NCBI RefSeq assembly: GCF_041821045.1
Contig: NZ_JBGUAW010000010.1
Coordinates: forward strand, 1 to 64,000
DNA: 64,000 nt
Origin: Thiohalorhabdus sp. Cl-TMA
GTDB lineage: Bacteria; Pseudomonadota; Gammaproteobacteria; Thiohalorhabdales; Thiohalorhabdaceae
Direction of reading: 5' to 3'
Positions within the stretch are counted from its first letter, which is position 1. Every line of letters begins with the position of its first letter. Both the position numbers and the translations under genes were made by a program. The notes under the pieces were generated by a model. That model was not told where the DNA came from, did no database searches, and was given only the letters and a program-made list of their open reading frames with translations. Shown piece after piece: positions 1 through 64,000 of the stretch.

Positions 1-87
1 AGTAGGTATTCAATCACCGACCGCGCCTCAAAATACATCAGGCTCCGGGGAGGGAGACAATCACCCGAGTCCTTACATCTAGAGGGG

Positions 88-351
88 ATGCTGGCGGACG
101 GGGATCCCATTCCGGGTCAGGCCCCCATTGCTGAGCACCAGAAGAATCCTGTCTATAAGGACGGAACCTGGGCGCTTGTTGAGGTTGACCTCTTCCACCT
201 TTCTGGCGAGGTTCGCCGGATCAATGTATCCCTCCCCGAACGCATTCTCGCGATCATTGACCGGGCCGCCAAGGAAGAAGGGGAGAGCCGGTCTGGCTTT
301 CTAGCTCATGCTGCCTTGGATTATCTGGGGCACCGTCCGCGAGCTCGTTAA
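88..351 (+). CDS. HicB-family antitoxin, C-terminal part (probably truncated)
   Basis: The 87-residue product matches the C-terminal half of HicB antitoxins: an LADGDPIP turn, a short beta segment (WALVEVDL), then a ribbon-helix-helix-like DNA-binding tail (RINVSLPERILAIIDRAAKE) and a final helix. Complete HicB proteins are about 110-140 residues, with a degenerate dsRNA-binding fold in front. The reading frame stays open to the left edge and still reads ESLHLEG before the first ATG, which matches the HicB linker helix, but the residues before that do not look like HicB. No HicA toxin is visible. I read it as a decayed or 5'-scrambled antitoxin in the integrated element; a functional short DNA-binding protein is possible. 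Confidence 0.6.
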   Translation: MLADGDPIPGQAPIAEHQKNPVYKDGTWALVEVDLFHLSGEVRRINVSLPERILAIIDRAAKEEGESRSGFLAHAALDYLGHRPRAR

Positions 352-476
352 GGTCATTGAGCGTCCGGATAGCCGTGAACCACGGGGATCAACCTAAGGT
401 GTTGATGTTTAATAAACTTATTCTTATTGAAAGAAAGCCGAAGCAATCAGGGCCTTTTGCGAAAAATCGGATTTAA

Positions 477-500
477 GGGGCCCTTCGGGCCCTCTTTATT
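477..500 (+). terminator. Intrinsic terminator, plus strand
   Basis: A GGGCCC-TTC-GGGCCC hairpin with GC-only inner pairs is followed by TCTTTATTT. It lies about 125 bases after the HicB-like frame and is the only clear signal there. Confidence 0.6.
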
Positions 501-1016
501 TCGCCGAGGCTGCATAGCTAAGAGTCCGGATAGTGGGCAGTGGGGCGCTCCAGTGGCAATCTCCCATAATGCAGCTTAATCTCTCTCCAGTTCTACTGGT
601 TGAGATAACTACACTTTTGGGATCTAACCGAGGTTCGTCCCGCACGAGACGGGGCCAAACGGCCGGCGGACCGTTCCGGTCTTTTCGCCGTCTTCCCCTC
701 CTCGACCTCCCGGTTTTCCCAGAACCGTTGGGCTTGGCCCAGCGGATTCAGCTCGCTGTTCGGCGGGGCGAACGTGCGATCGCGTTTCTCTTGCTTCCTG
801 CCTTAGCCGGTCGGCTTCCTGGGCAGCCCCTTCCGTCAATTTGTCGGTTTCCACCTGGGGCCGCTCGGGCCTGCTCCTGGGCAGTCCGTTCGTCCGCGGC
901 CTGGGCGTGGGCCGCGGATAGACCAGACCCGTTGTTTGCACCTTCAGGTTTTTAGGCAGGGGGCAGCTCGGTGTCGGCATCGAAGGCGGACTCCTTGTGT
1001 ATCTGGGCGCGTAGGA

Positions 1017-1099
1017 GGGGCTGCAACCAAGGAAACGAGGAGCCCGACAACCCCAGGGGTGGCAGCCCCCGCAGGCCTACAGGTTGTCGACTGACAACC
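1017..1099. repeat. Nested inverted repeats
   Basis: GGGGCTGC at 1017-1024 is matched by its exact complement GCAGCCCC at 1062-1069. Just downstream GGTTGTC (1082-1088) and GACAACC (1093-1099) form a perfect 7-bp hairpin with a 4-base loop, and a third GACAACC copy lies inside the first repeat near 1046. No U-run follows, so it is not a standard terminator. A protein-binding or recombination site in the element is possible. Confidence 0.45.
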
Positions 1100-1232
1100 C
1101 TGATGAGATGCTGTCAATATCCATCATCTAGGTGAAGGGTGGATGTCGAGGAAGAGGCATTCAAAAAACGAGGTGGGGTATGCCCTGCGTCACGCAGAAT
1201 CTAGGGGCTGGTGAGTGGATGTGACGGAGGCC

Positions 1233-1399
1233 ATGCCTGGGGGAAAAGGTAGTGCCCCTACAACCTGCAAGAATGCCGCTGCGGGGAGCACTGCATATCC
1301 TCTAGCTGGGGCACCCCCAAGAACCCGAACAACCATGCCAAGCAGACCCGGGTGGTGGTGGACTATTGCATTGGCGAAGTTGCTGAGACCAAGGGGTAG
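1233..1399 (+). pseudogene. Frameshifted Cys-rich mini-gene
   Basis: From ATG 1233 the frame reads MPGGKGSAPTTCKN and then loses sense. One base out of phase (1253-1399) the sequence continues CGEHCISSSWGTPKNPNNHA and, after a further 22 codons ending VDYCIGEVAETKG, stops at TAG 1397. That second part has good G/C-ending codons, no ATG of its own and an in-frame stop just before it. Joined by a single frameshift near 1273-1285 the two parts make a protein of about 54 residues with a Cys-x2-Cys-like motif. The stop lies 4 bases before the ATG of the helix-turn-helix gene, so the two probably formed an operon. I do not know its function; a sequencing error could also explain the break. Confidence 0.45.
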
Positions 1400-1403
1400 G
1401 GCC

Positions 1404-1964
1404 ATGAAGGAATACGACTTCAGGTTGAAGTTCCGGCTCGGAAGCGCCAATGAGGATGCCGGGAAGTACCTGGAGGCGCTTGCGGAGGTGGGATGCGACG
1501 ATGCCTTGGTAGGGGTGGGCCAGAATGGCCGGGTCTCGCTGCACTTCATCCGGGCGGCGGATAGCGCCATGGAGGCCCTAACCAGTGCGGTCGCCAATGC
1601 GCGCAAGGCCATCCCGGACGCGAAACTGATCGAGGCTGACCCCGACTACGTGGGGGTAACCGACATCGCCGACTTCTTTGGGGTGTCCCGCCAGAATGTG
1701 CGCAAGCTCATACAGAGCAAGGGGGCCTCGTTCCCCGATCCGGTCCATGAGGGCAATCCCTCCCTCTGGCATCTGGCGGATGTTCTGAGGTGGTTCCAAG
1801 AGGAGGGACAAAAAGGCTTCTCAAGCGAAGCCCTGGAGGTTGCTCAGGTCACCATGCAGCTAAACGTGCTCAATTGCTGCATGAAAGCTTCTGTGGCTTC
1901 TGGGAACGGCTTTTATTTCGATGCCCGGGCGCCTAGTGAAGAGCTACGAGCGGCCATGGGGTAA
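1404..1964 (+). CDS. Helix-turn-helix DNA-binding protein of the mobile element
   Basis: This 186-residue protein starts at ATG 1404, which has AAGGGG a few bases upstream; the same frame is open further upstream but that region belongs to another reading frame. The first 80 residues form an alpha/beta domain (KEYDFRLKFRL, then VSLHFIRAADSAMEALTSAV). A MerR/excisionase-like winged helix follows at about residues 84-135 (YVGVTDIADFFGVSRQNVRK, then SLWHLADVLRWF). The family recurs as an uncharacterised DNA-binding protein in proteobacterial accessory regions. Its role could be regulation of the element or an antitoxin function; no toxin partner is seen. Confidence 0.65.
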   Translation: MKEYDFRLKFRLGSANEDAGKYLEALAEVGCDDALVGVGQNGRVSLHFIRAADSAMEALTSAVANARKAIPDAKLIEADPDYVGVTDIADFFGVSRQNVRKLIQSKGASFPDPVHEGNPSLWHLADVLRWFQEEGQKGFSSEALEVAQVTMQLNVLNCCMKASVASGNGFYFDARAPSEELRAAMG

Positions 1965-1985
1965 ATCGCCGGCTTGGGTATCAGG

Positions 1986-2024
1986 AGAAGGGCACCCGCA
2001 AGGGTTCGGGTGCCCTTCTTTGTT
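1986..2024 (+). terminator. Intrinsic terminator after the HTH gene
   Basis: A perfect 13-bp stem (arms 1986-1998 and 2007-2019, 8-base loop) is followed by TTCTTTGTTT. It ends the plus-strand HTH transcript and sits between it and the convergent toxin-antitoxin operon. Its minus-strand side has only a weak U-tract. Confidence 0.85.
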
Positions 2025-2088
2025 TGGGCAGGGGAGGATAGGGTCGAGGGGCCAGCTGAGGTGCAAAAGGTGGGGCGCGCGGTGGCAG

Positions 2089-2418
2089 CTATGGACTTTC
2101 GGGCTGGGGTCGCTCCGCGCCTTGGGCTCGTTCATCGCTGGGTACCAGGCGTACCTCGAAGTGGGTTCCTGTGGCCTCCGCATAACGGCGAAGGGTTTTC
2201 CAGGTGGGCATTTGACGGCCACTTTCCAAGCGGGCCACTGCTGGCTGGTTGGTATGCATCCGTTCAGCCACTTCGCTCTGGGTGAGGGCGGCCCGTTGCC
2301 GCGCGGCGATCAGTTCCCGGGCCAGGGCGTATTCGGGCGCCAAGTCGTGGTAGTGCTCGCTAAACTCCTGGCCTTGGAGAAATTCCTCTTTCATTTCCAG
2401 GAGTTTCTTACCCATCAT
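2089..2418 (-). CDS. XRE-family antitoxin-like regulator
   Basis: The 109-residue product has a 40-residue helical N-terminus and a Cro/C1 helix-turn-helix at residues about 45-68 (ALTQSEVAERMHTNQPAVAR). This is the layout of HigA-type antitoxins that pair with RelE/HigB toxins. A perfect AAGGAGGT ribosome-binding site lies 3 bases before the ATG-ATG start. It is the third gene after mazE and mazF on the same strand (40-base gap), with no RelE-like gene beside it. It may be an orphan antitoxin left from a second module, or an extra regulator of the MazEF operon. Confidence 0.8.
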   Translation of the reverse strand: MMGKKLLEMKEEFLQGQEFSEHYHDLAPEYALARELIAARQRAALTQSEVAERMHTNQPAVARLESGRQMPTWKTLRRYAEATGTHFEVRLVPSDERAQGAERPQPESP

Positions 2419-2458
2419 CTACCTCCTTGCTCCGCTCCTTGGCCAGTTTATAGCAGGA

Positions 2459-2812
2459 TTAGTAGTCGACCGGCTCGAGAAGGGGCTGGATCTTGGCCAC
2501 CATTTCCTCCCATAGGGCCTCTGGGATGCGGGTTATTGGATCTCCCGCGCGGGCGCGCCAGTCTAGAGAGCGCACCTGATCGGCGAGGATAACTCCGGAA
2601 AGATTAGGTACGGTATCCAAGGAAACCTCGAATGGATACCCTTTTGCCTGGTTTGTGACTGGGCAGATCAGCACCAGGCCGGTTTTGTGGTTGAAGGCTT
2701 GGGGGCTGACCACCACTCCAGGCCGCCAGCCTCGCTGCTCATGTCCGGCCTGCGGGTGGAATCGGAACCAAAGGGCATCGCCCTGCTGGGGCGTTGCAGG
2801 TTGGGGGGCCAT
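2459..2812 (-). CDS. mazF: MazF/PemK-family mRNA interferase toxin
   Basis: MazF toxins cleave single-stranded mRNA at short motifs and are held inactive by MazE. The 117-residue protein has the usual length and landmarks: GDALWF at the first strand, RGWRPGVVVS (the conserved Arg-Pro catalytic turn), the strand VLICPVTN, and GVILADQVRSLDWRAR near residue 80. Its ATG shares one base with the mazE stop (TAATG), a translational coupling typical of toxin-antitoxin pairs. All key motifs are intact, so the toxin is probably functional. Confidence 0.88.
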   Translation of the reverse strand: MAPQPATPQQGDALWFRFHPQAGHEQRGWRPGVVVSPQAFNHKTGLVLICPVTNQAKGYPFEVSLDTVPNLSGVILADQVRSLDWRARAGDPITRIPEALWEEMVAKIQPLLEPVDY

Positions 2813-3054
2813 TACAGCTCATTGCCTTCGGGTCCGCCCCAATCCACTTCCTTGTGGAGGTTTGCCTCGGTAATCCCGTCCAGGAGCGAATCCAGGGAAT
2901 AGGACGGCCTGGAGCGGGCCGGACGGATTACCAAAGTATGGTCTTCTACCTCGATCTCCACCTCGTCTTTCAGGAGAAGCCCGGACTGCTCCAGCAGGGG
3001 TTGGGGGATCCGAACCGCCGCGCTGTTACCCCACTTGCTTACCGAAGACCGCAT
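2812..3054 (-). CDS. mazE: MazE-family antitoxin (AbrB fold)
   Basis: The 80-residue protein opens with the SpoVT/AbrB signature VSKWGNSAAVRIPQPLLEQ, the swapped-hairpin DNA-binding domain of MazE. An acidic, flexible C-terminal tail (SLLDGITEANLHKEVDWGGPE) would occupy the MazF active site. I chose ATG 3054 because GGAG lies 7 bases upstream and the product begins directly at the AbrB motif; the frame stays open upstream but those residues overlap the promoter. It is the first gene of the mazE-mazF-xre operon. Confidence 0.88.
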   Translation of the reverse strand: MRSSVSKWGNSAAVRIPQPLLEQSGLLLKDEVEIEVEDHTLVIRPARSRPSYSLDSLLDGITEANLHKEVDWGGPEGNEL

Positions 3055-3076
3055 AGTGATACTCCGCGTTTTTGTT

Positions 3077-3089
3077 TCTACAATGTAGA
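3077..3089. promoter_or_regulatory. Candidate MazE operator overlapping the -10 box
   Basis: A 13-base palindrome TCTACAATGTAGA lies 23 bases upstream of mazE. Read on the minus strand it contains TACATT, a fair -10 box, with CTTAGC 16 bases before it as a possible -35. A palindrome over the -10 box is where an autoregulating MazE or MazEF complex would bind. Confidence 0.45.
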
Positions 3090-3174
3090 TCCTACCAACC
3101 CCAGCTAAGTTCCGCCAATAACTGATTCCCAAAAGCGGCATGCTGGGGCTTCTGAAGGCAGGACCCCGGGATGC

Positions 3175-3198
3175 AAAGGCCCCGCCAAGGGCGGGGCC
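3175..3198 (-). terminator. Hairpin downstream of the integrase gene
   Basis: The arms GGCCCCGCC (3178-3186) and GGCGGGGCC (3190-3198) form a 9-bp GC stem with a 3-base loop. On the minus strand only TTT follows, so it is a plausible but weak intrinsic terminator. Confidence 0.5.
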
Positions 3199-3245
3199 AT
3201 ACCGGGTCAGGAACCCTTTACGGGCCCTTCGCCAGCTTCCCGGGC

Positions 3246-4259
3246 TTACCCCAGTTTCTGGGCCAGGTCGCTAGCCCGCAGGTGCGTATACCGTTTAAGC
3301 ATCCGCAGGTCCTTGTGGCCGGTTACGCTCGCGATTTCCATCAGGCCCAGTTCGGTGCGCTCGAAAAACCGGCTAGTGGCCTCGTGGCGCAGGTCGTGGA
3401 AGCGCAGGTCCTCGATTTCCGGAATCCCCTTGTTCCGGGCTTCCCGGTTCGCACGTTTGATGCACCGCTTCCAGGCGAGCCGGGCCGCGTTGTCCGACAG
3501 GGGGATGACCCGCCCGTCCAGGGAGCGGGGCAGGGCCTGGAGCACCGCGAGCGCTCGGGTCGACAGGGGCACCGAGCGGGCCTCGCCGTTTTTGGTTTCG
3601 GGCAGGTGGGCGGCCCGGGTGGTCAGGTTGACGAGGTCCCAGCGGAGGCGCAGCAGCTCGCCGCGCCGCATGGCCGTCTCCAGGGCCAGCTGGATAAACG
3701 GTTTGATCCAGGGGCATTCCGCCTGGGCGGCGGCCCGCAGGATCCGCTCCTCTTCGCCGGGCTGCAGCCGCCAGTCCCGGCCCTTGGAGGGGCGGGGCAT
3801 GCGGATATTGGCCACCGGGTTGGCGATCCCCGCGATGCTCCATTCCTTGCGGGCGACCTCGTAGAGGTTGGACAGCAGCGCCAGGTCGAGGCGGACGGTG
3901 TCGGGCCCCACCTCCTGGAGCCGTTCGTCGCGGTAATCGGCCACATCCATCCCCCGGACCTTGCCGAGCGGCCGTTCGGTGATCTTATGGCCCAACAGCT
4001 TCCCGATCCGGTAGCTCTCTTGCACCCGGCTCTTCTTCCCCGGGGTCACCTCCCGCCGGTAGCGCTCCAGCGCTTCGCCGAGGGTGGTTTCCTCGGCCTC
4101 CGAGGTATCCTCCCAGACCCCGGCGTCCATCTCCGATTCGATTTTTCGCGCCCACTGCTCGGCCTGGGGCTTTTTCGTGAAGGTCTGGGTCTGGTCGGGG
4201 TAGCCCCGCCGTCGAACGATGACCTGCCACCGGTTCCCGCGCTTGCGGATGCTTGCCAC
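3246..4259 (-). CDS. Tyrosine-recombinase phage/island integrase
   Basis: This enzyme would catalyse site-specific integration and excision of the element. Counting from GTG 4259, the 337-residue protein has an N-terminal arm-binding domain (ASIRKRGNRWQVIVRRRGYP), a SAM-like core-binding domain at about 58-150 and a catalytic domain with all expected residues: Arg198, Lys223, His288-x2-Arg291, His315 and the nucleophile Tyr324 (KRYTHL). I prefer GTG 4259 because AAAAGGAG lies 7 bases upstream and family members begin at this arm domain; a GTG at 4304 would add 15 residues without a ribosome site. Its 5' end faces the tRNA-Ala 3' end, the usual arrangement at an att site. Confidence 0.93.
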   Translation of the reverse strand: MASIRKRGNRWQVIVRRRGYPDQTQTFTKKPQAEQWARKIESEMDAGVWEDTSEAEETTLGEALERYRREVTPGKKSRVQESYRIGKLLGHKITERPLGKVRGMDVADYRDERLQEVGPDTVRLDLALLSNLYEVARKEWSIAGIANPVANIRMPRPSKGRDWRLQPGEEERILRAAAQAECPWIKPFIQLALETAMRRGELLRLRWDLVNLTTRAAHLPETKNGEARSVPLSTRALAVLQALPRSLDGRVIPLSDNAARLAWKRCIKRANREARNKGIPEIEDLRFHDLRHEATSRFFERTELGLMEIASVTGHKDLRMLKRYTHLRASDLAQKLG

Positions 4260-4375
4260 GGATCTTGCTCCTTTTGCTTTGGCCTGGTGTGTCTCCTGGG
4301 ACACAGTCTAGGGCGCCGCAAGCCGCTTGGGAGCTACCCCCCTTTTTCGGCGGAGTGTGACAAGGCGGGGTGGGA

Positions 4376-4413
4376 CCAAAAAAAAGGGCTTGCGGCGAAA
4401 TCCGCAAGCCCTT
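4376..4413 (-). terminator. Strong intrinsic terminator after tRNA-Ala
   Basis: A perfect 12-bp stem (4384-4395 with 4402-4413, 6-base loop) is followed on the minus strand by eight U. It terminates tRNA-Ala transcription ahead of the integrase gene. Confidence 0.9.
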
Positions 4414-4433
4414 GATTCAGCGGGGTTTTCATA

Positions 4434-4460
4434 TGGTGGAGCCGAGGGGAGTCGAACCCC
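4434..4460. other. Candidate attachment site (3' end of tRNA-Ala)
   Basis: Elements with tyrosine integrases usually recombine in the T-loop/acceptor 3' half of a tRNA gene and rebuild it. I saw no second copy of this 3' sequence between 1 and 4300, so the partner att site should lie left of the window. The exact core cannot be set from one end. Confidence 0.3.
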
Positions 4461-4509
4461 TGACCTCCAGAGTGCGATTCTGGCGCTCTCCCAACTGAGC
4501 TACGGCCCC
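4434..4509 (-). tRNA. tRNA-Ala (anticodon CGC)
   Basis: The 76-base cloverleaf includes an encoded CCA. The acceptor stem GGGGCCG/CGGCTCC contains the G3-U70 wobble pair that marks alanine tRNAs. The D arm is GTAGCTCAGTTGGGAGAGC, the anticodon stem is CCAGA/TCTGG with loop ATCGCAC, giving anticodon CGC for GCG codons, and the T arm is AGGGGTTCGACTCCCCT. Its 3' end faces the integrase gene, so it is the likely integration target. Confidence 0.95.
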
Positions 4510-4584
4510 GATAGCGGGCGGAAAACGCCCGCTGGAAGGCAGTACTCTAACGAAAGTCCTGGCCCTCCGCAAGCGAAGCGGTGC

Positions 4585-5127
4585 TCAGGTCTGTACCTGG
4601 GGACGCAGTCCCATGAGCGCGGCGATCCCCGCCAGGAACAGGCCGGCCAGCAGGGCGATGGGTCCGATGCCGGTCCCGAGCACGGTCATGGCCCAGCCCT
4701 GGTTGAAGACCACGCCCAGGTAGAGCATTCCCGAATGGAAGACGGCGGCGATGAGGAACAGCCAACTGATCACCTGCTTGAAGGCGGAGGGCACGGCCAG
4801 GAACATCAGCAGTATGCCGATGACGATATTGGCCATGGATTCCAGGTTGCCGTGAGCATGCGGCCCCCCTTTGATGGAATTGACGGCTTCTTCCTCCACC
4901 TTCATCAGGTTGTTCAGGGCCAGCAGTGCCTCTCCGGTCACCACCGCGGGCTCGTCGGCCATCATGAAGCCACTCTGCACCTGCTGTTCCAGGGTGGAGA
5001 ACCGCTCGGCCTTCTGGCCCTGGGCCTCCGCCACCGGACCGGACAGGTTGCTGCTCATGACCAGCCCGAGGGCGGCTGTGGCCACGAAATAGATCAGGCC
5101 GAAAACGATGTTCTTCTTGCCTTCCAT
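4585..5127 (-). CDS. Four-helix membrane protein paired with cytochrome b561
   Basis: I do not recognise the family. The 180-residue protein has an N-terminal hydrophobic helix (about 7-26), a soluble stretch of about 70 residues rich in Glu/Gln (AQGQKAERFSTLEQQVQSGF), and three more hydrophobic helices (about 96-115, 117-137, 147-172). A His-Ala-His lies just before the second helix (GGPHAHGNL). Its ATG shares one base with the stop of the cytochrome b561 gene (TGATG), so the two are translationally coupled and probably act together in the membrane, perhaps as a quinone- or haem-linked redox unit. The function is inferred only from position. Confidence 0.6.
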   Translation of the reverse strand: MEGKKNIVFGLIYFVATAALGLVMSSNLSGPVAEAQGQKAERFSTLEQQVQSGFMMADEPAVVTGEALLALNNLMKVEEEAVNSIKGGPHAHGNLESMANIVIGILLMFLAVPSAFKQVISWLFLIAAVFHSGMLYLGVVFNQGWAMTVLGTGIGPIALLAGLFLAGIAALMGLRPQVQT

Positions 5128-5780
5128 CAGCGGATCTCCTCCTCATTTCGGGCTTCCGGATGCGCTTCGAGCTCTTCGGCGGTGAAATACTTCCGCCCGT
5201 GGATCATGGCGGATACCAGCGAGCGGCGTTCGGTGACCTCGTGCACGGCCACCATCACCAGGTGGAGTACGACGAAGCCGAGAATGATCCAGAATCCGGT
5301 CTCGTGCACTGCTTCCCAGAGCTCGCCGAGCTCCGACGGGCTGGTGAACATGGTGGCGCCGGTGGTTACCTGGCTGAGGCCGACCACCAGGAAGGCCGCA
5401 TAGGCCAGGCCGGCGAGGGGGTTGTGTGCCCGGTAGAAGGGACGTTCTCCGCGAAAGCCGCGAAGGTAGTGCCGGATGGTGGCGCGAGCCGTCTGCCATT
5501 GGTCGGAAGTGTGGGGCAGTACGTCGCGCCAGGATCCGCTGCCGGGCGCGATGAACAGCCACAGGATCCGGGCCAGCAGGCCGGCGCCGAACACGTAGCC
5601 GATGCTCGCGTGGATAGTAACCAGGAGATGCTCGCCGTCCTCGGAAAGGCCGAGGGTGTGCTCGCCCATGATCATGGCGCCCAGGGCGAACTGCGCGAGG
5701 ACGGCAAGGGCGATCCACCAGTGCAAGATCCGCACGACCGGATCCCAGACGCGGCGTCCATAGACAGGCGTGTCCTCCAC
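5127..5780 (-). CDS. Cytochrome b561-type membrane cytochrome
   Basis: This is a di-haem membrane electron carrier of the prokaryotic cytochrome b561 / hydrogenase cytochrome b family (217 residues). It opens with the typical VWDPVVRILHWWIALAVLAQ, whose His20 is a haem ligand, and has four hydrophobic helices. Further His candidates are in TIHASIGYVFG, VHETGFW and FVVLHLVMVAVHE. It is followed by a 1-base-overlapping membrane-protein gene. No hydrogenase or dehydrogenase subunit is adjacent, so the redox partner is unknown; electrons are presumably exchanged with the quinone pool. Confidence 0.85.
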   Translation of the reverse strand: MEDTPVYGRRVWDPVVRILHWWIALAVLAQFALGAMIMGEHTLGLSEDGEHLLVTIHASIGYVFGAGLLARILWLFIAPGSGSWRDVLPHTSDQWQTARATIRHYLRGFRGERPFYRAHNPLAGLAYAAFLVVGLSQVTTGATMFTSPSELGELWEAVHETGFWIILGFVVLHLVMVAVHEVTERRSLVSAMIHGRKYFTAEELEAHPEARNEEEIR

Positions 5781-5926
5781 GGGAGCTCCTTGAGATGGCA
5801 GCGAAAATCCCTTCGGGGAAGTATAGGCAGAAGGCGCCGAGCATTGTCCAGCAAAGGTGGACGCCGCCCGAGGCGCGGGCTACCATTGGGCCGATTCCAA
5901 CCCGCCCCACGGCACCACAGCACCCC

Positions 5927-6790
5927 ATGAATCCGCACCAATACTGCGCCGAAAAGGCCGCGTCCAGCGGCTCGAGCTTCTATTACGCCTTCAAGTTTCT
6001 GCCCCCCCGCAAACGGGAGGCCATCCAGGCCCTGTACGCTTTCTGCCGGGAGGTGGACGATGCGGTGGACAACGTTTCCGATCCCGCGGCGGCAGCGGCC
6101 CGCTTGGCCTTCTGGCGCGGTGAGGTGGAAGAGGTGTTCGGCGGGCGTCCCCAGCACCCCGTGGGGCAGGCCCTTGCCGAGGCGTGCACCCATTTTCAGC
6201 TCGACAAGGCCTATTTCCTGGAGATCATCGACGGCGTGGAGATGGATCTTCATACCCACCGCTACGAGTCCTTTTCCGACCTCCAGCTCTACTGCTACCG
6301 CGTCGCCTCCGTGGTGGGACTGCTTTCCATCGAGATCTTCGGCTACGGCGATCGCGGCACCCGGAAATACGCGCACAAGCTCGGCATTGCTTTCCAGCTC
6401 ACCAACATCCTGCGCGATGTGGGCGAGGACGCCGGGCGCGGCCGGATCTATATCCCCCAGGAAGACCTCCGGGCGCACGGCGTGGCGGAAGGGGATATCC
6501 TGGAAGGACAGCCTTCGGAGGCCTTTTCCCGGCTGATGGATTTCGAGATCGACCGGGCCCTGGATTACTATCGACAGGCGCTCGAGGAGCTTCCGGAGTG
6601 CGACCGGTACAATCAGCTTCCCGGCCTGATCATGGCCGCCATCTACCGCAAGACCCTGCAGGAGGTGGCGGAGGCCGAGGAGAGTGTCCTGAGGCACGAG
6701 ATCCGGCTGACCCCGCTGCGCAAGTTTTGGATTGCCTGGCGGACCTATCGCGAGGAGCGCAAGCGGGCCAAGCGGGTGGCAAAGCATTGA
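5927..6790 (+). CDS. hpnD: Squalene/phytoene synthase family, HpnD-like
   Basis: The 287-residue enzyme belongs to the trans-isoprenyl diphosphate head-to-head condensing family. Both Asp-rich motifs are present, DDAVD at 44-48 and DVGED at 164-168, with the conserved YCYRVASVVG between them. Its size and the start NPHQYCAEKAASSGSSFYYA are those of HpnD, which makes presqualene diphosphate from farnesyl diphosphate on the way to squalene and hopanoids. HpnC and HpnE are not in the window, so a phytoene synthase role remains possible. I chose ATG 5927 because upstream residues do not fit the family. An SDR gene follows 16 bases later. Confidence 0.82.
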   Translation: MNPHQYCAEKAASSGSSFYYAFKFLPPRKREAIQALYAFCREVDDAVDNVSDPAAAAARLAFWRGEVEEVFGGRPQHPVGQALAEACTHFQLDKAYFLEIIDGVEMDLHTHRYESFSDLQLYCYRVASVVGLLSIEIFGYGDRGTRKYAHKLGIAFQLTNILRDVGEDAGRGRIYIPQEDLRAHGVAEGDILEGQPSEAFSRLMDFEIDRALDYYRQALEELPECDRYNQLPGLIMAAIYRKTLQEVAEAEESVLRHEIRLTPLRKFWIAWRTYREERKRAKRVAKH

Positions 6791-6806
6791 AAGGCAGGAG
6801 GGTATA

Positions 6807-7562
6807 GTGACAGGGGAAACGGGAGGCTCCCAGGAAGGCGCCCTGCGGGGGCGGGTCTATCTGGTCACCGGCGCCGGATCGGGTCTCGGCCGGGCAGTGA
6901 GCCTGGCCTTCGCGGCAGCGGGGGCCACCATGGTTCTGCTGGACAAGGAGGTGGCCCACCTGGAGGCGGTCTACGACGAGATCGAGCAGGCCGGGGGACC
7001 CCAGCCCGCCATCTTCGCCGTGGACCTGGCGGGCGCACAGCCCGAGGATTACAGCAAGCTGGCGGAGACCCTTGAGGAGGAGCTGGGCCGGCTGGACGGC
7101 GTGGTGCACGCTGCGGCCATCCTGGGCGCCCTCGCGCCGCTCGAGCACTTCTCCCCGGAGACCTGGGACAAGGTTCTGCGCGTGAACCTGACCGCCCCTT
7201 TCCTGCTCACGCAACCGCTCCTCCGCCTCCTCCAGCAGGGGCAAGACCCCACCGTGACCTTCGTCAGTGATTCGGTTGGCAGCGAGCCCCATGCCTATTG
7301 GGGCGCCTACGGCGTGTCGAAGGCGGGGGAGGAGGCCTTGGCCCGGATGCTCGGCGAGGAAACCGAAAAGGCCGGCATCCGGGTGAATATCGTGGAGCCC
7401 GGTCCCATGCGGACTCCCCTCCAGGAGGAAGCCTTCCCCGCCGCAACGCCGGAGGAGCTGCCCGATCCCGCCGAGCTGACCCAGCTGTTCCTTGAGCTTG
7501 TCGCTCCCTCCGGCGCTCCAGCCCACACGCGGCGCCTGACTCCCGGGGATCTGCCCGTCTAA
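6807..7562 (+). CDS. Short-chain dehydrogenase/reductase (YciK-like)
   Basis: The 251-residue protein is a classical SDR: the Rossmann motif TGAGSGLG at 21-28, the NAG-equivalent HAAAILG near 101-107, Ser154/156 in the catalytic strand and Tyr168-x3-Lys172. It most resembles the YciK group of unknown physiological substrate. GTG 6807 has AGGAGGG 5 bases upstream and is the best start. It lies just downstream of the HpnD-like synthase and is probably cotranscribed with it; whether it acts on an isoprenoid is speculation. Confidence 0.85.
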   Translation: MTGETGGSQEGALRGRVYLVTGAGSGLGRAVSLAFAAAGATMVLLDKEVAHLEAVYDEIEQAGGPQPAIFAVDLAGAQPEDYSKLAETLEEELGRLDGVVHAAAILGALAPLEHFSPETWDKVLRVNLTAPFLLTQPLLRLLQQGQDPTVTFVSDSVGSEPHAYWGAYGVSKAGEEALARMLGEETEKAGIRVNIVEPGPMRTPLQEEAFPAATPEELPDPAELTQLFLELVAPSGAPAHTRRLTPGDLPV

Positions 7563-7923
7563 ATCTATCCCGCGGATGGGCCCGGTCTCCCGGTTTTTCG
7601 GGGGAGCGTTCCAAACGGGCCAACGGTCGGCCGGGATTGTCCGGTTTGGCGCACTCGGCGGGCCTGCGGTTCCGGGAACTCCCGGGCCACTGCCTAGTCA
7701 GCGCTGGTATAGGAATTGCAGCTAGGTGCGTGGAGCCTCTCCATGAAGCGGGCGCGTCTTTCTGAACCGGCGGCCCCTTCGCGGCGGGGTTGAATCCCGG
7801 CGGCATTCTCGACTGAGCAGGGTTCCGTGGAGAATGCCGATGGGTTCGTGGAAAACAGGTCGCACCCATGCGGCCCGGCCGGCCGGGCCGGAAAACCTAA
7901 TCCCGGTTTTGAGGTAAAGACGA
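7563..7923. other. 361-base gap before the YeeE transporter gene
   Basis: No gene is supported here. The gap holds a weak CTCCC/GGGAG hairpin near 7590-7610 after the SDR gene and, at 7871-7890, a 20-base perfect palindrome listed separately. The transporter promoter must lie here but I cannot assign clear -35/-10 boxes. Confidence 0.5.
7871..7890. repeat. Perfect 20-base GC-only palindrome
   Basis: CGGCCCGGCC is directly followed by its complement GGCCGGGCCG, 34 bases before the transporter start codon. It consists only of G and C. It could form a hairpin in the leader that limits ribosome access, or be a binding site; it lacks a U-run and is no terminator. Confidence 0.55.
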
Positions 7924-9150
7924 ATGGATCTGTCGCTAACCCAACAAATCCTCCTATGGGGATTTCTGGTGGCCGTGGTGATCGGAGCGGTTGCCAACAA
8001 GACCAACTTCTGCACCATGGGCGCGGTGTCGGACTGGGTGAACATTAATGACACCGGCCGCATGCGCTCCTGGCTGTTCGCCATGGCCGTGGCCATTACC
8101 GGGGTGCTCATCATGGGCATGACCGGCGTGATGGATCCGGCCATTACCGCCGACGGCAACCAGACCTTTCCCCCCTACCGCACCGCCAACTTCGCCTGGC
8201 CCCGCTACCTCCTGGGCGGGCTGCTGTTCGGCGTGGGCATGACCCTGGGCAGCGGTTGCGGCAACAAGACGCTGGTCCGGATCGGCGGCGGCAACATCAA
8301 GTCGGTGGTGGTGCTGGCGTTCCTCGGGCTGGGCGCCTATCTCATGATGTTCAACACCACCGCGCAAAAGCTGCTTATCGTGCCCCTGCAGCCTGCCTCC
8401 TTCAATTTCGCCGCCATGGGCGCCCCGGACCAGTCCCTGGGCGGCATCGTGGGGGCCTTGCTGGGCGTCTCCGGCGCCACCATGAACTACGTGCTGGGCG
8501 CCATGCTGGTGATCGGCCTACTGGCCTTCGTGTTCAAGTCCGTGGATTTCCGCGCCCGCTTCAACAACATCCTCGGCGGCGCGGTGATCGGCCTCGGCGT
8601 CCTGGCCGCCTGGTTCGTGACCGCCGGCCCCTTGGGCAAGAAGTGGATGGAAGAGCTGATGTTCGCGGTGCAGCCGCCCGTTCAGCACGCCGCCGCCCAG
8701 TCCTACACCTTCGTCTCGCCGGCGGGGGATCTGGGCCGGTGGATCACCGGGGGCTTCGGCACCAACCTCCTCAGCTTCGGCCTGATGGCCCTCGCCGGGG
8801 TGGTGGTGGGCTCCCTGGTGTGGGCCCTGGTAAGCCGGACCTTCCGCTTTGAATGGTTCGCCTCCTGGAAGGACGCCGGCAACCACGTCATCGGCGGCTT
8901 CCTCATGGGAATCGGCGGCGTCATGGGCATGGGCTGCACCATCGGTCAGGGCGTGACCGGCATCTCCACCCTGGCGCTCGGCTCTTTCCTGACTTTTGGC
9001 TCCATCGTCATCGGCGCCGCACTGACCATGAAAATCCAGTACTACAAACTGGTCTACGAGGAAGAGGCCACCTTCGGCAAGGCACTCGTTGCCGGCCTGG
9101 CCGACATGAAGCTGCTCCCCAACGGGATGCGCTCTCTGGAGCAGATCTGA
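7924..9150 (+). CDS. YeeE/YedE-family (TsuA-like) sulfur-compound transporter
   Basis: This 408-residue inner-membrane protein has about a dozen hydrophobic helices and the three Cys motifs of the family that imports thiosulfate or other sulfur compounds: NFCTMGAVSD (Cys30), GSGCGNKTLVR (Cys112) and GMGCTIGQGVTG (Cys338). In characterised thiosulfate transporters these Cys residues contact the substrate along the path. A full-length duplicated sequence is present. It is a single-gene unit closed by a strong terminator. The substrate (thiosulfate, selenium or another sulfane) cannot be told from sequence alone. Confidence 0.88.
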   Translation: MDLSLTQQILLWGFLVAVVIGAVANKTNFCTMGAVSDWVNINDTGRMRSWLFAMAVAITGVLIMGMTGVMDPAITADGNQTFPPYRTANFAWPRYLLGGLLFGVGMTLGSGCGNKTLVRIGGGNIKSVVVLAFLGLGAYLMMFNTTAQKLLIVPLQPASFNFAAMGAPDQSLGGIVGALLGVSGATMNYVLGAMLVIGLLAFVFKSVDFRARFNNILGGAVIGLGVLAAWFVTAGPLGKKWMEELMFAVQPPVQHAAAQSYTFVSPAGDLGRWITGGFGTNLLSFGLMALAGVVVGSLVWALVSRTFRFEWFASWKDAGNHVIGGFLMGIGGVMGMGCTIGQGVTGISTLALGSFLTFGSIVIGAALTMKIQYYKLVYEEEATFGKALVAGLADMKLLPNGMRSLEQI

Positions 9151-9196
9151 AACCGGGCGAACCGGTATAGCATCCTCTCAGCAGGTTGCTCGTGCC

Positions 9197-9225
9197 AGCC
9201 CCCGCTTTTCGCGGGGGCTTTTTTG
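9197..9225 (+). terminator. Intrinsic terminator of the YeeE gene
   Basis: A 9-bp perfect stem AGCCCCCGC/GCGGGGGCT with a 5-base loop is followed by six T. Confidence 0.93.
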
Positions 9226-9414
9226 TGGAAAGACACAGAAAAAAGAAAATGCCAAACCGCCTAGAAAACAACGGCAGGAGTGCCCCAGACCTTGGAGGAG
9301 AAGGCGGCACTATTCGCCGTAGGCAGGCTGGAGCCCGCCTCCGGCTCTAGGATTTTGTTTTCGCCGTCCTTGTCGTTTCTTGGCGCGCTTGGCTACTTGA
9401 TGTTGCTTTTTGGG

Positions 9415-10698
9415 TTATGAAGCTGAGCGCGCCAACCGGAAGCCCGTAAAAGGCCAGCGGGCGTCGGTGGGGAAGAAATTGCGGTAGGTGGTGCGGATGT
9501 GGGAGCGGGGAGTGGCGCAGCAGCCCCCGCGCAGGACCATCTGGTTCACCATGAACTTGCCGTTGTATTCCCCCACGGCCCCTTCCGGGGGCTGGTAACC
9601 GGGATAGGGCAGGTAGGCGCTGCCGGTCCATTCCCAGACGTCACCGAGCATCTGCGCGGGCGCCCGGCTGCCCTCCGGTGCCGTAACCGGATGGAGGTGG
9701 CCGTCCTCCTGAAAGGCCCCCTGCGGACCGGGGCACTCCCGGGCCGCCACTTCCCATTCCGCCTCGGTGGGAAGCCGGGCCCCGGCCCAGCGGGCATAGG
9801 CGTCGGCCTCGAAGTAGCTGACGTGACACACGGGCTCGCTCGGATCCACCGGGCGCTGGCCGCCCAGGGTGAAGACCGTCCAAGAGCCGTCGCCGTCCTT
9901 CCGCCAGTACTGAGGGGCCTCCCAACCTTCCCGGCCCACATGGGCCCAGCCTTCCTCCAGCCACAGCTCCGGACGTTGGTAGCCACCGTCGGCGATGAAA
10001 GTCAGGAATTCCCCGCAGGTCACCGGACGCGAGGCGATTCGGAAGGGCTCCAGAAAGACCCGGTGCGCCGGTCCCTCGTTGTCGTAGTGGAAGGCGCCGC
10101 CGGGATGGCCGATCTGTCGGATCCCCTCCGCAAAGTCGATCCAGACCTGTTCCGGGGCCGTGCGCTCCGGGGCGGTAGCAGGCGTCTGATAGACCGGATC
10201 CAGCGGGCTGCAGCTGAACAGATGCTTGAGGTCCATGAGGATCAGCTCCTGATGCTGCTGCTCGTGGTTGAGTCCCAGCTCCACCAGGTCGGCGATTTCC
10301 CCCGCCTCGTCGGAGTCCAGGAGGGTGGTCACCGCCCGGTCGACATGCCGTCGGTAGGCATGGACCTCGTCGAGGCTCGGTCGGGTGAGCAGGCTGCGCT
10401 GCGGCCGGGGATGCTGCTCTCCGATGCCGTTGTAATAGGAATTGAAGAGCACCCGGTACTGTTCGCCGTATGGCTGGAAGTCCGGCTGGTGGCCCTCCAG
10501 GATAAAGGTCTCGAAGAACCAGGTAGTGTGCGCGAGGTGCCACTTGACGGGGCTCGCCTCGGTCATGGACTGGGCCAGGCAGTCCTCTGCGGACAGCGGT
10601 GCGCAAAGGGCCTCCGTAGCCTCCCGGACGGCGTGGAAGCGGCCAGCGAGTGTGTCGGAGGCTTGGCCGGAGGGGAAGGGTTCTTGCAGGTTTTCCAT
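9415..10698 (-). CDS. egtB: Ergothioneine biosynthesis protein EgtB
   Basis: EgtB is a non-haem iron sulfoxide synthase that joins hercynine to a thiol donor using O2. The 427-residue protein has the DinB-like N-terminal domain with iron-ligand candidates in KWHLAH (His54/57) and NHEQQH (His145, His149), and a C-terminal formylglycine-generating-enzyme-like domain (LPTEAEWEVAAR, then VLRGGCCATPRSHIRTTYRN, ending GFRLA). AGGAAG lies before ATG 10698. Its usual partner egtD (histidine methyltransferase) is not beside it, so the pathway must be completed elsewhere, or this is a relative acting on another substrate. Confidence 0.9.
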   Translation of the reverse strand: MENLQEPFPSGQASDTLAGRFHAVREATEALCAPLSAEDCLAQSMTEASPVKWHLAHTTWFFETFILEGHQPDFQPYGEQYRVLFNSYYNGIGEQHPRPQRSLLTRPSLDEVHAYRRHVDRAVTTLLDSDEAGEIADLVELGLNHEQQHQELILMDLKHLFSCSPLDPVYQTPATAPERTAPEQVWIDFAEGIRQIGHPGGAFHYDNEGPAHRVFLEPFRIASRPVTCGEFLTFIADGGYQRPELWLEEGWAHVGREGWEAPQYWRKDGDGSWTVFTLGGQRPVDPSEPVCHVSYFEADAYARWAGARLPTEAEWEVAARECPGPQGAFQEDGHLHPVTAPEGSRAPAQMLGDVWEWTGSAYLPYPGYQPPEGAVGEYNGKFMVNQMVLRGGCCATPRSHIRTTYRNFFPTDARWPFTGFRLARSAS

Positions 10699-10774
10699 GG
10701 CTTCCTGATCCGGGACGGGAAAGGGAACAAACCTAAATACAAGGTCTTAGTAATGCAAGAGCAGGACGTCCCGG

Positions 10775-11434
10775 TCAATCCGGGACTTCTGCAGCGGGGC
10801 AGGAGGCGCGCAGGGGGCAGGCGCCACAGCGGGGCTTCGGCTTGCAGTAATCCTTGCCCAGGGCGACGATCAGGGCGTGGTATTCGTTGTACAGTGCGCG
10901 ATCCGCGGGCAGCGCCTCCTGAAACCGGGTCTGTATGGCGGTATAGGAAAGCCCGGACTCCAGCAAGCCCAGGCGCTCGAAAATCCGGCGGGTATAGGCG
11001 TCCACCACGAAGATGCGGTGCCCCAGGGCGTACAAGAGGATGGAGTCGGCGGTTTCCTCCCCCACGCCCTTGACGGCGAGGAGGCGCACCCGCAGCGATG
11101 CGGTGGGCTCCCCGGCCAGATGGGCGATGTCCCCATCCGGACATTCCCGGAGCAGGAAGCGGCACAGGGCCTTTAGCCGCTGGGCCTTGACGTTGAAATA
11201 GCCGGCCGGACGGATGTGGGCTGCCAGCGCCTCGTCGGGCGTGTCGAGGATGGCGCGTGGCGCCAGGCAGTCCGCCTCCCTGAGGGCGGCAATGGCGCGC
11301 TCCACGTTGGTCCAAGCGGTGTTCTGCGTGAGCACGGCCCCCACGGCCACCTCGAAGGGGGTGTCCGCCGGCCACCAGTTCTGGGTGCCGAAGGCCGTGT
11401 ACAGGGTGTCGTGGATGTCGCGGAAGCTCGCCAT
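10775..11434 (-). CDS. Endonuclease III-like DNA glycosylase (HhH-GPD, 4Fe-4S)
   Basis: This 219-residue base-excision-repair glycosylase has the helix-hairpin-helix VKGVGEETAD (about 121-130), the catalytic Asp145 in VVDAYTRRIF and a C-terminal iron-sulfur loop with Cys197, 203, 206 and 212 (C-x5-C-x2-C-x5-C, one residue shorter than in E. coli Nth). The Lys used by Nth for the AP-lyase step is Glu here (GVGEET). That suggests a monofunctional glycosylase of the EndoIII-domain group rather than true Nth. I chose ATG 11434; a TTG at 11461 would add 9 residues without a ribosome site. Confidence 0.85.
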   Translation of the reverse strand: MASFRDIHDTLYTAFGTQNWWPADTPFEVAVGAVLTQNTAWTNVERAIAALREADCLAPRAILDTPDEALAAHIRPAGYFNVKAQRLKALCRFLLRECPDGDIAHLAGEPTASLRVRLLAVKGVGEETADSILLYALGHRIFVVDAYTRRIFERLGLLESGLSYTAIQTRFQEALPADRALYNEYHALIVALGKDYCKPKPRCGACPLRASCPAAEVPD

Positions 11435-11540
11435 GGGATTGAAGTGCCAGCCCGGTTGCAAAAGGGAATACGGACCGGACCCGCAGAGCGGGGTAGGGTA
11501 CGGTCAGGGGCCCATTCCCGCCCAAGGCGGTCCGGAACCG

Positions 11541-11567
11541 AAAGCGTGCCGGTACCCGGCGCGTTTC
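11541..11567 (-). terminator. Possible terminator at the rluB stop
   Basis: On the minus strand AAACGCGCCGG and CCGGCACGCTTT form a long stem with one bulge and a 3-base loop that overlaps the rluB stop codon. The trailing U-run is short (TTTCGG), so efficiency is uncertain. Confidence 0.4.
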
Positions 11568-12306
11568 AGCGGTCGTCCTGGCCCGCCGCCCGGCGCAGCC
11601 TCGTCACTTCGCCCTCGTCGAGCTCGCGCCACTGGCCGGGCTTCAGGTCCCGGGGCAGGGAAACGGGGCCGTAGCGGGTGCGCAGGAGCCGGCTGACCGG
11701 ATGGCCCACGGCTTCCAGCAGCCGGCGCACCTCGCGTTTGCGCCCTTCGGTGAGCACCACCCGCAGCTCGGCGTTTTTTCCCCGCGTCGGCAGAAGCTCC
11801 ACCCGCGTGAAGCGGGCCGGACCGTCCTCCAGCTCCACGCCGCTTTGCAGCCGCTCCGCGACCGCCGCATCGGGGGCGCCCCGCACCCGGACCCGGTATT
11901 CCCGCTCCACCTCGCGAGCGGGGTGCATGAGGGCGTTCGCGAGCTCCCCGTCGGTGGTAAGGAGAAGCAGGCCGTTGGTGTTCACGTCCAGACGGCCCAC
12001 CTGGATCCAGCGGCCTGCTCCGGGATCGGGAAGGCGGTCGAAAACGGTGGGGCGGCCCTGGGGGTCCGAGCGGGTACAGACCTCCCCTACGGGCTTGTGA
12101 TAGGCCAGGAGGCGGGTCTCGCCGTCCGCTTGGCGGCGGGAGAGCGTTTTCCCGTCAATGGCCACGTTGTCCTCTGGGCCCACTTGATCGCCGGGCGCCG
12201 CCACCTGGCCGTTGATGGTAACGCGCCCGGCGACCACCCAGCGGTCGACCTCCCGCCGGCTTGCCACGCCGGCTCGGGCCAGGGCCTTCTGGACCCGCTC
12301 AGCCAT
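11566..12306 (-). CDS. rluB: 23S rRNA pseudouridine synthase RluB
   Basis: RluB isomerises U2605 of 23S rRNA. The 246-residue protein has an N-terminal S4 RNA-binding domain (residues 3-60, VQKALARAGVASRREVDRWV) and the RsuA/RluB-family catalytic core with GRLDVNTNGLLLLT, Asp107 being the nucleophile. ATG 12306 overlaps the end of scpB by 8 bases. It is the last gene of the M50-trpS-scpA-scpB-rluB operon, the standard gammaproteobacterial order, and has normal length. Confidence 0.93.
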   Translation of the reverse strand: MAERVQKALARAGVASRREVDRWVVAGRVTINGQVAAPGDQVGPEDNVAIDGKTLSRRQADGETRLLAYHKPVGEVCTRSDPQGRPTVFDRLPDPGAGRWIQVGRLDVNTNGLLLLTTDGELANALMHPAREVEREYRVRVRGAPDAAVAERLQSGVELEDGPARFTRVELLPTRGKNAELRVVLTEGRKREVRRLLEAVGHPVSRLLRTRYGPVSLPRDLKPGQWRELDEGEVTRLRRAAGQDDR

Positions 12307-12931
12307 GGTCGTCCACTTCCGGAGTGCCGGGATCGTCGGTGGATGCCTCGTCTTCCGCGCCGCCGTCCGGATCCAGGTGGGCCGCGAGGGCGGCGATATC
12401 GGCCTCCTGGACATCCTTGAGGGGCGGCAGCTCGTCCAGGCTGCTCAGGCCGAAATAGCCGAGAAACTGCCTGGTGGTCCCGTAAAGGGAGGGACGCCCG
12501 GGGACTTCCTTGCGCCCCACCACCTGGATCCATTCGCGCTCCGTCAGGGTCTTGAGGACCCCCGAGCTGAGGCTGACGCCGCGGATGTCCTCGATCTCCG
12601 AGCGGGTGGTGGGCTGTCTGTAGGCGATGATGGCCAGGGTCTCGAGAACGGCCCGGGAAAAGCGCGGCGGCCGGCTCTGATGGAGACGGTGAATCCAGGG
12701 GGTGGTGTCTGGATGGGTCTGAAACTGGTAGCCCCCGCTTGTGTCCACCAGATGCACGCCCCGGTCGGCGTACTCCGCCTGCAGCTCGCCGAGGACCGTC
12801 TCGAGGTCCTCCCGCCCGGGGGCGGTTTCTTCATCGAAGAGACGCTGGAGCTGCGCAATGGAAAGGGATTCCTGCGCGGCGAACAGGGCGGCTTCGACGA
12901 TCTGGCGCAGCTTGGCGGTGTCCCGGGTCAT
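12299..12931 (-). CDS. scpB: Segregation and condensation protein B
   Basis: ScpB dimers bind ScpA in the SMC-ScpAB condensin that organises and segregates the chromosome. The 210-residue protein contains the two winged-helix domains (LRQIVEAALFAAQESLSIAQ at the start; AVLETLAIIAYRQPTTRSEI around 100-120) and an acidic unstructured C-terminus. Its start overlaps scpA by 4 bases and its end overlaps rluB by 8, which implies coupled translation. Confidence 0.93.
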   Translation of the reverse strand: MTRDTAKLRQIVEAALFAAQESLSIAQLQRLFDEETAPGREDLETVLGELQAEYADRGVHLVDTSGGYQFQTHPDTTPWIHRLHQSRPPRFSRAVLETLAIIAYRQPTTRSEIEDIRGVSLSSGVLKTLTEREWIQVVGRKEVPGRPSLYGTTRQFLGYFGLSSLDELPPLKDVQEADIAALAAHLDPDGGAEDEASTDDPGTPEVDDHG

Positions 12932-13710
12932 GGCACGCGAATATAGAGTGGGTGGAGCGCCTCCACTTGGACCAGCTCGATCATCTGTCCCTTGGCCAGC
13001 TCCAAGAGGGCGAGGAAGGTTACCACCAGGCCCTCTCGGCCCTCGTGGTCATCCAGCAGCTCGGTGAAGCGGTAGGCGGTGGCACCTTCCAGGCGGGCGA
13101 GCACTTCGCTCATGCGCTGGCGCACGGTGAGTCCCTGGGGACCCACCTCGTGCTCCTTGTGCAGCTGGCCACGCTGCAGGACCCCCTGAAAGGCCTCCAG
13201 GAGGTAGAGCAGGGAGGCCTCGGCCCTGGGGGCTTCGGCCTCCGGATCCACGGGGGCGCGGGCAACGAAAAAGTCCCGTTCCCGGCGGGGCAGCCGATCC
13301 AGGGCCTCGGCGGCCTCCTTGAAGCGCTCGTATTCCTGGAGCCGTCGTATCAGCTCGGTGCGCGGATCCTTCTCCTCGTCCTCCTCGTCGGACGGAGGGC
13401 GGGGCAGCAGTATGCGGGACTTCATCTCCGCCAGCGTGGCCGCCATGACCAGGTACTCCCCGGCCAGATCGAGGCGGTTCTGGCGCATGAGCTCCACGTA
13501 CTGCATGTACTGGTGCGCCACCGCCTGGATGGAGATCATAGAGATGTCCAGGCGGTGGCGGCGGATCAGGTATAGCAGCAGGTCCAGGGGGCCCTCGAAG
13601 GAGTCCAGGAAGACCTCCAAAGCCTCCGGTGGGATGTAGAGGTCATCGGGGAGCTGTACCAGCGGCTCCCCGTGTACCCGCGCGACGGCCTCGCTGTCGC
13701 TCATGTACAT
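12928..13710 (-). CDS. scpA: Segregation and condensation protein A
   Basis: ScpA is the kleisin subunit of bacterial SMC condensin. The 260-residue protein has the signature FEGPLDLLLYLIRRHRLDIS near residue 40, the adjacent SMC-head-binding helices (YLVMAATLAEMKSRILLP), and a C-terminal winged helix (VVTFLALLELAKGQMIELVQ). ATG 13710 gives MYMSDSEA; ATG 13704 two codons later is equally possible. It lies 13 bases after trpS and overlaps scpB. Confidence 0.92.
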   Translation of the reverse strand: MYMSDSEAVARVHGEPLVQLPDDLYIPPEALEVFLDSFEGPLDLLLYLIRRHRLDISMISIQAVAHQYMQYVELMRQNRLDLAGEYLVMAATLAEMKSRILLPRPPSDEEDEEKDPRTELIRRLQEYERFKEAAEALDRLPRRERDFFVARAPVDPEAEAPRAEASLLYLLEAFQGVLQRGQLHKEHEVGPQGLTVRQRMSEVLARLEGATAYRFTELLDDHEGREGLVVTFLALLELAKGQMIELVQVEALHPLYIRVP

Positions 13711-13723
13711 GTCCGTCCGAGGC

Positions 13724-14947
13724 TCAGCGGCCGAGCCCCATGACGGAGCGCGTCTCGGCGAGGGTCTCCTCGGCGACGTACTCTGCCTTGCGGTTGCCTT
13801 CCTCCACCAGCGCCCAGACCCGCTCCGGGTCCGCGGCAAGGCGTTCGGCCTGCTCGCGAATGGGTGCCTGCTCGGCGAGCACCGATTGAATAACCGGTCC
13901 CTTGCAGTCGATGCAGCCGATTCCGGCGGTGGTGCAGCCTTCGTGGGCCCAGGCCCGGGTTTCCGTGTCGGAGTAGACCTGGTGGAATTCCCAAACCGGG
14001 CATTTCTCCGGGGTGCCCGGATCCGTGCGCCGCACCCGGGCCGGATCGGTGGGCATGGTGCGGATCTTCTCCTCCACCGCGTCCGGAGCCTCGCGCAGCC
14101 CGATGGTGTTGCCGTAGGATTTGGACATCTTCTGCCCGTCCAGGCCCGGGAACTTGGCGTCGGGTGTGAGCAGCGGCTCGGGCTCGGGCAGGATCTCCCG
14201 GCCCCGTCCCTCCAGGTCCCCCAGCAGGCGCTCGAAGTCGTCGCGGCCGAGGTTCGTCTGCTCCTCCAGCAGGACGCGGCCCTGTTCCAGTGCCTCCTCA
14301 TCGCCGGATTCCCGCCAAGCGGCGCGCAGCTTCTTGAACCGGCCCGCGGCCTTCTTCGCCATCTTCTTGATTCCCGACTCCACCAGGGCCTCGTGGTCGG
14401 GCTCCCGGCCGTACAGCCAGTTGAAGTGGCGGGCGAGATGCCGGGTGACATCCAGATGGGAGAGCTGATCCTCGCCCACGGGTACGCCATCGGCCTTGTA
14501 GATGAGGATGTCGGCGCTCTGGAGCAGGGGGTAGCCCAGGAAGCCGTAGGTGGCCAGATTGCGGTCCGCCAGCTTCTGCTGCTGGTCCTTGAAGGTGGGA
14601 ACCCGCTCCAGCCAGGGCAGCGGAGTGATCATGGAAAGCAGCAAATGCAGCTCGGCGTGCTGCTTTACCGCGGACTGCACGAAGAGCACGGCCTTCCCGG
14701 GATCGATTCCCACGGCGAGCCAGTCCACCACCATCTCCCAGGTGGCCTCGGGAATGCCGCGCGGGTCCTCGTAGTTGGTGGTCAGGGCGTGCCAGTCCGC
14801 CACGAAGAAGAAGCAGTCGTTGGCCTCCTGCAGCGCGCGCCAGTTCTTGAGCACGCCGTGGTAATGGCCCAGATGGAGGCGGCCGGTAGGCCGCATGCCG
14901 GAGAGGATCCGCTTGCCTTGAGGCTGTTCCTGAGAGGTGGTGGTCAT
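13724..14947 (-). CDS. trpS: Tryptophanyl-tRNA synthetase
   Basis: This class I synthetase charges tRNA-Trp. The 407-residue protein has the HIGH-type motif HLGHYHG at 25-31, KMSKS at 273-277 and the Rossmann core (FVADWHALTT, YPLLQSADILIYKA, VPVGEDQLSH). It is of the longer type with an inserted region and a Cys motif (GCTTAGIGCIDCKGPVIQ) near the C-terminus. ATG 14947 begins the conserved sequence. The M50 protease gene precedes it by 10 bases. Confidence 0.95.
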   Translation of the reverse strand: MTTTSQEQPQGKRILSGMRPTGRLHLGHYHGVLKNWRALQEANDCFFFVADWHALTTNYEDPRGIPEATWEMVVDWLAVGIDPGKAVLFVQSAVKQHAELHLLLSMITPLPWLERVPTFKDQQQKLADRNLATYGFLGYPLLQSADILIYKADGVPVGEDQLSHLDVTRHLARHFNWLYGREPDHEALVESGIKKMAKKAAGRFKKLRAAWRESGDEEALEQGRVLLEEQTNLGRDDFERLLGDLEGRGREILPEPEPLLTPDAKFPGLDGQKMSKSYGNTIGLREAPDAVEEKIRTMPTDPARVRRTDPGTPEKCPVWEFHQVYSDTETRAWAHEGCTTAGIGCIDCKGPVIQSVLAEQAPIREQAERLAADPERVWALVEEGNRKAEYVAEETLAETRSVMGLGR

Positions 14948-14957
14948 TTTCGGTTCG

Positions 14958-15641
14958 TTAGGAAAGGAATTGCAGCAGGGTTCGAATGTCCATGCCCGCC
15001 AAGCCCATGAGGGCATTGGACACGTAAAAGATGGGGCCGCCGATGATCAGGCCCAGCATGCCGGTGAACAACAGCACCAGCAGGATGGGCAGGCCGAAGG
15101 GCTCCAGGTAGGAGACCCAGCGGCTCGCCGGGCTGGGTAGCAGTCCAACCGCTACCCGGCCCCCGTCCAGGGGCGGAATGGGGACCAGGTTCAGGATCAT
15201 GAGCACGGTGTTGATGAGGATGCCCGCCGCCCCCATGAGCATGAGGGGCTCGGCCAGATACGCCATCCCCGGCAGCATTCCCAGGGCGATGGCCGTTATC
15301 ATGGTCCAGAATAGCCCCATGGCCAGATTGGCCACGGGTCCGGCCAGGGCCACGTAGACCATGTCCTGCTTGGGGTTGCGGAGGTTGCCGAAGGCCACCG
15401 GCACGGGCTTGGCCCAGCCGAATATGAACGGTGAGCCGAGCAGAACCAGGGCGGCGGGCAGGGCCACCGTGCCGATGGGGTCCACATGCCGGAGGGGATT
15501 GAGGGTCAGCCGACCCATGACATAGGCGGTGTCATCCCCGAACAGGCGGGCTACCCAACCGTGGGCCACCTCGTGCAGGGTGATGGCTAGGAGCACGGGC
15601 GGGGCCCAGACGACGATCTTCTGAATCAGGGTCAGTTCCAT
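14958..15641 (-). CDS. Site-2 protease family (M50) membrane metalloprotease
   Basis: The 227-residue polytopic protein has the zinc motif HEVAH at 23-27 in the first hydrophobic helix and the third ligand Asp159 in NLVPIPPLDGGR. It lacks a PDZ domain, so it belongs to the short S2P group (RIP-like) whose substrates are unknown in Proteobacteria. It is the first gene of the trpS-scpA-scpB-rluB operon, a position conserved across many Gammaproteobacteria. ATG 15641 starts 22 residues before the zinc motif; the upstream open frame lacks homology-like sequence. Confidence 0.9.
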   Translation of the reverse strand: MELTLIQKIVVWAPPVLLAITLHEVAHGWVARLFGDDTAYVMGRLTLNPLRHVDPIGTVALPAALVLLGSPFIFGWAKPVPVAFGNLRNPKQDMVYVALAGPVANLAMGLFWTMITAIALGMLPGMAYLAEPLMLMGAAGILINTVLMILNLVPIPPLDGGRVAVGLLPSPASRWVSYLEPFGLPILLVLLFTGMLGLIIGGPIFYVSNALMGLAGMDIRTLLQFLS

Positions 15642-15912
15642 CGCGGAAGTATAGTGGTTGGCCGTGCTGCGGGGCAAACTGGGGCCGGCGAGAACATTGG
15701 GCCGCCAAAGGAAGTCCAAGCGGACCGGGAGGTGTTGACCGGCGGGGGAGGCCGCGTGCGGCGGCATGTCGGAATCGGGCAGTAGGTAGGATTTATGGGC
15801 GGATCAAATATCCTGTTTGCCCGGGTTGTGCGCATATGGAATTATCCCAGAATTCTAATTTACCCAGTCGAACAGGCGACCGCATACGCAGGAGCGCCAG
15901 GAGGAGGGCCTC

Positions 15913-16287
15913 ATGGAAAAGCTGCTTATGGTAATGGTGAATACCGATCCCCGGCATGGGTCCGAGCTTGGTGCGCCGTTCTTCCAGGCTACCGTGGCCG
16001 CGGCCATGGAGTTCGAGGTTGAGGTGGTCATGACCGGTGGGGCCGGCGAGCTGGCCAAGAAGGGCGTTGCCGAGAACCTCTACGTGCAGGAAGGCAGCGA
16101 CAAGACCGTCTATGACTTCATCAAGGACGCCCACGAAGCCGGCGTGAAATTCATGGCCTGCACCCCCACCCTGGATCTTCTGGGCGTGGACAAGGACGGT
16201 CTGATCCCCGAGGTCGAGGACATCGTGGGCGGTGCCTATGTCATTACCCAGGCGATGGACGAAGATACCTGCGTGATGACCTACTAG
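15913..16287 (+). CDS. DsrE/DsrF-like family protein (sulfur-relay fold)
   Basis: The 124-residue DsrE-fold protein (LLMVMVNTDPRHGSELGAPF, then FEVEVVMTGGAGELAKKGV) has a single conserved Cys83 after strand 4 (KFMACTPTLDLLG), where sulfur-carrying members hold persulfide. AGGAGGAGGG lies a few bases before ATG 15913, a strong ribosome site, and the gene is closed by its own terminator, so it is an independent, probably well-expressed unit. A paralogue with the same Cys83 is at 49770-50141. Sulfane-sulfur transfer is the likely role; not all family members have it. Confidence 0.85.
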   Translation: MEKLLMVMVNTDPRHGSELGAPFFQATVAAAMEFEVEVVMTGGAGELAKKGVAENLYVQEGSDKTVYDFIKDAHEAGVKFMACTPTLDLLGVDKDGLIPEVEDIVGGAYVITQAMDEDTCVMTY

Positions 16288-16306
16288 GGCATCCTCTCCG
16301 CATTAC

Positions 16307-16336
16307 AAGGCCCGCCGCTAGTCGGCGGGCCTTTTT
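16307..16336 (+). terminator. Intrinsic terminator of the DsrE gene
   Basis: An 11-bp perfect stem AAGGCCCGCCG/CGGCGGGCCTT with a 5-base loop is followed by a T-run. It sits between this gene and convergent csiV. Confidence 0.92.
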
Positions 16337-16364
16337 GCGTCGGGCGGAAAGAGCGGTCCGGCGG

Positions 16365-17054
16365 CTACTCCATGCGCTCGATGCGCGCGATCACCCCGAA
16401 GCGTGGATGGTCGAAGTAATAGAAGCGGTTGGGGAGCAGGCGCCGGCTCTGCTGCAGGGTGTGGTGCCGGACGTCGATTCCCCAGGGCATCCAGCGGCGC
16501 TGCTCCGTGAATTCCAGGTTCACCTCCAGGTGGGCATAGCGACCCTTGTAGAAGGTGAGCGAGCCCTGGATGCGGTCGCTGTCCCAGTCCCCGGCCATCC
16601 CCGGGGGAAGCCAATCACCGCCCAGGGCGACCCGTATGGGCCGGTCCACCGCTTCCCCCAAACCGGCGAAGCCGGAACGGATGCTGGCCGGCCAGGCGCC
16701 GCGCAGGGGAATGGGCTCGGCCTCCTTCCTAGGCGCGGCGAAGGGAACCGCGAGACCCTGGATGAGGGGCCGATAGTCCGCCGATTCGCTGAGCCGGTCC
16801 CAGAGCTTGTCCATGGGGTCTTCGCCGGCGGTGGGATCGGGGAGGCCCTCCCCCTCGGATTCCGGCTCCTTCTTGTCCTTCACCGGCCCGGCCACCCGCA
16901 GCGGATCGTCCCAGTAATCCTGGTGCTGGAACACCAGGTACCGCACGATGTAGGGGATCCGGTCCTCCCGGCTCAGATCCTCGGAGGCCCCCCAGGCCGC
17001 TCCGGCAGCCAGGGCCGAGCCCAACGCCAGCACCAGCAGGGAAAAATGCCGCAC
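16365..17054 (-). CDS. CsiV-family periplasmic protein
   Basis: The 229-residue protein begins with a signal peptide (HFSLLVLALGSALAAGAAWGA). Its C-terminal half carries the pattern of the CsiV family: YKGRYAHLEVNLEF, then LQQSRRLLPNRFYYFDHPRF and GVIARI. In Vibrio CsiV binds peptidoglycan and is needed for response to D-amino acids. GTG 17054 shares one base with the stop of the upstream TPR gene (TAGTG), so the two are coupled. A central region (about 70-150) is charged and low in similarity. Confidence 0.8.
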   Translation of the reverse strand: MRHFSLLVLALGSALAAGAAWGASEDLSREDRIPYIVRYLVFQHQDYWDDPLRVAGPVKDKKEPESEGEGLPDPTAGEDPMDKLWDRLSESADYRPLIQGLAVPFAAPRKEAEPIPLRGAWPASIRSGFAGLGEAVDRPIRVALGGDWLPPGMAGDWDSDRIQGSLTFYKGRYAHLEVNLEFTEQRRWMPWGIDVRHHTLQQSRRLLPNRFYYFDHPRFGVIARIERME

Positions 17055-18763
17055 TATTCGCTCGCCTCGCTCTCTTCCGCTTCCGGTTGAACCGCGCGGA
17101 CGGTGGCTCCTTCGAGCCATTCGAGGAAATCGCCGCTCCCCGGAACCGGGTGCGTCTCTGCCAGGGAGCGCAGGGACGCCACGCCCTGGTTGTGAATGGT
17201 ATCCGGGTCCGCAGTGACCTGCAGGGCCTGATTGTACATCTCCGTGGCCTCCGCGCGCCTCCCCTGGGCGAGCAGGGAGAGGCCGAGGGCGAAGAGGAGA
17301 TCCGCGCGGTTGTCCTGGTTGGTCAGTGCCTGGCGGAAATCGGTCTCCGCGGCGTCGAAGCGGCCTGCCTGCAGGTTGATCCGGCCCCGCAGCACCATGC
17401 CCTCCACGGATTCGGGATCCCGCTCGAGTAGGGCGGCCACATCGTGGGCCGCCCGGTCGAGATTGCCCCGCTGCAGCTCCATGGCGGCGACCTCGCCCAG
17501 CAGCTCCGGCTCGTTGGGGTTGACCTGGAGGGCCTGGCGGTACCGCTCCCCCGCTTCCTCCCAGCGCCCCAGACCGCGCAGCAGCCGCGCATAGGCGCTC
17601 AGCAGGGAGCTGTCCTCCGGGTGCGTCTCCAAAGCTTCCCGCAGCAACCGCTCCGCCTCCTCGGTCTGCTGACGCCGGGCGAGGAAATTGGCGTACTGGC
17701 TTATGGCCCGCAGATCGTCGGGCCGCCGCTCCAGGACGTTCTGCAGGATCCGCTGGGCCTCCTCGGGGCGGTTCAGGGAGTCCAGCAGATAGGCGTAGTA
17801 CCGGGCGATGTCCGCTCGCGCGGGATCGGCCTCCAGGGCTCGCTTGTAGTGGGCCTCGGCCTCTTCAACGCGGCCGGTGTGCTCCAGGATCCAGGCGAGG
17901 TTGGAGAGCCGGTCGGCGGTGCTCGGGTGGCGGCGCAGAAGCTCCCGCGCGTAGCGCTCCGCCTCGGCATAGTTGGATTTGCTGTCCGCCTCCAGCATGG
18001 CGTAGTACAGCTCGTCGTCGGTAAGCAGCTCGAGGCTGCGGTCGCTCACCGCCGTGGCCACTTTCTCCAGGTAGGCGCCGGCTTCCGGAGAGACCGGGGA
18101 CTGGAGGTCGAGGTGCTCTTCGCGCAGCCGCTTCAGGGCGTCCTGCTCCTCCTGGACGGCCTGCTCGATTCGGGTGCGCTCCTCGGTCAGGAATTCATCG
18201 ATAAGCTTGCGGGTAAGCTGCCGGGTTTCCTCCTTGCTCTCCTCAAGAATGGACTCCCGCTCCTCCTCGGCCACCTGGCCCACCGCCTCCGAGAGGTTCC
18301 TCGAGAACTCCTCGCTGCGCAGGTGACTGTTGGTGGCCCGCTCGATGATGTCGCGGAGCATGGTGTGGATGTAGCCGAAGCCGAATACGCCGAGCAGGAT
18401 GAGGATGAAAGTGCCCACCCGCATATAGAGCGCCAGGGTCGATTCCAGGCTGGAGGTCTCGTCGGCGAGGTGCTGCTCCAGGCTCTCGATCTGGGTCTGG
18501 TACTGCTCACGGATGTGGGTAAGGTCGCTCTCCAGTCGGGTAACCCGCTCCCGCAGCTCCTGGGCCTGCCGCCGAAGCTGGGAATTGTTCTCGCGGAGGA
18601 TCTGCACCCGTTCCTGCAGGGCGGGATTGGAGCCGCCGGGTGCCCGTAAGTCGGGTCGGTCGGGTACCTGCTGGGCCAGACTGGAGGCGGCGCCCGCAAG
18701 GGCCCCGACCGCTAGGAAGAGGGCGGCAAGGAATTGAAGCAAGGCCCGGCGGAAATTCGGCAA
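17054..18763 (-). CDS. Membrane-anchored coiled-coil and TPR protein
   Basis: The 569-residue protein has an N-terminal signal-like helix (1-28), a coiled coil at about 48-108 (VQILRENNSQLRRQAQELRE), a transmembrane helix at about 113-133 (VGTFILILLGVFGFGYI), a second charged coiled region to about 215, and about eight tetratricopeptide repeats at 245-540 (for example EEAEAHYKRALEADPARADI). Start codon TTG 18763 has GGGAG upstream. The topology suggests a scaffold that gathers partners at the envelope. It is translationally coupled to CsiV, so a shared cell-wall role is likely; the exact function is unknown. Confidence 0.75.
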   Translation of the reverse strand: MPNFRRALLQFLAALFLAVGALAGAASSLAQQVPDRPDLRAPGGSNPALQERVQILRENNSQLRRQAQELRERVTRLESDLTHIREQYQTQIESLEQHLADETSSLESTLALYMRVGTFILILLGVFGFGYIHTMLRDIIERATNSHLRSEEFSRNLSEAVGQVAEEERESILEESKEETRQLTRKLIDEFLTEERTRIEQAVQEEQDALKRLREEHLDLQSPVSPEAGAYLEKVATAVSDRSLELLTDDELYYAMLEADSKSNYAEAERYARELLRRHPSTADRLSNLAWILEHTGRVEEAEAHYKRALEADPARADIARYYAYLLDSLNRPEEAQRILQNVLERRPDDLRAISQYANFLARRQQTEEAERLLREALETHPEDSSLLSAYARLLRGLGRWEEAGERYRQALQVNPNEPELLGEVAAMELQRGNLDRAAHDVAALLERDPESVEGMVLRGRINLQAGRFDAAETDFRQALTNQDNRADLLFALGLSLLAQGRRAEATEMYNQALQVTADPDTIHNQGVASLRSLAETHPVPGSGDFLEWLEGATVRAVQPEAEESEASE

Positions 18764-18798
18764 GGACGGCTCCCCCCTAGGAACGGCGCATCTTGGAA

Positions 18799-19965
18799 TC
18801 AGTGGGCGGTGGGCGGATGATGGGCGGCGATATCCGCGTCGGATAATCCCAGGATATAGAGCACGCCGTCCAGGCTGCTGTGAATGAGGTTGTAGGGGGC
18901 CTGCGCCCGCACCACCGGCTTGGCGTGGAAGGCCAGTCCCAGTCCCGCCTCGCCGATCATGGAGAGGTCGTTGGCCCCGTCGCCCATGACCATCAGCTGT
19001 TCGCTACTCAGGCCCAGCCGGTCCCGCAGCTCCCGCAGGGTGGCGGCCTTACGCTCGCCGTCGACGATATCCCCCAGTACCCGTCCGGTGAGCCGGCCGT
19101 CCGCCACCTCCAGGACGTTGGCGTTGGTGAAGTCGAGCTGGAAATCCTCGGTGAGACGGTCGGTGAAATAGGTAAAGCCCCCGGATACCACGGCCACCTT
19201 GAAGCCCAGGCCGCGTGCCGTTTCCACTAGGCGCCGCGCCCCGGGATTGGGGACGATCCGCTCCCGGTATACGGAATCGAGCACGGACTCGGAGAGCCCC
19301 TCCAGCATCTTGACCCGTTCCACCAAGCTGCCCTTGAAGTCCAGCTCGCCGTTCATGGCCCGCTCCGTGATGGCGGCCACCTGCTCCTTGACCCCGGCGT
19401 GCTCGGCGATCTCGTCGATGCACTCGACGGCGAGCAGGGTGGAGTCCATATCCATCATGAGCAGACCGGGCTCGGGGGTCACGGCCAGAGGCGGGAGAAC
19501 GGCCAAGTCCACGCCCGCGCTTTCAGCAGCCGGGCGCAGCGCACGGGTCAGGTGCCGGGGATCGGCGGGCGCGCCCACCAGGGAGAGCTCCACCGCCGCG
19601 AAGGTGGGCGACAGCACCCGCATGGACGTGATCACCAGCCCCTGGCCATTGAGCGCCGCGGCCATCCCGGCCAGTCGGTGGCCGTCCAGCTGTCCGCCCA
19701 GGACCACTGCCCGGTAGCCGCGGTCCTCGGCACGCACGGTCCGCCATCCTCCTGCAAGGGCCCCCTCCATGGCCCCCCGCAGGGCCCGGTCCAGGCCTTC
19801 TCCGACGGGGCTGTTGGCGCCTTCGGCCGTGGCCGTGGCGAGTCGAAAGGTGCCGAACGCGTATTCCTCCGGCGCACCCATAAGCCCGGGCACCGCATCA
19901 AGGGCGTTACATGGACTCTCGGCAGCCGTGGAAAAGACGTTGATCCGGTAGGCGGTCTGGGCCAT
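18799..19965 (-). CDS. serB: Phosphoserine phosphatase SerB
   Basis: SerB catalyses the last step of serine synthesis. The 388-residue protein has an ACT-like regulatory N-terminal region (about 1-160) and a HAD phosphatase domain with nucleophile Asp172 in MDMDSTLLAVECIDEIAE, the Ser motif AVVSGGFTYF and the DGANDLSMI motif. GGAG lies just before ATG 19965. It follows mfd by 49 bases on the same strand. Confidence 0.93.
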   Translation of the reverse strand: MAQTAYRINVFSTAAESPCNALDAVPGLMGAPEEYAFGTFRLATATAEGANSPVGEGLDRALRGAMEGALAGGWRTVRAEDRGYRAVVLGGQLDGHRLAGMAAALNGQGLVITSMRVLSPTFAAVELSLVGAPADPRHLTRALRPAAESAGVDLAVLPPLAVTPEPGLLMMDMDSTLLAVECIDEIAEHAGVKEQVAAITERAMNGELDFKGSLVERVKMLEGLSESVLDSVYRERIVPNPGARRLVETARGLGFKVAVVSGGFTYFTDRLTEDFQLDFTNANVLEVADGRLTGRVLGDIVDGERKAATLRELRDRLGLSSEQLMVMGDGANDLSMIGEAGLGLAFHAKPVVRAQAPYNLIHSSLDGVLYILGLSDADIAAHHPPTAH

Positions 19966-20014
19966 GTGGGTCTCCGTGGCGTGTCCGGCAATGCAGAGAT
20001 GGTTGGGGGAGCGT

Positions 20015-23000
20015 TCAGGTGGCCTGCTGGGCCTCGGCGGCGCCTTCGTCCACTCGGGCGTCGCTTTCGAGCAGGGTCAGGACCTGGCGCACGCCTTCGA
20101 TTCGGGTGGCCGGGTCACTCCAGTCGGCCTTGACGCGCAGCTCTCGGTCGCCGTGCAGGGCGAATCGCTCGGGGTCCTCCTGCAGGAGGGCCACCAGACG
20201 CTCCGGCCCCACATGGGGCCGGTGGGAGAACACCACCCGCCCGCCCACGGGGCCCGCCTCTAGACGCTCGATGCCGAGGCCCCGGGCGCGCAGCTTCAGC
20301 TGGGCCACCTCCAGGAGGTGGTGGGTGGAATCGGGAAGCCGGCCGAAGCGGTCCACCATTTCCTCGCGCAGGCCCTGCAGGGCTTCCCGGTCCGTAGCCG
20401 AGGCAATGCGCTTGTACAGCACCAGGCGCTCGTGCACGTCGGGCAGGTAGTCCTCCGGGATCAGGGTGGGGAGGTGGAGGTTGACCTGGGTGCCGTGCTC
20501 CTCTTCCTCCAGCTCGGTCTCCACCTCCACGCCGCGACCGGCCTTGAGATCCTCAATGGCCTCGTTGAGGAGCTCCACGTAGGTCTCGAAGCCTACCGCG
20601 TCGATGTGGCCGCTCTGCTCCTCGCCCAGGATCTCGCCGGCGCCCCGGATCTCCAGGTCGTGGTTGGCGATCAGGAAGCCAACCCCCAGGTCTTCCAGGG
20701 ACTCGATGGTCTCCAGCCGTTTCTGGGCGTCAGCGGTGAGGCCTTGCCGGCTGTTCACCATGAGGTAGGCATAGGCCCGGTGGCTGGAGCGGCCTACCCG
20801 GCCCCGGAGCTGGTGGAGCTGGGCGAGGCCGAAGCGGTCGGCGCGGTTGATGACGATGGTATTGGCGCTGGGAATGTCGATGCCCGACTCGATAATGGTG
20901 GTGGTCACGAGCACGTTGAAGCGCTGGTGGTAGAAGTCGGACATGACGTCCTCGAGCTCGCGCTCGCGCATCTGGCCATGGGCCACGCGCGTGGTGGCCT
21001 CGGGCACCAGCTTCTCCAGCTGCTCGCGGGTGCGCTCGATGGTGCGCACCTCGTTGTGCAGGAAATACACCTGCCCGCCGCGCCGGATCTCGCGCAGGAT
21101 GGCCTCGCGGATCAGGCCGTCGTCCCATTCGGAAACGAAGGTCTTCACCGCCAGCCGCTCGTCCGGCGGAGTGGCGATGATGGAGATGTCGCGGATGCCC
21201 GCCATGGTCTGGTTGAGGGTGCGCGGGATGGGGGTGGCGGTGAGGGTCAGCATATCCACCTCGGCGCGCCAGCGCTTGAGCCGCTCTTTCTGGCGCACGC
21301 CGAAGCGGTGCTCCTCATCCAGGATCACCAGGCCCAGGTCCTTGAAGGTGACGTCCTTCTGCAGCAGCCGGTGGGTCCCCACAGCGATGTCCACCTTGCC
21401 CGCGCGGATCCCCTCCAGGGCCTGGTTGACCTCCTTCTGCGACTGCATGCGCGACAGCAGCTCGATGCGCACGGCGGAGTTGACGAACCGTTCGCGCAGG
21501 CTGTCGTGGTGCTGCTGCGCGAGCAGGGTGGTGGGGGAGAGCAGCAGCACCTGCTTGCCGTTCTGTACCGCAAGGAAGGCGGCGCGCATGGCCACCTCGG
21601 TCTTGCCGAAGCCCACGTCGCCGCATACCAGGCGGTCCATGGGCTGCGGTGCCTGCATGGAGGCCAGCACTTCCTCGATGGCCTTTTCCTGGTCCGGGGT
21701 CTCCTCGAAGGGGAAATCGGCGGCGAAATCGTTGTAGGCGCTATCGGGCGGCGGGAAGGCATAGCCCTCCTTGGCGGCACGTTTGGCGTAGAGCTCCAGG
21801 AGCTCTGCGGCGGTGTCGCGGGCCTTCTTCTTGGCCCGGGCCTTGGCACGGCGCCACTGGTCACCGCCCAGCTTGTGGAGTGGCGCCTCTTCCTCCGCGG
21901 AGCCGGTGTAACGGCTGATGCGGTCGAGGGCGTCCACGGGCACGTAGAGCTTGTCGCCCCCGGAATACTCCAGCACCAGGTAGTCGCTGTCGAAGCCCTC
22001 GCCGCTGGGCAGGCGGGTGAGCCCCTGATAGCGCCCCACGCCGTGGTCCTCGTGCACTACGGGGCTGCCGATCTCCAGCTCGCCCAGGTTACGGATCACC
22101 GCCTCCGGGTCGCGCTGGCGCTTGCGGCTCTCGCGCCGGGGGAGACGGCCACCGAAGATCTGCGCTTCCGGAATCACGCGGACGGCCGGATCGCGCAGCA
22201 TCAGCCCGTGCTCCAGGCTGCCCACCGTGAGCGCCAGGTTGGTGGTGGATGCGCAGAACGCTTCCCAGCCCGATACCTCGTTGGGGACCAGGTGCCGTTC
22301 GCCGAGCAGTTCCCGCAGGGTCTCCCGGCGGCCCGCGCTTTCCGCCACCAGTAGCGTGGGGGTGCCGCCGTGCTCGTTAAGGAAACGGGCCAGCTGGTCG
22401 ATGGCCGCGTGCCGCTCGCGGGCGGCGGGGAAGGCCTGGGGCTTCTCCACGGGGGCGTCGCATGCGGCATCGCCGGCGGGCTCCTCGGAAAGCTCGATGC
22501 GGGCGAAGCCGCCGAGGCGGCGCTCCACGGTATCCGCGTCCAGGAACAGCTCCTCCGGGGGCAGGACCGGTCGCAGGGGATCCTTGGAGCGCACGGTGAA
22601 GCGCTCCCGGACCTCGTTGTCCCATTCCGCGGCTATCTCCGCCCGGTTCCCCGGGAGAGCGACGACGGCAGAATCGGGCAGGTAGTCCAGCAGGGTGACG
22701 GTGCGCTCGAAGAACAGCGGCAGGTAGTACTCGATACCGCCGGGCGCCAGCCCCTGTGACACGTCCCGGTAGAGGGGAATTTTGTGGGGGTCGCCTTCGA
22801 AGCGTGTACGGAAGGCGCTGCGGAAGTGCTGGATACCCTCCTCGTCCAGTGGAACCTCACGGGCCGGCAGGAGGCGGACCTCCTCCACCTGGCCGGTGGT
22901 CAGCTGGGACTCGGGATCGAAGTAGCGGATGCTGTCGATCTCCTCGTCGAACAGGTCGATCCGGATGGGCTGCTCGGTTCCTGCGGGGAAGAGGTCCACG

Positions 23001-23518
23001 ATGCTGCCCCGGACGGCGAATTCGCCGGGCTCCTTGACCTGGGAGACGGCCTGATAGCCGGCCCGGTCGAGGCGCTCGCGGAAAGATTCGGGGTCGAGGG
23101 TGTCGCCCACGCGGGTCCAGAGGGCGAAGCGGTCGAGGAACTCCGCCGGCGGCAGGGCCTGGGAGAGGGCGGCCCAGGGCGCAAGCAGGATGCCTCCCCC
23201 GCCGTTGTGAAGGTGATAGAGCGTGGTCAGGCGCTGGTTCACCAGATCGGCGTGCGGGGCGAAGGTGTCGTAGGGAAGGGTCTCCCCGTGTGGAAACAGG
23301 TGGATGTCCCCGGACAGCTCCGCCCCGCCGTAGAAGCGCAGCTCCGCGGCGAAGCGCTGCATCTGGGAAATGTCCCGGCAAACCACCAGCATGGCCCCGT
23401 CGTGGCCGCGATAGGCGGTGAGCAGGGCGAGGGCGGCTGCTCCGCCCCGCAGGTTGCCCCAGGTTTTCGGGTGTCCCGGTTCGGGTAGCGGTAGGTGAAT
23501 GGCGCAGGACCGGTGCAT
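20015..23518 (-). CDS. mfd: Transcription-repair coupling factor
   Basis: Mfd removes RNA polymerase stalled at lesions and recruits UvrA. The 1167-residue protein has the full order: UvrB-like N-terminal modules, the RNA-polymerase-interaction domain (GSPVVHEDHGVGRYQGL, KLYVPVDALDRISRYTG), RecG-like translocase motifs (GDVGFGKTEVAMRAAF Walker A, VILDEEHRFGVRQKE DEEH box, TATPIPRTLN, QLRGRVGRS) and the C-terminal TRCF domain. ATG 23518 begins MHRSCAIHLPLPEPGHPKTW; the upstream open frame is intergenic. It is divergent from ispD. Confidence 0.96.
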   Translation of the reverse strand: MHRSCAIHLPLPEPGHPKTWGNLRGGAAALALLTAYRGHDGAMLVVCRDISQMQRFAAELRFYGGAELSGDIHLFPHGETLPYDTFAPHADLVNQRLTTLYHLHNGGGGILLAPWAALSQALPPAEFLDRFALWTRVGDTLDPESFRERLDRAGYQAVSQVKEPGEFAVRGSIVDLFPAGTEQPIRIDLFDEEIDSIRYFDPESQLTTGQVEEVRLLPAREVPLDEEGIQHFRSAFRTRFEGDPHKIPLYRDVSQGLAPGGIEYYLPLFFERTVTLLDYLPDSAVVALPGNRAEIAAEWDNEVRERFTVRSKDPLRPVLPPEELFLDADTVERRLGGFARIELSEEPAGDAACDAPVEKPQAFPAARERHAAIDQLARFLNEHGGTPTLLVAESAGRRETLRELLGERHLVPNEVSGWEAFCASTTNLALTVGSLEHGLMLRDPAVRVIPEAQIFGGRLPRRESRKRQRDPEAVIRNLGELEIGSPVVHEDHGVGRYQGLTRLPSGEGFDSDYLVLEYSGGDKLYVPVDALDRISRYTGSAEEEAPLHKLGGDQWRRAKARAKKKARDTAAELLELYAKRAAKEGYAFPPPDSAYNDFAADFPFEETPDQEKAIEEVLASMQAPQPMDRLVCGDVGFGKTEVAMRAAFLAVQNGKQVLLLSPTTLLAQQHHDSLRERFVNSAVRIELLSRMQSQKEVNQALEGIRAGKVDIAVGTHRLLQKDVTFKDLGLVILDEEHRFGVRQKERLKRWRAEVDMLTLTATPIPRTLNQTMAGIRDISIIATPPDERLAVKTFVSEWDDGLIREAILREIRRGGQVYFLHNEVRTIERTREQLEKLVPEATTRVAHGQMRERELEDVMSDFYHQRFNVLVTTTIIESGIDIPSANTIVINRADRFGLAQLHQLRGRVGRSSHRAYAYLMVNSRQGLTADAQKRLETIESLEDLGVGFLIANHDLEIRGAGEILGEEQSGHIDAVGFETYVELLNEAIEDLKAGRGVEVETELEEEEHGTQVNLHLPTLIPEDYLPDVHERLVLYKRIASATDREALQGLREEMVDRFGRLPDSTHHLLEVAQLKLRARGLGIERLEAGPVGGRVVFSHRPHVGPERLVALLQEDPERFALHGDRELRVKADWSDPATRIEGVRQVLTLLESDARVDEGAAEAQQAT

Positions 23519-23705
23519 GGACGCTCTAGGTTGTTGTTGGTGACGGTACGGGTCGAAGACAATAGGCCGGCACCCACCGGGTAGGGGCCGGCGGGAAAAA
23601 AGGGCTATTTTCCCGCAATGGTCGCACAAGCACAATGCGGTTCCCGGTCCCGATGGGCTATACTGATCGCCCCAATCTCCCACAGCCCCCAGCAGGACGG
23701 ATTAC

Positions 23706-24413
23706 GTGCCCGATACAGAAGCGCGTCGCGTATGGGCGATCGTGCCCGCAGCCGGAATAGGCAGCCGCATGGGCAGCGAACGGCCGAAACAGTATCTGGA
23801 GCTTGCCGGACGGACCATCCTGGAGCACACCCTGGAACGCTTGCTGTCCCATGGGTCCATCCATGCGGTCCTTCCGGTCATTCGTCCCGACGATCCTTTC
23901 TGGCCGGAGGCGCGGACACGGCTGGCGATGTTCCCCAACCTGCTGCCGGAGGCCCCCGGCGGCGATGAGCGGCAGGAGTCTGTTGCCAACGGTGTGGAGG
24001 CCTTGAACCTTGGGACCACGGAGGACCTGGTTTTGATCCATGATGCTGTGCGTCCTTGCATCGGGGACGAGGAGATCCATAGTGTCGTTGCGGCCGCCGA
24101 TGAGTGCGGCGGGGCCATCCTTGCCGTGCCCGTGGCGGATACACTCAAGCGGGTCGCCGCGGACGGGTGCATCGAAGATACCGTGGACCGGAGCGGTCTT
24201 TGGCGGGCGCAGACGCCACAGGTGTTTCGTCACGGGGAATTGGAGCACGCCCTGGAGGTCGCCCGGACGCACCCGGAGCCGGCCACTGACGAGGCCAGCA
24301 TCCTGGAGCGGGCGGGCTACCCCGTCCGAGTGGTGCCCGGACGGGATGACAACCTCAAGGTGACCCGTCCGGAGGATCTGGCGCTGGCCGAGCTGTTCCT
24401 GGGGGCCCGGTGA
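23706..24413 (+). CDS. ispD: 2-C-methyl-D-erythritol 4-phosphate cytidylyltransferase
   Basis: IspD makes CDP-methylerythritol in the MEP isoprenoid pathway. The 235-residue protein opens with the nucleotide-binding loop [20 protein letters not shown], followed by [11 protein letters not shown] and the ISPD-family [11 protein letters not shown]. The start is GTG 23706 with AGGACGGA upstream. Its stop overlaps the ispF start by one base (TGATG). It supplies precursors for the HpnD-like synthase in this window and for quinones. Confidence 0.95.
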
Positions 24414-24889
24414 TGCGGGTGGGACAGGGGTTCGACGCGCACGCCCTGGTGGCTGACCGGCCGCTGGTCCTGGGCGGTGTCCGGATTCCCAACGATCTCG
24501 GCCTGGCGGGCCACAGCGACGCGGACGTGCTTCTGCACGCCGTCTGCGACGCGCTCCTCGGCGCGGCCGGCCTGGGGGATCTGGGAAGGCACTTCCCGGA
24601 CACCGACAGCGCCCACTCCGGGCGCGACAGCCGGGAGTTCGTGCGCGAGGTGGCGGAGCAGCTGACCGAAGCGGGCTGGGAGGTGGGCAACGTGGACGCC
24701 ACGGTGGTTGCCCAGCGTCCCAAGCTCGGACCGCACGTGGCCCGGATGGAGGCCAACCTTGCCCAGGACCTCGGCGTGGAGGTGCCCCGCGTCAACGTCA
24801 AGGCCACCACCACCGAGCACCTCGGATGGACCGGACGCGGCGAGGGTATCGCCGCCATGGCCGTGGTACTGCTGGGGCCCGCCGAGTAG
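24413..24889 (+). CDS. ispF: 2-C-methyl-D-erythritol 2,4-cyclodiphosphate synthase
   Basis: IspF closes the cyclodiphosphate ring in the MEP pathway. The 158-residue trimeric enzyme has the zinc ligands Asp8/His10 in GQGFDAH and the His in [20 protein letters not shown], plus the substrate loop GRHFPDTD. It is coupled to ispD by a 1-base overlap, the common gammaproteobacterial ispDF arrangement, and truD follows. Confidence 0.96.
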
Positions 24890-24954
24890 GCGGATGAACA
24901 GCCAAGCGCGTGAAGAACGGGTTGGCGCTTTTTCTACTTCTTTCGTGAGCTGCC

Positions 24955-25998
24955 GTGACCATATCCCCCGAACCTGAATCCCTGCCCCACGACCCATGGC
25001 CCGTTGCCCATGCCCGATTTCGCCCCGAAGGGCGCTTCCGCCTGGAGGCCGAGGACTTTCGGGTCACGGAGATCCTCCCCTTCGAGGCGGAGGGGTACGG
25101 CCACCACTTCCTGCTGCGAATCCGCAAGGTCGGGGTTAACACGGACCGGGTGGCCCAGGATCTGGCGCGCTTGGCCGGCTGCCGTGCCAGGGACGTGGGC
25201 TACGCCGGCCTGAAGGACCGCAAGGCGGTGGCCGTCCAGCATTTCTCCGTGCCCGCCGCCGGGGTGGAGGGTGACCCGGGGCGGTGGTCCGGAGAGAGCT
25301 GGATGGTGGAGCGGGTCGATCGCGCCCGCAAGAAGCTCAAGCGGGGGGCTCTCGAGGGCAATGCGTTCCGGCTGCGGCTGCACCTTTCCGAGGAGGACGC
25401 CGAGGTTGCCGCGGCCCGGTTCGAGGAGCTCCTGGCGGCGGGTGTGCCCAATTATTTCGGCCCGCAGCGTTTCGGTCGGGAGGGCGGCAACCTGGTCGGA
25501 GCGCGGCAGCTATTCGGGGGAACGGCCAGGCCCAACCGGGGACTGCGGGGGATCTATCTTTCCGCGGCCCGGAGCTACCTGTTCAACCGGGTGGCCGCCA
25601 CCCGGGTGGTGGATGGGACCTGGGATCGGCTGCGGGAGGGGGAGTATGCCGTTTTTCCGGACGTGAACAGCGGCTTCGTGGTGAGCGATCCAGAGCGGGA
25701 AGCCCCCCGGGTGGCCTCCGGCGACCTGCATCCCAGCGGCCCGTTACCGGGCTTAGACGGTGCCGGGCCAAAGGGAGAGGCGGCGGAATTGGAAGGGCGG
25801 ATCCTGGCAGAGGAGACGGCGCTGGTCGAGGGGATCCGTGACCAGAAGGTGGAGGCGCACCGCCGGGCCCTACGGGTGCTGCCCCGGGACGGACTGGCGG
25901 AGGCGGACTCCCGGGGACTGTGGATCGCCTTCCGGCTGCCCGCGGGAAGCTTCGCTACTTCGGTGGTGCGGGAGCTGGTCCGGCCGATTACTTCTTGA
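24955..25998 (+). CDS. truD: tRNA pseudouridine(13) synthase TruD
   Basis: TruD modifies U13 of tRNA-Glu. The 347-residue protein contains FRLEAEDFRVTEILPFEAEG, the catalytic motif GYAGLKDRKAVAVQ with Asp88, the inserted TRUD domain (GVPNYFGPQRFGREGGN) and the C-terminal return to the core (FRLPAGSFATSVVRELV). The start is GTG 24955. It continues the ispDF unit, as in many gammas, and its end overlaps the convergent smr gene by 11 bases. Confidence 0.93.
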   Translation: MTISPEPESLPHDPWPVAHARFRPEGRFRLEAEDFRVTEILPFEAEGYGHHFLLRIRKVGVNTDRVAQDLARLAGCRARDVGYAGLKDRKAVAVQHFSVPAAGVEGDPGRWSGESWMVERVDRARKKLKRGALEGNAFRLRLHLSEEDAEVAAARFEELLAAGVPNYFGPQRFGREGGNLVGARQLFGGTARPNRGLRGIYLSAARSYLFNRVAATRVVDGTWDRLREGEYAVFPDVNSGFVVSDPEREAPRVASGDLHPSGPLPGLDGAGPKGEAAELEGRILAEETALVEGIRDQKVEAHRRALRVLPRDGLAEADSRGLWIAFRLPAGSFATSVVRELVRPITS

Positions 25999-26551
25999 GC
26001 AGGACGTAGAGGGCCCCGGTACCCCCGTCCACGGGGGTGCAGGAGGCGAATGCCAGCACCTCCTTGCGCCGGGAAAGCCATTTCTGCACCTTGCCGCGCA
26101 GGACCCCCTCCCCGCCGGGAGAACGCCGCCCCTTGCCGTGGACCACCCGGACGCAGCGGAGGCCGCGCGTCAATGCCTGGTGGAGGAACACCCCCAGGGA
26201 TTCGCGCGCTTCCTCTACCCGGAGTCCGTGCAGGTCGATGGTTCCCTCCACGGGGATCTGCCCGCTACGCAACCGCTTGCGCAGCCGGTGCTGGAGCCCC
26301 TGGCGGCACCAGAAGGCCTCCTCTCCGGTCTCCGCGGGCTCGGGATCCGCGGCTCCGGTGGCCAGGTCCAGCCGGGCCTGCTCCACCTCCCGCTGCCGCT
26401 GGACGGCCACGGGCGGCGGCGCCGGCTGGTCGGGAACCGCCCGGTTACTAACCAGTGGCTCCACGTCCGCCATCGCCTCTCGGAACGCCTCCCGGTCCTC
26501 CGGGTCGAGGCCGGGCGCCGCCTCACCGTCTAGCTGTTCTTCTCCAGCCAT
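25988..26551 (-). CDS. Smr-domain protein (putative nicking endonuclease)
   Basis: The 187-residue protein has a charged, low-complexity N-terminal half and a C-terminal Smr domain with the two hallmark motifs, [16 protein letters not shown] near 104 and [20 protein letters not shown] near 135. Stand-alone Smr proteins of this YdaL/SmrA type nick DNA or bind RNA. It starts inside the end of trxB (22-base overlap), so it is translated with it, and its tail overlaps truD on the other strand. Confidence 0.88.
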
Positions 26552-27465
26552 TTGTCGGCCTCCATGGCCGCCGCGCAGCCAGTGCCGGCGGCGGTTACCG
26601 CCTGGCGGAAAACCTTGTCCTGAACGTCACCCGCGGCGAACACGCCCGGAATGTTGGTGGCCGTGCTGTCGGGCGCTGTGTTGATGAAGCCGGCATCGTC
26701 CTTGTCCAGCTCGCTGCCGAACATGTCCGTGTTGGGCTTGTGGCCGATGGCGATGAACACGCCCTGCAGGTCCAGGTCCTCTTTCTCGCCGCTCTGGTTG
26801 TTCCGCACCCGGGCGCCAGTGACCCCCATGTTGTCGCCGAGCACCTCGTCCAGCTCGGTGTTCCAAAGGACCTCGATGTTGTCCTTCTCGAACAGCTTCT
26901 GCTGCATGATCCGCTCGGCCCGGAATTCGTCCCGGCGGTGGATCACCGTTACCTTGTCGGCGATATTGGCCAGGAACAGGGCCTCCTCCACGGCCGAGTC
27001 GCCGCCCCCCACCACCATGACCTTCTGGCCCTTGTAGAAGAACCCGTCGCAGGTGGCACAGGCGGAAACGCCCTTGCCCTTGAACTCTTCCTCGGAGGGC
27101 AGGCCCAGGTACTGCGCGGAGGCCCCCGTGGAGATGATCAGGGCGTCGCAGGTGTAGGTGCCCTGGTCCCCGGTAAGGGTGAACGGACGGTTGTTCAAGT
27201 CCGCCGCGCTGATATGGTCGAAGACGATACGGGTATCGAAGCGCTCGGCCTGGCGCTTCATTTTGTCCATGAGCTCGGGTCCCTGGATGCCCTCGGGCTC
27301 GCCGGGCCAGTTGTCCACGTCGGTGGTGGTCATAAGCTGGCCGCCGGGCTCGATTCCCTGGATCAGTACCGGGTCGAGGTTGGCGCGGGCGGCATAGATG
27401 GCAGCGGTGTAGCCGGCCGGCCCGGATCCCAGAATGATCAGGCGGTGGTGTTGGCTTTCGGGCAT
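26530..27465 (-). CDS. trxB: Thioredoxin reductase
   Basis: The FAD enzyme passes electrons from NADPH to thioredoxin. The 311-residue protein has the FAD motif [17 protein letters not shown], the redox pair Cys136-Ala-Thr-Cys139 in ACATCDGF, the NADPH motif [17 protein letters not shown] with HRR for NADP, and the C-terminal FAD motif [18 protein letters not shown]. All features are canonical. It is divergent from ald and overlaps smr. Confidence 0.95.
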
Positions 27466-27615
27466 TCCAGAAGGCTCCAGAACAGTTTTGGGGTGGTTGC
27501 TTGGCCCGCACTGGGAACGGCGTTAGAGTGCTTTGGTGTGCGGAATTAGAAAATACTACGCAGGCCACACAGCGTAAAGCTGAGGGGCGGTGTAGGGTAT
27601 TGGCCGGGAGGCTAC

Positions 27616-28722
27616 GTGGCGCAAGGAATCGATATCGGTATCCCCCGTGAGCGCAAGCCGGAGGAAAGGCGCGTGGCTCTGGTTCCGGAGGCGGTGGGGG
27701 AGCTGGTCCGGAACGGCCATCGGGTCCGCGTGGAAAGCGGGGCTGGGGAGGGCAGCGGCTTTGCGGATGACGCCTACCGCAGCGCCGGTGCCGAAATGGT
27801 CGCCGGAACGGGGGAGCTGTATGCCGAGAGCCGATTGATCCTCAAGGTAAAGGAGCCCATCCCCGAGGAGTACGGGCACTTCCGCGGCGACCATGTACTG
27901 TTCAGCTTTCTGCATCTGGCCGCCGTCCCGGATCTGGCAGCCTTCCTGCGCGAGCGCGGCGTTACCGCATTCGCCTTCGAAACCCTGGACGACGGAACCG
28001 GGCACCTGCCGCTACTGGCCCCCATGAGCGCCATCGCGGGCAAGGTGGCCGCCCAGAACGCCCTGACCCTCCTCCACGCGCCCCGGGGCGGGCGTGGACT
28101 GCTCCTGGGCGGGGCGCCCGGGACCGAGCGGGGCCGCGTGGTGGTCCTGGGCGCCGGCGGGGTGGGTGGGAACGCGGCCGCCCTCCTGAGCGCTGCCGGG
28201 GCCCGGGTCGACGTGCTCGACCTCGACGTCGATCGGGCCGAGCATCTGGCCGCTTACGGCCCCGGGCAGATCAGCGGGCTGTACCCTTACCGGGACACGG
28301 TGGCCGACTTGGTGGCGGGAGCCGATGTCGTTATCGGCGCCGTGCTGTCCGCAGGCGCCCGCGCTCCCACGGTGGTGACCCGTGATCAGGTGGCCGCCAT
28401 GAGCCCCGGCTCCGTGATCGCCGACGTGGCCGTGGACCAGGGGGGCTGCATCGAGACCACCCGCCCCACCGATTACACCCATCCCACCTATACGGAAGCC
28501 GGGGTTATCCACTTCGCTGTGACAAATATGCCCGCCGCCGTCCCGCGGACTGCCACAAAGGCGTTGTCCGCCCGCTTGTTGCCATATGCCCAAAAGTTGG
28601 CAAGAATGCCCTTTGAGGATCTAGAGGGGGCTTTGCAGAAAGCCCCGGACATGGACTCCGCGCTTAATGTTGTCCGCGGAGGCATCCACCACCAGGCGGT
28701 GGCCGCCTCCCTGGCCCAGTAG
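27616..28722 (+). CDS. ald: Alanine dehydrogenase
   Basis: Ald interconverts L-alanine and pyruvate plus ammonia with NAD. The 368-residue protein has the N-terminal catalytic motif IGIPRERKPEERRVALVPE, the substrate Lys in LILKVKEP, His in FSFLHLA, the NAD-binding loop VVLGAGGVGGNAAA and the AVDQGGCIETTRPT segment. The start is GTG 27616 with GGGAGG upstream. It lies alone between trxB (divergent) and the chemosensory operon, which starts 81 bases downstream. Confidence 0.92.
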   Translation: MAQGIDIGIPRERKPEERRVALVPEAVGELVRNGHRVRVESGAGEGSGFADDAYRSAGAEMVAGTGELYAESRLILKVKEPIPEEYGHFRGDHVLFSFLHLAAVPDLAAFLRERGVTAFAFETLDDGTGHLPLLAPMSAIAGKVAAQNALTLLHAPRGGRGLLLGGAPGTERGRVVVLGAGGVGGNAAALLSAAGARVDVLDLDVDRAEHLAAYGPGQISGLYPYRDTVADLVAGADVVIGAVLSAGARAPTVVTRDQVAAMSPGSVIADVAVDQGGCIETTRPTDYTHPTYTEAGVIHFAVTNMPAAVPRTATKALSARLLPYAQKLARMPFEDLEGALQKAPDMDSALNVVRGGIHHQAVAASLAQ

Positions 28723-28803
28723 CCGGAGCCTCGATGAGGGGGGGTCGGGAATTCGGGGAATTCCCGGAGCGGGGCCTTGGCGCGGATCAGGATGGATGGG
28801 TGT

Positions 28804-31071
28804 ATGGAGACGGCCAAAAAAGGGAAAAGACCGAATCTCGGCGAAAAATTGCTGGAAAAGGGGCTGATTGCCGAGCAGACCCTCGCGGACGCCCGTTCCC
28901 AGGCAGGGAAGACCAAACAGGCCTTCGAAGAATTCCTGGTGACCCAGGGCTACGTCCGGGAGGAGGATCTCCTTCCGCTCCTGCCGGAGCTGTATCACAT
29001 CCCGCTCGTCGACCTGAACGACCTCACAATCCGCTCGGATGCGGCCAGCCTGCTGCCGTACGAGATCGCCAACAAATACCGCGTCCTGCCCCTTGGACAG
29101 CGACGGGGAACCGTGGTGCTCGCCATGCGCGAGGCCCACAACATCCGGTTGGTGGACGAGCTGCGCTTCCACGTGGGCCGTCCGGTGCAGACGGTGTACG
29201 CACCCCTCAAGGACATCGAGGCCAAGCTGGGCGATCTCTACGGAGCCGGCGATGCGGCGCTCGTAAGCGGCGACGACAGTAGCGCCTTCTCCGAGGCGCT
29301 CGAGGACATGGAGGTGGAGGAGGGGCCCGGCGAGGAAGACCAGCCGGAAGAGGCCGCCGTGCGCGAGGAGAGCAGCTCCTCGCCCATGGTCAAGCTGGTG
29401 AACGAGATCCTGCTGCGCGCAGTCCAGAAGGGCGCCTCGGACATCCATCTGGAGTCCGCCGAGAGCTCGTTGGTGGTCCGGTTCCGGGTGGACGGCGTGC
29501 TTCAGGTGATCCGGCGTCTGCCCAAGAAGGTGCAGAACGCCGTCATTTCGCGCATCAAGGTCCTCGGCGGCATGGATATCTCCGATTCCCGCCGCCCGCA
29601 GGACGGGCGCCTGAAGATGCGCCTGAAGGAGAAGAACCTGGACGTGCGCATCTCCACCCTGCCCACCTTCTGGGGCGAGAAGGTGGTGATGCGCATACTG
29701 GACCAGTCCGGGGTGGGCCTGGACCTGGATGTGCTCGGTTTCCTGCGCGCCGAGCGCGAGCAGATCGAGAGCATTATGCGCCAGCCCCAGGGGATGATGC
29801 TGGTGACCGGGCCAACCGGCTCCGGCAAGACCACCACCCTGTATTCGGTCTTATCGGCCATCAACACCGAGGACATCAACATCATCACCGTGGAGGATCC
29901 GGTGGAGTTCCAGCTCCCCGGCATCAACCAGGTGCCCGTGAACCCCAAGGCGGGCATGACCTTCGCGGCCGGCCTGCGTTCCATCCTGCGCCAGGACCCC
30001 AACGTCATCATGGTGGGCGAGGTCCGGGATCAGGAAACCGCGGAGATCGCCCTGGAGGCCGCGGAAACCGGCCACATGGTCTTCTCCACGCTGCACACTA
30101 CCTCCGCGACCGGGGCGGTGACCCGCCTCATGGACATGGAGGTGCCCGCCTATCTGCTCGCCTCCAGCCTTTCCGGGGTGGTGGCCCAGCGGCTGCTGCG
30201 GCGCAATTGCCCGGACTGCAGCGAGCCGGTGGATATCGGAGAAGGCCTGCGCCAGAAGTACAACATCCCCGAGCACATCACCTTCTACGAGGGCCGAGGG
30301 TGCTCCACCTGCGACGGCCAGGGCAAGAAGGGCCGCATGGGCGTCTACGAGATGCTCATTCCCAACCGGGAGGTGATTGACGGCATCTATTCCGAGGCCA
30401 CCGAGTCCGAGCTGGTGGAGCGGGCGCGCCGCTCCGGCATGAACCTGATGTTCGAGGACGGTCTAGTGAAGGCCATGCGCGGCGCCGTGGCCTTCAGCGA
30501 CGTGCTCAATACCGTCGGTGCGCCCACGGGCGTGAACATTGACGCGGAACGCCTGCTGGAGCAGGCTGACCTGCCCTGGGAGGATCGGGGGCTCACAGCG
30601 GTCCGGAAGAAGAAGCGGGAAGCGGACGAGCCCGACACCATCCTGGTGGTGGACGACTCCCGCACCATCCGCGACATGAGCCGGTTCGTCCTGGAGAGCG
30701 AAGGATTCCGCGTGATCCAGGCCGAGGACGGCAAGGAAGGCTTCGAGGTCCTTTGCAAGGAGATGCCCGACCTCGTCCTCACCGATATGCAGATGCCGAA
30801 CCTCGACGGCGACGAGCTGATCCAGAAGATGAAGAGTGATCCCGGGCTCGCCCGGATTCCCGTAGTGGTACTGACCTCCAAGGAAGGAGAGGAGACCGAA
30901 GCCGGAGTCCTGGGGCACGGAGCCGACGATTTCATCAACAAGCCCATCGAGCCCATGACGCTCACGGCCCGGGTCAAGAAGATCCTCGCCACCTACCACC
31001 AGTTCTACGGCGAGGAGGGGAAGGGCTCGGGCTCGGACGATGACCTGCCCAAGCAGGTGGTCTCCCAGTGA
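28804..31071 (+). CDS. PilB/GspE-type ATPase fused to a CheY-like receiver
   Basis: The 755-residue protein joins a type IV pilus/type II secretion assembly ATPase to a response-regulator receiver. In order: an MshEN N-domain (about 12-145), an acidic linker, the GspE N2 domain, Walker A GPTGSGKTT at 336-344, the Walker B region IMVGEVRD with Glu406, and the zinc tetra-Cys (Cys469, 472, 500, 503) that marks extension-type PilB/GspE rather than PilT. A Lys-rich linker leads to a receiver at about 611-735 with acidic pair Asp617/618, phospho-acceptor Asp661 (VLTDMQMP), Thr691 and Lys713. ATG 28804 has AGGATGG upstream; ATG 28792 is an alternative. CheW, a chemoreceptor and CheA follow without terminators, so the receiver is probably phosphorylated by that CheA to control the motor. 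Confidence 0.9.
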   Translation: METAKKGKRPNLGEKLLEKGLIAEQTLADARSQAGKTKQAFEEFLVTQGYVREEDLLPLLPELYHIPLVDLNDLTIRSDAASLLPYEIANKYRVLPLGQRRGTVVLAMREAHNIRLVDELRFHVGRPVQTVYAPLKDIEAKLGDLYGAGDAALVSGDDSSAFSEALEDMEVEEGPGEEDQPEEAAVREESSSSPMVKLVNEILLRAVQKGASDIHLESAESSLVVRFRVDGVLQVIRRLPKKVQNAVISRIKVLGGMDISDSRRPQDGRLKMRLKEKNLDVRISTLPTFWGEKVVMRILDQSGVGLDLDVLGFLRAEREQIESIMRQPQGMMLVTGPTGSGKTTTLYSVLSAINTEDINIITVEDPVEFQLPGINQVPVNPKAGMTFAAGLRSILRQDPNVIMVGEVRDQETAEIALEAAETGHMVFSTLHTTSATGAVTRLMDMEVPAYLLASSLSGVVAQRLLRRNCPDCSEPVDIGEGLRQKYNIPEHITFYEGRGCSTCDGQGKKGRMGVYEMLIPNREVIDGIYSEATESELVERARRSGMNLMFEDGLVKAMRGAVAFSDVLNTVGAPTGVNIDAERLLEQADLPWEDRGLTAVRKKKREADEPDTILVVDDSRTIRDMSRFVLESEGFRVIQAEDGKEGFEVLCKEMPDLVLTDMQMPNLDGDELIQKMKSDPGLARIPVVVLTSKEGEETEAGVLGHGADDFINKPIEPMTLTARVKKILATYHQFYGEEGKGSGSDDDLPKQVVSQ

Positions 31072-31529
31072 CTCCCCCAGAGGCCTCCGTATCCGCCGTA
31101 CCCCCCGAAGCGGGCCAGGGAGAGGGCCGCTTCACCATCATCGGGCTCGCCGGCTGGTATTTCGCCGTGCCGCTGGAACGGTCCGCCGGCTCCATGGAAG
31201 CCGTCACTCTGACGCGGGCCCCCATGGCCCCCGAGGCGGTTCTCGGCCTGACGCACCTCCAGGGGCGAATCCTGACCGTGCTCGACCTGCGTCACCTGCT
31301 CGGGCTGGGGCGGGGCGGTCCGCCCCGGAGGTTCTTCCTGGTGAACGACGAGGACGAGCAGGTCGGCCTGGTGGTGGATTCCGTCGAGGATATTGTCCTG
31401 GTATCCCCCCTGAATCTTGACTCGATACAGGTGGAGCTGCCGCCCGGCGTGCGGGCCAACGCCTCGGGCTTCTTCCGCTGGCGGGGGCATCCGGTTGTGA
31501 ACCTTTCCGTGGAACGGCTCCTCAAGTAA
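31068..31529 (+). CDS. CheW-like coupling protein (PilI-like)
   Basis: This 153-residue single-domain CheW protein would bridge receptor and CheA. It has an extended N-terminus, then the beta-barrel pattern GWYFAVPLERSAGSME, VLGLTHLQGRILTVLDLRHL (the conserved hydrophobic core with G-x-I-L-x-V-L-D-L) and VGLVVDSVEDI. GTG 31068 overlaps the ATPase-receiver stop by 4 bases, so the two are coupled. It lies 66 bases before the receptor gene. Confidence 0.88.
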   Translation: MTPPEASVSAVPPEAGQGEGRFTIIGLAGWYFAVPLERSAGSMEAVTLTRAPMAPEAVLGLTHLQGRILTVLDLRHLLGLGRGGPPRRFFLVNDEDEQVGLVVDSVEDIVLVSPLNLDSIQVELPPGVRANASGFFRWRGHPVVNLSVERLLK

Positions 31530-31595
31530 CTCGGGGACGGTGGAGGCGGTGTACCGGGCTTCGCCCGACTGGGGCTCATCAAAAAGGGATGATGC

Positions 31596-33035
31596 ATGTC
31601 CACGCTAAACATCCGGCAACGAATCCTGCTGGGTATCAGCGCCATCCTGGTGCTGTGGATCCTGATCGTTGCCGTCACCTACATCGTGCAGAACCGGCAG
31701 GCGGAGCTGCTGGAGCAGTACTCCCAGGCGAACCGGCAGGCCGAGGCGGTCACCCGGATGCAGCTCGCTCTGGTGGGTCTGCTGCCGCCCATGAACGGTT
31801 TCCTCCAGTCCCTGGACTCCGAGCACCAGTCCGATTTCGAGGCCGAGCTCCAGAACTACAAGAAGGCCATGAATCGGGTGGAGCAGATTCCGAGCCTGCC
31901 CGAAAAGGCCCGGACCAACATCAAGGAGATCAAGGACCTGGTTGGCAACATCCGCTCCACCGGATCGCAGGTCTTCAAGGTGGACGAGATCACCTCCACC
32001 GAGGAGTCCATGACGACCATCGCCGAGTCCCTGGTCTACCTCGCCAAGGAGAAGGGGGATCAGCTCCGGCGGACCCTGACCCGGCGCGCGGAGAATCTGC
32101 AGGAGGCGGCGCGGGACCAGTCCCGGTTCGCCATTCTCGTCAGCCTGGGGGTCACAGGGGCCGCCGCGCTGATCGCCCTGCCGCTGACGTTCATCATGAT
32201 GCGCTGGATCCGGCGCACCGTGGATGATCTCCGCTCCCGGGTACAGGAGGAGTCCTCGGGCATCCTGGAGTCGGTGGAGAGTCAGGTATCCTTCGCGGCC
32301 CAGCAGGAACAGGCCATGGGCACCATGACCCAGTCCATGGAGCAGATGAGCGGCGTCTCACGCGACATCGCCCAGTCCGCCTCCTCGGTGGATGAGGTAG
32401 CCCGCGAGACCCGGGAGACCGCCCGCAATGGCGCCAAGGATGTTGAGCGGGTGGTGCGCTCCATGGAGGAAATCCGCAACGGCGTCCGCGACATCAACAA
32501 CAAGATCACTCATACGGGCACCAAGGCCCAGCAGATCGCCGATGCGGTGGCCTCCATCGACGAGATAGCCGACGAGACCCACATGCTGGCCCTGAATGCC
32601 GCCATCGAGTCGGCCGCTGCCGGCGAGTACGGCCAGCGTTTCGGCGTGGTGGCGGCCGAGGTGCGGCGCCTCGCAGAGCGCACCCGCGAATTCACCGACG
32701 AGGCCAACCGCCTCATGCAGGAGGTGCGCGCCTCCACCCAATCCTCCATCGAGGCCACCGAGGCGGGGGTCCAGTCGGTGGAGCAGGGCGTGGACATGAC
32801 CAAGCAGGCCGGGCAGGCGCTTTCCGGGATCCTGGACATGACCGACCGCACCGCCCAGGCCACCCAGCAGATCGCCACCTCCACCGAGGAACAGGACGCT
32901 TCCACCGCCGAGGTCCGGCAGCAGCTGGAGGATATCTCCATCAAGCTCAAGGAGAGCGCGCAGGGCCTGCAGCGCTCCAAGGAGATCGCCTACCGCCTCA
33001 ACGAGGTCTCCGACCGTATGAGCCAGGAGCTCTGA
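31596..33035 (+). CDS. Methyl-accepting chemotaxis protein without HAMP
   Basis: The 479-residue receptor has TM1 at about 11-31, a helical periplasmic domain of about 145 residues, TM2 at about 178-202 and a cytoplasmic signalling hairpin with its tip near 326-345. After TM2 the sequence goes straight into coiled coil; I see no HAMP pattern. The tip reads DETHMLALNAAIESAAAGE: the usual QTN is ETH and the Arg of AARAGE is Ala, while the LALNAA core and Glu are kept. It is followed 9 bases later by the cheA hybrid. It probably senses an envelope or surface cue for the fused ATPase, like PilJ; the ligand is unknown. Confidence 0.9.
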   Translation: MSTLNIRQRILLGISAILVLWILIVAVTYIVQNRQAELLEQYSQANRQAEAVTRMQLALVGLLPPMNGFLQSLDSEHQSDFEAELQNYKKAMNRVEQIPSLPEKARTNIKEIKDLVGNIRSTGSQVFKVDEITSTEESMTTIAESLVYLAKEKGDQLRRTLTRRAENLQEAARDQSRFAILVSLGVTGAAALIALPLTFIMMRWIRRTVDDLRSRVQEESSGILESVESQVSFAAQQEQAMGTMTQSMEQMSGVSRDIAQSASSVDEVARETRETARNGAKDVERVVRSMEEIRNGVRDINNKITHTGTKAQQIADAVASIDEIADETHMLALNAAIESAAAGEYGQRFGVVAAEVRRLAERTREFTDEANRLMQEVRASTQSSIEATEAGVQSVEQGVDMTKQAGQALSGILDMTDRTAQATQQIATSTEEQDASTAEVRQQLEDISIKLKESAQGLQRSKEIAYRLNEVSDRMSQEL

Positions 33036-33044
33036 GGCGTCCGC

Positions 33045-36000
33045 ATGGCCTCTGGATTTGACTTCTCCGCGTTCATCGCCGGATTCCAGGAGGAGGCCGA
33101 AGAGCGTCTCCATGCAATCGAGTCCACTCTGGTGGACCTGGAAAAGGGCGGGGTGGACGCCGATCAGCTGGAGCGCTTGCGCCGGGACGCCCATTCGGTG
33201 AAGGGCTCGGCGAACATGCTTCAGCTACGGGACATCGGGGAAACCGCTCATGTCCTGGAGGATGCCTTCGCCCACCTGCGCGACGGCACCGCCGCGCCCC
33301 ACCGTGGCTACATGGAGCTCATGTTCGAGCTCCTCGATGCCCTCCGCTCGCGTATCGGCAATGCAGAGGATCCGGAATCGGAGCAGCTCGACCCCGAGGC
33401 CCTGCGGGCGCGCCTGGAGAGGCTGGATGCCGAGGGCGAGGCTCCTTCGGAGTCCGATGCGGCCCCCGTGGCGCCGGAGGCTACTCCCGAGCAGCCGGAT
33501 GTGGATACGCAATCCGAGGAGATGCAGGAGTCTGCGGAAGCCGGTGTGCACCAGATGGACTGGTCCGAGCTCATCCCGGGCCTGCGGCAGGACGCCGAGC
33601 CGGTCCTGCACGGTATTCAGGAGGTGCTGGGCTCCGACGACCCCATGGCCGCGGCCTCCGATTCCTTCCTGGACCAGACCGAATCCCTGGCTATGTCCAT
33701 GCGCCAGGTGGGACTCGAGGACGCTGCCGAGGCCCTGGATCTGGTGGCCGCTGTCCTGGAATCTCCGGCGGTCGGTGGCCTGCCGGCCTCTCTGGGAGAG
33801 CTTCTGCAGAATCTGGTGCATCGGGTGCGGCGGCGGCTGGAGCATGCCGACCAGCCGGATGCCCAGTCCTTGGACCGGAAGCGGATCCGACAGGCGCGCG
33901 GTTTGCTGGAGCAATGGGGCATGGTGCAGGGCCCGTCCGGGGAAAGAGCGCCGTCGGAAACCCTGGCGCAGCCCCCGGACCCTTCGGAGACGCCGGAGTC
34001 CGTGGAGAAGGACGGGGAGGTGCCTGCCATTGCCGAGCCGGGGGCCGCGTCCGCCCGGAGCGCGGCCCGAAGCGGCTCGGGCGTTGACGTCTCCGCCTTC
34101 CTGGAAGGCTTCCAGGCCGAAGCCCTGGAAGAGCTGGCCGTGATCCAGGACGGCCTGCTGAAGGCGGAGCAGGCGGCGCTCCCGGCGGAGGATCGGGACG
34201 AAATGCGGCAGAAGGTCCACAGTCTCAAGGGCTCGGCCAATATGCTCGGCCTGGAGGACATCGGTGGGGCCGCGGAGATCCTCGAGGACGGGGTCGCCCG
34301 CCTGGATGATAGCGGCGGTGTCGGGGTTGAAGCCCTGCTTTCGCTCCACGACGCGCTCCGCGCCACGGTGGAGCAAGTCCAGGATGGGGAACGGACTCCC
34401 CTGGATGTCTCCGCCTGGGCGAAGCGCATGGAACAGGGCGCGTCGGAATCGCCGGCGCAGCCGGCTTCCGCGCCCCGCGAGCCGGAACAGCCGGGAACGG
34501 CGCCGGGCGGAGGGCAGAAGGAGGCCGGTGACGGACGCAGCGCCGGCACCAATCGGGGGACTCTGCGCGTCAGCGCCGATCGCCTGGAGCGCCTCAGTGA
34601 AGGGGTGATCGGTCTGGCCATGGACCGGGCCACGCAGGAGGACCGCCGCGCCGAGATGGACCAGATCATCGCGGATTTCCGGGCCTTGCGCCGGCAATGG
34701 GAATGGTTCGAGGGGATCCTTCCGGAATCCGGACCCCTGGTGCAGCAGCAGAAGAGCTTCTCCAACCAGCTGGACAACCTGTCCCAGTCCCTGAACCGGT
34801 TCCGGCAGGAAACCGAGCTGGAAATGGCCGCCCGCCACGGGCTTTACGACGAGATCCACGAGCGGGTCATGGCGCTCATGGTTTCCCCCCTGGGCACCAT
34901 CTTCTCCGTGCTTCCCCGTTCCGCCCGGGATCTCGCCCAGCGATTCCAGAAGCGCGTTGAGCTCTCCATCGAGGGCAGCGAGATCGAGCTGGAGCGGAAG
35001 AACGTGGATGCGCTCCTCGAGCCCCTGGTGCATCTGGTGACCAACGCTATCTCGCACGGAATCGAGGCGCCCGAGGAGCGCGAGGCCGCCGGGAAGTCCC
35101 CGGTTGGCCGGATCCGGGTGCAAGCGGAGCACGTGGGCGGCGAGGTGGCCATCTCGGTGACCGACGACGGCAGGGGTATCGACTACGAGAAGGTCCGGGA
35201 GACCGCTATCCGTACCGGGGTCACCACCGCCGCCGAGGCGGAGAGCATGCTGCCCTACGATCTGCTGCAGATGCTGTTCCGCCCCGGCTTCTCCACGAAG
35301 GAGGAAGTGAACCAGATCTCCGGCCGCGGTATCGGCATGAACGCGGTGCGCGACGCGGTGCAGCGCATGACGGGCTCCATCCAGGTGGACTCTGAAGTGG
35401 GCAGGGGGACCACGTTCACCCTGAACATCCCGGTTTCGACCGCCGTCCAGCGGGTGCTCAAGTTCCGGGTGGGAGAGGAGGTTTTCGGGGTTTTGGCCAA
35501 CCAGGTGGAGCGTATCCTCGGACTCCACGAGGTGGTGCTCACGGAAGCCCGCGGACAGCGCTTCTTCCACTATCAGGGCAACCAGGTTCCCGCCACCTGG
35601 CTGAGCGAGCTCTTTGGCACCGGGGACGAGGGAATCCGGGACACCAAATCCCTCCGTCTGGTGGTGGTGCGCCACCTGGAAGGCTATATCGGCCTGGTGG
35701 TCCACGAGGTGCTGGAGGAAGCGCAGGCGGTGGTCAAGGATGTCACCAACTACCTGCGGCGGCACTCCGTGCAGGGGCTGATCGGCACCACCATCTCCGG
35801 GTCGGGGGAGGTCCAGCTACTGCTGGAGCCCACGGGCATCAAGGAGATGGAGCGGACCTCGCCGCTATCCCTGCACATGGGCGAGCGTTGGCTGGAGGAT
35901 CCCCTGCGCGGCCTCCGGGTGCTACTGGTGGAGGATTCGCCGCTGGCGCGGCAGATGGAGCGGGCGGTCCTGGAGAACGCCGGGATGGAGGTTGATACGG

Positions 36001-36287
36001 CCGTGGACGGCCTGGACGCCCTGGACCGTATGGAGGTGCGTTTCCCGGACATAGTCATCACAGACGTGGAGATGCCGCGCATGGACGGCTACGACCTCCT
36101 GCGGAAACTGCGGGACGACAATCAATATCGCGGGGTTCCGGTGTTCATGGTCACCTCCCGGGACAGCGAGGAGGATCGGGGGACCGCCCAGCACTTGGGC
36201 GCCGACGGCTTCCTCAACAAGATGGACCTGCAGTCCGGTGACCTGATTGGAGAGATCCGCAATCGGCTTGAGCAGCTCTATGCCTGA
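33045..36287 (+). CDS. CheA/ChpA-type hybrid histidine kinase with receiver
   Basis: The 1080-residue protein has Hpt-1 with His50 (AHSVKGSANML), a second region at about 170-290 that resembles Hpt in helix pattern (LAMSMRQVGLEDAAEALD) but has Gln where the His should be, and Hpt-2 with His392 (VHSLKGSANMLGLEDIG). After these come the dimerisation helices, an HATPase core with the N-box near Asn667 (HLVTNAISHGIE) and TDDGRGIDYEKV, a CheW-like domain at about 804-935 and a C-terminal receiver with phospho-acceptor Asp1007 (VITDVEMPRMDGYD). The layout is a reduced ChpA of the twitching Pil-Chp system. Its receiver and that of the fused ATPase are the only receivers in the cluster. Confidence 0.92.
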   Translation: MASGFDFSAFIAGFQEEAEERLHAIESTLVDLEKGGVDADQLERLRRDAHSVKGSANMLQLRDIGETAHVLEDAFAHLRDGTAAPHRGYMELMFELLDALRSRIGNAEDPESEQLDPEALRARLERLDAEGEAPSESDAAPVAPEATPEQPDVDTQSEEMQESAEAGVHQMDWSELIPGLRQDAEPVLHGIQEVLGSDDPMAAASDSFLDQTESLAMSMRQVGLEDAAEALDLVAAVLESPAVGGLPASLGELLQNLVHRVRRRLEHADQPDAQSLDRKRIRQARGLLEQWGMVQGPSGERAPSETLAQPPDPSETPESVEKDGEVPAIAEPGAASARSAARSGSGVDVSAFLEGFQAEALEELAVIQDGLLKAEQAALPAEDRDEMRQKVHSLKGSANMLGLEDIGGAAEILEDGVARLDDSGGVGVEALLSLHDALRATVEQVQDGERTPLDVSAWAKRMEQGASESPAQPASAPREPEQPGTAPGGGQKEAGDGRSAGTNRGTLRVSADRLERLSEGVIGLAMDRATQEDRRAEMDQIIADFRALRRQWEWFEGILPESGPLVQQQKSFSNQLDNLSQSLNRFRQETELEMAARHGLYDEIHERVMALMVSPLGTIFSVLPRSARDLAQRFQKRVELSIEGSEIELERKNVDALLEPLVHLVTNAISHGIEAPEEREAAGKSPVGRIRVQAEHVGGEVAISVTDDGRGIDYEKVRETAIRTGVTTAAEAESMLPYDLLQMLFRPGFSTKEEVNQISGRGIGMNAVRDAVQRMTGSIQVDSEVGRGTTFTLNIPVSTAVQRVLKFRVGEEVFGVLANQVERILGLHEVVLTEARGQRFFHYQGNQVPATWLSELFGTGDEGIRDTKSLRLVVVRHLEGYIGLVVHEVLEEAQAVVKDVTNYLRRHSVQGLIGTTISGSGEVQLLLEPTGIKEMERTSPLSLHMGERWLEDPLRGLRVLLVEDSPLARQMERAVLENAGMEVDTAVDGLDALDRMEVRFPDIVITDVEMPRMDGYDLLRKLRDDNQYRGVPVFMVTSRDSEEDRGTAQHLGADGFLNKMDLQSGDLIGEIRNRLEQLYA

Positions 36288-36362
36288 TTTCTTTCAGCGC
36301 CTTCCTATCACGCGACCGCCTGCAGCGGGAATGTCCGTTCCCGGAATCGGGGGGTAGCCGCT

Positions 36363-38741
36363 ATGCGTACATCCCTGCTTCGCGACAGTATCGCCATCGT
36401 CCTGCTCGTTGCCGCCGGATTCGCCGCCCTGGCCCTCCTCACCTTCCATCCCGAGGATCCCGGCTGGTCCCTGGCGGCCGGCGCCGAGGTGCGCAATGCC
36501 GCGGGTCCGGTAGGCGCCTATCTGGCGGATCTCCTCTATCGGTTCTTCGGCCTCGGCGCTTACCTCCTGGTGGCGGGCACGGTTCTGCAGGGAATCCGGC
36601 AGCTGTTCGGGAAGTGGGAGCGCGGACAAGCAGCCATACGATGGGGCGGAGCCCTGCTGGTCCTGCCGGCGGCGGTCGCCCTGCTGCATATGCTCTGGCC
36701 GCAGCCTACCCCCTGGCTCGGAGGTACCGGCGCGGGCGGGATCACCGGTCTGCTCCTGACCTCCCTGCTGGTGCCGTATCTGAACATTCCCGGAGCCGGC
36801 CTGACCCTAACGGGGCTGCTGGTAATCGGCCTTACCGCCGCGTCCGGCCGCTCCTGGACGGAGGTGCTGGAGGCCACCGGACGGGGTACCGTGGGCGCGG
36901 CCCGGGCCTCCCGGCGGGGGCTCGCCCGGGCGGGGGCACTCCTGGCCGCGGCCGCCTCCGGGCCGGTGCGCGTCCTTCGGTCGATGGGCCGTCGACCCCG
37001 GGTGTACCGAGCGGAGGGTCCGGAGGTTCGGGCGCCCCGGGTCGAGCCCCGGACTACTCTGGAGCACGCCGATTCCCGGGATTCGGTCCCCGATATAGAG
37101 GCGGAGGAAACCGCGCAGCCGGATTCCTTCGAGCCACCCGCCCTGGAGGCGCTGGAAGCGGAGGTGCCGGAGGAAATGCCGGAGCCGGAAGCACCCCCGG
37201 CCACGCCCAAGCAGGAGAAGAAGGCCCGCAAGGCCTCCACCAAGGTGGACCGGGGTATTCCGGAGTCCCCCTTCCCCGCGCTGGATCTGCTGGATCCGGT
37301 TACGGCGCGGAAGGAGGGCAACCGGGAGGACGGCCTCGAGGATCAGGCTCGGCTGCTGGAGGAGCGCCTCGCCGACTTCAACGTCTCCGCCACGGTTACC
37401 GAATACCACTCCGGGCCGGTGGTGACGCGCTTCGAGCTGGAGCTGGCGCCGGGGACCAAGGTCAACAAGGTCACCAATCTCTCCAAGGACCTGGCGCGCA
37501 GCCTCTCCGTGCAGAGCGTGCGGGTGGTGGAGAACGTCCCCGGCAAGCCGGTGATCGGCCTGGAGGTCCCCCGGGCCAAGCGGGAGATGGTGCGGATCCG
37601 CGAGGTGATCGAATCGGAGGCCTTCAGCGAGGCCGAATCACCGCTGACCCTGGCCCTGGGCGCCGATATCGCCGGCACCCCGGTGGTCACCGACCTCGGC
37701 TCCATGCCGCACCTCCTGGTGGCCGGAACCACCGGCGCCGGCAAATCCGTGGGCATCAACTCCATGCTCCTGTCGCTGGTCTACAAGGCCTCGGCCGAGG
37801 ACGTGCGCCTGATCCTGGTGGACCCCAAGATGCTGGAGCTGTCCGTCTACGACGGCATCCCGCACCTCCTGGCGCCCGTGGTGACGGACATGAGCGAGGC
37901 GGCCAACGCCTTCAAGTGGTGCATCGCGGAAATGGAGCGGCGCTTCCAGCTCATGGCCCACGTCGGGGTGCGCTCCCTGGCCGCCTACAACCAGCGCATC
38001 CGGGACGCCAAGGAGGCCGGGGATCCCCTGCGGGGACCCTCCACCGACGGCATTCACGAAGGCCCCGAGCTAGAGCCCCAGCCGTGGATCGTGGTGGTGG
38101 TGGACGAGCTGGCCGACCTCATGATGGTGGCCGGCAAGCAGGTGGAGGAATCCATCACCCGCTTGGCCCAGAAGGCCCGGGCCGCCGGTATCCATCTCAT
38201 CCTCGCCACCCAGCGCCCCTCGGTGGACGTTCTCACCGGACTGATCAAGGCGAACATTCCCGCCCGTATCTCCTTCCAGGTGAACCAGCGGGTGGATTCC
38301 CGCACCATCCTCGACCAGGGCGGCGCCGAACAGCTGCTCGGCAAGGGCGACATGCTGTTCTTCCCCGCCTCCTACAGCGCCCCGCGACGGGTGCACGGCG
38401 CCTTTGTGGACGACAACGAGGTGGAGCGGGTGGTGGGCCACCTCAAGACCGTGGGGGCCCCGGAATATGATGAAGCCGTGCTGTCCGATCCGGAGGAGGG
38501 CAACGTGGCGGGCGAGGAAAGCGGCGGCGAGGACGCCGAGACCGACCCCCTGTACGATCAGGCGGTACAAATCGTCACCGAATCGCGCCGGGCTTCCATA
38601 TCCAATGTGCAAAGGCGGCTGCGTGTGGGCTACAATCGGGCGGCCCGGCTTATCGACGCCATGGAGCGTGCGGGCGTGGTCGGACCGCAGCAATCCAATG
38701 GCGGCCGGGAAGTGCTGGCGCCGCCGCCGGTGGAGGGCTGA
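36363..38741 (+). CDS. ftsK: DNA translocase FtsK
   Basis: FtsK pumps chromosome dimers to XerCD at the division septum. The 792-residue protein has four N-terminal membrane helices (about 11-160), a Glu/Pro-rich linker (to about 310), the RecA-like motor with Walker A AGTTGAGKSVGINSML and Walker B IVVVVDELADLMMV, and a C-terminal gamma winged helix that reads KOPS (SISNVQRRLRVGYNRAARLI). The linker is short compared with E. coli FtsK. lolA follows immediately, as in many gammas. Confidence 0.95.
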   Translation: MRTSLLRDSIAIVLLVAAGFAALALLTFHPEDPGWSLAAGAEVRNAAGPVGAYLADLLYRFFGLGAYLLVAGTVLQGIRQLFGKWERGQAAIRWGGALLVLPAAVALLHMLWPQPTPWLGGTGAGGITGLLLTSLLVPYLNIPGAGLTLTGLLVIGLTAASGRSWTEVLEATGRGTVGAARASRRGLARAGALLAAAASGPVRVLRSMGRRPRVYRAEGPEVRAPRVEPRTTLEHADSRDSVPDIEAEETAQPDSFEPPALEALEAEVPEEMPEPEAPPATPKQEKKARKASTKVDRGIPESPFPALDLLDPVTARKEGNREDGLEDQARLLEERLADFNVSATVTEYHSGPVVTRFELELAPGTKVNKVTNLSKDLARSLSVQSVRVVENVPGKPVIGLEVPRAKREMVRIREVIESEAFSEAESPLTLALGADIAGTPVVTDLGSMPHLLVAGTTGAGKSVGINSMLLSLVYKASAEDVRLILVDPKMLELSVYDGIPHLLAPVVTDMSEAANAFKWCIAEMERRFQLMAHVGVRSLAAYNQRIRDAKEAGDPLRGPSTDGIHEGPELEPQPWIVVVVDELADLMMVAGKQVEESITRLAQKARAAGIHLILATQRPSVDVLTGLIKANIPARISFQVNQRVDSRTILDQGGAEQLLGKGDMLFFPASYSAPRRVHGAFVDDNEVERVVGHLKTVGAPEYDEAVLSDPEEGNVAGEESGGEDAETDPLYDQAVQIVTESRRASISNVQRRLRVGYNRAARLIDAMERAGVVGPQQSNGGREVLAPPPVEG

Positions 38742-38775
38742 CATCCGGCCCGGTGCCGTCCCTTCCCTTTCCCGC

Positions 38776-39474
38776 TTGGCAGGAGGAATAGGTATCACTT
38801 CCCCATCGGCACATACCCGAGGTATTTTCCGGCGCGCAGCCCGGACGGCCTGCCTGGCGGGCCTGCTCACCACCGTCCCCGCCGCGGCCGCCGAGCTGTC
38901 GGGACTGGAGCGGCTGCAGCGCTTCTATAAGGAAACCCGGGCCCTGCACGCCGACTTCACCCAGCGGGTTCTGGGACCCGAGGGCGAAGTGCAGGAGCGC
39001 AGCCAGGGACAGGTCTGGATCGATCGGCCCGACCACTTCCGCTGGGACTACAGCAAGCCCTATCCGCAGAAGATCATCGCCGACGGCGAGACGGTGAAGT
39101 TCTATGATCCCGAGATGGAGCAGGTAACCATCCGCGATTATTCCAGCGGCATGGGCCACACGCCCAGCACGGTGCTGGCCGGCGGCGGGGATCTGCGCCG
39201 CCAGTTCCGGTTGGAGAACGCCGGCATGAGTGAGGACTTGGCGTGGGTGAAGCTGGTGCCCCGGAATAAGGAGCAGGCGGGCTTCCAGTCCGCCAAGGTG
39301 GGCCTGGCCGCGGATCCGGTCCGCCTGCGCGCCTTCGTGTTCACGGACGCCTTCGGTAACCGCACGCGGCTGCGCTTCGGCAACATCCGGGTTAATCCCT
39401 CGCTCGAGGCCGATCTCTTCAAATTCCAGCCGCCGGCCGGCACCGACGTGCTCGGCGGCGGTCGTAACGAGTAA
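38776..39474 (+). CDS. lolA: Outer-membrane lipoprotein carrier LolA
   Basis: LolA ferries lipoproteins across the periplasm. The protein has a signal peptide (RRAARTACLAGLLTTVPAAAA), then the LolA fold: LERLQRFYKETRALHADFTQ, QGQVWIDRPDHFRWDYSKPY, QKIIADGETVKFYDPEMEQV. No ATG or GTG exists in frame before the signal peptide. TTG 38776 (used here, 232 residues) has no upstream ribosome site. A strong AGGAGG lies 7 bases before an ATC at 38794, which would start the product right before the signal peptide, so a rare ATC start is possible. The gene sits in the conserved ftsK-lolA-rarA order. Confidence 0.88.
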   Translation: MAGGIGITSPSAHTRGIFRRAARTACLAGLLTTVPAAAAELSGLERLQRFYKETRALHADFTQRVLGPEGEVQERSQGQVWIDRPDHFRWDYSKPYPQKIIADGETVKFYDPEMEQVTIRDYSSGMGHTPSTVLAGGGDLRRQFRLENAGMSEDLAWVKLVPRNKEQAGFQSAKVGLAADPVRLRAFVFTDAFGNRTRLRFGNIRVNPSLEADLFKFQPPAGTDVLGGGRNE

Positions 39475-39483
39475 CCGCCACCA

Positions 39484-40623
39484 ATGCAGCAGAGCTTTCT
39501 CGGCAAGGGCACACCGGTTCGCCTTTTTTTCCGCTCCGGACTCGCGCTTATCCTGGCCGGTGCCATGGTTCCGACCGTCTCGGCCACCGGGTTCAAGCGC
39601 TCCACCTACTCGGCGGAAGGACTCGGGGTCGCCAACGCCCTCGGCGCCGACGCCGAGCACGTCAGCAGTATGGCCTACAACCCGGCCGCGCTGGCCTTCC
39701 AGGAAGGCGCCCATCTGCAGGCCGGCCTCATGCGCTCCTACCTCAAGGTGGAATCCTCCGGCGGCGGCGTCAGCCGCCCGGACCAGAAGCTCTACGTGGA
39801 CGACCTCTACGCCACCTACCGCGATCCTGCCTGGTCCTTCGGCACCGGACTGGCCATCAACCGGCCCTTCCGCATCGACAGCAAATGGGACTTCGAACAA
39901 ACGGGGGCGGCCACCCGGACTGAGCTGAACCTGGTGGACGTCAACCCGACCGTCTCCTACCGCCTGCGTCCCGGGCTGGCCCTGGCCGTGGGTGCGGATT
40001 ACTACCGGGCCCTGGATTTCGAGTATTCCGAGGTCGGAACTGTCCGCAAGGGGGACGGCGACGGCTGGGGCGGCACCGTGGGCCTCATGTTCTGGCGCGA
40101 GTCCTGGTCCGTGGCGGCCACCTACCGCTCCGGGGCGGACCTGGAAATGACGGGCCAGAATCTGGACGGCAGCACCTTTCATCTGCCCTCCCGGGCCCGC
40201 ATCGGCTTCAAGTTCCGGCCCTCGCTGGGCTGGTCCATCCACCTCGATGCCGTGCGCACGGGATGGAACGAGTACGAGGGTCTGGAGGGCGTGGACCCCG
40301 GAAAGGACTGGGAATCCACGGTGGGCTACAAGGCCGGGGCCATCCTTCGCCTTTCGGACCGTTCCGATATCCGGTTCGGCTACTCCTACGAGCCGGATCC
40401 GAAGAACCAGGCCACCTTCGACCCCCGCTCGAACAGCGGCAACCGCCACATGCTCACGGTGGGCACCGGCTGGGAAGGGGACAACTTCACCTTCGATCTG
40501 GCCTACGGATACGCCATCTCTCCCACCCAGGATCTGGATGGGGCGCCGGTGGATGCTTACAATGGCCGCAACCGGACCAATGCCCAGTACCTGATGTTCT
40601 CCCTGGGCTACTCCAACTTCTAG
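39484..40623 (+). CDS. FadL/OmpP1-family outer-membrane channel
   Basis: This 379-residue beta-barrel protein has a signal peptide cleaved near SATGFKRST. The mature N-terminus carries the FadL-like hatch pattern [20 protein letters not shown] with [12 protein letters not shown]. Alternating barrel strands end in the aromatic terminal residue of outer-membrane proteins (MFSLGYSNF). Family members admit hydrophobic compounds such as fatty acids or aromatics. It lies between lolA and rarA, which are usually adjacent. Confidence 0.87.
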
Positions 40624-40635
40624 CATTCGAGCGCC

Positions 40636-41979
40636 ATGAGCGAGCCGGACCTCTTCTCCGCCGCCGGGGCCGATGATCCCGGCCGGCCGCTGGCCGACCG
40701 GCTTCGTCCCGGAACCCTGGAAGAATTCGTCGGCCAGCAGCACCTGCTGGGCCCGGGGATGCCCCTGCGCCGCGCCATCGAGTCCGACCGCCTGCACTCC
40801 ATGATCTTCTGGGGGCCGCCGGGTACCGGTAAGACCACCCTGGCGCGGATCGTCGCCGAGCGGACCGGCTATGCCTTCCTGCAGATCTCCGCGGTATTTT
40901 CCGGGGTCAAGGACATCCGCAACGCCATCGAGGAGGCCCGGCGGGAGCGCCACGAGCAGGGACGTCCCGCGGTGCTCTTCGTTGACGAGGTGCACCGCTT
41001 CAACAAGTCGCAGCTGGACGGCTTCCTGCCGGCGGTGGAGGACGGCACGGTGACGCTGATCGGTGCCACCACGGAGAATCCCTCCTTCGAGCTCAACGCG
41101 GCGCTGCTCTCCCGGTGCCGGGTCTATGTACTCAAGCCCCTGGAGGCCGACGACCTGCGGCGCATGCTCGATCGGGCCCTGGCCGACGCCGAGCGCGGCC
41201 TGGGGAACCAGGCGGTGGAAGTGGGCGCGGAGGAGCTGGATCTGCTCGCGGCGGCTGTGGACGGTGACGCCCGGCGGGCATTGACCCTGCTGGAGCTGGC
41301 GGTGGAGACCGCGCGCTCCTCGGGGGACGGGGGCGCGCGTGTGGACCGGGAGACCATGGAGGCGGTGGTCGGCGGCCGGGTGCGGCGTTACGACAAGGCG
41401 GGCGATCAGCACTACGACCTGATATCGGCGCTGCACAAGTCCATCCGCGGCAGCGATCCGGACGGGGCCGTCTACTGGCTGTGCCGCATGCTGGACGGGG
41501 GCGATGATCCGATATACATCGCCCGGCGCTTGGTGCGCATCGCTTCCGAGGACGTGGGCAACGCCGATCCCCGCGCCCTGCAGGTCACCCTGAACGCCCG
41601 CGACGCCTACGACTTCCTGGGCACACCGGAGGGGGAGCTGGCCCTGGGGCAGGCCGCCATCTATCTGGCGGTGGCACCCAAGTCCAATGCCGCCTATCAG
41701 GCCTTCAACGCCGCCTCCGCCGAGGTGGCGGACAGCGGCAGCCTGGAGGTGCCTTCGCATATCCGCAACGCGCCCACGCGGCTCATGAAGCAGCTCGGCT
41801 ACGGCGAGGGCTACCAGTACGACCACGACTTCTCCGGAGGGGTGGCTGCGGAGCAGACCTTCCTGCCCGAAGAGCTGTCCGACCGGGTCTACTACCAGCC
41901 CACGGAGCGTGGACTGGAGGGGCGCATCCGGGAGCGGGTGGAGGAGCTTCAGCGCCACCGGCGTAAGGGCGGGGGCTGA
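40636..41979 (+). CDS. rarA: Replication-associated recombination protein A
   Basis: RarA (MgsA) is a clamp-loader-like AAA+ ATPase acting at stalled forks. The 447-residue protein has [20 protein letters not shown], Walker [14 protein letters not shown], Walker [15 protein letters not shown], sensor 1 [14 protein letters not shown], the Arg finger [10 protein letters not shown] and the tetramerisation domain ([20 protein letters not shown]). It ends convergently with hrpB. Confidence 0.95.
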
Positions 41980-42053
41980 TTCGGTACGAGAACGAAAAGA
42001 GAACGTAAGCGTTCACTGCCGCCCTCCCGTCCGCCACAGCCGGGCCGTTTGGG

Positions 42054-44387
42054 CTAGGAGACCGGGACCAGCCGCGATCCGTCCCGATATTGCACCTTCC
42101 AGCCCTGCCACGCGGGCAGCTCCGTACGCCGGGGCACGGTGGTCCGGGCTCCACCGACCTTCTCGACGGTTACCCGCTTGCGCCGCGCCTCGTAGTGCAC
42201 CACGGTGTCGATTCCTTCCAGGTTCAGGCGTCTCGGATAATGGCGATCGAAACGGGCCCGTTCCCACTCTGGGATTCCCCGGGGCTCCAGATCCCTGACC
42301 TCCACTAACTCCAGGTCGGACCCCTGCTCCACCCCCAGGCTCTGGAGGCGCTCCACCAGCCACTCCCGGGGCTCCGGAAGCGGCTCTCCCTCCCCGAAAT
42401 CCAGCGCGACGTAAAGGTTCCACGCCTCGATCTCCTCCCGGAGACGATCCCCCGCGCCTTCCAGGAGCTTGCCGCTCAGAATCAGGTCCGCAAGCGCCGC
42501 CCGCAGGGCCGGGCCTTCGGCCTCCACGCTTTCGGAGGCGATGGTGCGCTCGGCGTACACCCGGCGGGCGGTCACGGTGACGGTCTCACCGTCCCAGGCC
42601 GGGTCGTCGTGCTCGACGACGCCTAGATCCCGCCTAGCCAGGGTCTCCAGAGAGACCGGTGCCATGCAGGTGCCCAGGTTCAGGGTCCGGGTGGTGCCCT
42701 TGCCCGGGATGCTGTGCTGGTCGAAGACCAACGCCGCTTCGGCCTCCTCCGGGAAGCGCGACTCCTCCGCGGGCTGGATCTCGGCTTGGCCGTTGCCCAA
42801 GGCGCTGCGCCGCTTGGCGCGACGCACATAGGCCAGCTCGGGAGCGGCGGCGAGGGCGGCCTCCAGGAGGGACTCGCGGGGCAGGGGGAAGTCGGGATTG
42901 CGCTCCGGCAGGTCCAGCGCCTGGCGTATCTGATCGGCCATGCGGCGGGCCTCGGCCAGGGCGCCACGGTTGGCGGGAACGGCTCGCGGCGGATCGCCGC
43001 GCACCAGGCGGATTCGGGTGGTGGCGTCGCAAGGCTCGGGCGCCCATTCCAGCAGAGCCTGCCGTTCTTCCTCCCTGCGCATGGGGCGCAGGAGCGGACG
43101 ATCCGTGCTAAGAGCCGCGGCCAGGTCGGTCATGGCGGCCCGGGTATCGGCATCGGGCATGGCCGTGATCAGATGGGCGAACAGCGGGTCCAGGGGTAGC
43201 GGAAACAGCCGGCGACCGTGGTCCGTCAGATAGCCCGCCTCGTCGATGGCGTCCATAACGCGCAGACGCTGCCAGGCGCGCTCCAGGGCATGTTCGGGTA
43301 AGGGGTCGGGGAATTCCAGCTCGGTTACGGGCGTTCCGCTGGCTGCAGCGGCGAGCAGCAGGTCGTCCAGTTCCTCGCGGGCCACCTCGGGCGGTGTGTA
43401 GTCCTCCAGGCGGGCTTCCCGGGCCCAGAGCCGCAGACACCGTCCCGGTCCCAGTCTCCCCGCGCGGCCGGCGCGCTGGTCGGCGGCGGCCTGGGAGATG
43501 GCCTGCAGTCCCAGCACCGTGCGGCCGCCGCGGTGGTGGGTGCGCCGCTCCAGGCCGGAGTCCACCACCACGCGGACCCCCGGCAGGGTCAGTGAGGTCT
43601 CGGCCACGTTGGTGGCCAGGATCACCCGTCTGTGATCGGCGGTGCGCAGGGCCCTGTCCTGAATAGCCGTGTCCACGCCGGCGTGGAGGGGGATCACTTC
43701 CATGTCGGTGCCGGACAGGGCCTGCTCCGCCGCCCGGATCTCGCCTCGTCCGGGCAGGAACACCAGGATGTCGCCCTCGGCGGTCTCCTGGAGCATGCGC
43801 CGCACGGCATTGGCCACACGCTGCTCCAGGTTCTTGGTGGAAGGCAGGGACGGCTCTCCGTTGTAGGCGATGTCCACCGGATGGGTGCGCCCTTCCGCCT
43901 CCAGGCGCATGCCGCCCAGATAGCGGGCCAACCGCTGTCCGGCAACGGTGGCGGAGGTGACCACCAGCCGATGGCGTCCCGCGCCCTTGAGCTGTGCCGC
44001 CAGCAGGTCCGTGTCCCAGCGCCGTTCGTGGAATTCGTCCAAAACCACGCTGGAGAATCTGTCGAGCCCGTGGGCCGCCAACCAGCGAAGCGCCACGCCC
44101 GGGGTGACGAAAACGATTCGCGTGTCTTTGCCGTGACGGGCGTCGAAGCGCACGGCATACCCAACCTCTTCCCCCAGGTCGCAGCCGCGCAGCTCGGCTA
44201 CGTGCCGGGCCAGAGAGCGGGCCGCCATGCGCCGCGGCTCCACCATCAGAACGGGCCCCTGTTCGGCGCACCACAGGGGGAGGCGGGTGGATTTGCCGCT
44301 GCCGGTGGGGGCCTCCACCACAACGTGGCCGCTAGCCAGGGCGCCGTCGAATTCGTCCCGGAGCTTGTCGATGGGCAGTGCTTGCAT
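42054..44387 (-). CDS. hrpB: ATP-dependent helicase HrpB
   Basis: The 777-residue DEAH-type SF2 helicase has Walker A VVEAPTGSGKSTRLPLW, motif II LDEFH (DEFH in place of DEAH), SAT in VVTSATV, ATNVAETSLTLPGV and QRAGRAGRLGPGRCLRLW, followed by the helicase-associated and HrpB C-terminal domains. ATG 44387 (MQALPIDKLR) starts at the conserved N-terminus; the frame remains open far upstream but only as a shadow of rhlE. HrpB's in vivo role is poorly defined. It is slightly shorter than E. coli HrpB. Confidence 0.93.
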   Translation of the reverse strand: MQALPIDKLRDEFDGALASGHVVVEAPTGSGKSTRLPLWCAEQGPVLMVEPRRMAARSLARHVAELRGCDLGEEVGYAVRFDARHGKDTRIVFVTPGVALRWLAAHGLDRFSSVVLDEFHERRWDTDLLAAQLKGAGRHRLVVTSATVAGQRLARYLGGMRLEAEGRTHPVDIAYNGEPSLPSTKNLEQRVANAVRRMLQETAEGDILVFLPGRGEIRAAEQALSGTDMEVIPLHAGVDTAIQDRALRTADHRRVILATNVAETSLTLPGVRVVVDSGLERRTHHRGGRTVLGLQAISQAAADQRAGRAGRLGPGRCLRLWAREARLEDYTPPEVAREELDDLLLAAAASGTPVTELEFPDPLPEHALERAWQRLRVMDAIDEAGYLTDHGRRLFPLPLDPLFAHLITAMPDADTRAAMTDLAAALSTDRPLLRPMRREEERQALLEWAPEPCDATTRIRLVRGDPPRAVPANRGALAEARRMADQIRQALDLPERNPDFPLPRESLLEAALAAAPELAYVRRAKRRSALGNGQAEIQPAEESRFPEEAEAALVFDQHSIPGKGTTRTLNLGTCMAPVSLETLARRDLGVVEHDDPAWDGETVTVTARRVYAERTIASESVEAEGPALRAALADLILSGKLLEGAGDRLREEIEAWNLYVALDFGEGEPLPEPREWLVERLQSLGVEQGSDLELVEVRDLEPRGIPEWERARFDRHYPRRLNLEGIDTVVHYEARRKRVTVEKVGGARTTVPRRTELPAWQGWKVQYRDGSRLVPVS

Positions 44388-44473
44388 GGGTACAACAGGG
44401 TGAAATGGGGAGCCGGATAGGATAGCGCAGGAGAGGGGGGTGCGCCCAAGGGGGTGTGCTCGGAGGGAGCCAC

Positions 44474-44506
44474 AAAAAACCGGCCTCCGATGCATCGAAG
44501 GCCGGT
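44474..44506 (-). terminator. Intrinsic terminator of rhlE
   Basis: On the minus strand ACCGGCCT and AGGCCGGT flank CGATGCATCG (itself palindromic, one mismatch between) and are followed by TTTTTTG. It separates rhlE from hrpB. Confidence 0.88.
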
Positions 44507-44556
44507 ACGTTTCCTGCTTTACGGCTGGGGCCGCCCCGCGCGGCCCTGCGGCGGGG

Positions 44557-45819
44557 CTAGGCCCGGCGGCGGTCTTGGCCGCCGCGGGAGCGGTCGCCGT
44601 TGTTACGGCCGCCGCTTCCGCCCCGACCGTTGCCGCGATTCTGCCCCTGGGGCCCCTTGTTGGGCCCGTTGCGGCGGGGGCCGGAAGATTGCTTGGCGGT
44701 AGGCTCGAAGCCGTCCTCCACGTTGGTGGTGATCCGGCAATCCACCACCCGCTCGATGGCGTTGAGCTGACGGCGCTCATCGGCGCATACCAGGGAAACG
44801 GCATTGCCTTCGGCGCCGCCGCGACCGGTGCGGCCGATACGGTGGACGTAGTCCTCGGCGTTGTCGGGGAGCTCGTAGTTGACCACGTGGGGCAGGCTGT
44901 CGATGTCCAGGCCGCGGGCGGCCACGTCGGTAGCCACCAGGGCCTGCACCTTCTGCCGCTTGAAGGAGGAAAGCGCCTTGGTGCGGGCGCCCTGGGTCTT
45001 GTCGCCGTGAATGGCGGTGGAGCGGACACCCTGCCGTTCCAGGTGCTCGGCCAGCTTGTCGGCACCGCGCTTGGTGCGGGTGAAGACTAGCACCTGACCC
45101 CAATCCTGGCTGTCGATGAGGTGGGTGAGCAGGTCGCGCTTGCGGTTTCCGTCCACCAGGTAGGCGGACTGGGTGACGCCCTCGGCCGCCGCGTTGGGGC
45201 GGGCCATCTCGATGCGCTCGGGCTCGTTCAGGAAGCGTTCGGCCAGCTTGCGGATGGCCTTGGAGAAGGTGGCCGAGAACAGCAGGGTCTGGCGCTGGCT
45301 GGGTACGGCCTGCAGGATCTTCTCGATGGGCTGGATAAAGCCCATATCCAGCATGCGGTCGGCCTCATCGAGGACCACCGTTTCCACCTTGGAGAGGTCC
45401 ACGGTGCCACGCTCCATGTGGTCCATGAGGCGGCCCGGAGTAGCAACGAGCACGTCCACGCCGCGCTTCAGGGCACCGATCTGCTTGCCGATGGGCATGC
45501 CGCCGTAGACCGAGGTGGTCCGTACCTTGGACTGCTTGCCGTAGGTGCCGATGCTTTCCACCACCTGGCCCGCCAGCTCGCGGGTGGGGGTGAGCACCAG
45601 GACGCGGGGAGAGCTGCCCTGGGGGCCGCCGAGGTTGTGGAGCACGGGCAGGGTGAAGGCGGCAGTCTTGCCAGTGCCGGTTTGCGCGGTGGCCATCACG
45701 TCCTTGCCGGCCAGCACGGCGGGAATGGCTTCTGCCTGGATGGGAGTGGGCTCGCTGTAACCTTGTGCCTCGACGGCGCTAAGAATCCCGGCGGAAAGGC
45801 CGAGGGAAGAAAACGACAT
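44557..45819 (-). CDS. rhlE: DEAD-box RNA helicase RhlE
   Basis: The 420-residue RNA helicase, probably in ribosome assembly or cold adaptation, has the Q motif (FSSLGLSAGILSAVEAQGYS), AQTGTGKT, VLDEADRMLDMGF, LFSATF and HRIGRTGRGG. A basic tail rich in Gly, Arg, Asn and Gln (NRGNGRGGSGGRNNGDRSRG) is typical of RhlE. ATG 45819 has CAGGAG about 7 bases upstream. A leader region of up to 425 bases precedes it, common for cold-regulated helicases. Confidence 0.92.
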   Translation of the reverse strand: MSFSSLGLSAGILSAVEAQGYSEPTPIQAEAIPAVLAGKDVMATAQTGTGKTAAFTLPVLHNLGGPQGSSPRVLVLTPTRELAGQVVESIGTYGKQSKVRTTSVYGGMPIGKQIGALKRGVDVLVATPGRLMDHMERGTVDLSKVETVVLDEADRMLDMGFIQPIEKILQAVPSQRQTLLFSATFSKAIRKLAERFLNEPERIEMARPNAAAEGVTQSAYLVDGNRKRDLLTHLIDSQDWGQVLVFTRTKRGADKLAEHLERQGVRSTAIHGDKTQGARTKALSSFKRQKVQALVATDVAARGLDIDSLPHVVNYELPDNAEDYVHRIGRTGRGGAEGNAVSLVCADERRQLNAIERVVDCRITTNVEDGFEPTAKQSSGPRRNGPNKGPQGQNRGNGRGGSGGRNNGDRSRGGQDRRRA

Positions 45820-46244
45820 AGATTTCGCTCCTGGTTGGACCCGTCCGGACCATGGAGGTCCCGGATCCCGATCATGTTCCCGCCCGGCCATCGGCATCGG
45901 ACAGCAAAAAGCCGTCCCGGATCAGCGCGACATGGCCGACGGGTAGGAATGCGGTAATCACCTGATGACAGGGACAAACCGCTTATGGTTTGCGGGTACC
46001 AGCCAAGAACGCGGGGAAGGACTTCTGCGGGTACGCCTGGGCGAAGTGAAGCGATGCCCGTTACAAACACGAGGCACATCCTAATACAGGAAAATAGAAA
46101 ACACCATGGCACCAGGAAGCCAAGAACTACAAAAAGGGCCGGAAAAGCCTTTCACGCAAGCCTCCTACCAAATTCCGGGGCTTGCACGGGAAGGGGTTTT
46201 CGGTGTCCTGGCCTCCTGGCGCTTTGACTTTTATTTTCAGGTGC
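45820..46244. other. 425-base gap between recQ and rhlE
   Basis: This should contain the end of the recQ transcript and the promoter and leader of rhlE. I see an imperfect long inverted repeat at 46142-46201 and a 6-bp hairpin CAAACC/GGTTTG at 45975-45992, and no convincing gene. The stretch around 46040-46140 is clearly richer in A and T than its surroundings. Confidence 0.5.
46142..46201 (-). repeat. Long imperfect inverted repeat downstream of recQ
   Basis: GAAAAGCCTTTCACGCAAGCC (46142-46162) pairs imperfectly with the complement of 46179-46201; the inner GCAAGCC/GGCTTGC and outer GAAAA/TTTTC parts match exactly. A U-rich CTTTTTG follows at a short distance on the minus strand, so it may end recQ transcripts. 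Confidence 0.4.
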
Positions 46245-48050
46245 TTATCCGGCGTGGGCACGCAGCACGGCCAGGAAGTCCTGGGCGAATTCGTCCAGCT
46301 TGTGCTCGCCGACGCCAGGCAGCTCGGCGAAGTGGCCCACCGATGTGGGGCGCATCCGCACCATTTCCTGGAGGGTGGCATCGTGGAAGACCATGAAGGG
46401 CGCGATTCCGCGCTCCTCGGCAACGGCCCGCCGGCAGTCGCGCAGGGCCTCCCACAGCGCATGGTCCTCGGGAGCGTCGAACCGGATCCCCTTGCGCTTG
46501 CCGGAAGCTGCGCGGGCGGCGCGTGCCTCCCGGCGCAGGTGCAGGGTGGTCTCGCCACGGAGCACCGGACGGCTGGCCTCGGTGAGGCGGAGACCGCCGT
46601 TGCCCTCGGGGTCCACCGCCAGCAGCCCCCGGGCTAAAAGCTGGCGGTACAGACCCTTCCACTGCGTGGCGTTCAGCTCATTGCCGATGCCGAAGGTGGA
46701 AACCCGGTGGTGGCCGAAGCGGCGAAGACGCTCCCCCTCCTTGCCGAGGAGGACGTCGGTCAGGTAACCGACGCCGAAGCGCTGACCCGTGCGATGCACG
46801 CACGACAGGGCTTTCTGGGCGGCCACCGTGGCGTCCCAGGTCTCCGGGGGCGACAGGCAGGTATCGCAGTTGCCGCAGGGCTCCGGGAGCTCGTCGCCGA
46901 AGTAGCGCAACAGGGCCTGGCGACGACACGTGGTGAGCTCGCAAAGGCCGAGCATGGCCTCCAGCTTCTGGCGCTCCACCCGCTTGCGCGCCTCCGCCGC
47001 CTCGGAGGTATCCACCATCTGCCGCAGGGTGATGACATCCTGAAGCCCGTAGAGCATCCAGGCATCCGCCGGCAGGCCGTCGCGCCCGGCGCGCCCGGTC
47101 TCCTGGTAATAGGCCTCGATGCTCTTGGGGAGGTTCAGGTGGGCCACGAAGCGGACATCCGGTTTGTCAATCCCCATGCCGAAGGCGATGGTGGCGACGA
47201 TAACCACCCCTTCCTCATTGACGAAGCGGCGCTGATTCAGCGCGCGCTCCTCCGCCGACAGGCCGGCGTGATAGGGCAGGGCGGTGGGGCCGCGCTCGGC
47301 CAGCCAGGCGGCCACCTCCTCCACCCGTTTGCGGCTCAGGCAGTAGACGATGCCCGATTCCTCGGGATGCTCCTCCTGGATGAAGCGGAGGAGCCGTTCC
47401 CGGGGGCGTCCGTCGGCCTGGTCAATGCGGTAGCGGATATTGGGCCGGTCGAAGCCACCGATGAACCATTGCCCCCGATCCAGGCCGAGCCGTTCGGCGA
47501 TCTCCCGGCGGGTGGGCTCGTCGGCGGTGGCGGTAAGGGCCGCCATGGGAACGGCAGGGAAGCGCTCCTTGAGGACCGAGAGCTGGATGTAATCCGGACG
47601 AAAGTCGTGGCCCCACTGGGAGACGCAATGGGCCTCGTCGATGGCGAACAAGGCCAGTGGTGCCCGCTCCAGCAGAGCCAGCGTGCGGGGTGCGTTAAGT
47701 CGCTCCGGGGCGATGTAGAGCAGGTCCAGCTCACCGGCGACCAGGGCGCTTTCCACCGCCTGGGCCTCCGCTGGATCCAGGGTGGAGTTCAGGTAGGCGG
47801 CGTTCACCCCGGCCTGGCGCAGGGCGGCGACCTGGTCGCCCATGAGAGCGATCAGCGGGGAGACCACGATGCCCACACCCTTCCGGGCAATGGCGGGAAC
47901 CTGATAGCACAAGGACTTTCCGCCGCCGGTGGGCAGGATCACCAGGGCGTCGCCGCCCTCCATGAGGTGGTCGATGACCTCCCCCTGGAGAGGACGGAAT
48001 TCTCCGAAGCCGAAGATTGACTGCAGGACGTGGCGGGCGGGGTCGGCCAT
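46245..48050 (-). CDS. recQ: ATP-dependent DNA helicase RecQ
   Basis: RecQ is a 3'-5' helicase in recombinational repair. The 601-residue protein has [20 protein letters not shown], Walker [21 protein letters not shown], the aromatic-rich loop ([11 protein letters not shown]), [10 protein letters not shown], the RecQ zinc-binding Cys cluster (CELTTCRR, then CGNCDTCL), a winged helix and a C-terminal HRDC domain ([20 protein letters not shown]). ATG 48050 begins the conserved N-terminus; an upstream TTG would add ten residues. Confidence 0.95.
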
Positions 48051-48477
48051 GCCTATAAGGGTGATCCGGTGAAACGGCAAGTGGGGCGGCCTTTTATAGC
48101 CCAGCTGCCCGCAAACCTCAAGCAGGTCCGCCGGTGCCGCGGTCGCAAAAATCCGGACACCGGGTCCCGCGGTGCGGGGCCGGGTCTCCGGAGTCCAAGG
48201 GAGCCCTGCCCTTCGGCGATGCCTTCAGTCGCCCTCCGACCCATCCCCCCGCCGTGGGATTCGCCCAAAGGCTTATCAATTCCCGGCACTCCCCGCCTCT
48301 TCGTGCCGCTTCCGCTTCCCAAACCCCGGGTTCTCTGGCATCTTTTCGGTTCGGGGCTCCCCTGCACGCGCACGCCGGGGAGCCCCTGTGCTTTTCCGCA
48401 CCCTTCCCCTTCCGGTCCGACACAGCCTGCGCGGTCCGGGGTGGATCGTCGAAACCGTCAAGCGCGAGGAAGCTCCC
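48051..48477. other. 427-base divergent gap between recQ and serS
   Basis: No gene is supported. The serS-proximal part holds the perfect hairpin at 48353-48386. No T-box-like specifier or antiterminator sequence is visible. Both promoters must be here but no box stands out. Confidence 0.5.
48353..48386 (+). promoter_or_regulatory. Perfect 10-bp hairpin in the serS leader
   Basis: GGGGCTCCCC and GGGGAGCCCC are exact complements around a 14-base loop, 92 bases upstream of the serS start. TGTGCTTTTCC follows, a poor U-tract, so it may be a weak attenuator or a protein- or RNA-binding element. Confidence 0.45.
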
Positions 48478-49761
48478 ATGCTGGATTCGCACCTCCTGAG
48501 AGAGGACCCCGAAGGGGTCGCCGAGGCCCTGGCGAAGCGCGGCTATACCCTGGATGTAGCGGCCTGGCGGGCGCTGGAGTCGCGTCGCAAGGAACAGCAG
48601 ACCCGCATGGAAGACCTCCAGGCAGAGCGCAAGCAGGTATCCAAGGCGGTGGGCGAGGCCAAGAAAGCGGGGGACGAGGCGACGGCGGCAGAGCGCAAGC
48701 AGCGCGCCGAGGCCATCGGCAGCGAACTGGAGGAGCTGGAGAAGGCCTTCCAGGCAACCAAGACCGAGCTGGACGCCTGGATGCTGGAGATGCCCAACAT
48801 TCCGGACCCGGGGGTGCCGGTTGGGGAGGACGAGACGGGCAACGTCGAGGTGCGACGGGTGGGCGAGCCGCCGGCCTTCGATTTCCCCGTGCAGGACCAC
48901 GTGGACCTCGGCCAAGGTCTGGGTATCCTGGACAGCGAGGCGGGGGCGAGCCTGGCCGGCTCCCGGTTCACCGTGCTGCGCGGGGCCGGGGCGCGGCTGT
49001 CCCGCGCCCTGGGCCAGTTCATGATGGATCTGCAAACGGATGAGCACGGCTACACCGAGATCGCGCCGCCTCTGCTGGCCCGCGGGACCACTCTGGAGGG
49101 GACCGGCCAGCTACCGAAATTCGGCGAGGACCTGTTCGCCACCGAGGGCGAGGACCCGTTCTACCTGATCCCTACCGCCGAGGTACCCCTCACCAACCTG
49201 CACCGCGATTCCATCGCCGAGACGGCGGATCTTCCCGCCCGCTACGTGGCTTGGACCCCGTGCTTCCGCCGGGAGGCGGGCTCCTATGGCAAGGACACCC
49301 GGGGCATGATCCGGCAGCATCAGTTCGACAAGGTGGAGCTGGTGCAGGTGGTCCATCCCGATGACGGTCCGGTGGCCTGGGAGGTCATGTGCGGCCACGC
49401 CGAGGAGGTGCTGAAGCGCCTGGAGCTGCCCTATCGGGTGGTGGAGCTGTGTACCGGCGACCTGGGCTTCGCCGCGCGCCGCACCTACGATCTGGAGGTG
49501 TGGCTGCCCGCCCAGGAGGCCTACCGGGAGATCAGCTCCGTCTCCTGGTGCCACGATTTCCAAGCCCGCCGCATGGGTGCCCGATTCCGGCCGGAAGGGG
49601 AGAAGCGCCCCCGCCTGGTGCATACGTTGAACGGGTCGGGCGTCGCCGTGGGCCGAGCGCTGGTGGCCCTGCTGGAGAATGGCCAGCAGGCGGATGGCTC
49701 GGTGCGGGTTCCGGAGGCCCTGCGCCCCTATCTGGGCGGTCGGGCGAGCATCAGCGGCTAG
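48478..49761 (+). CDS. serS: Seryl-tRNA synthetase
   Basis: This class II synthetase charges tRNA-Ser and tRNA-Sec. The 427-residue protein has the N-terminal tRNA-binding coiled coil (about 30-100), motif 2 in [22 protein letters not shown] and motif 3 [27 protein letters not shown] lies just before ATG 48478; the frame is open far upstream but that stretch is intergenic. In many gammas it sits next to ftsK-lolA-rarA; here it is separated from rarA by hrpB, rhlE and recQ. Confidence 0.95.
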
Positions 49762-49769
49762 GGGGCGGC

Positions 49770-50141
49770 CTAGTAGGAGATGACCAAGTCCGCCGCTCCG
49801 GCTTCCTCGATCATCCAGGCGGCCCCCACCGCGCCCGCGCACTCCGGGATCAGATCCGCCTCGTCGATGCCCTGGGCCACCAGCGAGCCCGAGCAGACAT
49901 AGAGCTCTGCTCCGGCGGATGCGGCGTCCCGGATGAAATCAATGATGGGGCGGCCGCCCGGCAGGGCGGCGAAGCCGTCGGCCGTACCGGGCACGAAAAG
50001 GCGGACCGCGTCCATCTGCAGGGCCATGATGGTGCGGTATTCCAGCGCCGCCGCCACGCTGGCCATGTAGAACGGAGTGGCGCAGCGCTCCGGACTCTTG
50101 ACGGGGCTCGCGCTCATGAACAGGAAAAGGGTTTCTTCCAC
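49770..50141 (-). CDS. DsrE-family protein, paralogue of the one at 15.9 kb
   Basis: The 123-residue DsrE-fold protein shares its C-terminal half with the product at 15913-16287: IIDFIRDAASAGAELYVCSG against DFIKDAHEAGVKFMAC, then a shared IPE-x-G-A pattern and a terminal TY or SY. The Cys is residue 83 in both. GTG 50141 has GGAGAAG upstream and starts the first beta strand (ETLFLFMSASPVKSPE). A sulfur-transfer role is plausible. It ends convergently with serS only 8 bases away. Confidence 0.82.
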   Translation of the reverse strand: MEETLFLFMSASPVKSPERCATPFYMASVAAALEYRTIMALQMDAVRLFVPGTADGFAALPGGRPIIDFIRDAASAGAELYVCSGSLVAQGIDEADLIPECAGAVGAAWMIEEAGAADLVISY

Positions 50142-50237
50142 GGCTCTTCTCCACCGGACGGCGGGCCGCCCGCGTTCCACATCCAGGGGGCATCCCGGTC
50201 CGGAAAACGGCGGAGTGCCCGTGCTTCCACTACGAGG

Positions 50238-50426
50238 CTAGTTCCGCAGGAACAGGATCATGAGCAGGATGAAGCCGATCACCGCCGCCATGATCTTGAT
50301 GAAGGTCCACCAGTCCTCCCGGCTTCCCGAAGGGCTCTGTTCGGTCATGCGCTTGACCCCGGGACCGAGGAAGAGCACCACGGCCACAGCCAGGCCGATC
50401 AGGGCCAATTGCTGCCACATCCCCAT
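50238..50426 (-). CDS. Small two-helix membrane protein
   Basis: The 62-residue protein has hydrophobic helices at about 5-21 (LALIGLAVAVVLFLG) and 42-60 (FIKIMAAVIGFILLMILFLR), joined by a polar loop with REDWW. ATG 50426 was chosen because the product begins directly before helix 1 and GAGG lies upstream. I do not recognise a characterised family. It is between YccA and the DsrE paralogue on the same strand but after the YccA terminator. Confidence 0.65.
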   Translation of the reverse strand: MGMWQQLALIGLAVAVVLFLGPGVKRMTEQSPSGSREDWWTFIKIMAAVIGFILLMILFLRN

Positions 50427-50477
50427 AGACGATACGCCTCGCGTTGAATCGTGTAGCGCCCGGCGTCCACCGGGCAA

Positions 50478-50507
50478 GAAAAAAGGCCCCATCCAGGGGA
50501 TGGGGCC
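50478..50507 (-). terminator. Intrinsic terminator of the YccA gene
   Basis: A 10-bp perfect stem GGCCCCATCC/GGATGGGGCC with a 3-base loop is followed on the minus strand by six T. Confidence 0.92.
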
Positions 50508-50530
50508 CGAAGCGTGCGGCCTGGAGCCCG

Positions 50531-51205
50531 TTAGCGCTCCTGACCGGCGAAGGCGGCCAGCAGCTGCAGCAGGCTGAGGAAGAGGTTGAAGATGGCCACG
50601 AACAGGGAAACGGTGGCCATGATGTAGTTGTCCTCACCGCCGTGGATGATCTGGCTGGTCTCCCAGAGGATCAGCCCGGACATCAGCAGGATGAAGGCGC
50701 CGGAAACCACCAGGGACAGGATGGGCATGCTGAAGATGGCCGCCGCCAGACCGGCCAGGAAGGCCACCATGATGCCGACGAAGATGAACCCGCCCAGGAA
50801 GCTGAAGTCCTTCTTGGTGGTTACCGCGTAACCGGACAGGCCCAGGAAGATGGCACCCGTGCCGCCGAAGGCGGTGAGGATCAGCTCGGAACCGTTGGAG
50901 AACACCTGCAGATAGGTGCTGAGAATCGGTCCGAGGGTAAGTCCCATGAAGCCGGTCAGGGCGAACACGGCCGCCAGTCCCCAAACGCTGTTGCGCAGGG
51001 CATTGGTGAGGAACAGCAGGCCGAAATAGCCCACCAGGGTCAGGATCAGCCCGGGGTGGGGCAGGTTCATGGCCATGGAGATTCCGGCCGTGGCGCCGCT
51101 GAACAGCAGCGTCATGGACAACAGCAGATAGGTGTTCCGGAGCACCTTGTTAGTCGCGAGGGCACCGGCCGTCTGTTGCGCCGCCGCGTACTGATTGTTT
51201 GCCAT
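50531..51205 (-). CDS. Bax inhibitor-1/YccA family membrane protein
   Basis: The 224-residue protein has seven hydrophobic helices and BI-1 family features: KVLRNTYLLLSMTLLFSGAT at the start, the middle GFMGLTLGPIL, and the C-terminal SGLILWETSQIIHGGEDNYI with acidic residues used for ion conductance in homologues. E. coli YccA protects SecY from FtsH. It is a single-gene unit with its own terminator. Confidence 0.92.
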   Translation of the reverse strand: MANNQYAAAQQTAGALATNKVLRNTYLLLSMTLLFSGATAGISMAMNLPHPGLILTLVGYFGLLFLTNALRNSVWGLAAVFALTGFMGLTLGPILSTYLQVFSNGSELILTAFGGTGAIFLGLSGYAVTTKKDFSFLGGFIFVGIMVAFLAGLAAAIFSMPILSLVVSGAFILLMSGLILWETSQIIHGGEDNYIMATVSLFVAIFNLFLSLLQLLAAFAGQER

Positions 51206-51331
51206 TATTGCGTTCGCCTCCGCTTACGGGATCATGGGGTTGGGGAAACCGAATTCGTGCTTAACAGGGCGGATTTCCAGATTCTGCCCTGAGCGGGACC
51301 GCCCATCAACCCGCATGAGAAAGGTCTTGTA

Positions 51332-52519
51332 ATGCGCAGAATGCTGATCCGATCTCCTCTGGGTACGGCTTTCGATGCTCTGGTTCTGTTCGCTCTACTG
51401 GCGGGTGCGGTGGCCGCCGCGGAGCAATCGGACTTCCGACAGTCTATCATTCGACTATCGGACGGGGAGGAGGTTCCATTTTCTTTAATGATCCGGGACT
51501 TGGAGGAGGCCGACATCGTCCTGGTTGGCGAGGAGCATGACAGCCGCGCACACCATCGCGCCCAGCAGGTGATCCTGGCGGCCCTTCTGGGCCGCGGCAG
51601 GGTGGCCGTGGGCATGGAATCCTTCCCCTCCAGTAGCCAAAAAGCCCTCGACCATTGGTGGCGGGGCCGAACGGATTCGTTCCGTGCCTTCCTCAGGGAG
51701 GTCCGATGGTTCCAGGTATGGGGAATCGATCCCGCCCTGTACCGATCGCTTCTGGAGACGGTGCGCATGCACCGGGCCCCGCTGTTCGGCATCAATGTCC
51801 CCCGCCAGTGGATTTCCAAGGTGGCCCGGGAGGGGCTGGAAAGCCTGGATGAGGGGCAGCGGGACCGAATCGGTCCGGTGGCGCCCCCCTCGGAGGCCTA
51901 TCGCCAGGTCCTGCGGGAGAGCCTGGCATCCCACGGTGGCGATCATGGCGCCGAAGGGTTCATAGAGGCCCAGACCGCCTGGGACGCCGCCATGGCCGGC
52001 GGGCTGTTGAAGGCGGCGCGCCGGCATTCGGATTCGGTGGTGGTGGGTATCGTGGGCAAGGGGCATATCCAGGGGGGACACGGCATTTCCCGCCAACTTC
52101 GCGCCCGGAACGGGGATCTGGAAGTACGGACCGTGGTGCCCTACGCGCCCGAAGCCGAGGAGCGGCCACCGAAATCGAGCGCCGATTATGCCTGGCCCAT
52201 GAATCCGGACCGGGCCGGAGAGATCGTCCGGATCGGCGCGGTGCTGGATACGAGCGAGAGCGGCCCGGGCGTTGGGGTGAAATCGGTGCAAGCGAGCTCA
52301 CCGGCGGACAAGGCGGGACTCCGGGCCGGGGACCGTATCCTGGCCATCAATGGAATGGAGGTCTCCGGGACCACCCTGCTGATCTACAATATACGTCGGC
52401 AGCAGTGGGGTGGCTGTCTACGGCTCCGGATCCGCCGCGGGGAGAAGCAGCGGCAGCTCATGGTGACCCTGGCCCGCCCGTCGCAAGACGGCTCACCCGG
52501 GAGCCATGCCCGGGAGTAG
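51332..52519 (+). CDS. ChaN-family haem-binding-like protein with PDZ domain
   Basis: The 395-residue protein has a signal peptide (VLFALLAGAVAAAEQSDF), a ChaN-like domain (about 35-285: VLVGEEHDSRAHHRAQQVIL, then VAVGMESFPSSSQKALDHWW and VGIVGKGHIQGGHGISRQL) and a C-terminal PDZ domain (about 300-385: SSPADKAGLRAGDRILAING). ChaN proteins are envelope iron/haem-associated, Campylobacter ChaN binding two haems. The PDZ suggests recognition of protein C-termini. It overlaps the convergent glycosyltransferase gene by 27 bases. Confidence 0.85.
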   Translation: MRRMLIRSPLGTAFDALVLFALLAGAVAAAEQSDFRQSIIRLSDGEEVPFSLMIRDLEEADIVLVGEEHDSRAHHRAQQVILAALLGRGRVAVGMESFPSSSQKALDHWWRGRTDSFRAFLREVRWFQVWGIDPALYRSLLETVRMHRAPLFGINVPRQWISKVAREGLESLDEGQRDRIGPVAPPSEAYRQVLRESLASHGGDHGAEGFIEAQTAWDAAMAGGLLKAARRHSDSVVVGIVGKGHIQGGHGISRQLRARNGDLEVRTVVPYAPEAEERPPKSSADYAWPMNPDRAGEIVRIGAVLDTSESGPGVGVKSVQASSPADKAGLRAGDRILAINGMEVSGTTLLIYNIRRQQWGGCLRLRIRRGEKQRQLMVTLARPSQDGSPGSHARE

Positions 52520-53578
52520 CCCCAGGAGGATATCCGCTCCTTCCTCGGCCCCCGTGGGAGCGGGTCGGGGCAGGGGGGCCTGGCGGGCCACGTGCTCCAG
52601 GGCACCGGCCAGGTGGCCCCGCTCCAGCTCGTCGCGCGTGATCTCCCGACAGCGCGCATGGGCATGCAGCCAGCCCAGGAGGTAGGGCTCCTCCGGCCAG
52701 TCACCGCGCGGCAGGTACAGGACATCGACCCCGTGGCAGGCCGCCTCCACCAGGGTCCCGTAGCCGGGCTTGGTCACCACCACGTCGCACGCCGCCAAGG
52801 CCGCCAAGTGGTTCAGGCCCAGGCCGTCGAGGCTCTGAAAATCCGGCCGGCTCGGGGCCGGTCCGGGGGTCAGCCAGTGCACCCCCGGGAGGCGCGGCCA
52901 GCCTTTCGGGGCAAGCTCGAAGGGCAAGCCACCCAGGGTTACCAGGCCGAGCCGCGCCCCAGCGGGGACCCCCAGGTGCGTTCGCAAGGTGGCCGGGTCG
53001 TTTCCCGCGCGCTCCGCCAGTGGCCCGATTTCCCGCCGGTTGCTTAGATAGGACATGGGCATGTGCGGCACCGGCTGCAGGAAGCAGCAGGCGTCATTGT
53101 AGGCCCGAATCATGTCCGCATGGATCTCCGCGGCGCCGGGGAAGGCCCCGCAGTAGGCGGAGAAGACGCCCGCCCAGTCCAGGGAGCACAGCACCGCCGC
53201 AGGGATGCCGGCGAGACGGGCGGCGGCCGGGCTCAGGTAGGGGGCGTCCGCAAGCACGAGGTCCGGGGCCAGGGCTTCGATCCGTCGGGCCTGTTCGGCC
53301 ACTCTGTGCTCCCAGTCCCGATGGAAATGCGCGTAGGCGCGGATACTGGCTTTCCGGTCAACGGTCAGCGCGTCCTGCATGGCCATTCCTGGGTCCAGCT
53401 GCACCCGGTGCTGCTCGAAGGGCACCTGGAGCCGCTCCCGCAGCAGGCGCTCCGGAAGGTCGGCCCGAACCATGACCTGCAGCTCTGGGAGCCGATTCTC
53501 CAGGGCGTTCACCACCGGGGCGGCCTGGGCCAGGTGCCCGAACCCGTGGGCGGAGATGTCCAGGAGCAGTCGGGTCAT
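52493..53578 (-). CDS. GT-B fold glycosyltransferase (MurG-like)
   Basis: The 361-residue protein has the N-terminal glycine loop ISAHGFGHLAQAAPVVNAL and, near residue 255, the C-terminal donor-binding segment VVTKPGYGTLVEAACHGVDV. This is the layout of MurG-like GT-B enzymes that use nucleotide sugars. The acceptor and sugar are unknown. ATG 53578 overlaps the AEC permease stop by 4 bases (ATGA), so the pair is coupled. Its end overlaps the ChaN-PDZ gene on the other strand. Confidence 0.78.
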   Translation of the reverse strand: MTRLLLDISAHGFGHLAQAAPVVNALENRLPELQVMVRADLPERLLRERLQVPFEQHRVQLDPGMAMQDALTVDRKASIRAYAHFHRDWEHRVAEQARRIEALAPDLVLADAPYLSPAAARLAGIPAAVLCSLDWAGVFSAYCGAFPGAAEIHADMIRAYNDACCFLQPVPHMPMSYLSNRREIGPLAERAGNDPATLRTHLGVPAGARLGLVTLGGLPFELAPKGWPRLPGVHWLTPGPAPSRPDFQSLDGLGLNHLAALAACDVVVTKPGYGTLVEAACHGVDVLYLPRGDWPEEPYLLGWLHAHARCREITRDELERGHLAGALEHVARQAPLPRPAPTGAEEGADILLGLLPGMAPG

Positions 53579-54489
53579 TGCAGTATCAGGAACCAGAGGG
53601 GCGTGGTCAGGAGGCTGACAGCGGTACTGAGAGTCACGGCCTTAGCGTAGAGCGGCGTATCGAGCCCGTACCGGTCGCACAGGACCACGCCCAGGAGCAT
53701 GGAGGGCATTGCCCCCTCGATCACTACCGCCTGCAGGATGCCACCCTCCAGGCCGAGGCCCGAGGCCGCACCGAGCACCAGAAGGGGCTGGGCGCCCAGC
53801 TGGAGGACCAGGACCAATAGCGGTAGAGAGAGGCCGCGGGTGGGGCTCCCGGTCCAGGTCAGGCTCATGCCCAGGGCCAGGAGCATGAGCGCCGGGACGC
53901 TCTCACCCATGTCCGCCAGCAGATTCATCAGGAGCGGTGGAGGCTGAACGCCGCCCGCGTTCAAGAGGATGGCCAGCAGGGCGGCCCACAGGGGCGGAAC
54001 CCGGAGCAGTCCCCGCAGAGCCCCCTCGGATGCTTCCCGGTTCCCGTAGTGGCGGGCGATCAGGATGCCCAGGGTAAGGAGAAGCGGAAAGCAGGCGAAG
54101 AGGTCGAACTGAATCGCCACGCGGCGGGCCCACTCGCCGAAGGTGGCGGCAAGAATGGGCAGGCCCAGGTAGGTGGCATTGGGCCAGGAGCCGGCGAGGA
54201 TCAGGGCGCCACCGGTGGCGCCCGGCAGGCCCAGCAGGCGCACGGCCAGTACGGTAACCGCCAGCATGCCGAGGACACCCGCCAGGGCGGAGGCGGCAAT
54301 GCCCACGGACTCCATGCCGAGGGGCGCCTCCCAGAGAACGGACAGGATCAGGGCGGGAAGCAGCAGGTAATACACCAGATTGGCGACGGCATGCCGCATG
54401 AGGTCGGCGTGGAGCCCGCCTGGCTGCAGGACGCGCCAGAATACGCCGATGGCCACCAACGCCGCCATCTGGCCCATGGTTTGAATCAA
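53575..54489 (-). CDS. AEC-family transporter
   Basis: The 304-residue protein has ten hydrophobic helices in two inverted halves and the family motifs LVYYLLLPALILSVLW and GSWPNATYLGLPIL, with the second-half EGAMPSMLLGVVLCDRYG. AEC members export auxin-like or organic anions; the substrate here is unknown. TTG 54489 is the likely start, with GGGAGGT 6 bases upstream. It is coupled to the glycosyltransferase. Confidence 0.85.
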   Translation of the reverse strand: MIQTMGQMAALVAIGVFWRVLQPGGLHADLMRHAVANLVYYLLLPALILSVLWEAPLGMESVGIAASALAGVLGMLAVTVLAVRLLGLPGATGGALILAGSWPNATYLGLPILAATFGEWARRVAIQFDLFACFPLLLTLGILIARHYGNREASEGALRGLLRVPPLWAALLAILLNAGGVQPPPLLMNLLADMGESVPALMLLALGMSLTWTGSPTRGLSLPLLVLVLQLGAQPLLVLGAASGLGLEGGILQAVVIEGAMPSMLLGVVLCDRYGLDTPLYAKAVTLSTAVSLLTTPLWFLILQ

Positions 54490-54723
54490 GGCCTACCTCC
54501 CGTTCCCGGAGCGACAGGGAACGGGATTCTACAGGTTCGTGGCGCTGCGCTTTAGCCCGTTTCCCCGGTCGGTGAGAGCAGGCGGTTTGCCCCGACTGTA
54601 TAATCCCGGCACGGAGCAGGGGTCGCCCCATCGCCGGATCCTGACGGGCCGGCCGTCCCGGTCCCCTATTTTCGCCCCGCATCGCGGCATTCCCGAAGGC
54701 CCCCGGTGGATCAGGAGTACGCC

Positions 54724-56094
54724 ATGGATTATCTCCCTATCTTCATGAACGTGACGGATTCCCCTGGTCTCGTGGTGGGCGGGGGCCAGGTGGCGGCCCG
54801 CAAGGTGGAGCTTCTTCGGCGGGCCGGCATGGCGGTGCGGGTGGTGGCACCGCGCCTGTGCGAGACCCTCCGGGCGGAGCGGGCCGAGGGAAACATCGAG
54901 CACCGCGAGCGGGAATTCCGAACTATGGATCTGGACCCCTGCCGGGTGGTCATCGCGGCGACAAACCACAGGGCGGTGAATGCGGAGGTTTCGGAGGCCG
55001 CGCGGGCGCGGAATATCCCCGTGAACGTGGTGGATTGTCCGGAGCTCTCCACCTTCATCGTACCGGCGGTGATCGATCGCTCCCCCCTGGTGCTGGCTCT
55101 CTCCACCGGCGGCGCCGCGCCGGTGCTGGCGCGCTTGCTGCGCGCCCGGCTGGAGACGTTCCTTCCCGCGGCCTATGGGCGGCTGGCCGCCCTGATGGGC
55201 GGATTCCGGGCAGCGGTGAAACAGCGGTTCGCGCAGTCCGAGGAGCGCCGGCGCTTCTGGGAGCGGATTCTGGAAGGCCCTATCGCCGAGCGCGTCCTGG
55301 AGGGCGACGAGTCCGGCGGCAAACAAGCCCTCGAGGAGGTCCTGGAGGCGGGGGCCGCACCCGACCCGGTGGGGGAGGTGGCACTGGTGGGTATCGGGCT
55401 GGGCGACCCGGATCTGTTGACCGTGAAAGCGCTGCGCATCATGCAGCAGGCGGACGTGGTGGTCTATGACCGACCGGTTTCGGAGGCACTCATGGACCGC
55501 GTCCGCCGGGATGCGGAACGGGTATTCGTGGGCAGGACCGCCGACGGCCATGCCTTGCCGCAGGAATCCGTAAACGAGCTCCTGGTCCGGTACGCTTCGG
55601 AGGGCCAACGGGTGGTGCGCCTCGAAGGGGGAGATCCCTTCGCTTCCGGACGGGGTGCCGAGGAAATCCGGCACCTCCAAGAGGCGGGAATCTTCTGCCG
55701 GGTGGTCCCGGGGATCACGGCTGCCTTGGGCTGTGCGGCTTATTGCGGCATTCCGCTCACCCATCGGGAGCACGCGCAGGCCGTAGTGCTTGTGACCGGG
55801 CACCTCCGAAACGACGAACTGGACCTGCCCTGGACCACGCTGGTACAGCCCCGGCAGACCGTGGTGGCCTACATGGACCTGGAAACATTGCCGAAGCTCT
55901 GCGCCGGGCTGAGGGACCACGGACTGCCCGATGATTGGCCGGCGGCGGTGGTGGAGCAGGGTGGCGGGCCGGATCGGCAGGTCGTCGCCGGCACCCTGGC
56001 CGATCTGCCGGGCCGGACGGCGGAGGCGGGAGCGCGGTCGCCAGCCGTGGTGGTCGTGGGACAGGTGGTGTCGCTCCGCGGTCACTCGGAGTAA
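54724..56094 (+). CDS. cysG: Siroheme synthase CysG
   Basis: The trifunctional enzyme methylates uroporphyrinogen III, oxidises precorrin-2 and inserts iron to make siroheme for sulfite or nitrite reductases. The 456-residue fusion has the NAD domain (VVGGGQVAARKVELLRRAG), the dimerisation/chelatase part (VVDCPELSTFIVPAVIDRSP) and the C-terminal methyltransferase (VVYDRPVSEALMD, RLEGGDPFASGRGAEE). The first methyltransferase loop reads VGIGLGDPDLLT where most enzymes have GAGPGDP. ATG 54724 starts MDYLPIFMNV as in E. coli CysG. Confidence 0.93.
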   Translation: MDYLPIFMNVTDSPGLVVGGGQVAARKVELLRRAGMAVRVVAPRLCETLRAERAEGNIEHREREFRTMDLDPCRVVIAATNHRAVNAEVSEAARARNIPVNVVDCPELSTFIVPAVIDRSPLVLALSTGGAAPVLARLLRARLETFLPAAYGRLAALMGGFRAAVKQRFAQSEERRRFWERILEGPIAERVLEGDESGGKQALEEVLEAGAAPDPVGEVALVGIGLGDPDLLTVKALRIMQQADVVVYDRPVSEALMDRVRRDAERVFVGRTADGHALPQESVNELLVRYASEGQRVVRLEGGDPFASGRGAEEIRHLQEAGIFCRVVPGITAALGCAAYCGIPLTHREHAQAVVLVTGHLRNDELDLPWTTLVQPRQTVVAYMDLETLPKLCAGLRDHGLPDDWPAAVVEQGGGPDRQVVAGTLADLPGRTAEAGARSPAVVVVGQVVSLRGHSE

Positions 56095-56187
56095 GAGGCG
56101 CAAGCCGCGGATCCATGGACGGGAGCCCGGACCGAGCCTTGGCTCCAGCCCTTCCATCGGCGCCTGACCTGCCAGCCAGGGTCCGAG

Positions 56188-57648
56188 CTATCCCTCCGAC
56201 GCCTCCAGGGCCGAACGGTATATCTCCACATAGCGCGCCGCGCTGCGCTCCCAGGTGAAATCTTGCCCCATTCCGGTGACCTGGATACGGCGCCAACGGT
56301 CCGGGGTTTCGTAGAGCGTAAGTGCCCGGCGGACGGCGCCCGCCAGGGCGGCGGGTGTATCGTCCAGGAAGGTTATGCCGGTGGCCCGCCCCGCCGCCAG
56401 GTTCTCAGAGTCGGCGTCCACCACCGAGTCCGCCAGTCCCCCCACCGCCCGGACCACGGGCACGGTTCCGTAGCGTAGGCCGTACAGCTGATTGAGCCCG
56501 CAAGGCTCGAAGCGGGAGGGCATGAGCAGCATATCCGCCCCCGCCTCCAGGCGATGGGCCAGGGCCTCCGAAAAGCCCAGGTGGAGGCCCACCCTGCCCG
56601 GATGGTATTCCGCCAGCCTGCGCAGCGTGGTCTCGTAGTACCGGTCGCCCGTTCCTACCACGGCGAGCTGCGTCCCCTGGGCGAGGAGCTCGTGGGAAGC
56701 GCCGAGGATCAGGTCGATACCCTTCTGGTCCGCCAGTCGCGAGACCACGCCCAGCAAGGGGGTATCCGGCTCGGGGTCGAGGTCCAGCTCCGCCTGCAGG
56801 GCCTCCTTGACCGTTCGCTTGCCGGAAAGGTCCTGGCTGGAGTAGTGGGCCGGGAGGAATCGGTCCGTTTCCGGGTCCCACTGGCGGTGGTCGATGCCGT
56901 TGAGTATGCCGGTCAGCTCCGCGGCGCGGTGGCTGAACAGGCCCTCCAGGCCCCAGCCGTGTGCCGGGGTCTGGATCTCCCGAGCGTAGGTGGGGGAAAC
57001 CGTGGTCAGACGGTCCGCAAAAACGGCCCCGCCCTTCATGAAGGAGAGGTGGTCGTAGAATTCCAGGGCGTCCGGATGCCAGAGCCAGGGCGGGAGCCCG
57101 AGCTCCTGGAAAGTGGCGAAGGGGAACAGGCCCTGGTAGGCGATATTGTGGACGGTGAAGACCACCGCCACCGGGACACGATTCAGCAGCATGCGCACGG
57201 GGACCAGCCCGGTCTGCCAGTCGTTGCAGTGAATCACGTCCGGCATCCAGCCGAGGCCCGCCCGGTCGCCGGCGATTGCGGCTGCCGCCCTCGCCAGTCG
57301 GTCGAAGCGCCGGGCATTATCCGGATGGGGGGCGCCGTCCGGACCCACATAGGGGTTGCCGGGGCGGTCGCTGAATCCCGGTGCGTCCAGCAGCCAGACC
57401 GGAACGGTTGAATCGGGCAGGCGGGCTTCCAGGAGGTCCGTGGCTCCGTCCAGCCGCGCGCCGTTCCAGCCCGGAACCGGAGGGGGCGCTTCCAGCTTGC
57501 GCAGGGTATCCGCATAGCCGGGCAAGAGGATGCGGACATCATGGCCCAGCTCCGACAGGGCGAAGGGCAGGCTGGCGGACACATCCCCGAGCCCGCCGGT
57601 CTTGACGAAGGGATGAACCTCGCTGCTGACGAACAGGATCTTGAGCAT
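56188..57648 (-). CDS. glgA: Glycogen synthase GlgA
   Basis: This ADP-glucose-dependent GT5 enzyme extends alpha-1,4 glucan. The 486-residue protein opens with the ADP-glucose loop SSEVHPFVKTGGLGDVSASL; the acceptor-side HNIAYQGLFPF and the C-terminal catalytic region MPSRFEPCGLNQLYGLRYGT with the conserved Glu are present. It follows glgB by 15 bases on the minus strand and is the last gene of that pair. Confidence 0.95.
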   Translation of the reverse strand: MLKILFVSSEVHPFVKTGGLGDVSASLPFALSELGHDVRILLPGYADTLRKLEAPPPVPGWNGARLDGATDLLEARLPDSTVPVWLLDAPGFSDRPGNPYVGPDGAPHPDNARRFDRLARAAAAIAGDRAGLGWMPDVIHCNDWQTGLVPVRMLLNRVPVAVVFTVHNIAYQGLFPFATFQELGLPPWLWHPDALEFYDHLSFMKGGAVFADRLTTVSPTYAREIQTPAHGWGLEGLFSHRAAELTGILNGIDHRQWDPETDRFLPAHYSSQDLSGKRTVKEALQAELDLDPEPDTPLLGVVSRLADQKGIDLILGASHELLAQGTQLAVVGTGDRYYETTLRRLAEYHPGRVGLHLGFSEALAHRLEAGADMLLMPSRFEPCGLNQLYGLRYGTVPVVRAVGGLADSVVDADSENLAAGRATGITFLDDTPAALAGAVRRALTLYETPDRWRRIQVTGMGQDFTWERSAARYVEIYRSALEASEG

Positions 57649-57663
57649 GGGCTCTCGCCCGCC

Positions 57664-59850
57664 TTACTGGGAATCGGACGGACGGAGGATGATCCCGGCG
57701 AGCGGCGGGAGGGTAAGGGTTATGGAGTAGGGATGCCCCATCCAGGGCGCTTCCGAGGCGGTGACTCCCCCCGCATTGCCCAGGTCCGAGCCGCCGTAGA
57801 AGGCCGAATCGGAGTTGATCAGCTCCCGGTAATGCCCGCCGCGGGGAACACCCAGACGGAAGGGGGCACGCGGCACCGGGGTGAAATTGAAGGCGCCTAC
57901 CACCAGCCGGCCCCCGTCGTAGCGGAGGAAGGAGAGGGTGGACTGGTCGGCGTCGTGACAGTCGATCCAGGCGAAGCCTTCCTCGCTGAAATCGTGGCGG
58001 AACAGGGCCGGCTCCTCGCGGTGGACGCGGTTAAGGTCCGCCACCAGGGATTGCAGGCCGTTGTGGAAGCCATGCTGCAGGACCTCCCAGCGCAGCCCGC
58101 GCTCCTCGCCCCACTCCTCCCATTGGCCGATTTCATTGCCCATGAACAGGAGCTTCTTGCCAGGATAGGCGTACATATAGGTATAGAGCAGGCGCAGATT
58201 GGCGAACTTCTGCCACTCGTCCCCGGGCATCTTGGCCACCATGGCGCCCTTGCCGTGCACCACCTCGTCGTGGCTGAAGGGCAGGACGAAGTTTTCCGTG
58301 AAGGCGTAGATGAGCCCGAAGGTAAGATGGTCGTGGTTGTAGTGCCGGAAGATGGGATCCAGGGCCATGTACTCCAGCGTGTCGTTCATCCAGCCCATGT
58401 TCCACTTCATGGAGAAGCCCAGGCCGCCCACGTAGGGTGGACGCGTAACCTGGGGCCAGGATGTTGACTCCTCAGCGATCACCAGGGCCCCCGGATGGCG
58501 CTCGTGAACCACCCGGTTGAGCTCGCGCATGAAATCGATGGCCTCCAGGTTCTCCCGGCCGCCGTAGAGGTTGGGGACCCAATCGTCGGCGCCGCGGGAG
58601 TAGTCCAGATAGAGCATGGACGCCACCGCGTCCACCCGCAGGCCGTCCACGTGGAATTCCTCCAGCCAGAAGAAGGCCGAGGAGAGCAGGAAGTTGCGCA
58701 CCTCCGGGCGGCCGTAATTGAAGATCAGCGTGCCCCAGTCGCGGTGCTCGCCCTGGCGCGGATCCTCGTGCTCGTAGAGGCCGGTGCCGTCGAACCGTGC
58801 CAGTCCGTGGGGGTCCTTGGGGAAGTGGCCGGGGACCCAGTCCAGCAGCACGCCGATGCCGTTGCGGTGGCAATGGTCGACGAAATACCGGAACCCGTCC
58901 GGATCGCCGAAGCGGCTGGTGGGGGCGTAGAAACCGGTGATCTGGTAGCCCCAGGAGGCATCCAGGGGATGCTCGGAGACGGGCATGAGCTCCACGTGGG
59001 TGAAGCCCATGCGCGTTACGTAATCCACCAGCCGGTGGGCCAGCTCCCGGTAGTCCAGGAAGGAACCGTCCTCGGCGCGCTGCCAGGATCCCAGGTGTAC
59101 CTCGTAGGCGGCCAAGGGGGCATGGAGCCACTCCCATTCCTCCCGGTCCCGCATCCAGTCGTCGTCCCCCCATTCGTACCGGCAGGGGCCTTCGATCACG
59201 GTGGCGGTGTCCGGCCGGACCTCGAACCGGCGGCCATAGGGGTCCGATTTGAGCAATACTTCCCCCGTGACGCGGCTACGGATCTCGAACTTGTACAGCT
59301 CGCCCGGATGCAGGCCGGGTACGAACAGCTCCCAGACGCCGCTATCGCCGCGGGCCCGCATGGGATGACGGCGGCCATCCCACTGGTTGAAGCTGCCCAC
59401 CACGCTGACGCGCTCGGCATTGGGTGCCCACACGGAGAACAGGACGCCGGTTTCCCCGTCCGCCTCGTGGACGTGGGCGCCCAGGAAATTGTAGGCGTGC
59501 CAGTGGCGCCCTTCCCGGAACAGGTGAAGATCGAAGTCGGCGAGCCGGGGGCCGAAGGTGTAGGGATCGATGACCGAATGCTCGGCGCCCTCGGCATCGA
59601 CCCAGGTCAGGCGGTAGTGGACGGGCAGGTGGTCGCCGATGCCGTACCATTCGAACAGGTCGGTGTCCGCCACCCGTTCCAGCTCCGCTCCGGTCTCCTC
59701 GATGCGCACGCTACGGGCACCGGGAAGCAAAGTCCGGATGACATCCTCGGGACCCTCCCGATGGCGGCCGAGCACGGCGAAGGGGTCCGAATGGCGGGCC
59801 TCGAGAAGCTCCCGGAGGCCGGGATCCATGGTGGGCGATTCCTGTGGCAT
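57664..59850 (-). CDS. glgB: 1,4-alpha-glucan branching enzyme GlgB
   Basis: GlgB makes alpha-1,6 branches in glycogen. The 728-residue GH13 enzyme has the N-terminal carbohydrate modules ([28 protein letters not shown]), the barrel with the catalytic Asp in [17 protein letters not shown], Glu in [10 protein letters not shown] and [11 protein letters not shown], and a C-terminal beta domain. ATG 59850 ([10 protein letters not shown]) has AGGACA upstream; a second ATG lies seven codons in. It is divergent from glgC. Confidence 0.95.
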
Positions 59851-60003
59851 GGGGTGTCCTGTGGCCAAGCTGGTGCGGAAAGGGCGGCCGGGGGGAAGCC
59901 ATGGTCTTGGACGGCTGCCCCGGTCAATGGTTAATTGGAATTACACAGCCAATGTAACGCACTGCCTCCGAACTAGGTGCGCCAGGGAGCCTGCAAGAAT
60001 CTT

Positions 60004-61305
60004 ATGAGCGATCGAGAGCATGGAGCCGCCCCCCTCCGGGAAAACACGGAAAATCCCCGTTTCGTCAGCCTCCTGACCAAGGAAACCCTGGCCCTGATCC
60101 TGGCCGGCGGGCGCGGCTCCCGCCTGGGACGCCTGACCCTGTGGCGGGCCAAGCCCGCCACCCCGTTCGGAGGGAAGTTCCGGATCGTGGATTTCCCGCT
60201 GTCCAATTGCATGAACTCCGGAATCCGCCGCATCGGGGTGCTTACCCAGTACAAGGCCCATTCCCTGATCCGCCATGTACAGAAAGGGTGGAATTTCCTG
60301 CGCGGCGAGTTCAACGAATTCGTGGAGCTGCTTCCCGCGCAGCAAAGGATCACAACTTCTTGGTATCAGGGAACCGCCGATGCCGTCTATCAGAATCTGG
60401 ACATCATCCGGGGACACCACCCGGAGTACGTCTTGATCCTGGCCGGGGACCACGTCTACAAGATGGACTACGGCCCCATGATCGCCCGTCACGTGGAAAG
60501 CGGGGCGGACATGACCGTGGGCTGCATCGAGGTCTCCCGCGAGAAGGCCAAGGCCTACGGCGTGATGACCACCGACCCCGACGGCCGCGTGGTCAAGTTC
60601 GCGGAAAAGCCCGAGGAGCCCGATCCGGTGCCCGGGGAAACCGAGGTTTCCCTCGCCTCCATGGGCATATACATATTCAACACCCAGTTTCTCTACGAAC
60701 AGCTCATCCAGGATGCCGACGATTCCTTCTCCTCCCATGACTTCGGCAAGGACATCATTCCGAAGGTGATCGAGCGCCAGAAGGTCATGGCCTATCCCTT
60801 CCGGGATCCGCAGACCGGGGATCAGGGGTACTGGCGGGACGTGGGAACCATCGATGCCTTTTGGGCGGCCAACCTGGAGCTCATCGGCATCACCCCCGAG
60901 CTCAACCTCTACGATCAGGAATGGCCCATTTGGACCTATCAGGAGCAGCTTCCCCCCGCCAAATTCATCTTCGACGACGAGGACCGGCGTGGGATGGCCG
61001 TGGACTCCATGGTCTCCGGAGGCTGCATCATCTCCGGCGGCGTGGTCCGGCATTCCCTGCTCTTCTCCAACGTCTACGTCCATTCCCGGGCCTACGTGAA
61101 GGATTCGGTGATCCTTCCGGACGTGGAGGTGGGCGACCGGGCGGTGGTGAAACGGGCGGTGGTGGATCGGGGCTGCCGGATCCCCGAGGGGATGGTGATC
61201 GGCGAGGATCCGGAGGCCGATGCGGAACGATTCGACGTCAGTCCCGGGGGCGTCGTCCTGGTAACCCCCGAAATGCTGGGAATGCAACTGCACCATGTCC
61301 GATAA
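60004..61305 (+). CDS. glgC: Glucose-1-phosphate adenylyltransferase GlgC
   Basis: GlgC makes ADP-glucose, the committed and allosterically controlled step of glycogen synthesis. The 433-residue protein has the signature [17 protein letters not shown] followed by [20 protein letters not shown], the sugar-binding KMDYGPM and FAEKPEEPD, and a C-terminal left-handed beta helix ([20 protein letters not shown]). ATG 60004 was chosen over a GTG nine codons upstream. Its end overlaps the GH57 gene by 11 bases. Confidence 0.95.
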
Positions 61306-63004
61306 CCGCCCGCTGAAGGTCGTTCTCTGCTGGCACATGCACCAGCCCCAGTACCTGGACCCGAGCTCCGGGAATTACCAGCTGCCCTGGACCTATCTCC
61401 ACGGCATCAAGGATTACGTGGATATGGCCGCCCACCTGGAGGCGATTCCCGAGGCGCGGGCGGTAGTCAACTTCGCTCCGATCCTCCTCGACCAGCTGGA
61501 GAGCTACGCCCGGCAGATTCGGGATCACCTGCGCGAGGGAGCGCCCATCCGGGATCCGCTGTTGGCGGCATTGGACAGTCCGGTTCCTCCTGCGGGAAAC
61601 GATGAGCGACTGACCCTGATCCAGGACTGCACCCGGGCCAACCGGAAGAATGTGGTAGACCGCTTCCCGGCCTTCCGGAGGCTGGTGGGCATGGCCGAGT
61701 GGCTGGAGGGGGACCCCGAGGCGCTGCTCTATATCGACGACCAGTTCATCGCCGATATCCTGACCTGGTACCACCTGGCCTGGATGGGCGAGACGGTGCG
61801 TCGGGAGGATCCCCGGATCCGGGGCCTGCAGGAGAAAGGAGGCGGTTTCACGGTGGAGGACCGGCGCCATCTGCTGTCCATCATCGGCGAGCTGCTCGAA
61901 GCCATTCCGGAGCGATACCGGCGCCTGGCGGAGAACGGCCAGGTTGAGCTTTCGGTTACCCCGTACGCCCATCCGATCCTTCCTTTGCTGCTGGATTTCC
62001 GTTCCATGCGCGAGACGCTTCCGGAGAGTCCCTTGCCGGAACGGTCCACGTATCCGGGAGGCGTGGACCGGGCACGCTGGCACTTGCGGGAGGGGGTGGA
62101 AACCTTCCGGCGCCACTTCGGTATCGCACCGAAGGGGTGCTGGCCCTCGGAAGGGGCGGTGAGCGAGCAGAGCCTGCAGCTCCTCACGGAAGCTGGCTTT
62201 ACCTGGGCGGCCACGGGAGAGGGAGTGCTGGGCAACAGTCTGGGCAAAAAATATGAGAAATATGGCGACACCGCAGGCGCCAGTCTCTGCCACCCGTATC
62301 AGCTACGGGGGACGGGTACCCCTTGCTTTTTCCGCGACGACGAGCTGTCGGACCTGATCGGCTTCCAGTACTCCGACTGGCACGCCGACGACGCGGTGGG
62401 CGATCTGATCAACCGCCTGGAACAGATAGGCGAGGCCACGGCGGACCAGCCGGATCCGGTGGTGCCCATTATCCTGGACGGTGAGAATGCCTGGGAGCAC
62501 TACCCGGAGAACGGCTACTACTTCCTCAGTGGGCTCTACCAACGTCTTTCCGAGCATGCCGGTATCGAGCTGACCACCTTCTCCGATGCCCTGGAGCGGG
62601 AGGTCCCGGTGAACGATCTGGAGCACCTGGTGGCCGGAAGCTGGGTCTACGGGACCCTCTCCACCTGGATCGGGGACAAGGACAAGAACCGCGGCTGGGA
62701 GATGCTGGTGGACGTGAAGGAGACATACGACCGGATCGTCGAGGAAGGACGGCTGGATGAAGCCGCCTTGAGGGAGGCCACCAACCAGCTGGCGACCTGC
62801 GAGGGCTCCGACTGGTTCTGGTGGTTCGGGGACTACAACCCGGCGGACGTGGTGCGCGATTTCGAACGGCTGTACCGGCTGCATATCAGCCGGTTGTACC
62901 GGACCCTGGGCGTGGAGCCCCCGGAATACCTCGCCCATACCTTCGCCCACGGCAGCGGACGCCCCGCCCATGGCGGCGTCATGCGACCGGGCCAGGCGCA
63001 GTGA
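61295..63004 (+). CDS. Glycoside hydrolase family 57 protein
   Basis: The 569-residue GH57 enzyme has the N-terminal motif [12 protein letters not shown] (region I), [11 protein letters not shown], and [14 protein letters not shown], whose Glu corresponds to the family nucleophile; [11 protein letters not shown] and the later WFGDYNPAD segment are also typical. Members are alpha-amylases, branching enzymes or 4-alpha-glucanotransferases. Its place between glgC and malQ, overlapping glgC, indicates glycogen or maltodextrin turnover. The exact reaction is uncertain; it would duplicate GlgB if it is a branching enzyme. Confidence 0.88.
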
Positions 63005-63035
63005 GCAACCTCCACACCGCGAAGGGACCTTCCCC

Positions 63036-64000
63036 ATGAGCGTGCAGCGCGGCCCCGTTGCCCGGCGCCGAGCCGGCATCCTACTCCATCCCACCTCGCT
63101 ACCCGGTCCCCGGGAGAACGGTGACCTCGGCCCCGATGCCCACCGTTTCGTGGATTTCCTCGCGGAAGGGGGGCTCAGCGTCTGGCAGACCCTCCCGCTA
63201 GGCCCTACGCACGACGATGGCTCCCCCTACCAGTGCCTGTCCGCCCATGCGGGGAATCCGCGTCTGGTGGCCCTGGAGCCCCTGGCGGAGGCGGGTTGGC
63301 TGGACGGCGTTCCGGAACCGCCGGGCGATCGGGAGGATGCGGAGGCCCATACCTGGAAATGCCTGCGCAGCGCCCACGCCGGATTCCTGGAGCGCGCGGA
63401 CGGTGCGGCGTGGGAGGCCTTCGATGCGTTCTGCCGGGAGAAAGCCCACTGGCTGGAAGCCTACGCCCTGTTCATGGCCCTGCGCGGTGAAGGGGAGCGG
63501 CCCTGGTGGGAATGGTCGGCGCCGCTGCGGGACCGGAGGTCCGATGCCCTTGAAGAGGCCGCCGGCAGCCGATCCGGGGAGATGGCGCTCCATCGGTTCG
63601 TACAGTGGCAGTTCTTTGAGCAGTGGCGGGCGCTCAAGGACTACGCCAACGAGCGAGGCATCCTGCTTTTCGGGGACCTGCCCATCTTCGTGGCCCACGA
63701 CAGCGCCGAGGTGTGGGCCCACCGGGAGCTATTCGACCTCGACCAAGCGGGGAGCACGGCCACCGTAGCCGGAGTGCCCCCGGACTATTTCTCCGAGACG
63801 GGGCAGTACTGGGGCAATCCCCATTACCGCTGGGACCGTATCGCCGCGGACGGATACGCCTGGTGGATCGAGCGCATGCGTACCCAGCTGGAGCTGTTCG
63901 ACTGGGTGCGTATCGACCATTTCCGCGGCTTCGTGGCCTTCTGGGAGGTCCCGGAGGGACAGCCCGCCACGGAAGGGCGCTGGGTACAGGGGCCGGGAGC
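63036..64000 (+). CDS. malQ: 4-alpha-glucanotransferase MalQ (truncated by window end)
   Basis: MalQ (amylomaltase, GH77) transfers maltosyl units between glucans. The 321 codons present have the family start RRAGILLHPTSLPGPRENGD, SVWQTLPLGPTHDDGSPYQC, GILLFGDLPIFVAHDSAEVW, GVPPDYFSETGQYWGNPHY and the nucleophile region WVRIDHFRGF. The reading frame is open to the right edge, so the C-terminal third is missing only because the window ends. It lies 31 bases after the GH57 gene and completes the glgC-GH57-malQ operon. Confidence 0.93.
   Translation, partial: MSVQRGPVARRRAGILLHPTSLPGPRENGDLGPDAHRFVDFLAEGGLSVWQTLPLGPTHDDGSPYQCLSAHAGNPRLVALEPLAEAGWLDGVPEPPGDREDAEAHTWKCLRSAHAGFLERADGAAWEAFDAFCREKAHWLEAYALFMALRGEGERPWWEWSAPLRDRRSDALEEAAGSRSGEMALHRFVQWQFFEQWRALKDYANERGILLFGDLPIFVAHDSAEVWAHRELFDLDQAGSTATVAGVPPDYFSETGQYWGNPHYRWDRIAADGYAWWIERMRTQLELFDWVRIDHFRGFVAFWEVPEGQPATEGRWVQGPG

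Follow-up and report, generated by a model that had tools for sequence, protein, structure and literature searches.

Among described chemosensory systems, the Pil-Chp system of Pseudomonas (the Tfp class) combines an MCP and a CheW with a large hybrid CheA bearing several Hpt domains and a C-terminal REC domain, and its presumed output is the pilus extension motor. In the reviews, control of PilB is assigned to two separate proteins, PilG and PilH; in P. aeruginosa, no interaction of either PilG or PilH with PilB has been reported, according to a 2024 review (PMC11656802). The extension motor is itself known in an alternative form, TfpB of Acinetobacter baylyi, a phylogenetically distinct PilB homolog without pilC synteny that acts as a second extension motor; TfpB normally coexists with PilB, though one reported species with T4P components possesses TfpB only (PMC8213720). 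Finally, the Synechocystis PATAN-CheY regulators PixE and PixG bind PilB1 (PMC7690835, PMC10519157), so that in these chemotaxis-like or light systems the extension motor is a direct target of a receiver protein.

The locus of Thiohalorhabdus sp. Cl-TMA described here touches each of these systems and coincides with none. Its constituent parts are of known kinds; what is new is the covalent arrangement of receiver and motor, together with its conservation. Like canonical PilB, the type IVa extension ATPase, its motor-type ATPase combines MshEN and T2SSE domains with a zinc-binding tetra-Cys; unlike PilB, it scores below the PilB cut-off, belongs to a separate clade, carries a C-terminal REC domain and is not encoded beside pilC. 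The TfpB-only species is paralleled by the genus Thiohalorhabdus, whose pil locus lacks a canonical pilB, yet the fused ATPase belongs to another family than TfpB and sits in a chemosensory operon, and no receiver is mentioned in the searched text of the TfpB study (PMC8213720). Whereas the PATAN-CheY proteins bind in trans via PATAN, the receiver here is covalently attached and no PATAN domain was detected. We found no description of a receiver-fused pilus ATPase or of this operon in the literature searched, which is weak evidence, as most subscription journals lay outside that search.

Layout and conservation of the operon

ORF and Pfam analysis of the window (the whole 64,000-nt stretch of DNA analysed) recovers a four-gene operon (Table 1), flanked by ald upstream and ftsK downstream, an arrangement identical in the genus genome G001; scans for sigma-70 promoters and terminators gave matches at chance level. 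The first-pass annotation had read the first gene as an ATPase with a zinc tetra-Cys, Walker boxes and a complete C-terminal receiver, followed with minimal gaps by CheW, an MCP and a CheA, and the domains, residues and junctions bear it out on both counts. The MshEN, T2SSE and Response_reg matches of the ATPase all lie far over the Pfam cut-offs. Its residues are numbered here from the TTG; counted from the ATG, as in the first-pass annotation, the receiver positions become 617/618, 661, 691 and 713, and no ribosome-site evidence favours either start. Both Hpt domains of the CheA display the H-x-x-K-G-x-A motif (HSVKGSA and HSLKGSA), and a separate H-kinase_dim match is absent, unlike in the CheA on contig C7. 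With the Hpt, HATPase and CheW domains of this kinase and the accompanying CheW and MCP genes, the criteria for a CheA-type chemosensory system are met.

Table 1. Genes and domains of the operon, in positions of the window
Feature	Position	Strand	Details
ATPase-receiver fusion (MshEN + T2SSE + REC)	28777..31071	+	764 aa from TTG 28777; 755 aa from ATG 28804
MshEN domain, c-di-GMP RLG..Q motif degenerate	28993..29253	+	residues 73-159, Pfam E 4e-18
T2SSE ATPase domain with Walker A and zinc tetra-Cys	29368..30507	+	residues 198-577, Pfam E 3e-136
Receiver (Response_reg): D626/D627, D670 phospho-acceptor, T700, K722	30640..30978	+	residues 622-734, Pfam E 9e-28
CheW coupling protein, GTG start, 4-nt overlap with ATPase stop	31068..31529	+	Pfam E 2e-19
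Methyl-accepting chemoreceptor (MCP)	31596..33035	+	479 aa, MCPsignal E 1.5e-35
CheA	33045..36287	+	Hpt 33078-33350, Hpt 34098-34382, HATPase_c 35022-35435, CheW 35454-35840, REC 35919-36224

The operon is kept in all three genomes of the genus, with ATPase orthologs 85% (G001) and 78% (G002, partial) identical to that of the window. Across 369 gammaproteobacterial genomes, ATPase matches spanning the receiver were confined to the three of this genus, the remainder stopping near residue 580-610; the scoring took in just the top two candidates of each genome and could therefore have missed a fusion with a poor score. The possibility that the receiver is a common tail of ordinary PilB was rejected, there being no such tail in the other sampled Gammaproteobacteria. 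An oddity restricted to the genus was also considered and was overturned by a search of sampled genomes across the phylum Pseudomonadota, in which a second class, as well as a single genome from yet another lineage (G369), proved to carry the fusion (41-49% identity). A receiver-bearing match is present in 50 of the 78 genomes from the class of G372 (49 full or nearly full length and one C-terminal fragment), and three further ATPase matches in that class are truncated before the receiver.

Seventeen further loci, from two other Pseudomonadota lineages, show the ATPase-REC, CheW, MCP and, on contigs long enough, CheA genes in this same order on one strand between varying flanks, with the ATPase and CheA 31-48% identical to those of the window. 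Together with the three genus genomes, these constitute 20 operon copies from three lineages, all within Pseudomonadota, and in 20 of 20 the ATPase-CheW junction measures -4 to +38 nt. In several copies, CheW was assigned by position, the similarity being too low for a match, and the copy in G369 has an extra small ORF between CheW and MCP. CheA is partial at L249, L251 and L049 and missing at L257 because the contigs end, and at L263 the called ORF does not include the N-terminal Hpt. The pairwise distances for ATPase and CheA correlate with each other (r=0.85, Mantel p<=0.0005; other gene pairs r=0.59-0.92), which supports but does not prove co-evolution, as such correlations also reflect shared species history. 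Scanning named genomes with receiver patterns returned mostly alphaproteobacterial regulators and a single fused copy, in a MAG of this genus (JAHEOG010000073.1); among the 5000 matches listed for plasmids there was no full-length fusion. The survey of architecture and neighbours called for in the first-pass annotation thus finds the fusion recurring with CheW, MCP and, contigs permitting, CheA behind it. The observation that was to refute the proposed link, a receiver common on the ordinary PilB of the lineage without connection to CheA, is not what the 369-genome survey and the conserved operon present.

Integrity and provenance of the motor, receiver and kinase

The Walker A motif GPTGSGKT (345-352) and the zinc ligands C478, C481, C509 and C512 are invariant in all nine aligned family members, as expected for a working motor. 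This speaks against the alternative that the ATPase has turned into a signalling protein, for example one regulating exopolysaccharide, and is no longer a pilus motor. Such a role has a precedent in M. xanthus PilB, reported as an EPS signalling protein (PMC5544727); nevertheless, we hold it to be very unlikely here. In the MshEN domain, the c-di-GMP motif pair RLGxxL...Q (consensus from PMC12943098) has degenerated in those operon ATPases that were aligned, which consequently fail the MshE/c-di-GMP-binding criterion; the NCBIfam c-di-GMP motif model matches the MshE of the genome and not the operon ATPase, among the matches listed. From this degeneration we infer that the receiver may have taken over the regulatory input.

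The acidic pair, the phospho-acceptor Asp, the Thr and the Lys are intact in 20 of 20 operon receivers. G001 and G002 additionally encode a 55% identical paralog, situated between rlmD and the gsp operon without any CheA, whose fused receiver no longer has the acidic pair or the Thr; in G001, the acceptor Asp is moreover replaced by Glu. This difference between intact operon receivers and eroded paralog receivers is the best sequence evidence that the receiver may be phosphorylated by something in the operon, phosphotransfer itself being inferred. It also bears on the explanation that the protein is an ordinary PilB, with a receiver tail that has nothing to do with the CheA next to it. Receivers are, in general, promiscuous fusion partners, yet we found no specific support for this explanation; given the conservation of the operon across lineages, the absence of the tail from the other sampled Gammaproteobacteria and the loss of catalytic residues in the paralog that lacks a CheA, it is largely refuted and retains only a vestigial chance.

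PilB (TIGR02538) is the best NCBIfam match of the operon ATPase, at 584.4 bits against a cut-off of 675.65. The GspE model (TIGR02533) gives 541.9 bits (cut-off 630.25; the true GspE of the genome scores 682) and the TfpB model (NF053534) 423.5 bits (cut-off 850). In trees that were quick, with SH-aLRT support, the operon ATPases and the paralog form a single clade (99) outside PilB of two classes (100), MshE (99) and GspE (100). A position as sister to PilB has only weak support (64), and the trees resolve neither how this clade stands to PilB, MshE and GspE nor how the large clades are related in general. The operon CheAs likewise form a clade of their own (100), apart from the ChpA clade (100) and the short hybrid CheAs. 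Two more conventional identities were discarded along the way: the ATPase fell near PilB or MshE, like a diverged PilB ortholog, under sampling without the other lineages, and the kinase grouped with ChpA in an early tree (support 87), each separating into its own clade once sequences from the other lineages were added. The label ‘ChpA-like’ given to the kinase in the first-pass annotation hence applies only loosely and does not extend to membership in the ChpA clade. In the REC tree, the operon receiver lies outside the PilG (100/97), PilH (100/99) and ChpA-REC clades, which excludes a pilG or pilH fused to pilB.

With the ATPase and CheA each in its own clade, outside PilB/MshE/GspE and ChpA, respectively, the system is neither a PilB with a tail nor Pil-Chp, and the placement of the kinase and receiver outside the ChpA and PilG/PilH clades further argues that it is not a fused Pil-Chp. 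The gene complement also differs: Pil-Chp has separate PilG and PilH, and relatives in the same class (Gammaproteobacteria) encode pilG-pilH upstream of pilJ (MCP) and chpA, whereas no such protein is found in this system and the receiver sits on the motor. The receptor is not PilJ-sized, and PilK/ChpB are absent from the operon. No pilG/pilH-like stand-alone receiver turned up in the receiver survey of the Cl-TMA genome (G000) and G001, with no stand-alone receiver shown for G001; of the two short receivers in the Cl-TMA genome, one is a CheY encoded next to the flagellar-type CheA of contig C7, the other a regulator located among hybrid kinases of contig C9.

The pilus elsewhere in the genome and the proposed pathway

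It had been remarked from the window alone that no pilin, PilC or PilM-Q gene is adjacent to the operon. This is correct, no pilus gene being co-located with it, and all of them are present elsewhere in the genome, which is 99% complete. The type IV pilus genes comprise those for PilA, C, D, M-Q and T, with PilM-Q on contig C1 near 112 kb, and pilC, a pilS-like kinase, pilR, pilD and coaE near 167 kb on the same contig, about 10 kb from the pilin gene. Seven T2SSE matches account for GspE, MshE, the operon ATPase, an orphan GAF-MshEN-T2SSE ATPase and three shorter PilT-like proteins. The normal pilB that was to be looked for elsewhere was searched for, and none that is canonical was found: aroE abuts pilC directly in all three genus genomes (26 nt in Cl-TMA), whereas eight loci of other lineages read aroE-pilB-pilC, six of them continuing with pilS-like, pilR and pilD genes in the stretch read. 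Since the canonical pilB is missing at exactly its expected site in the pil locus, the fused ATPase is, by elimination, likely the motor of that pilus. The machine served, initially left as unknown, thus still has no adjacent pilus gene to identify it, although a candidate pilus without its own pilB exists elsewhere in the genome.

One could instead propose that the motor serves an MSHA-type pilus or type II secretion, sharing only its regulation with CheA. Complete msh-like and gsp loci are indeed present, and the G001/G002 paralog adjoins the gsp operon. However, both loci have a dedicated ATPase and platform protein: of the three platform proteins (PilC, GspF and MshG), GspF adjoins GspE and MshG adjoins MshE, and PilC alone is without a neighbouring ATPase. 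We therefore consider such service improbable. The orphan GAF-MshEN-T2SSE ATPase, encoded on contig C4, could also serve PilC, though no counterpart was seen in either G001 or G002. In this genus, the fused ATPase is probably the only extension motor for the type IV pilus, its motor function being inferred. In the other lineages, the fusion occurs beside a canonical PilB and looks like a second extension motor; since the other class retains canonical PilB, its pilus is not bound to the fused ATPase as an obligatory motor.

We propose, as the reading we favour with some reservation, a compact chemosensory pathway in which the type IVa pilus extension motor is the direct output of CheA phosphotransfer; the phosphotransfer, its effect on the ATPase and the machine served are all inferred. 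The MCP and CheW would control CheA autophosphorylation, and phosphate would pass from an Hpt histidine of CheA to D670 in the receiver tail of the hexameric PilB/GspE-type ATPase, with the C-terminal receiver of CheA as a possible phosphate sink. Phosphorylation of the ATPase would then change its activity or recruitment and thereby switch extension of a type IVa pilus whose platform PilC, pilin PilA and alignment complex PilM-Q are encoded elsewhere. No separate messenger protein would be needed, and the environment may switch the motor directly.

Alternatively, the receiver might be a docking tag that tethers the motor to the CheA/MCP array for polar or local recruitment, phosphorylation controlling binding or position and not catalysis. 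In P. aeruginosa, PilB localisation is under the control of PilG, the output of the Chp system (PMC12632253, PMC11656802), and the T2SSE-REC linker is flexible and weakly conserved in the family alignment, both of which are compatible with tethering. The fixed covalent 1:1 link equally fits allostery, however, and there is no direct evidence either way; we regard docking as a possibility to be kept in mind, though not a likely one. Returning to the pathway with the motor as its direct output, the broader claim would be that of an undescribed, horizontally spread chemosensory class in which CheA phosphorylates a pilus extension motor, a one-step route from receptor to motor, and which has replaced canonical PilB, PilG and PilH in this genus; on this we are evenly divided.

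How signals from a Chp-type pathway arrive at the pilus extension motor has yet to be settled. The existence of a natural receiver-motor fusion, retained along with its CheA across lineages, is an argument that receivers are able to act directly on the ATPase. It also brings phosphorylation state, ATPase activity and localisation within reach of measurement on a single polypeptide. The fusion would add a second type of alternative extension motor, one that has possibly displaced the canonical pilB.

Motor and chemotaxis genes outside the operon

Each of the three genus genomes has aroE lying directly against pilC, with pilB missing from that place. The Thiohalorhabdus sp. Cl-TMA genome also carries an orphan ATPase, which has no adjoining platform gene and is a candidate for another sensor-fused motor; none was seen in the two further genomes, G001 and G002. 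The separate chemotaxis cluster encodes a CheA of 1284 aa with two CheW domains, along with CheY, CheR, CheB, MCPs and an apparent FlgM.

Coordinates of the loci discussed
Feature	Genome, contig	Position	Remark
Orphan ATPase, 868 aa	Cl-TMA, C4	L042:7926-10532	N-terminal GAF, MshEN, T2SSE
Chemotaxis cluster apart from the operon	Cl-TMA, C7	190000-209999 (L076)	
aroE abutting pilC	Cl-TMA, C1	L074:8979-11092	pilB missing
Fused-family ATPase ending before receiver	G400	C25:132496-133971	truncation inside contig
Second ATPase-receiver paralog	G001	L047:9815-12214	
Second ATPase-receiver paralog	G002	L050:78-2477	

Copies and paralogs of the receiver-bearing ATPase

One genome of the other class, G549, holds two operon copies on separate contigs (L249 and L257), and the truncated ATPase of G400 is possibly a decaying copy. 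The second paralog is flanked by rlmD on one side and a type II secretion operon on the other; in G002, a small ORF, PilZ-like as read from its sequence, separates it from rlmD. Its receiver is eroded in both genomes; it offers a natural, catalytically dead comparison.
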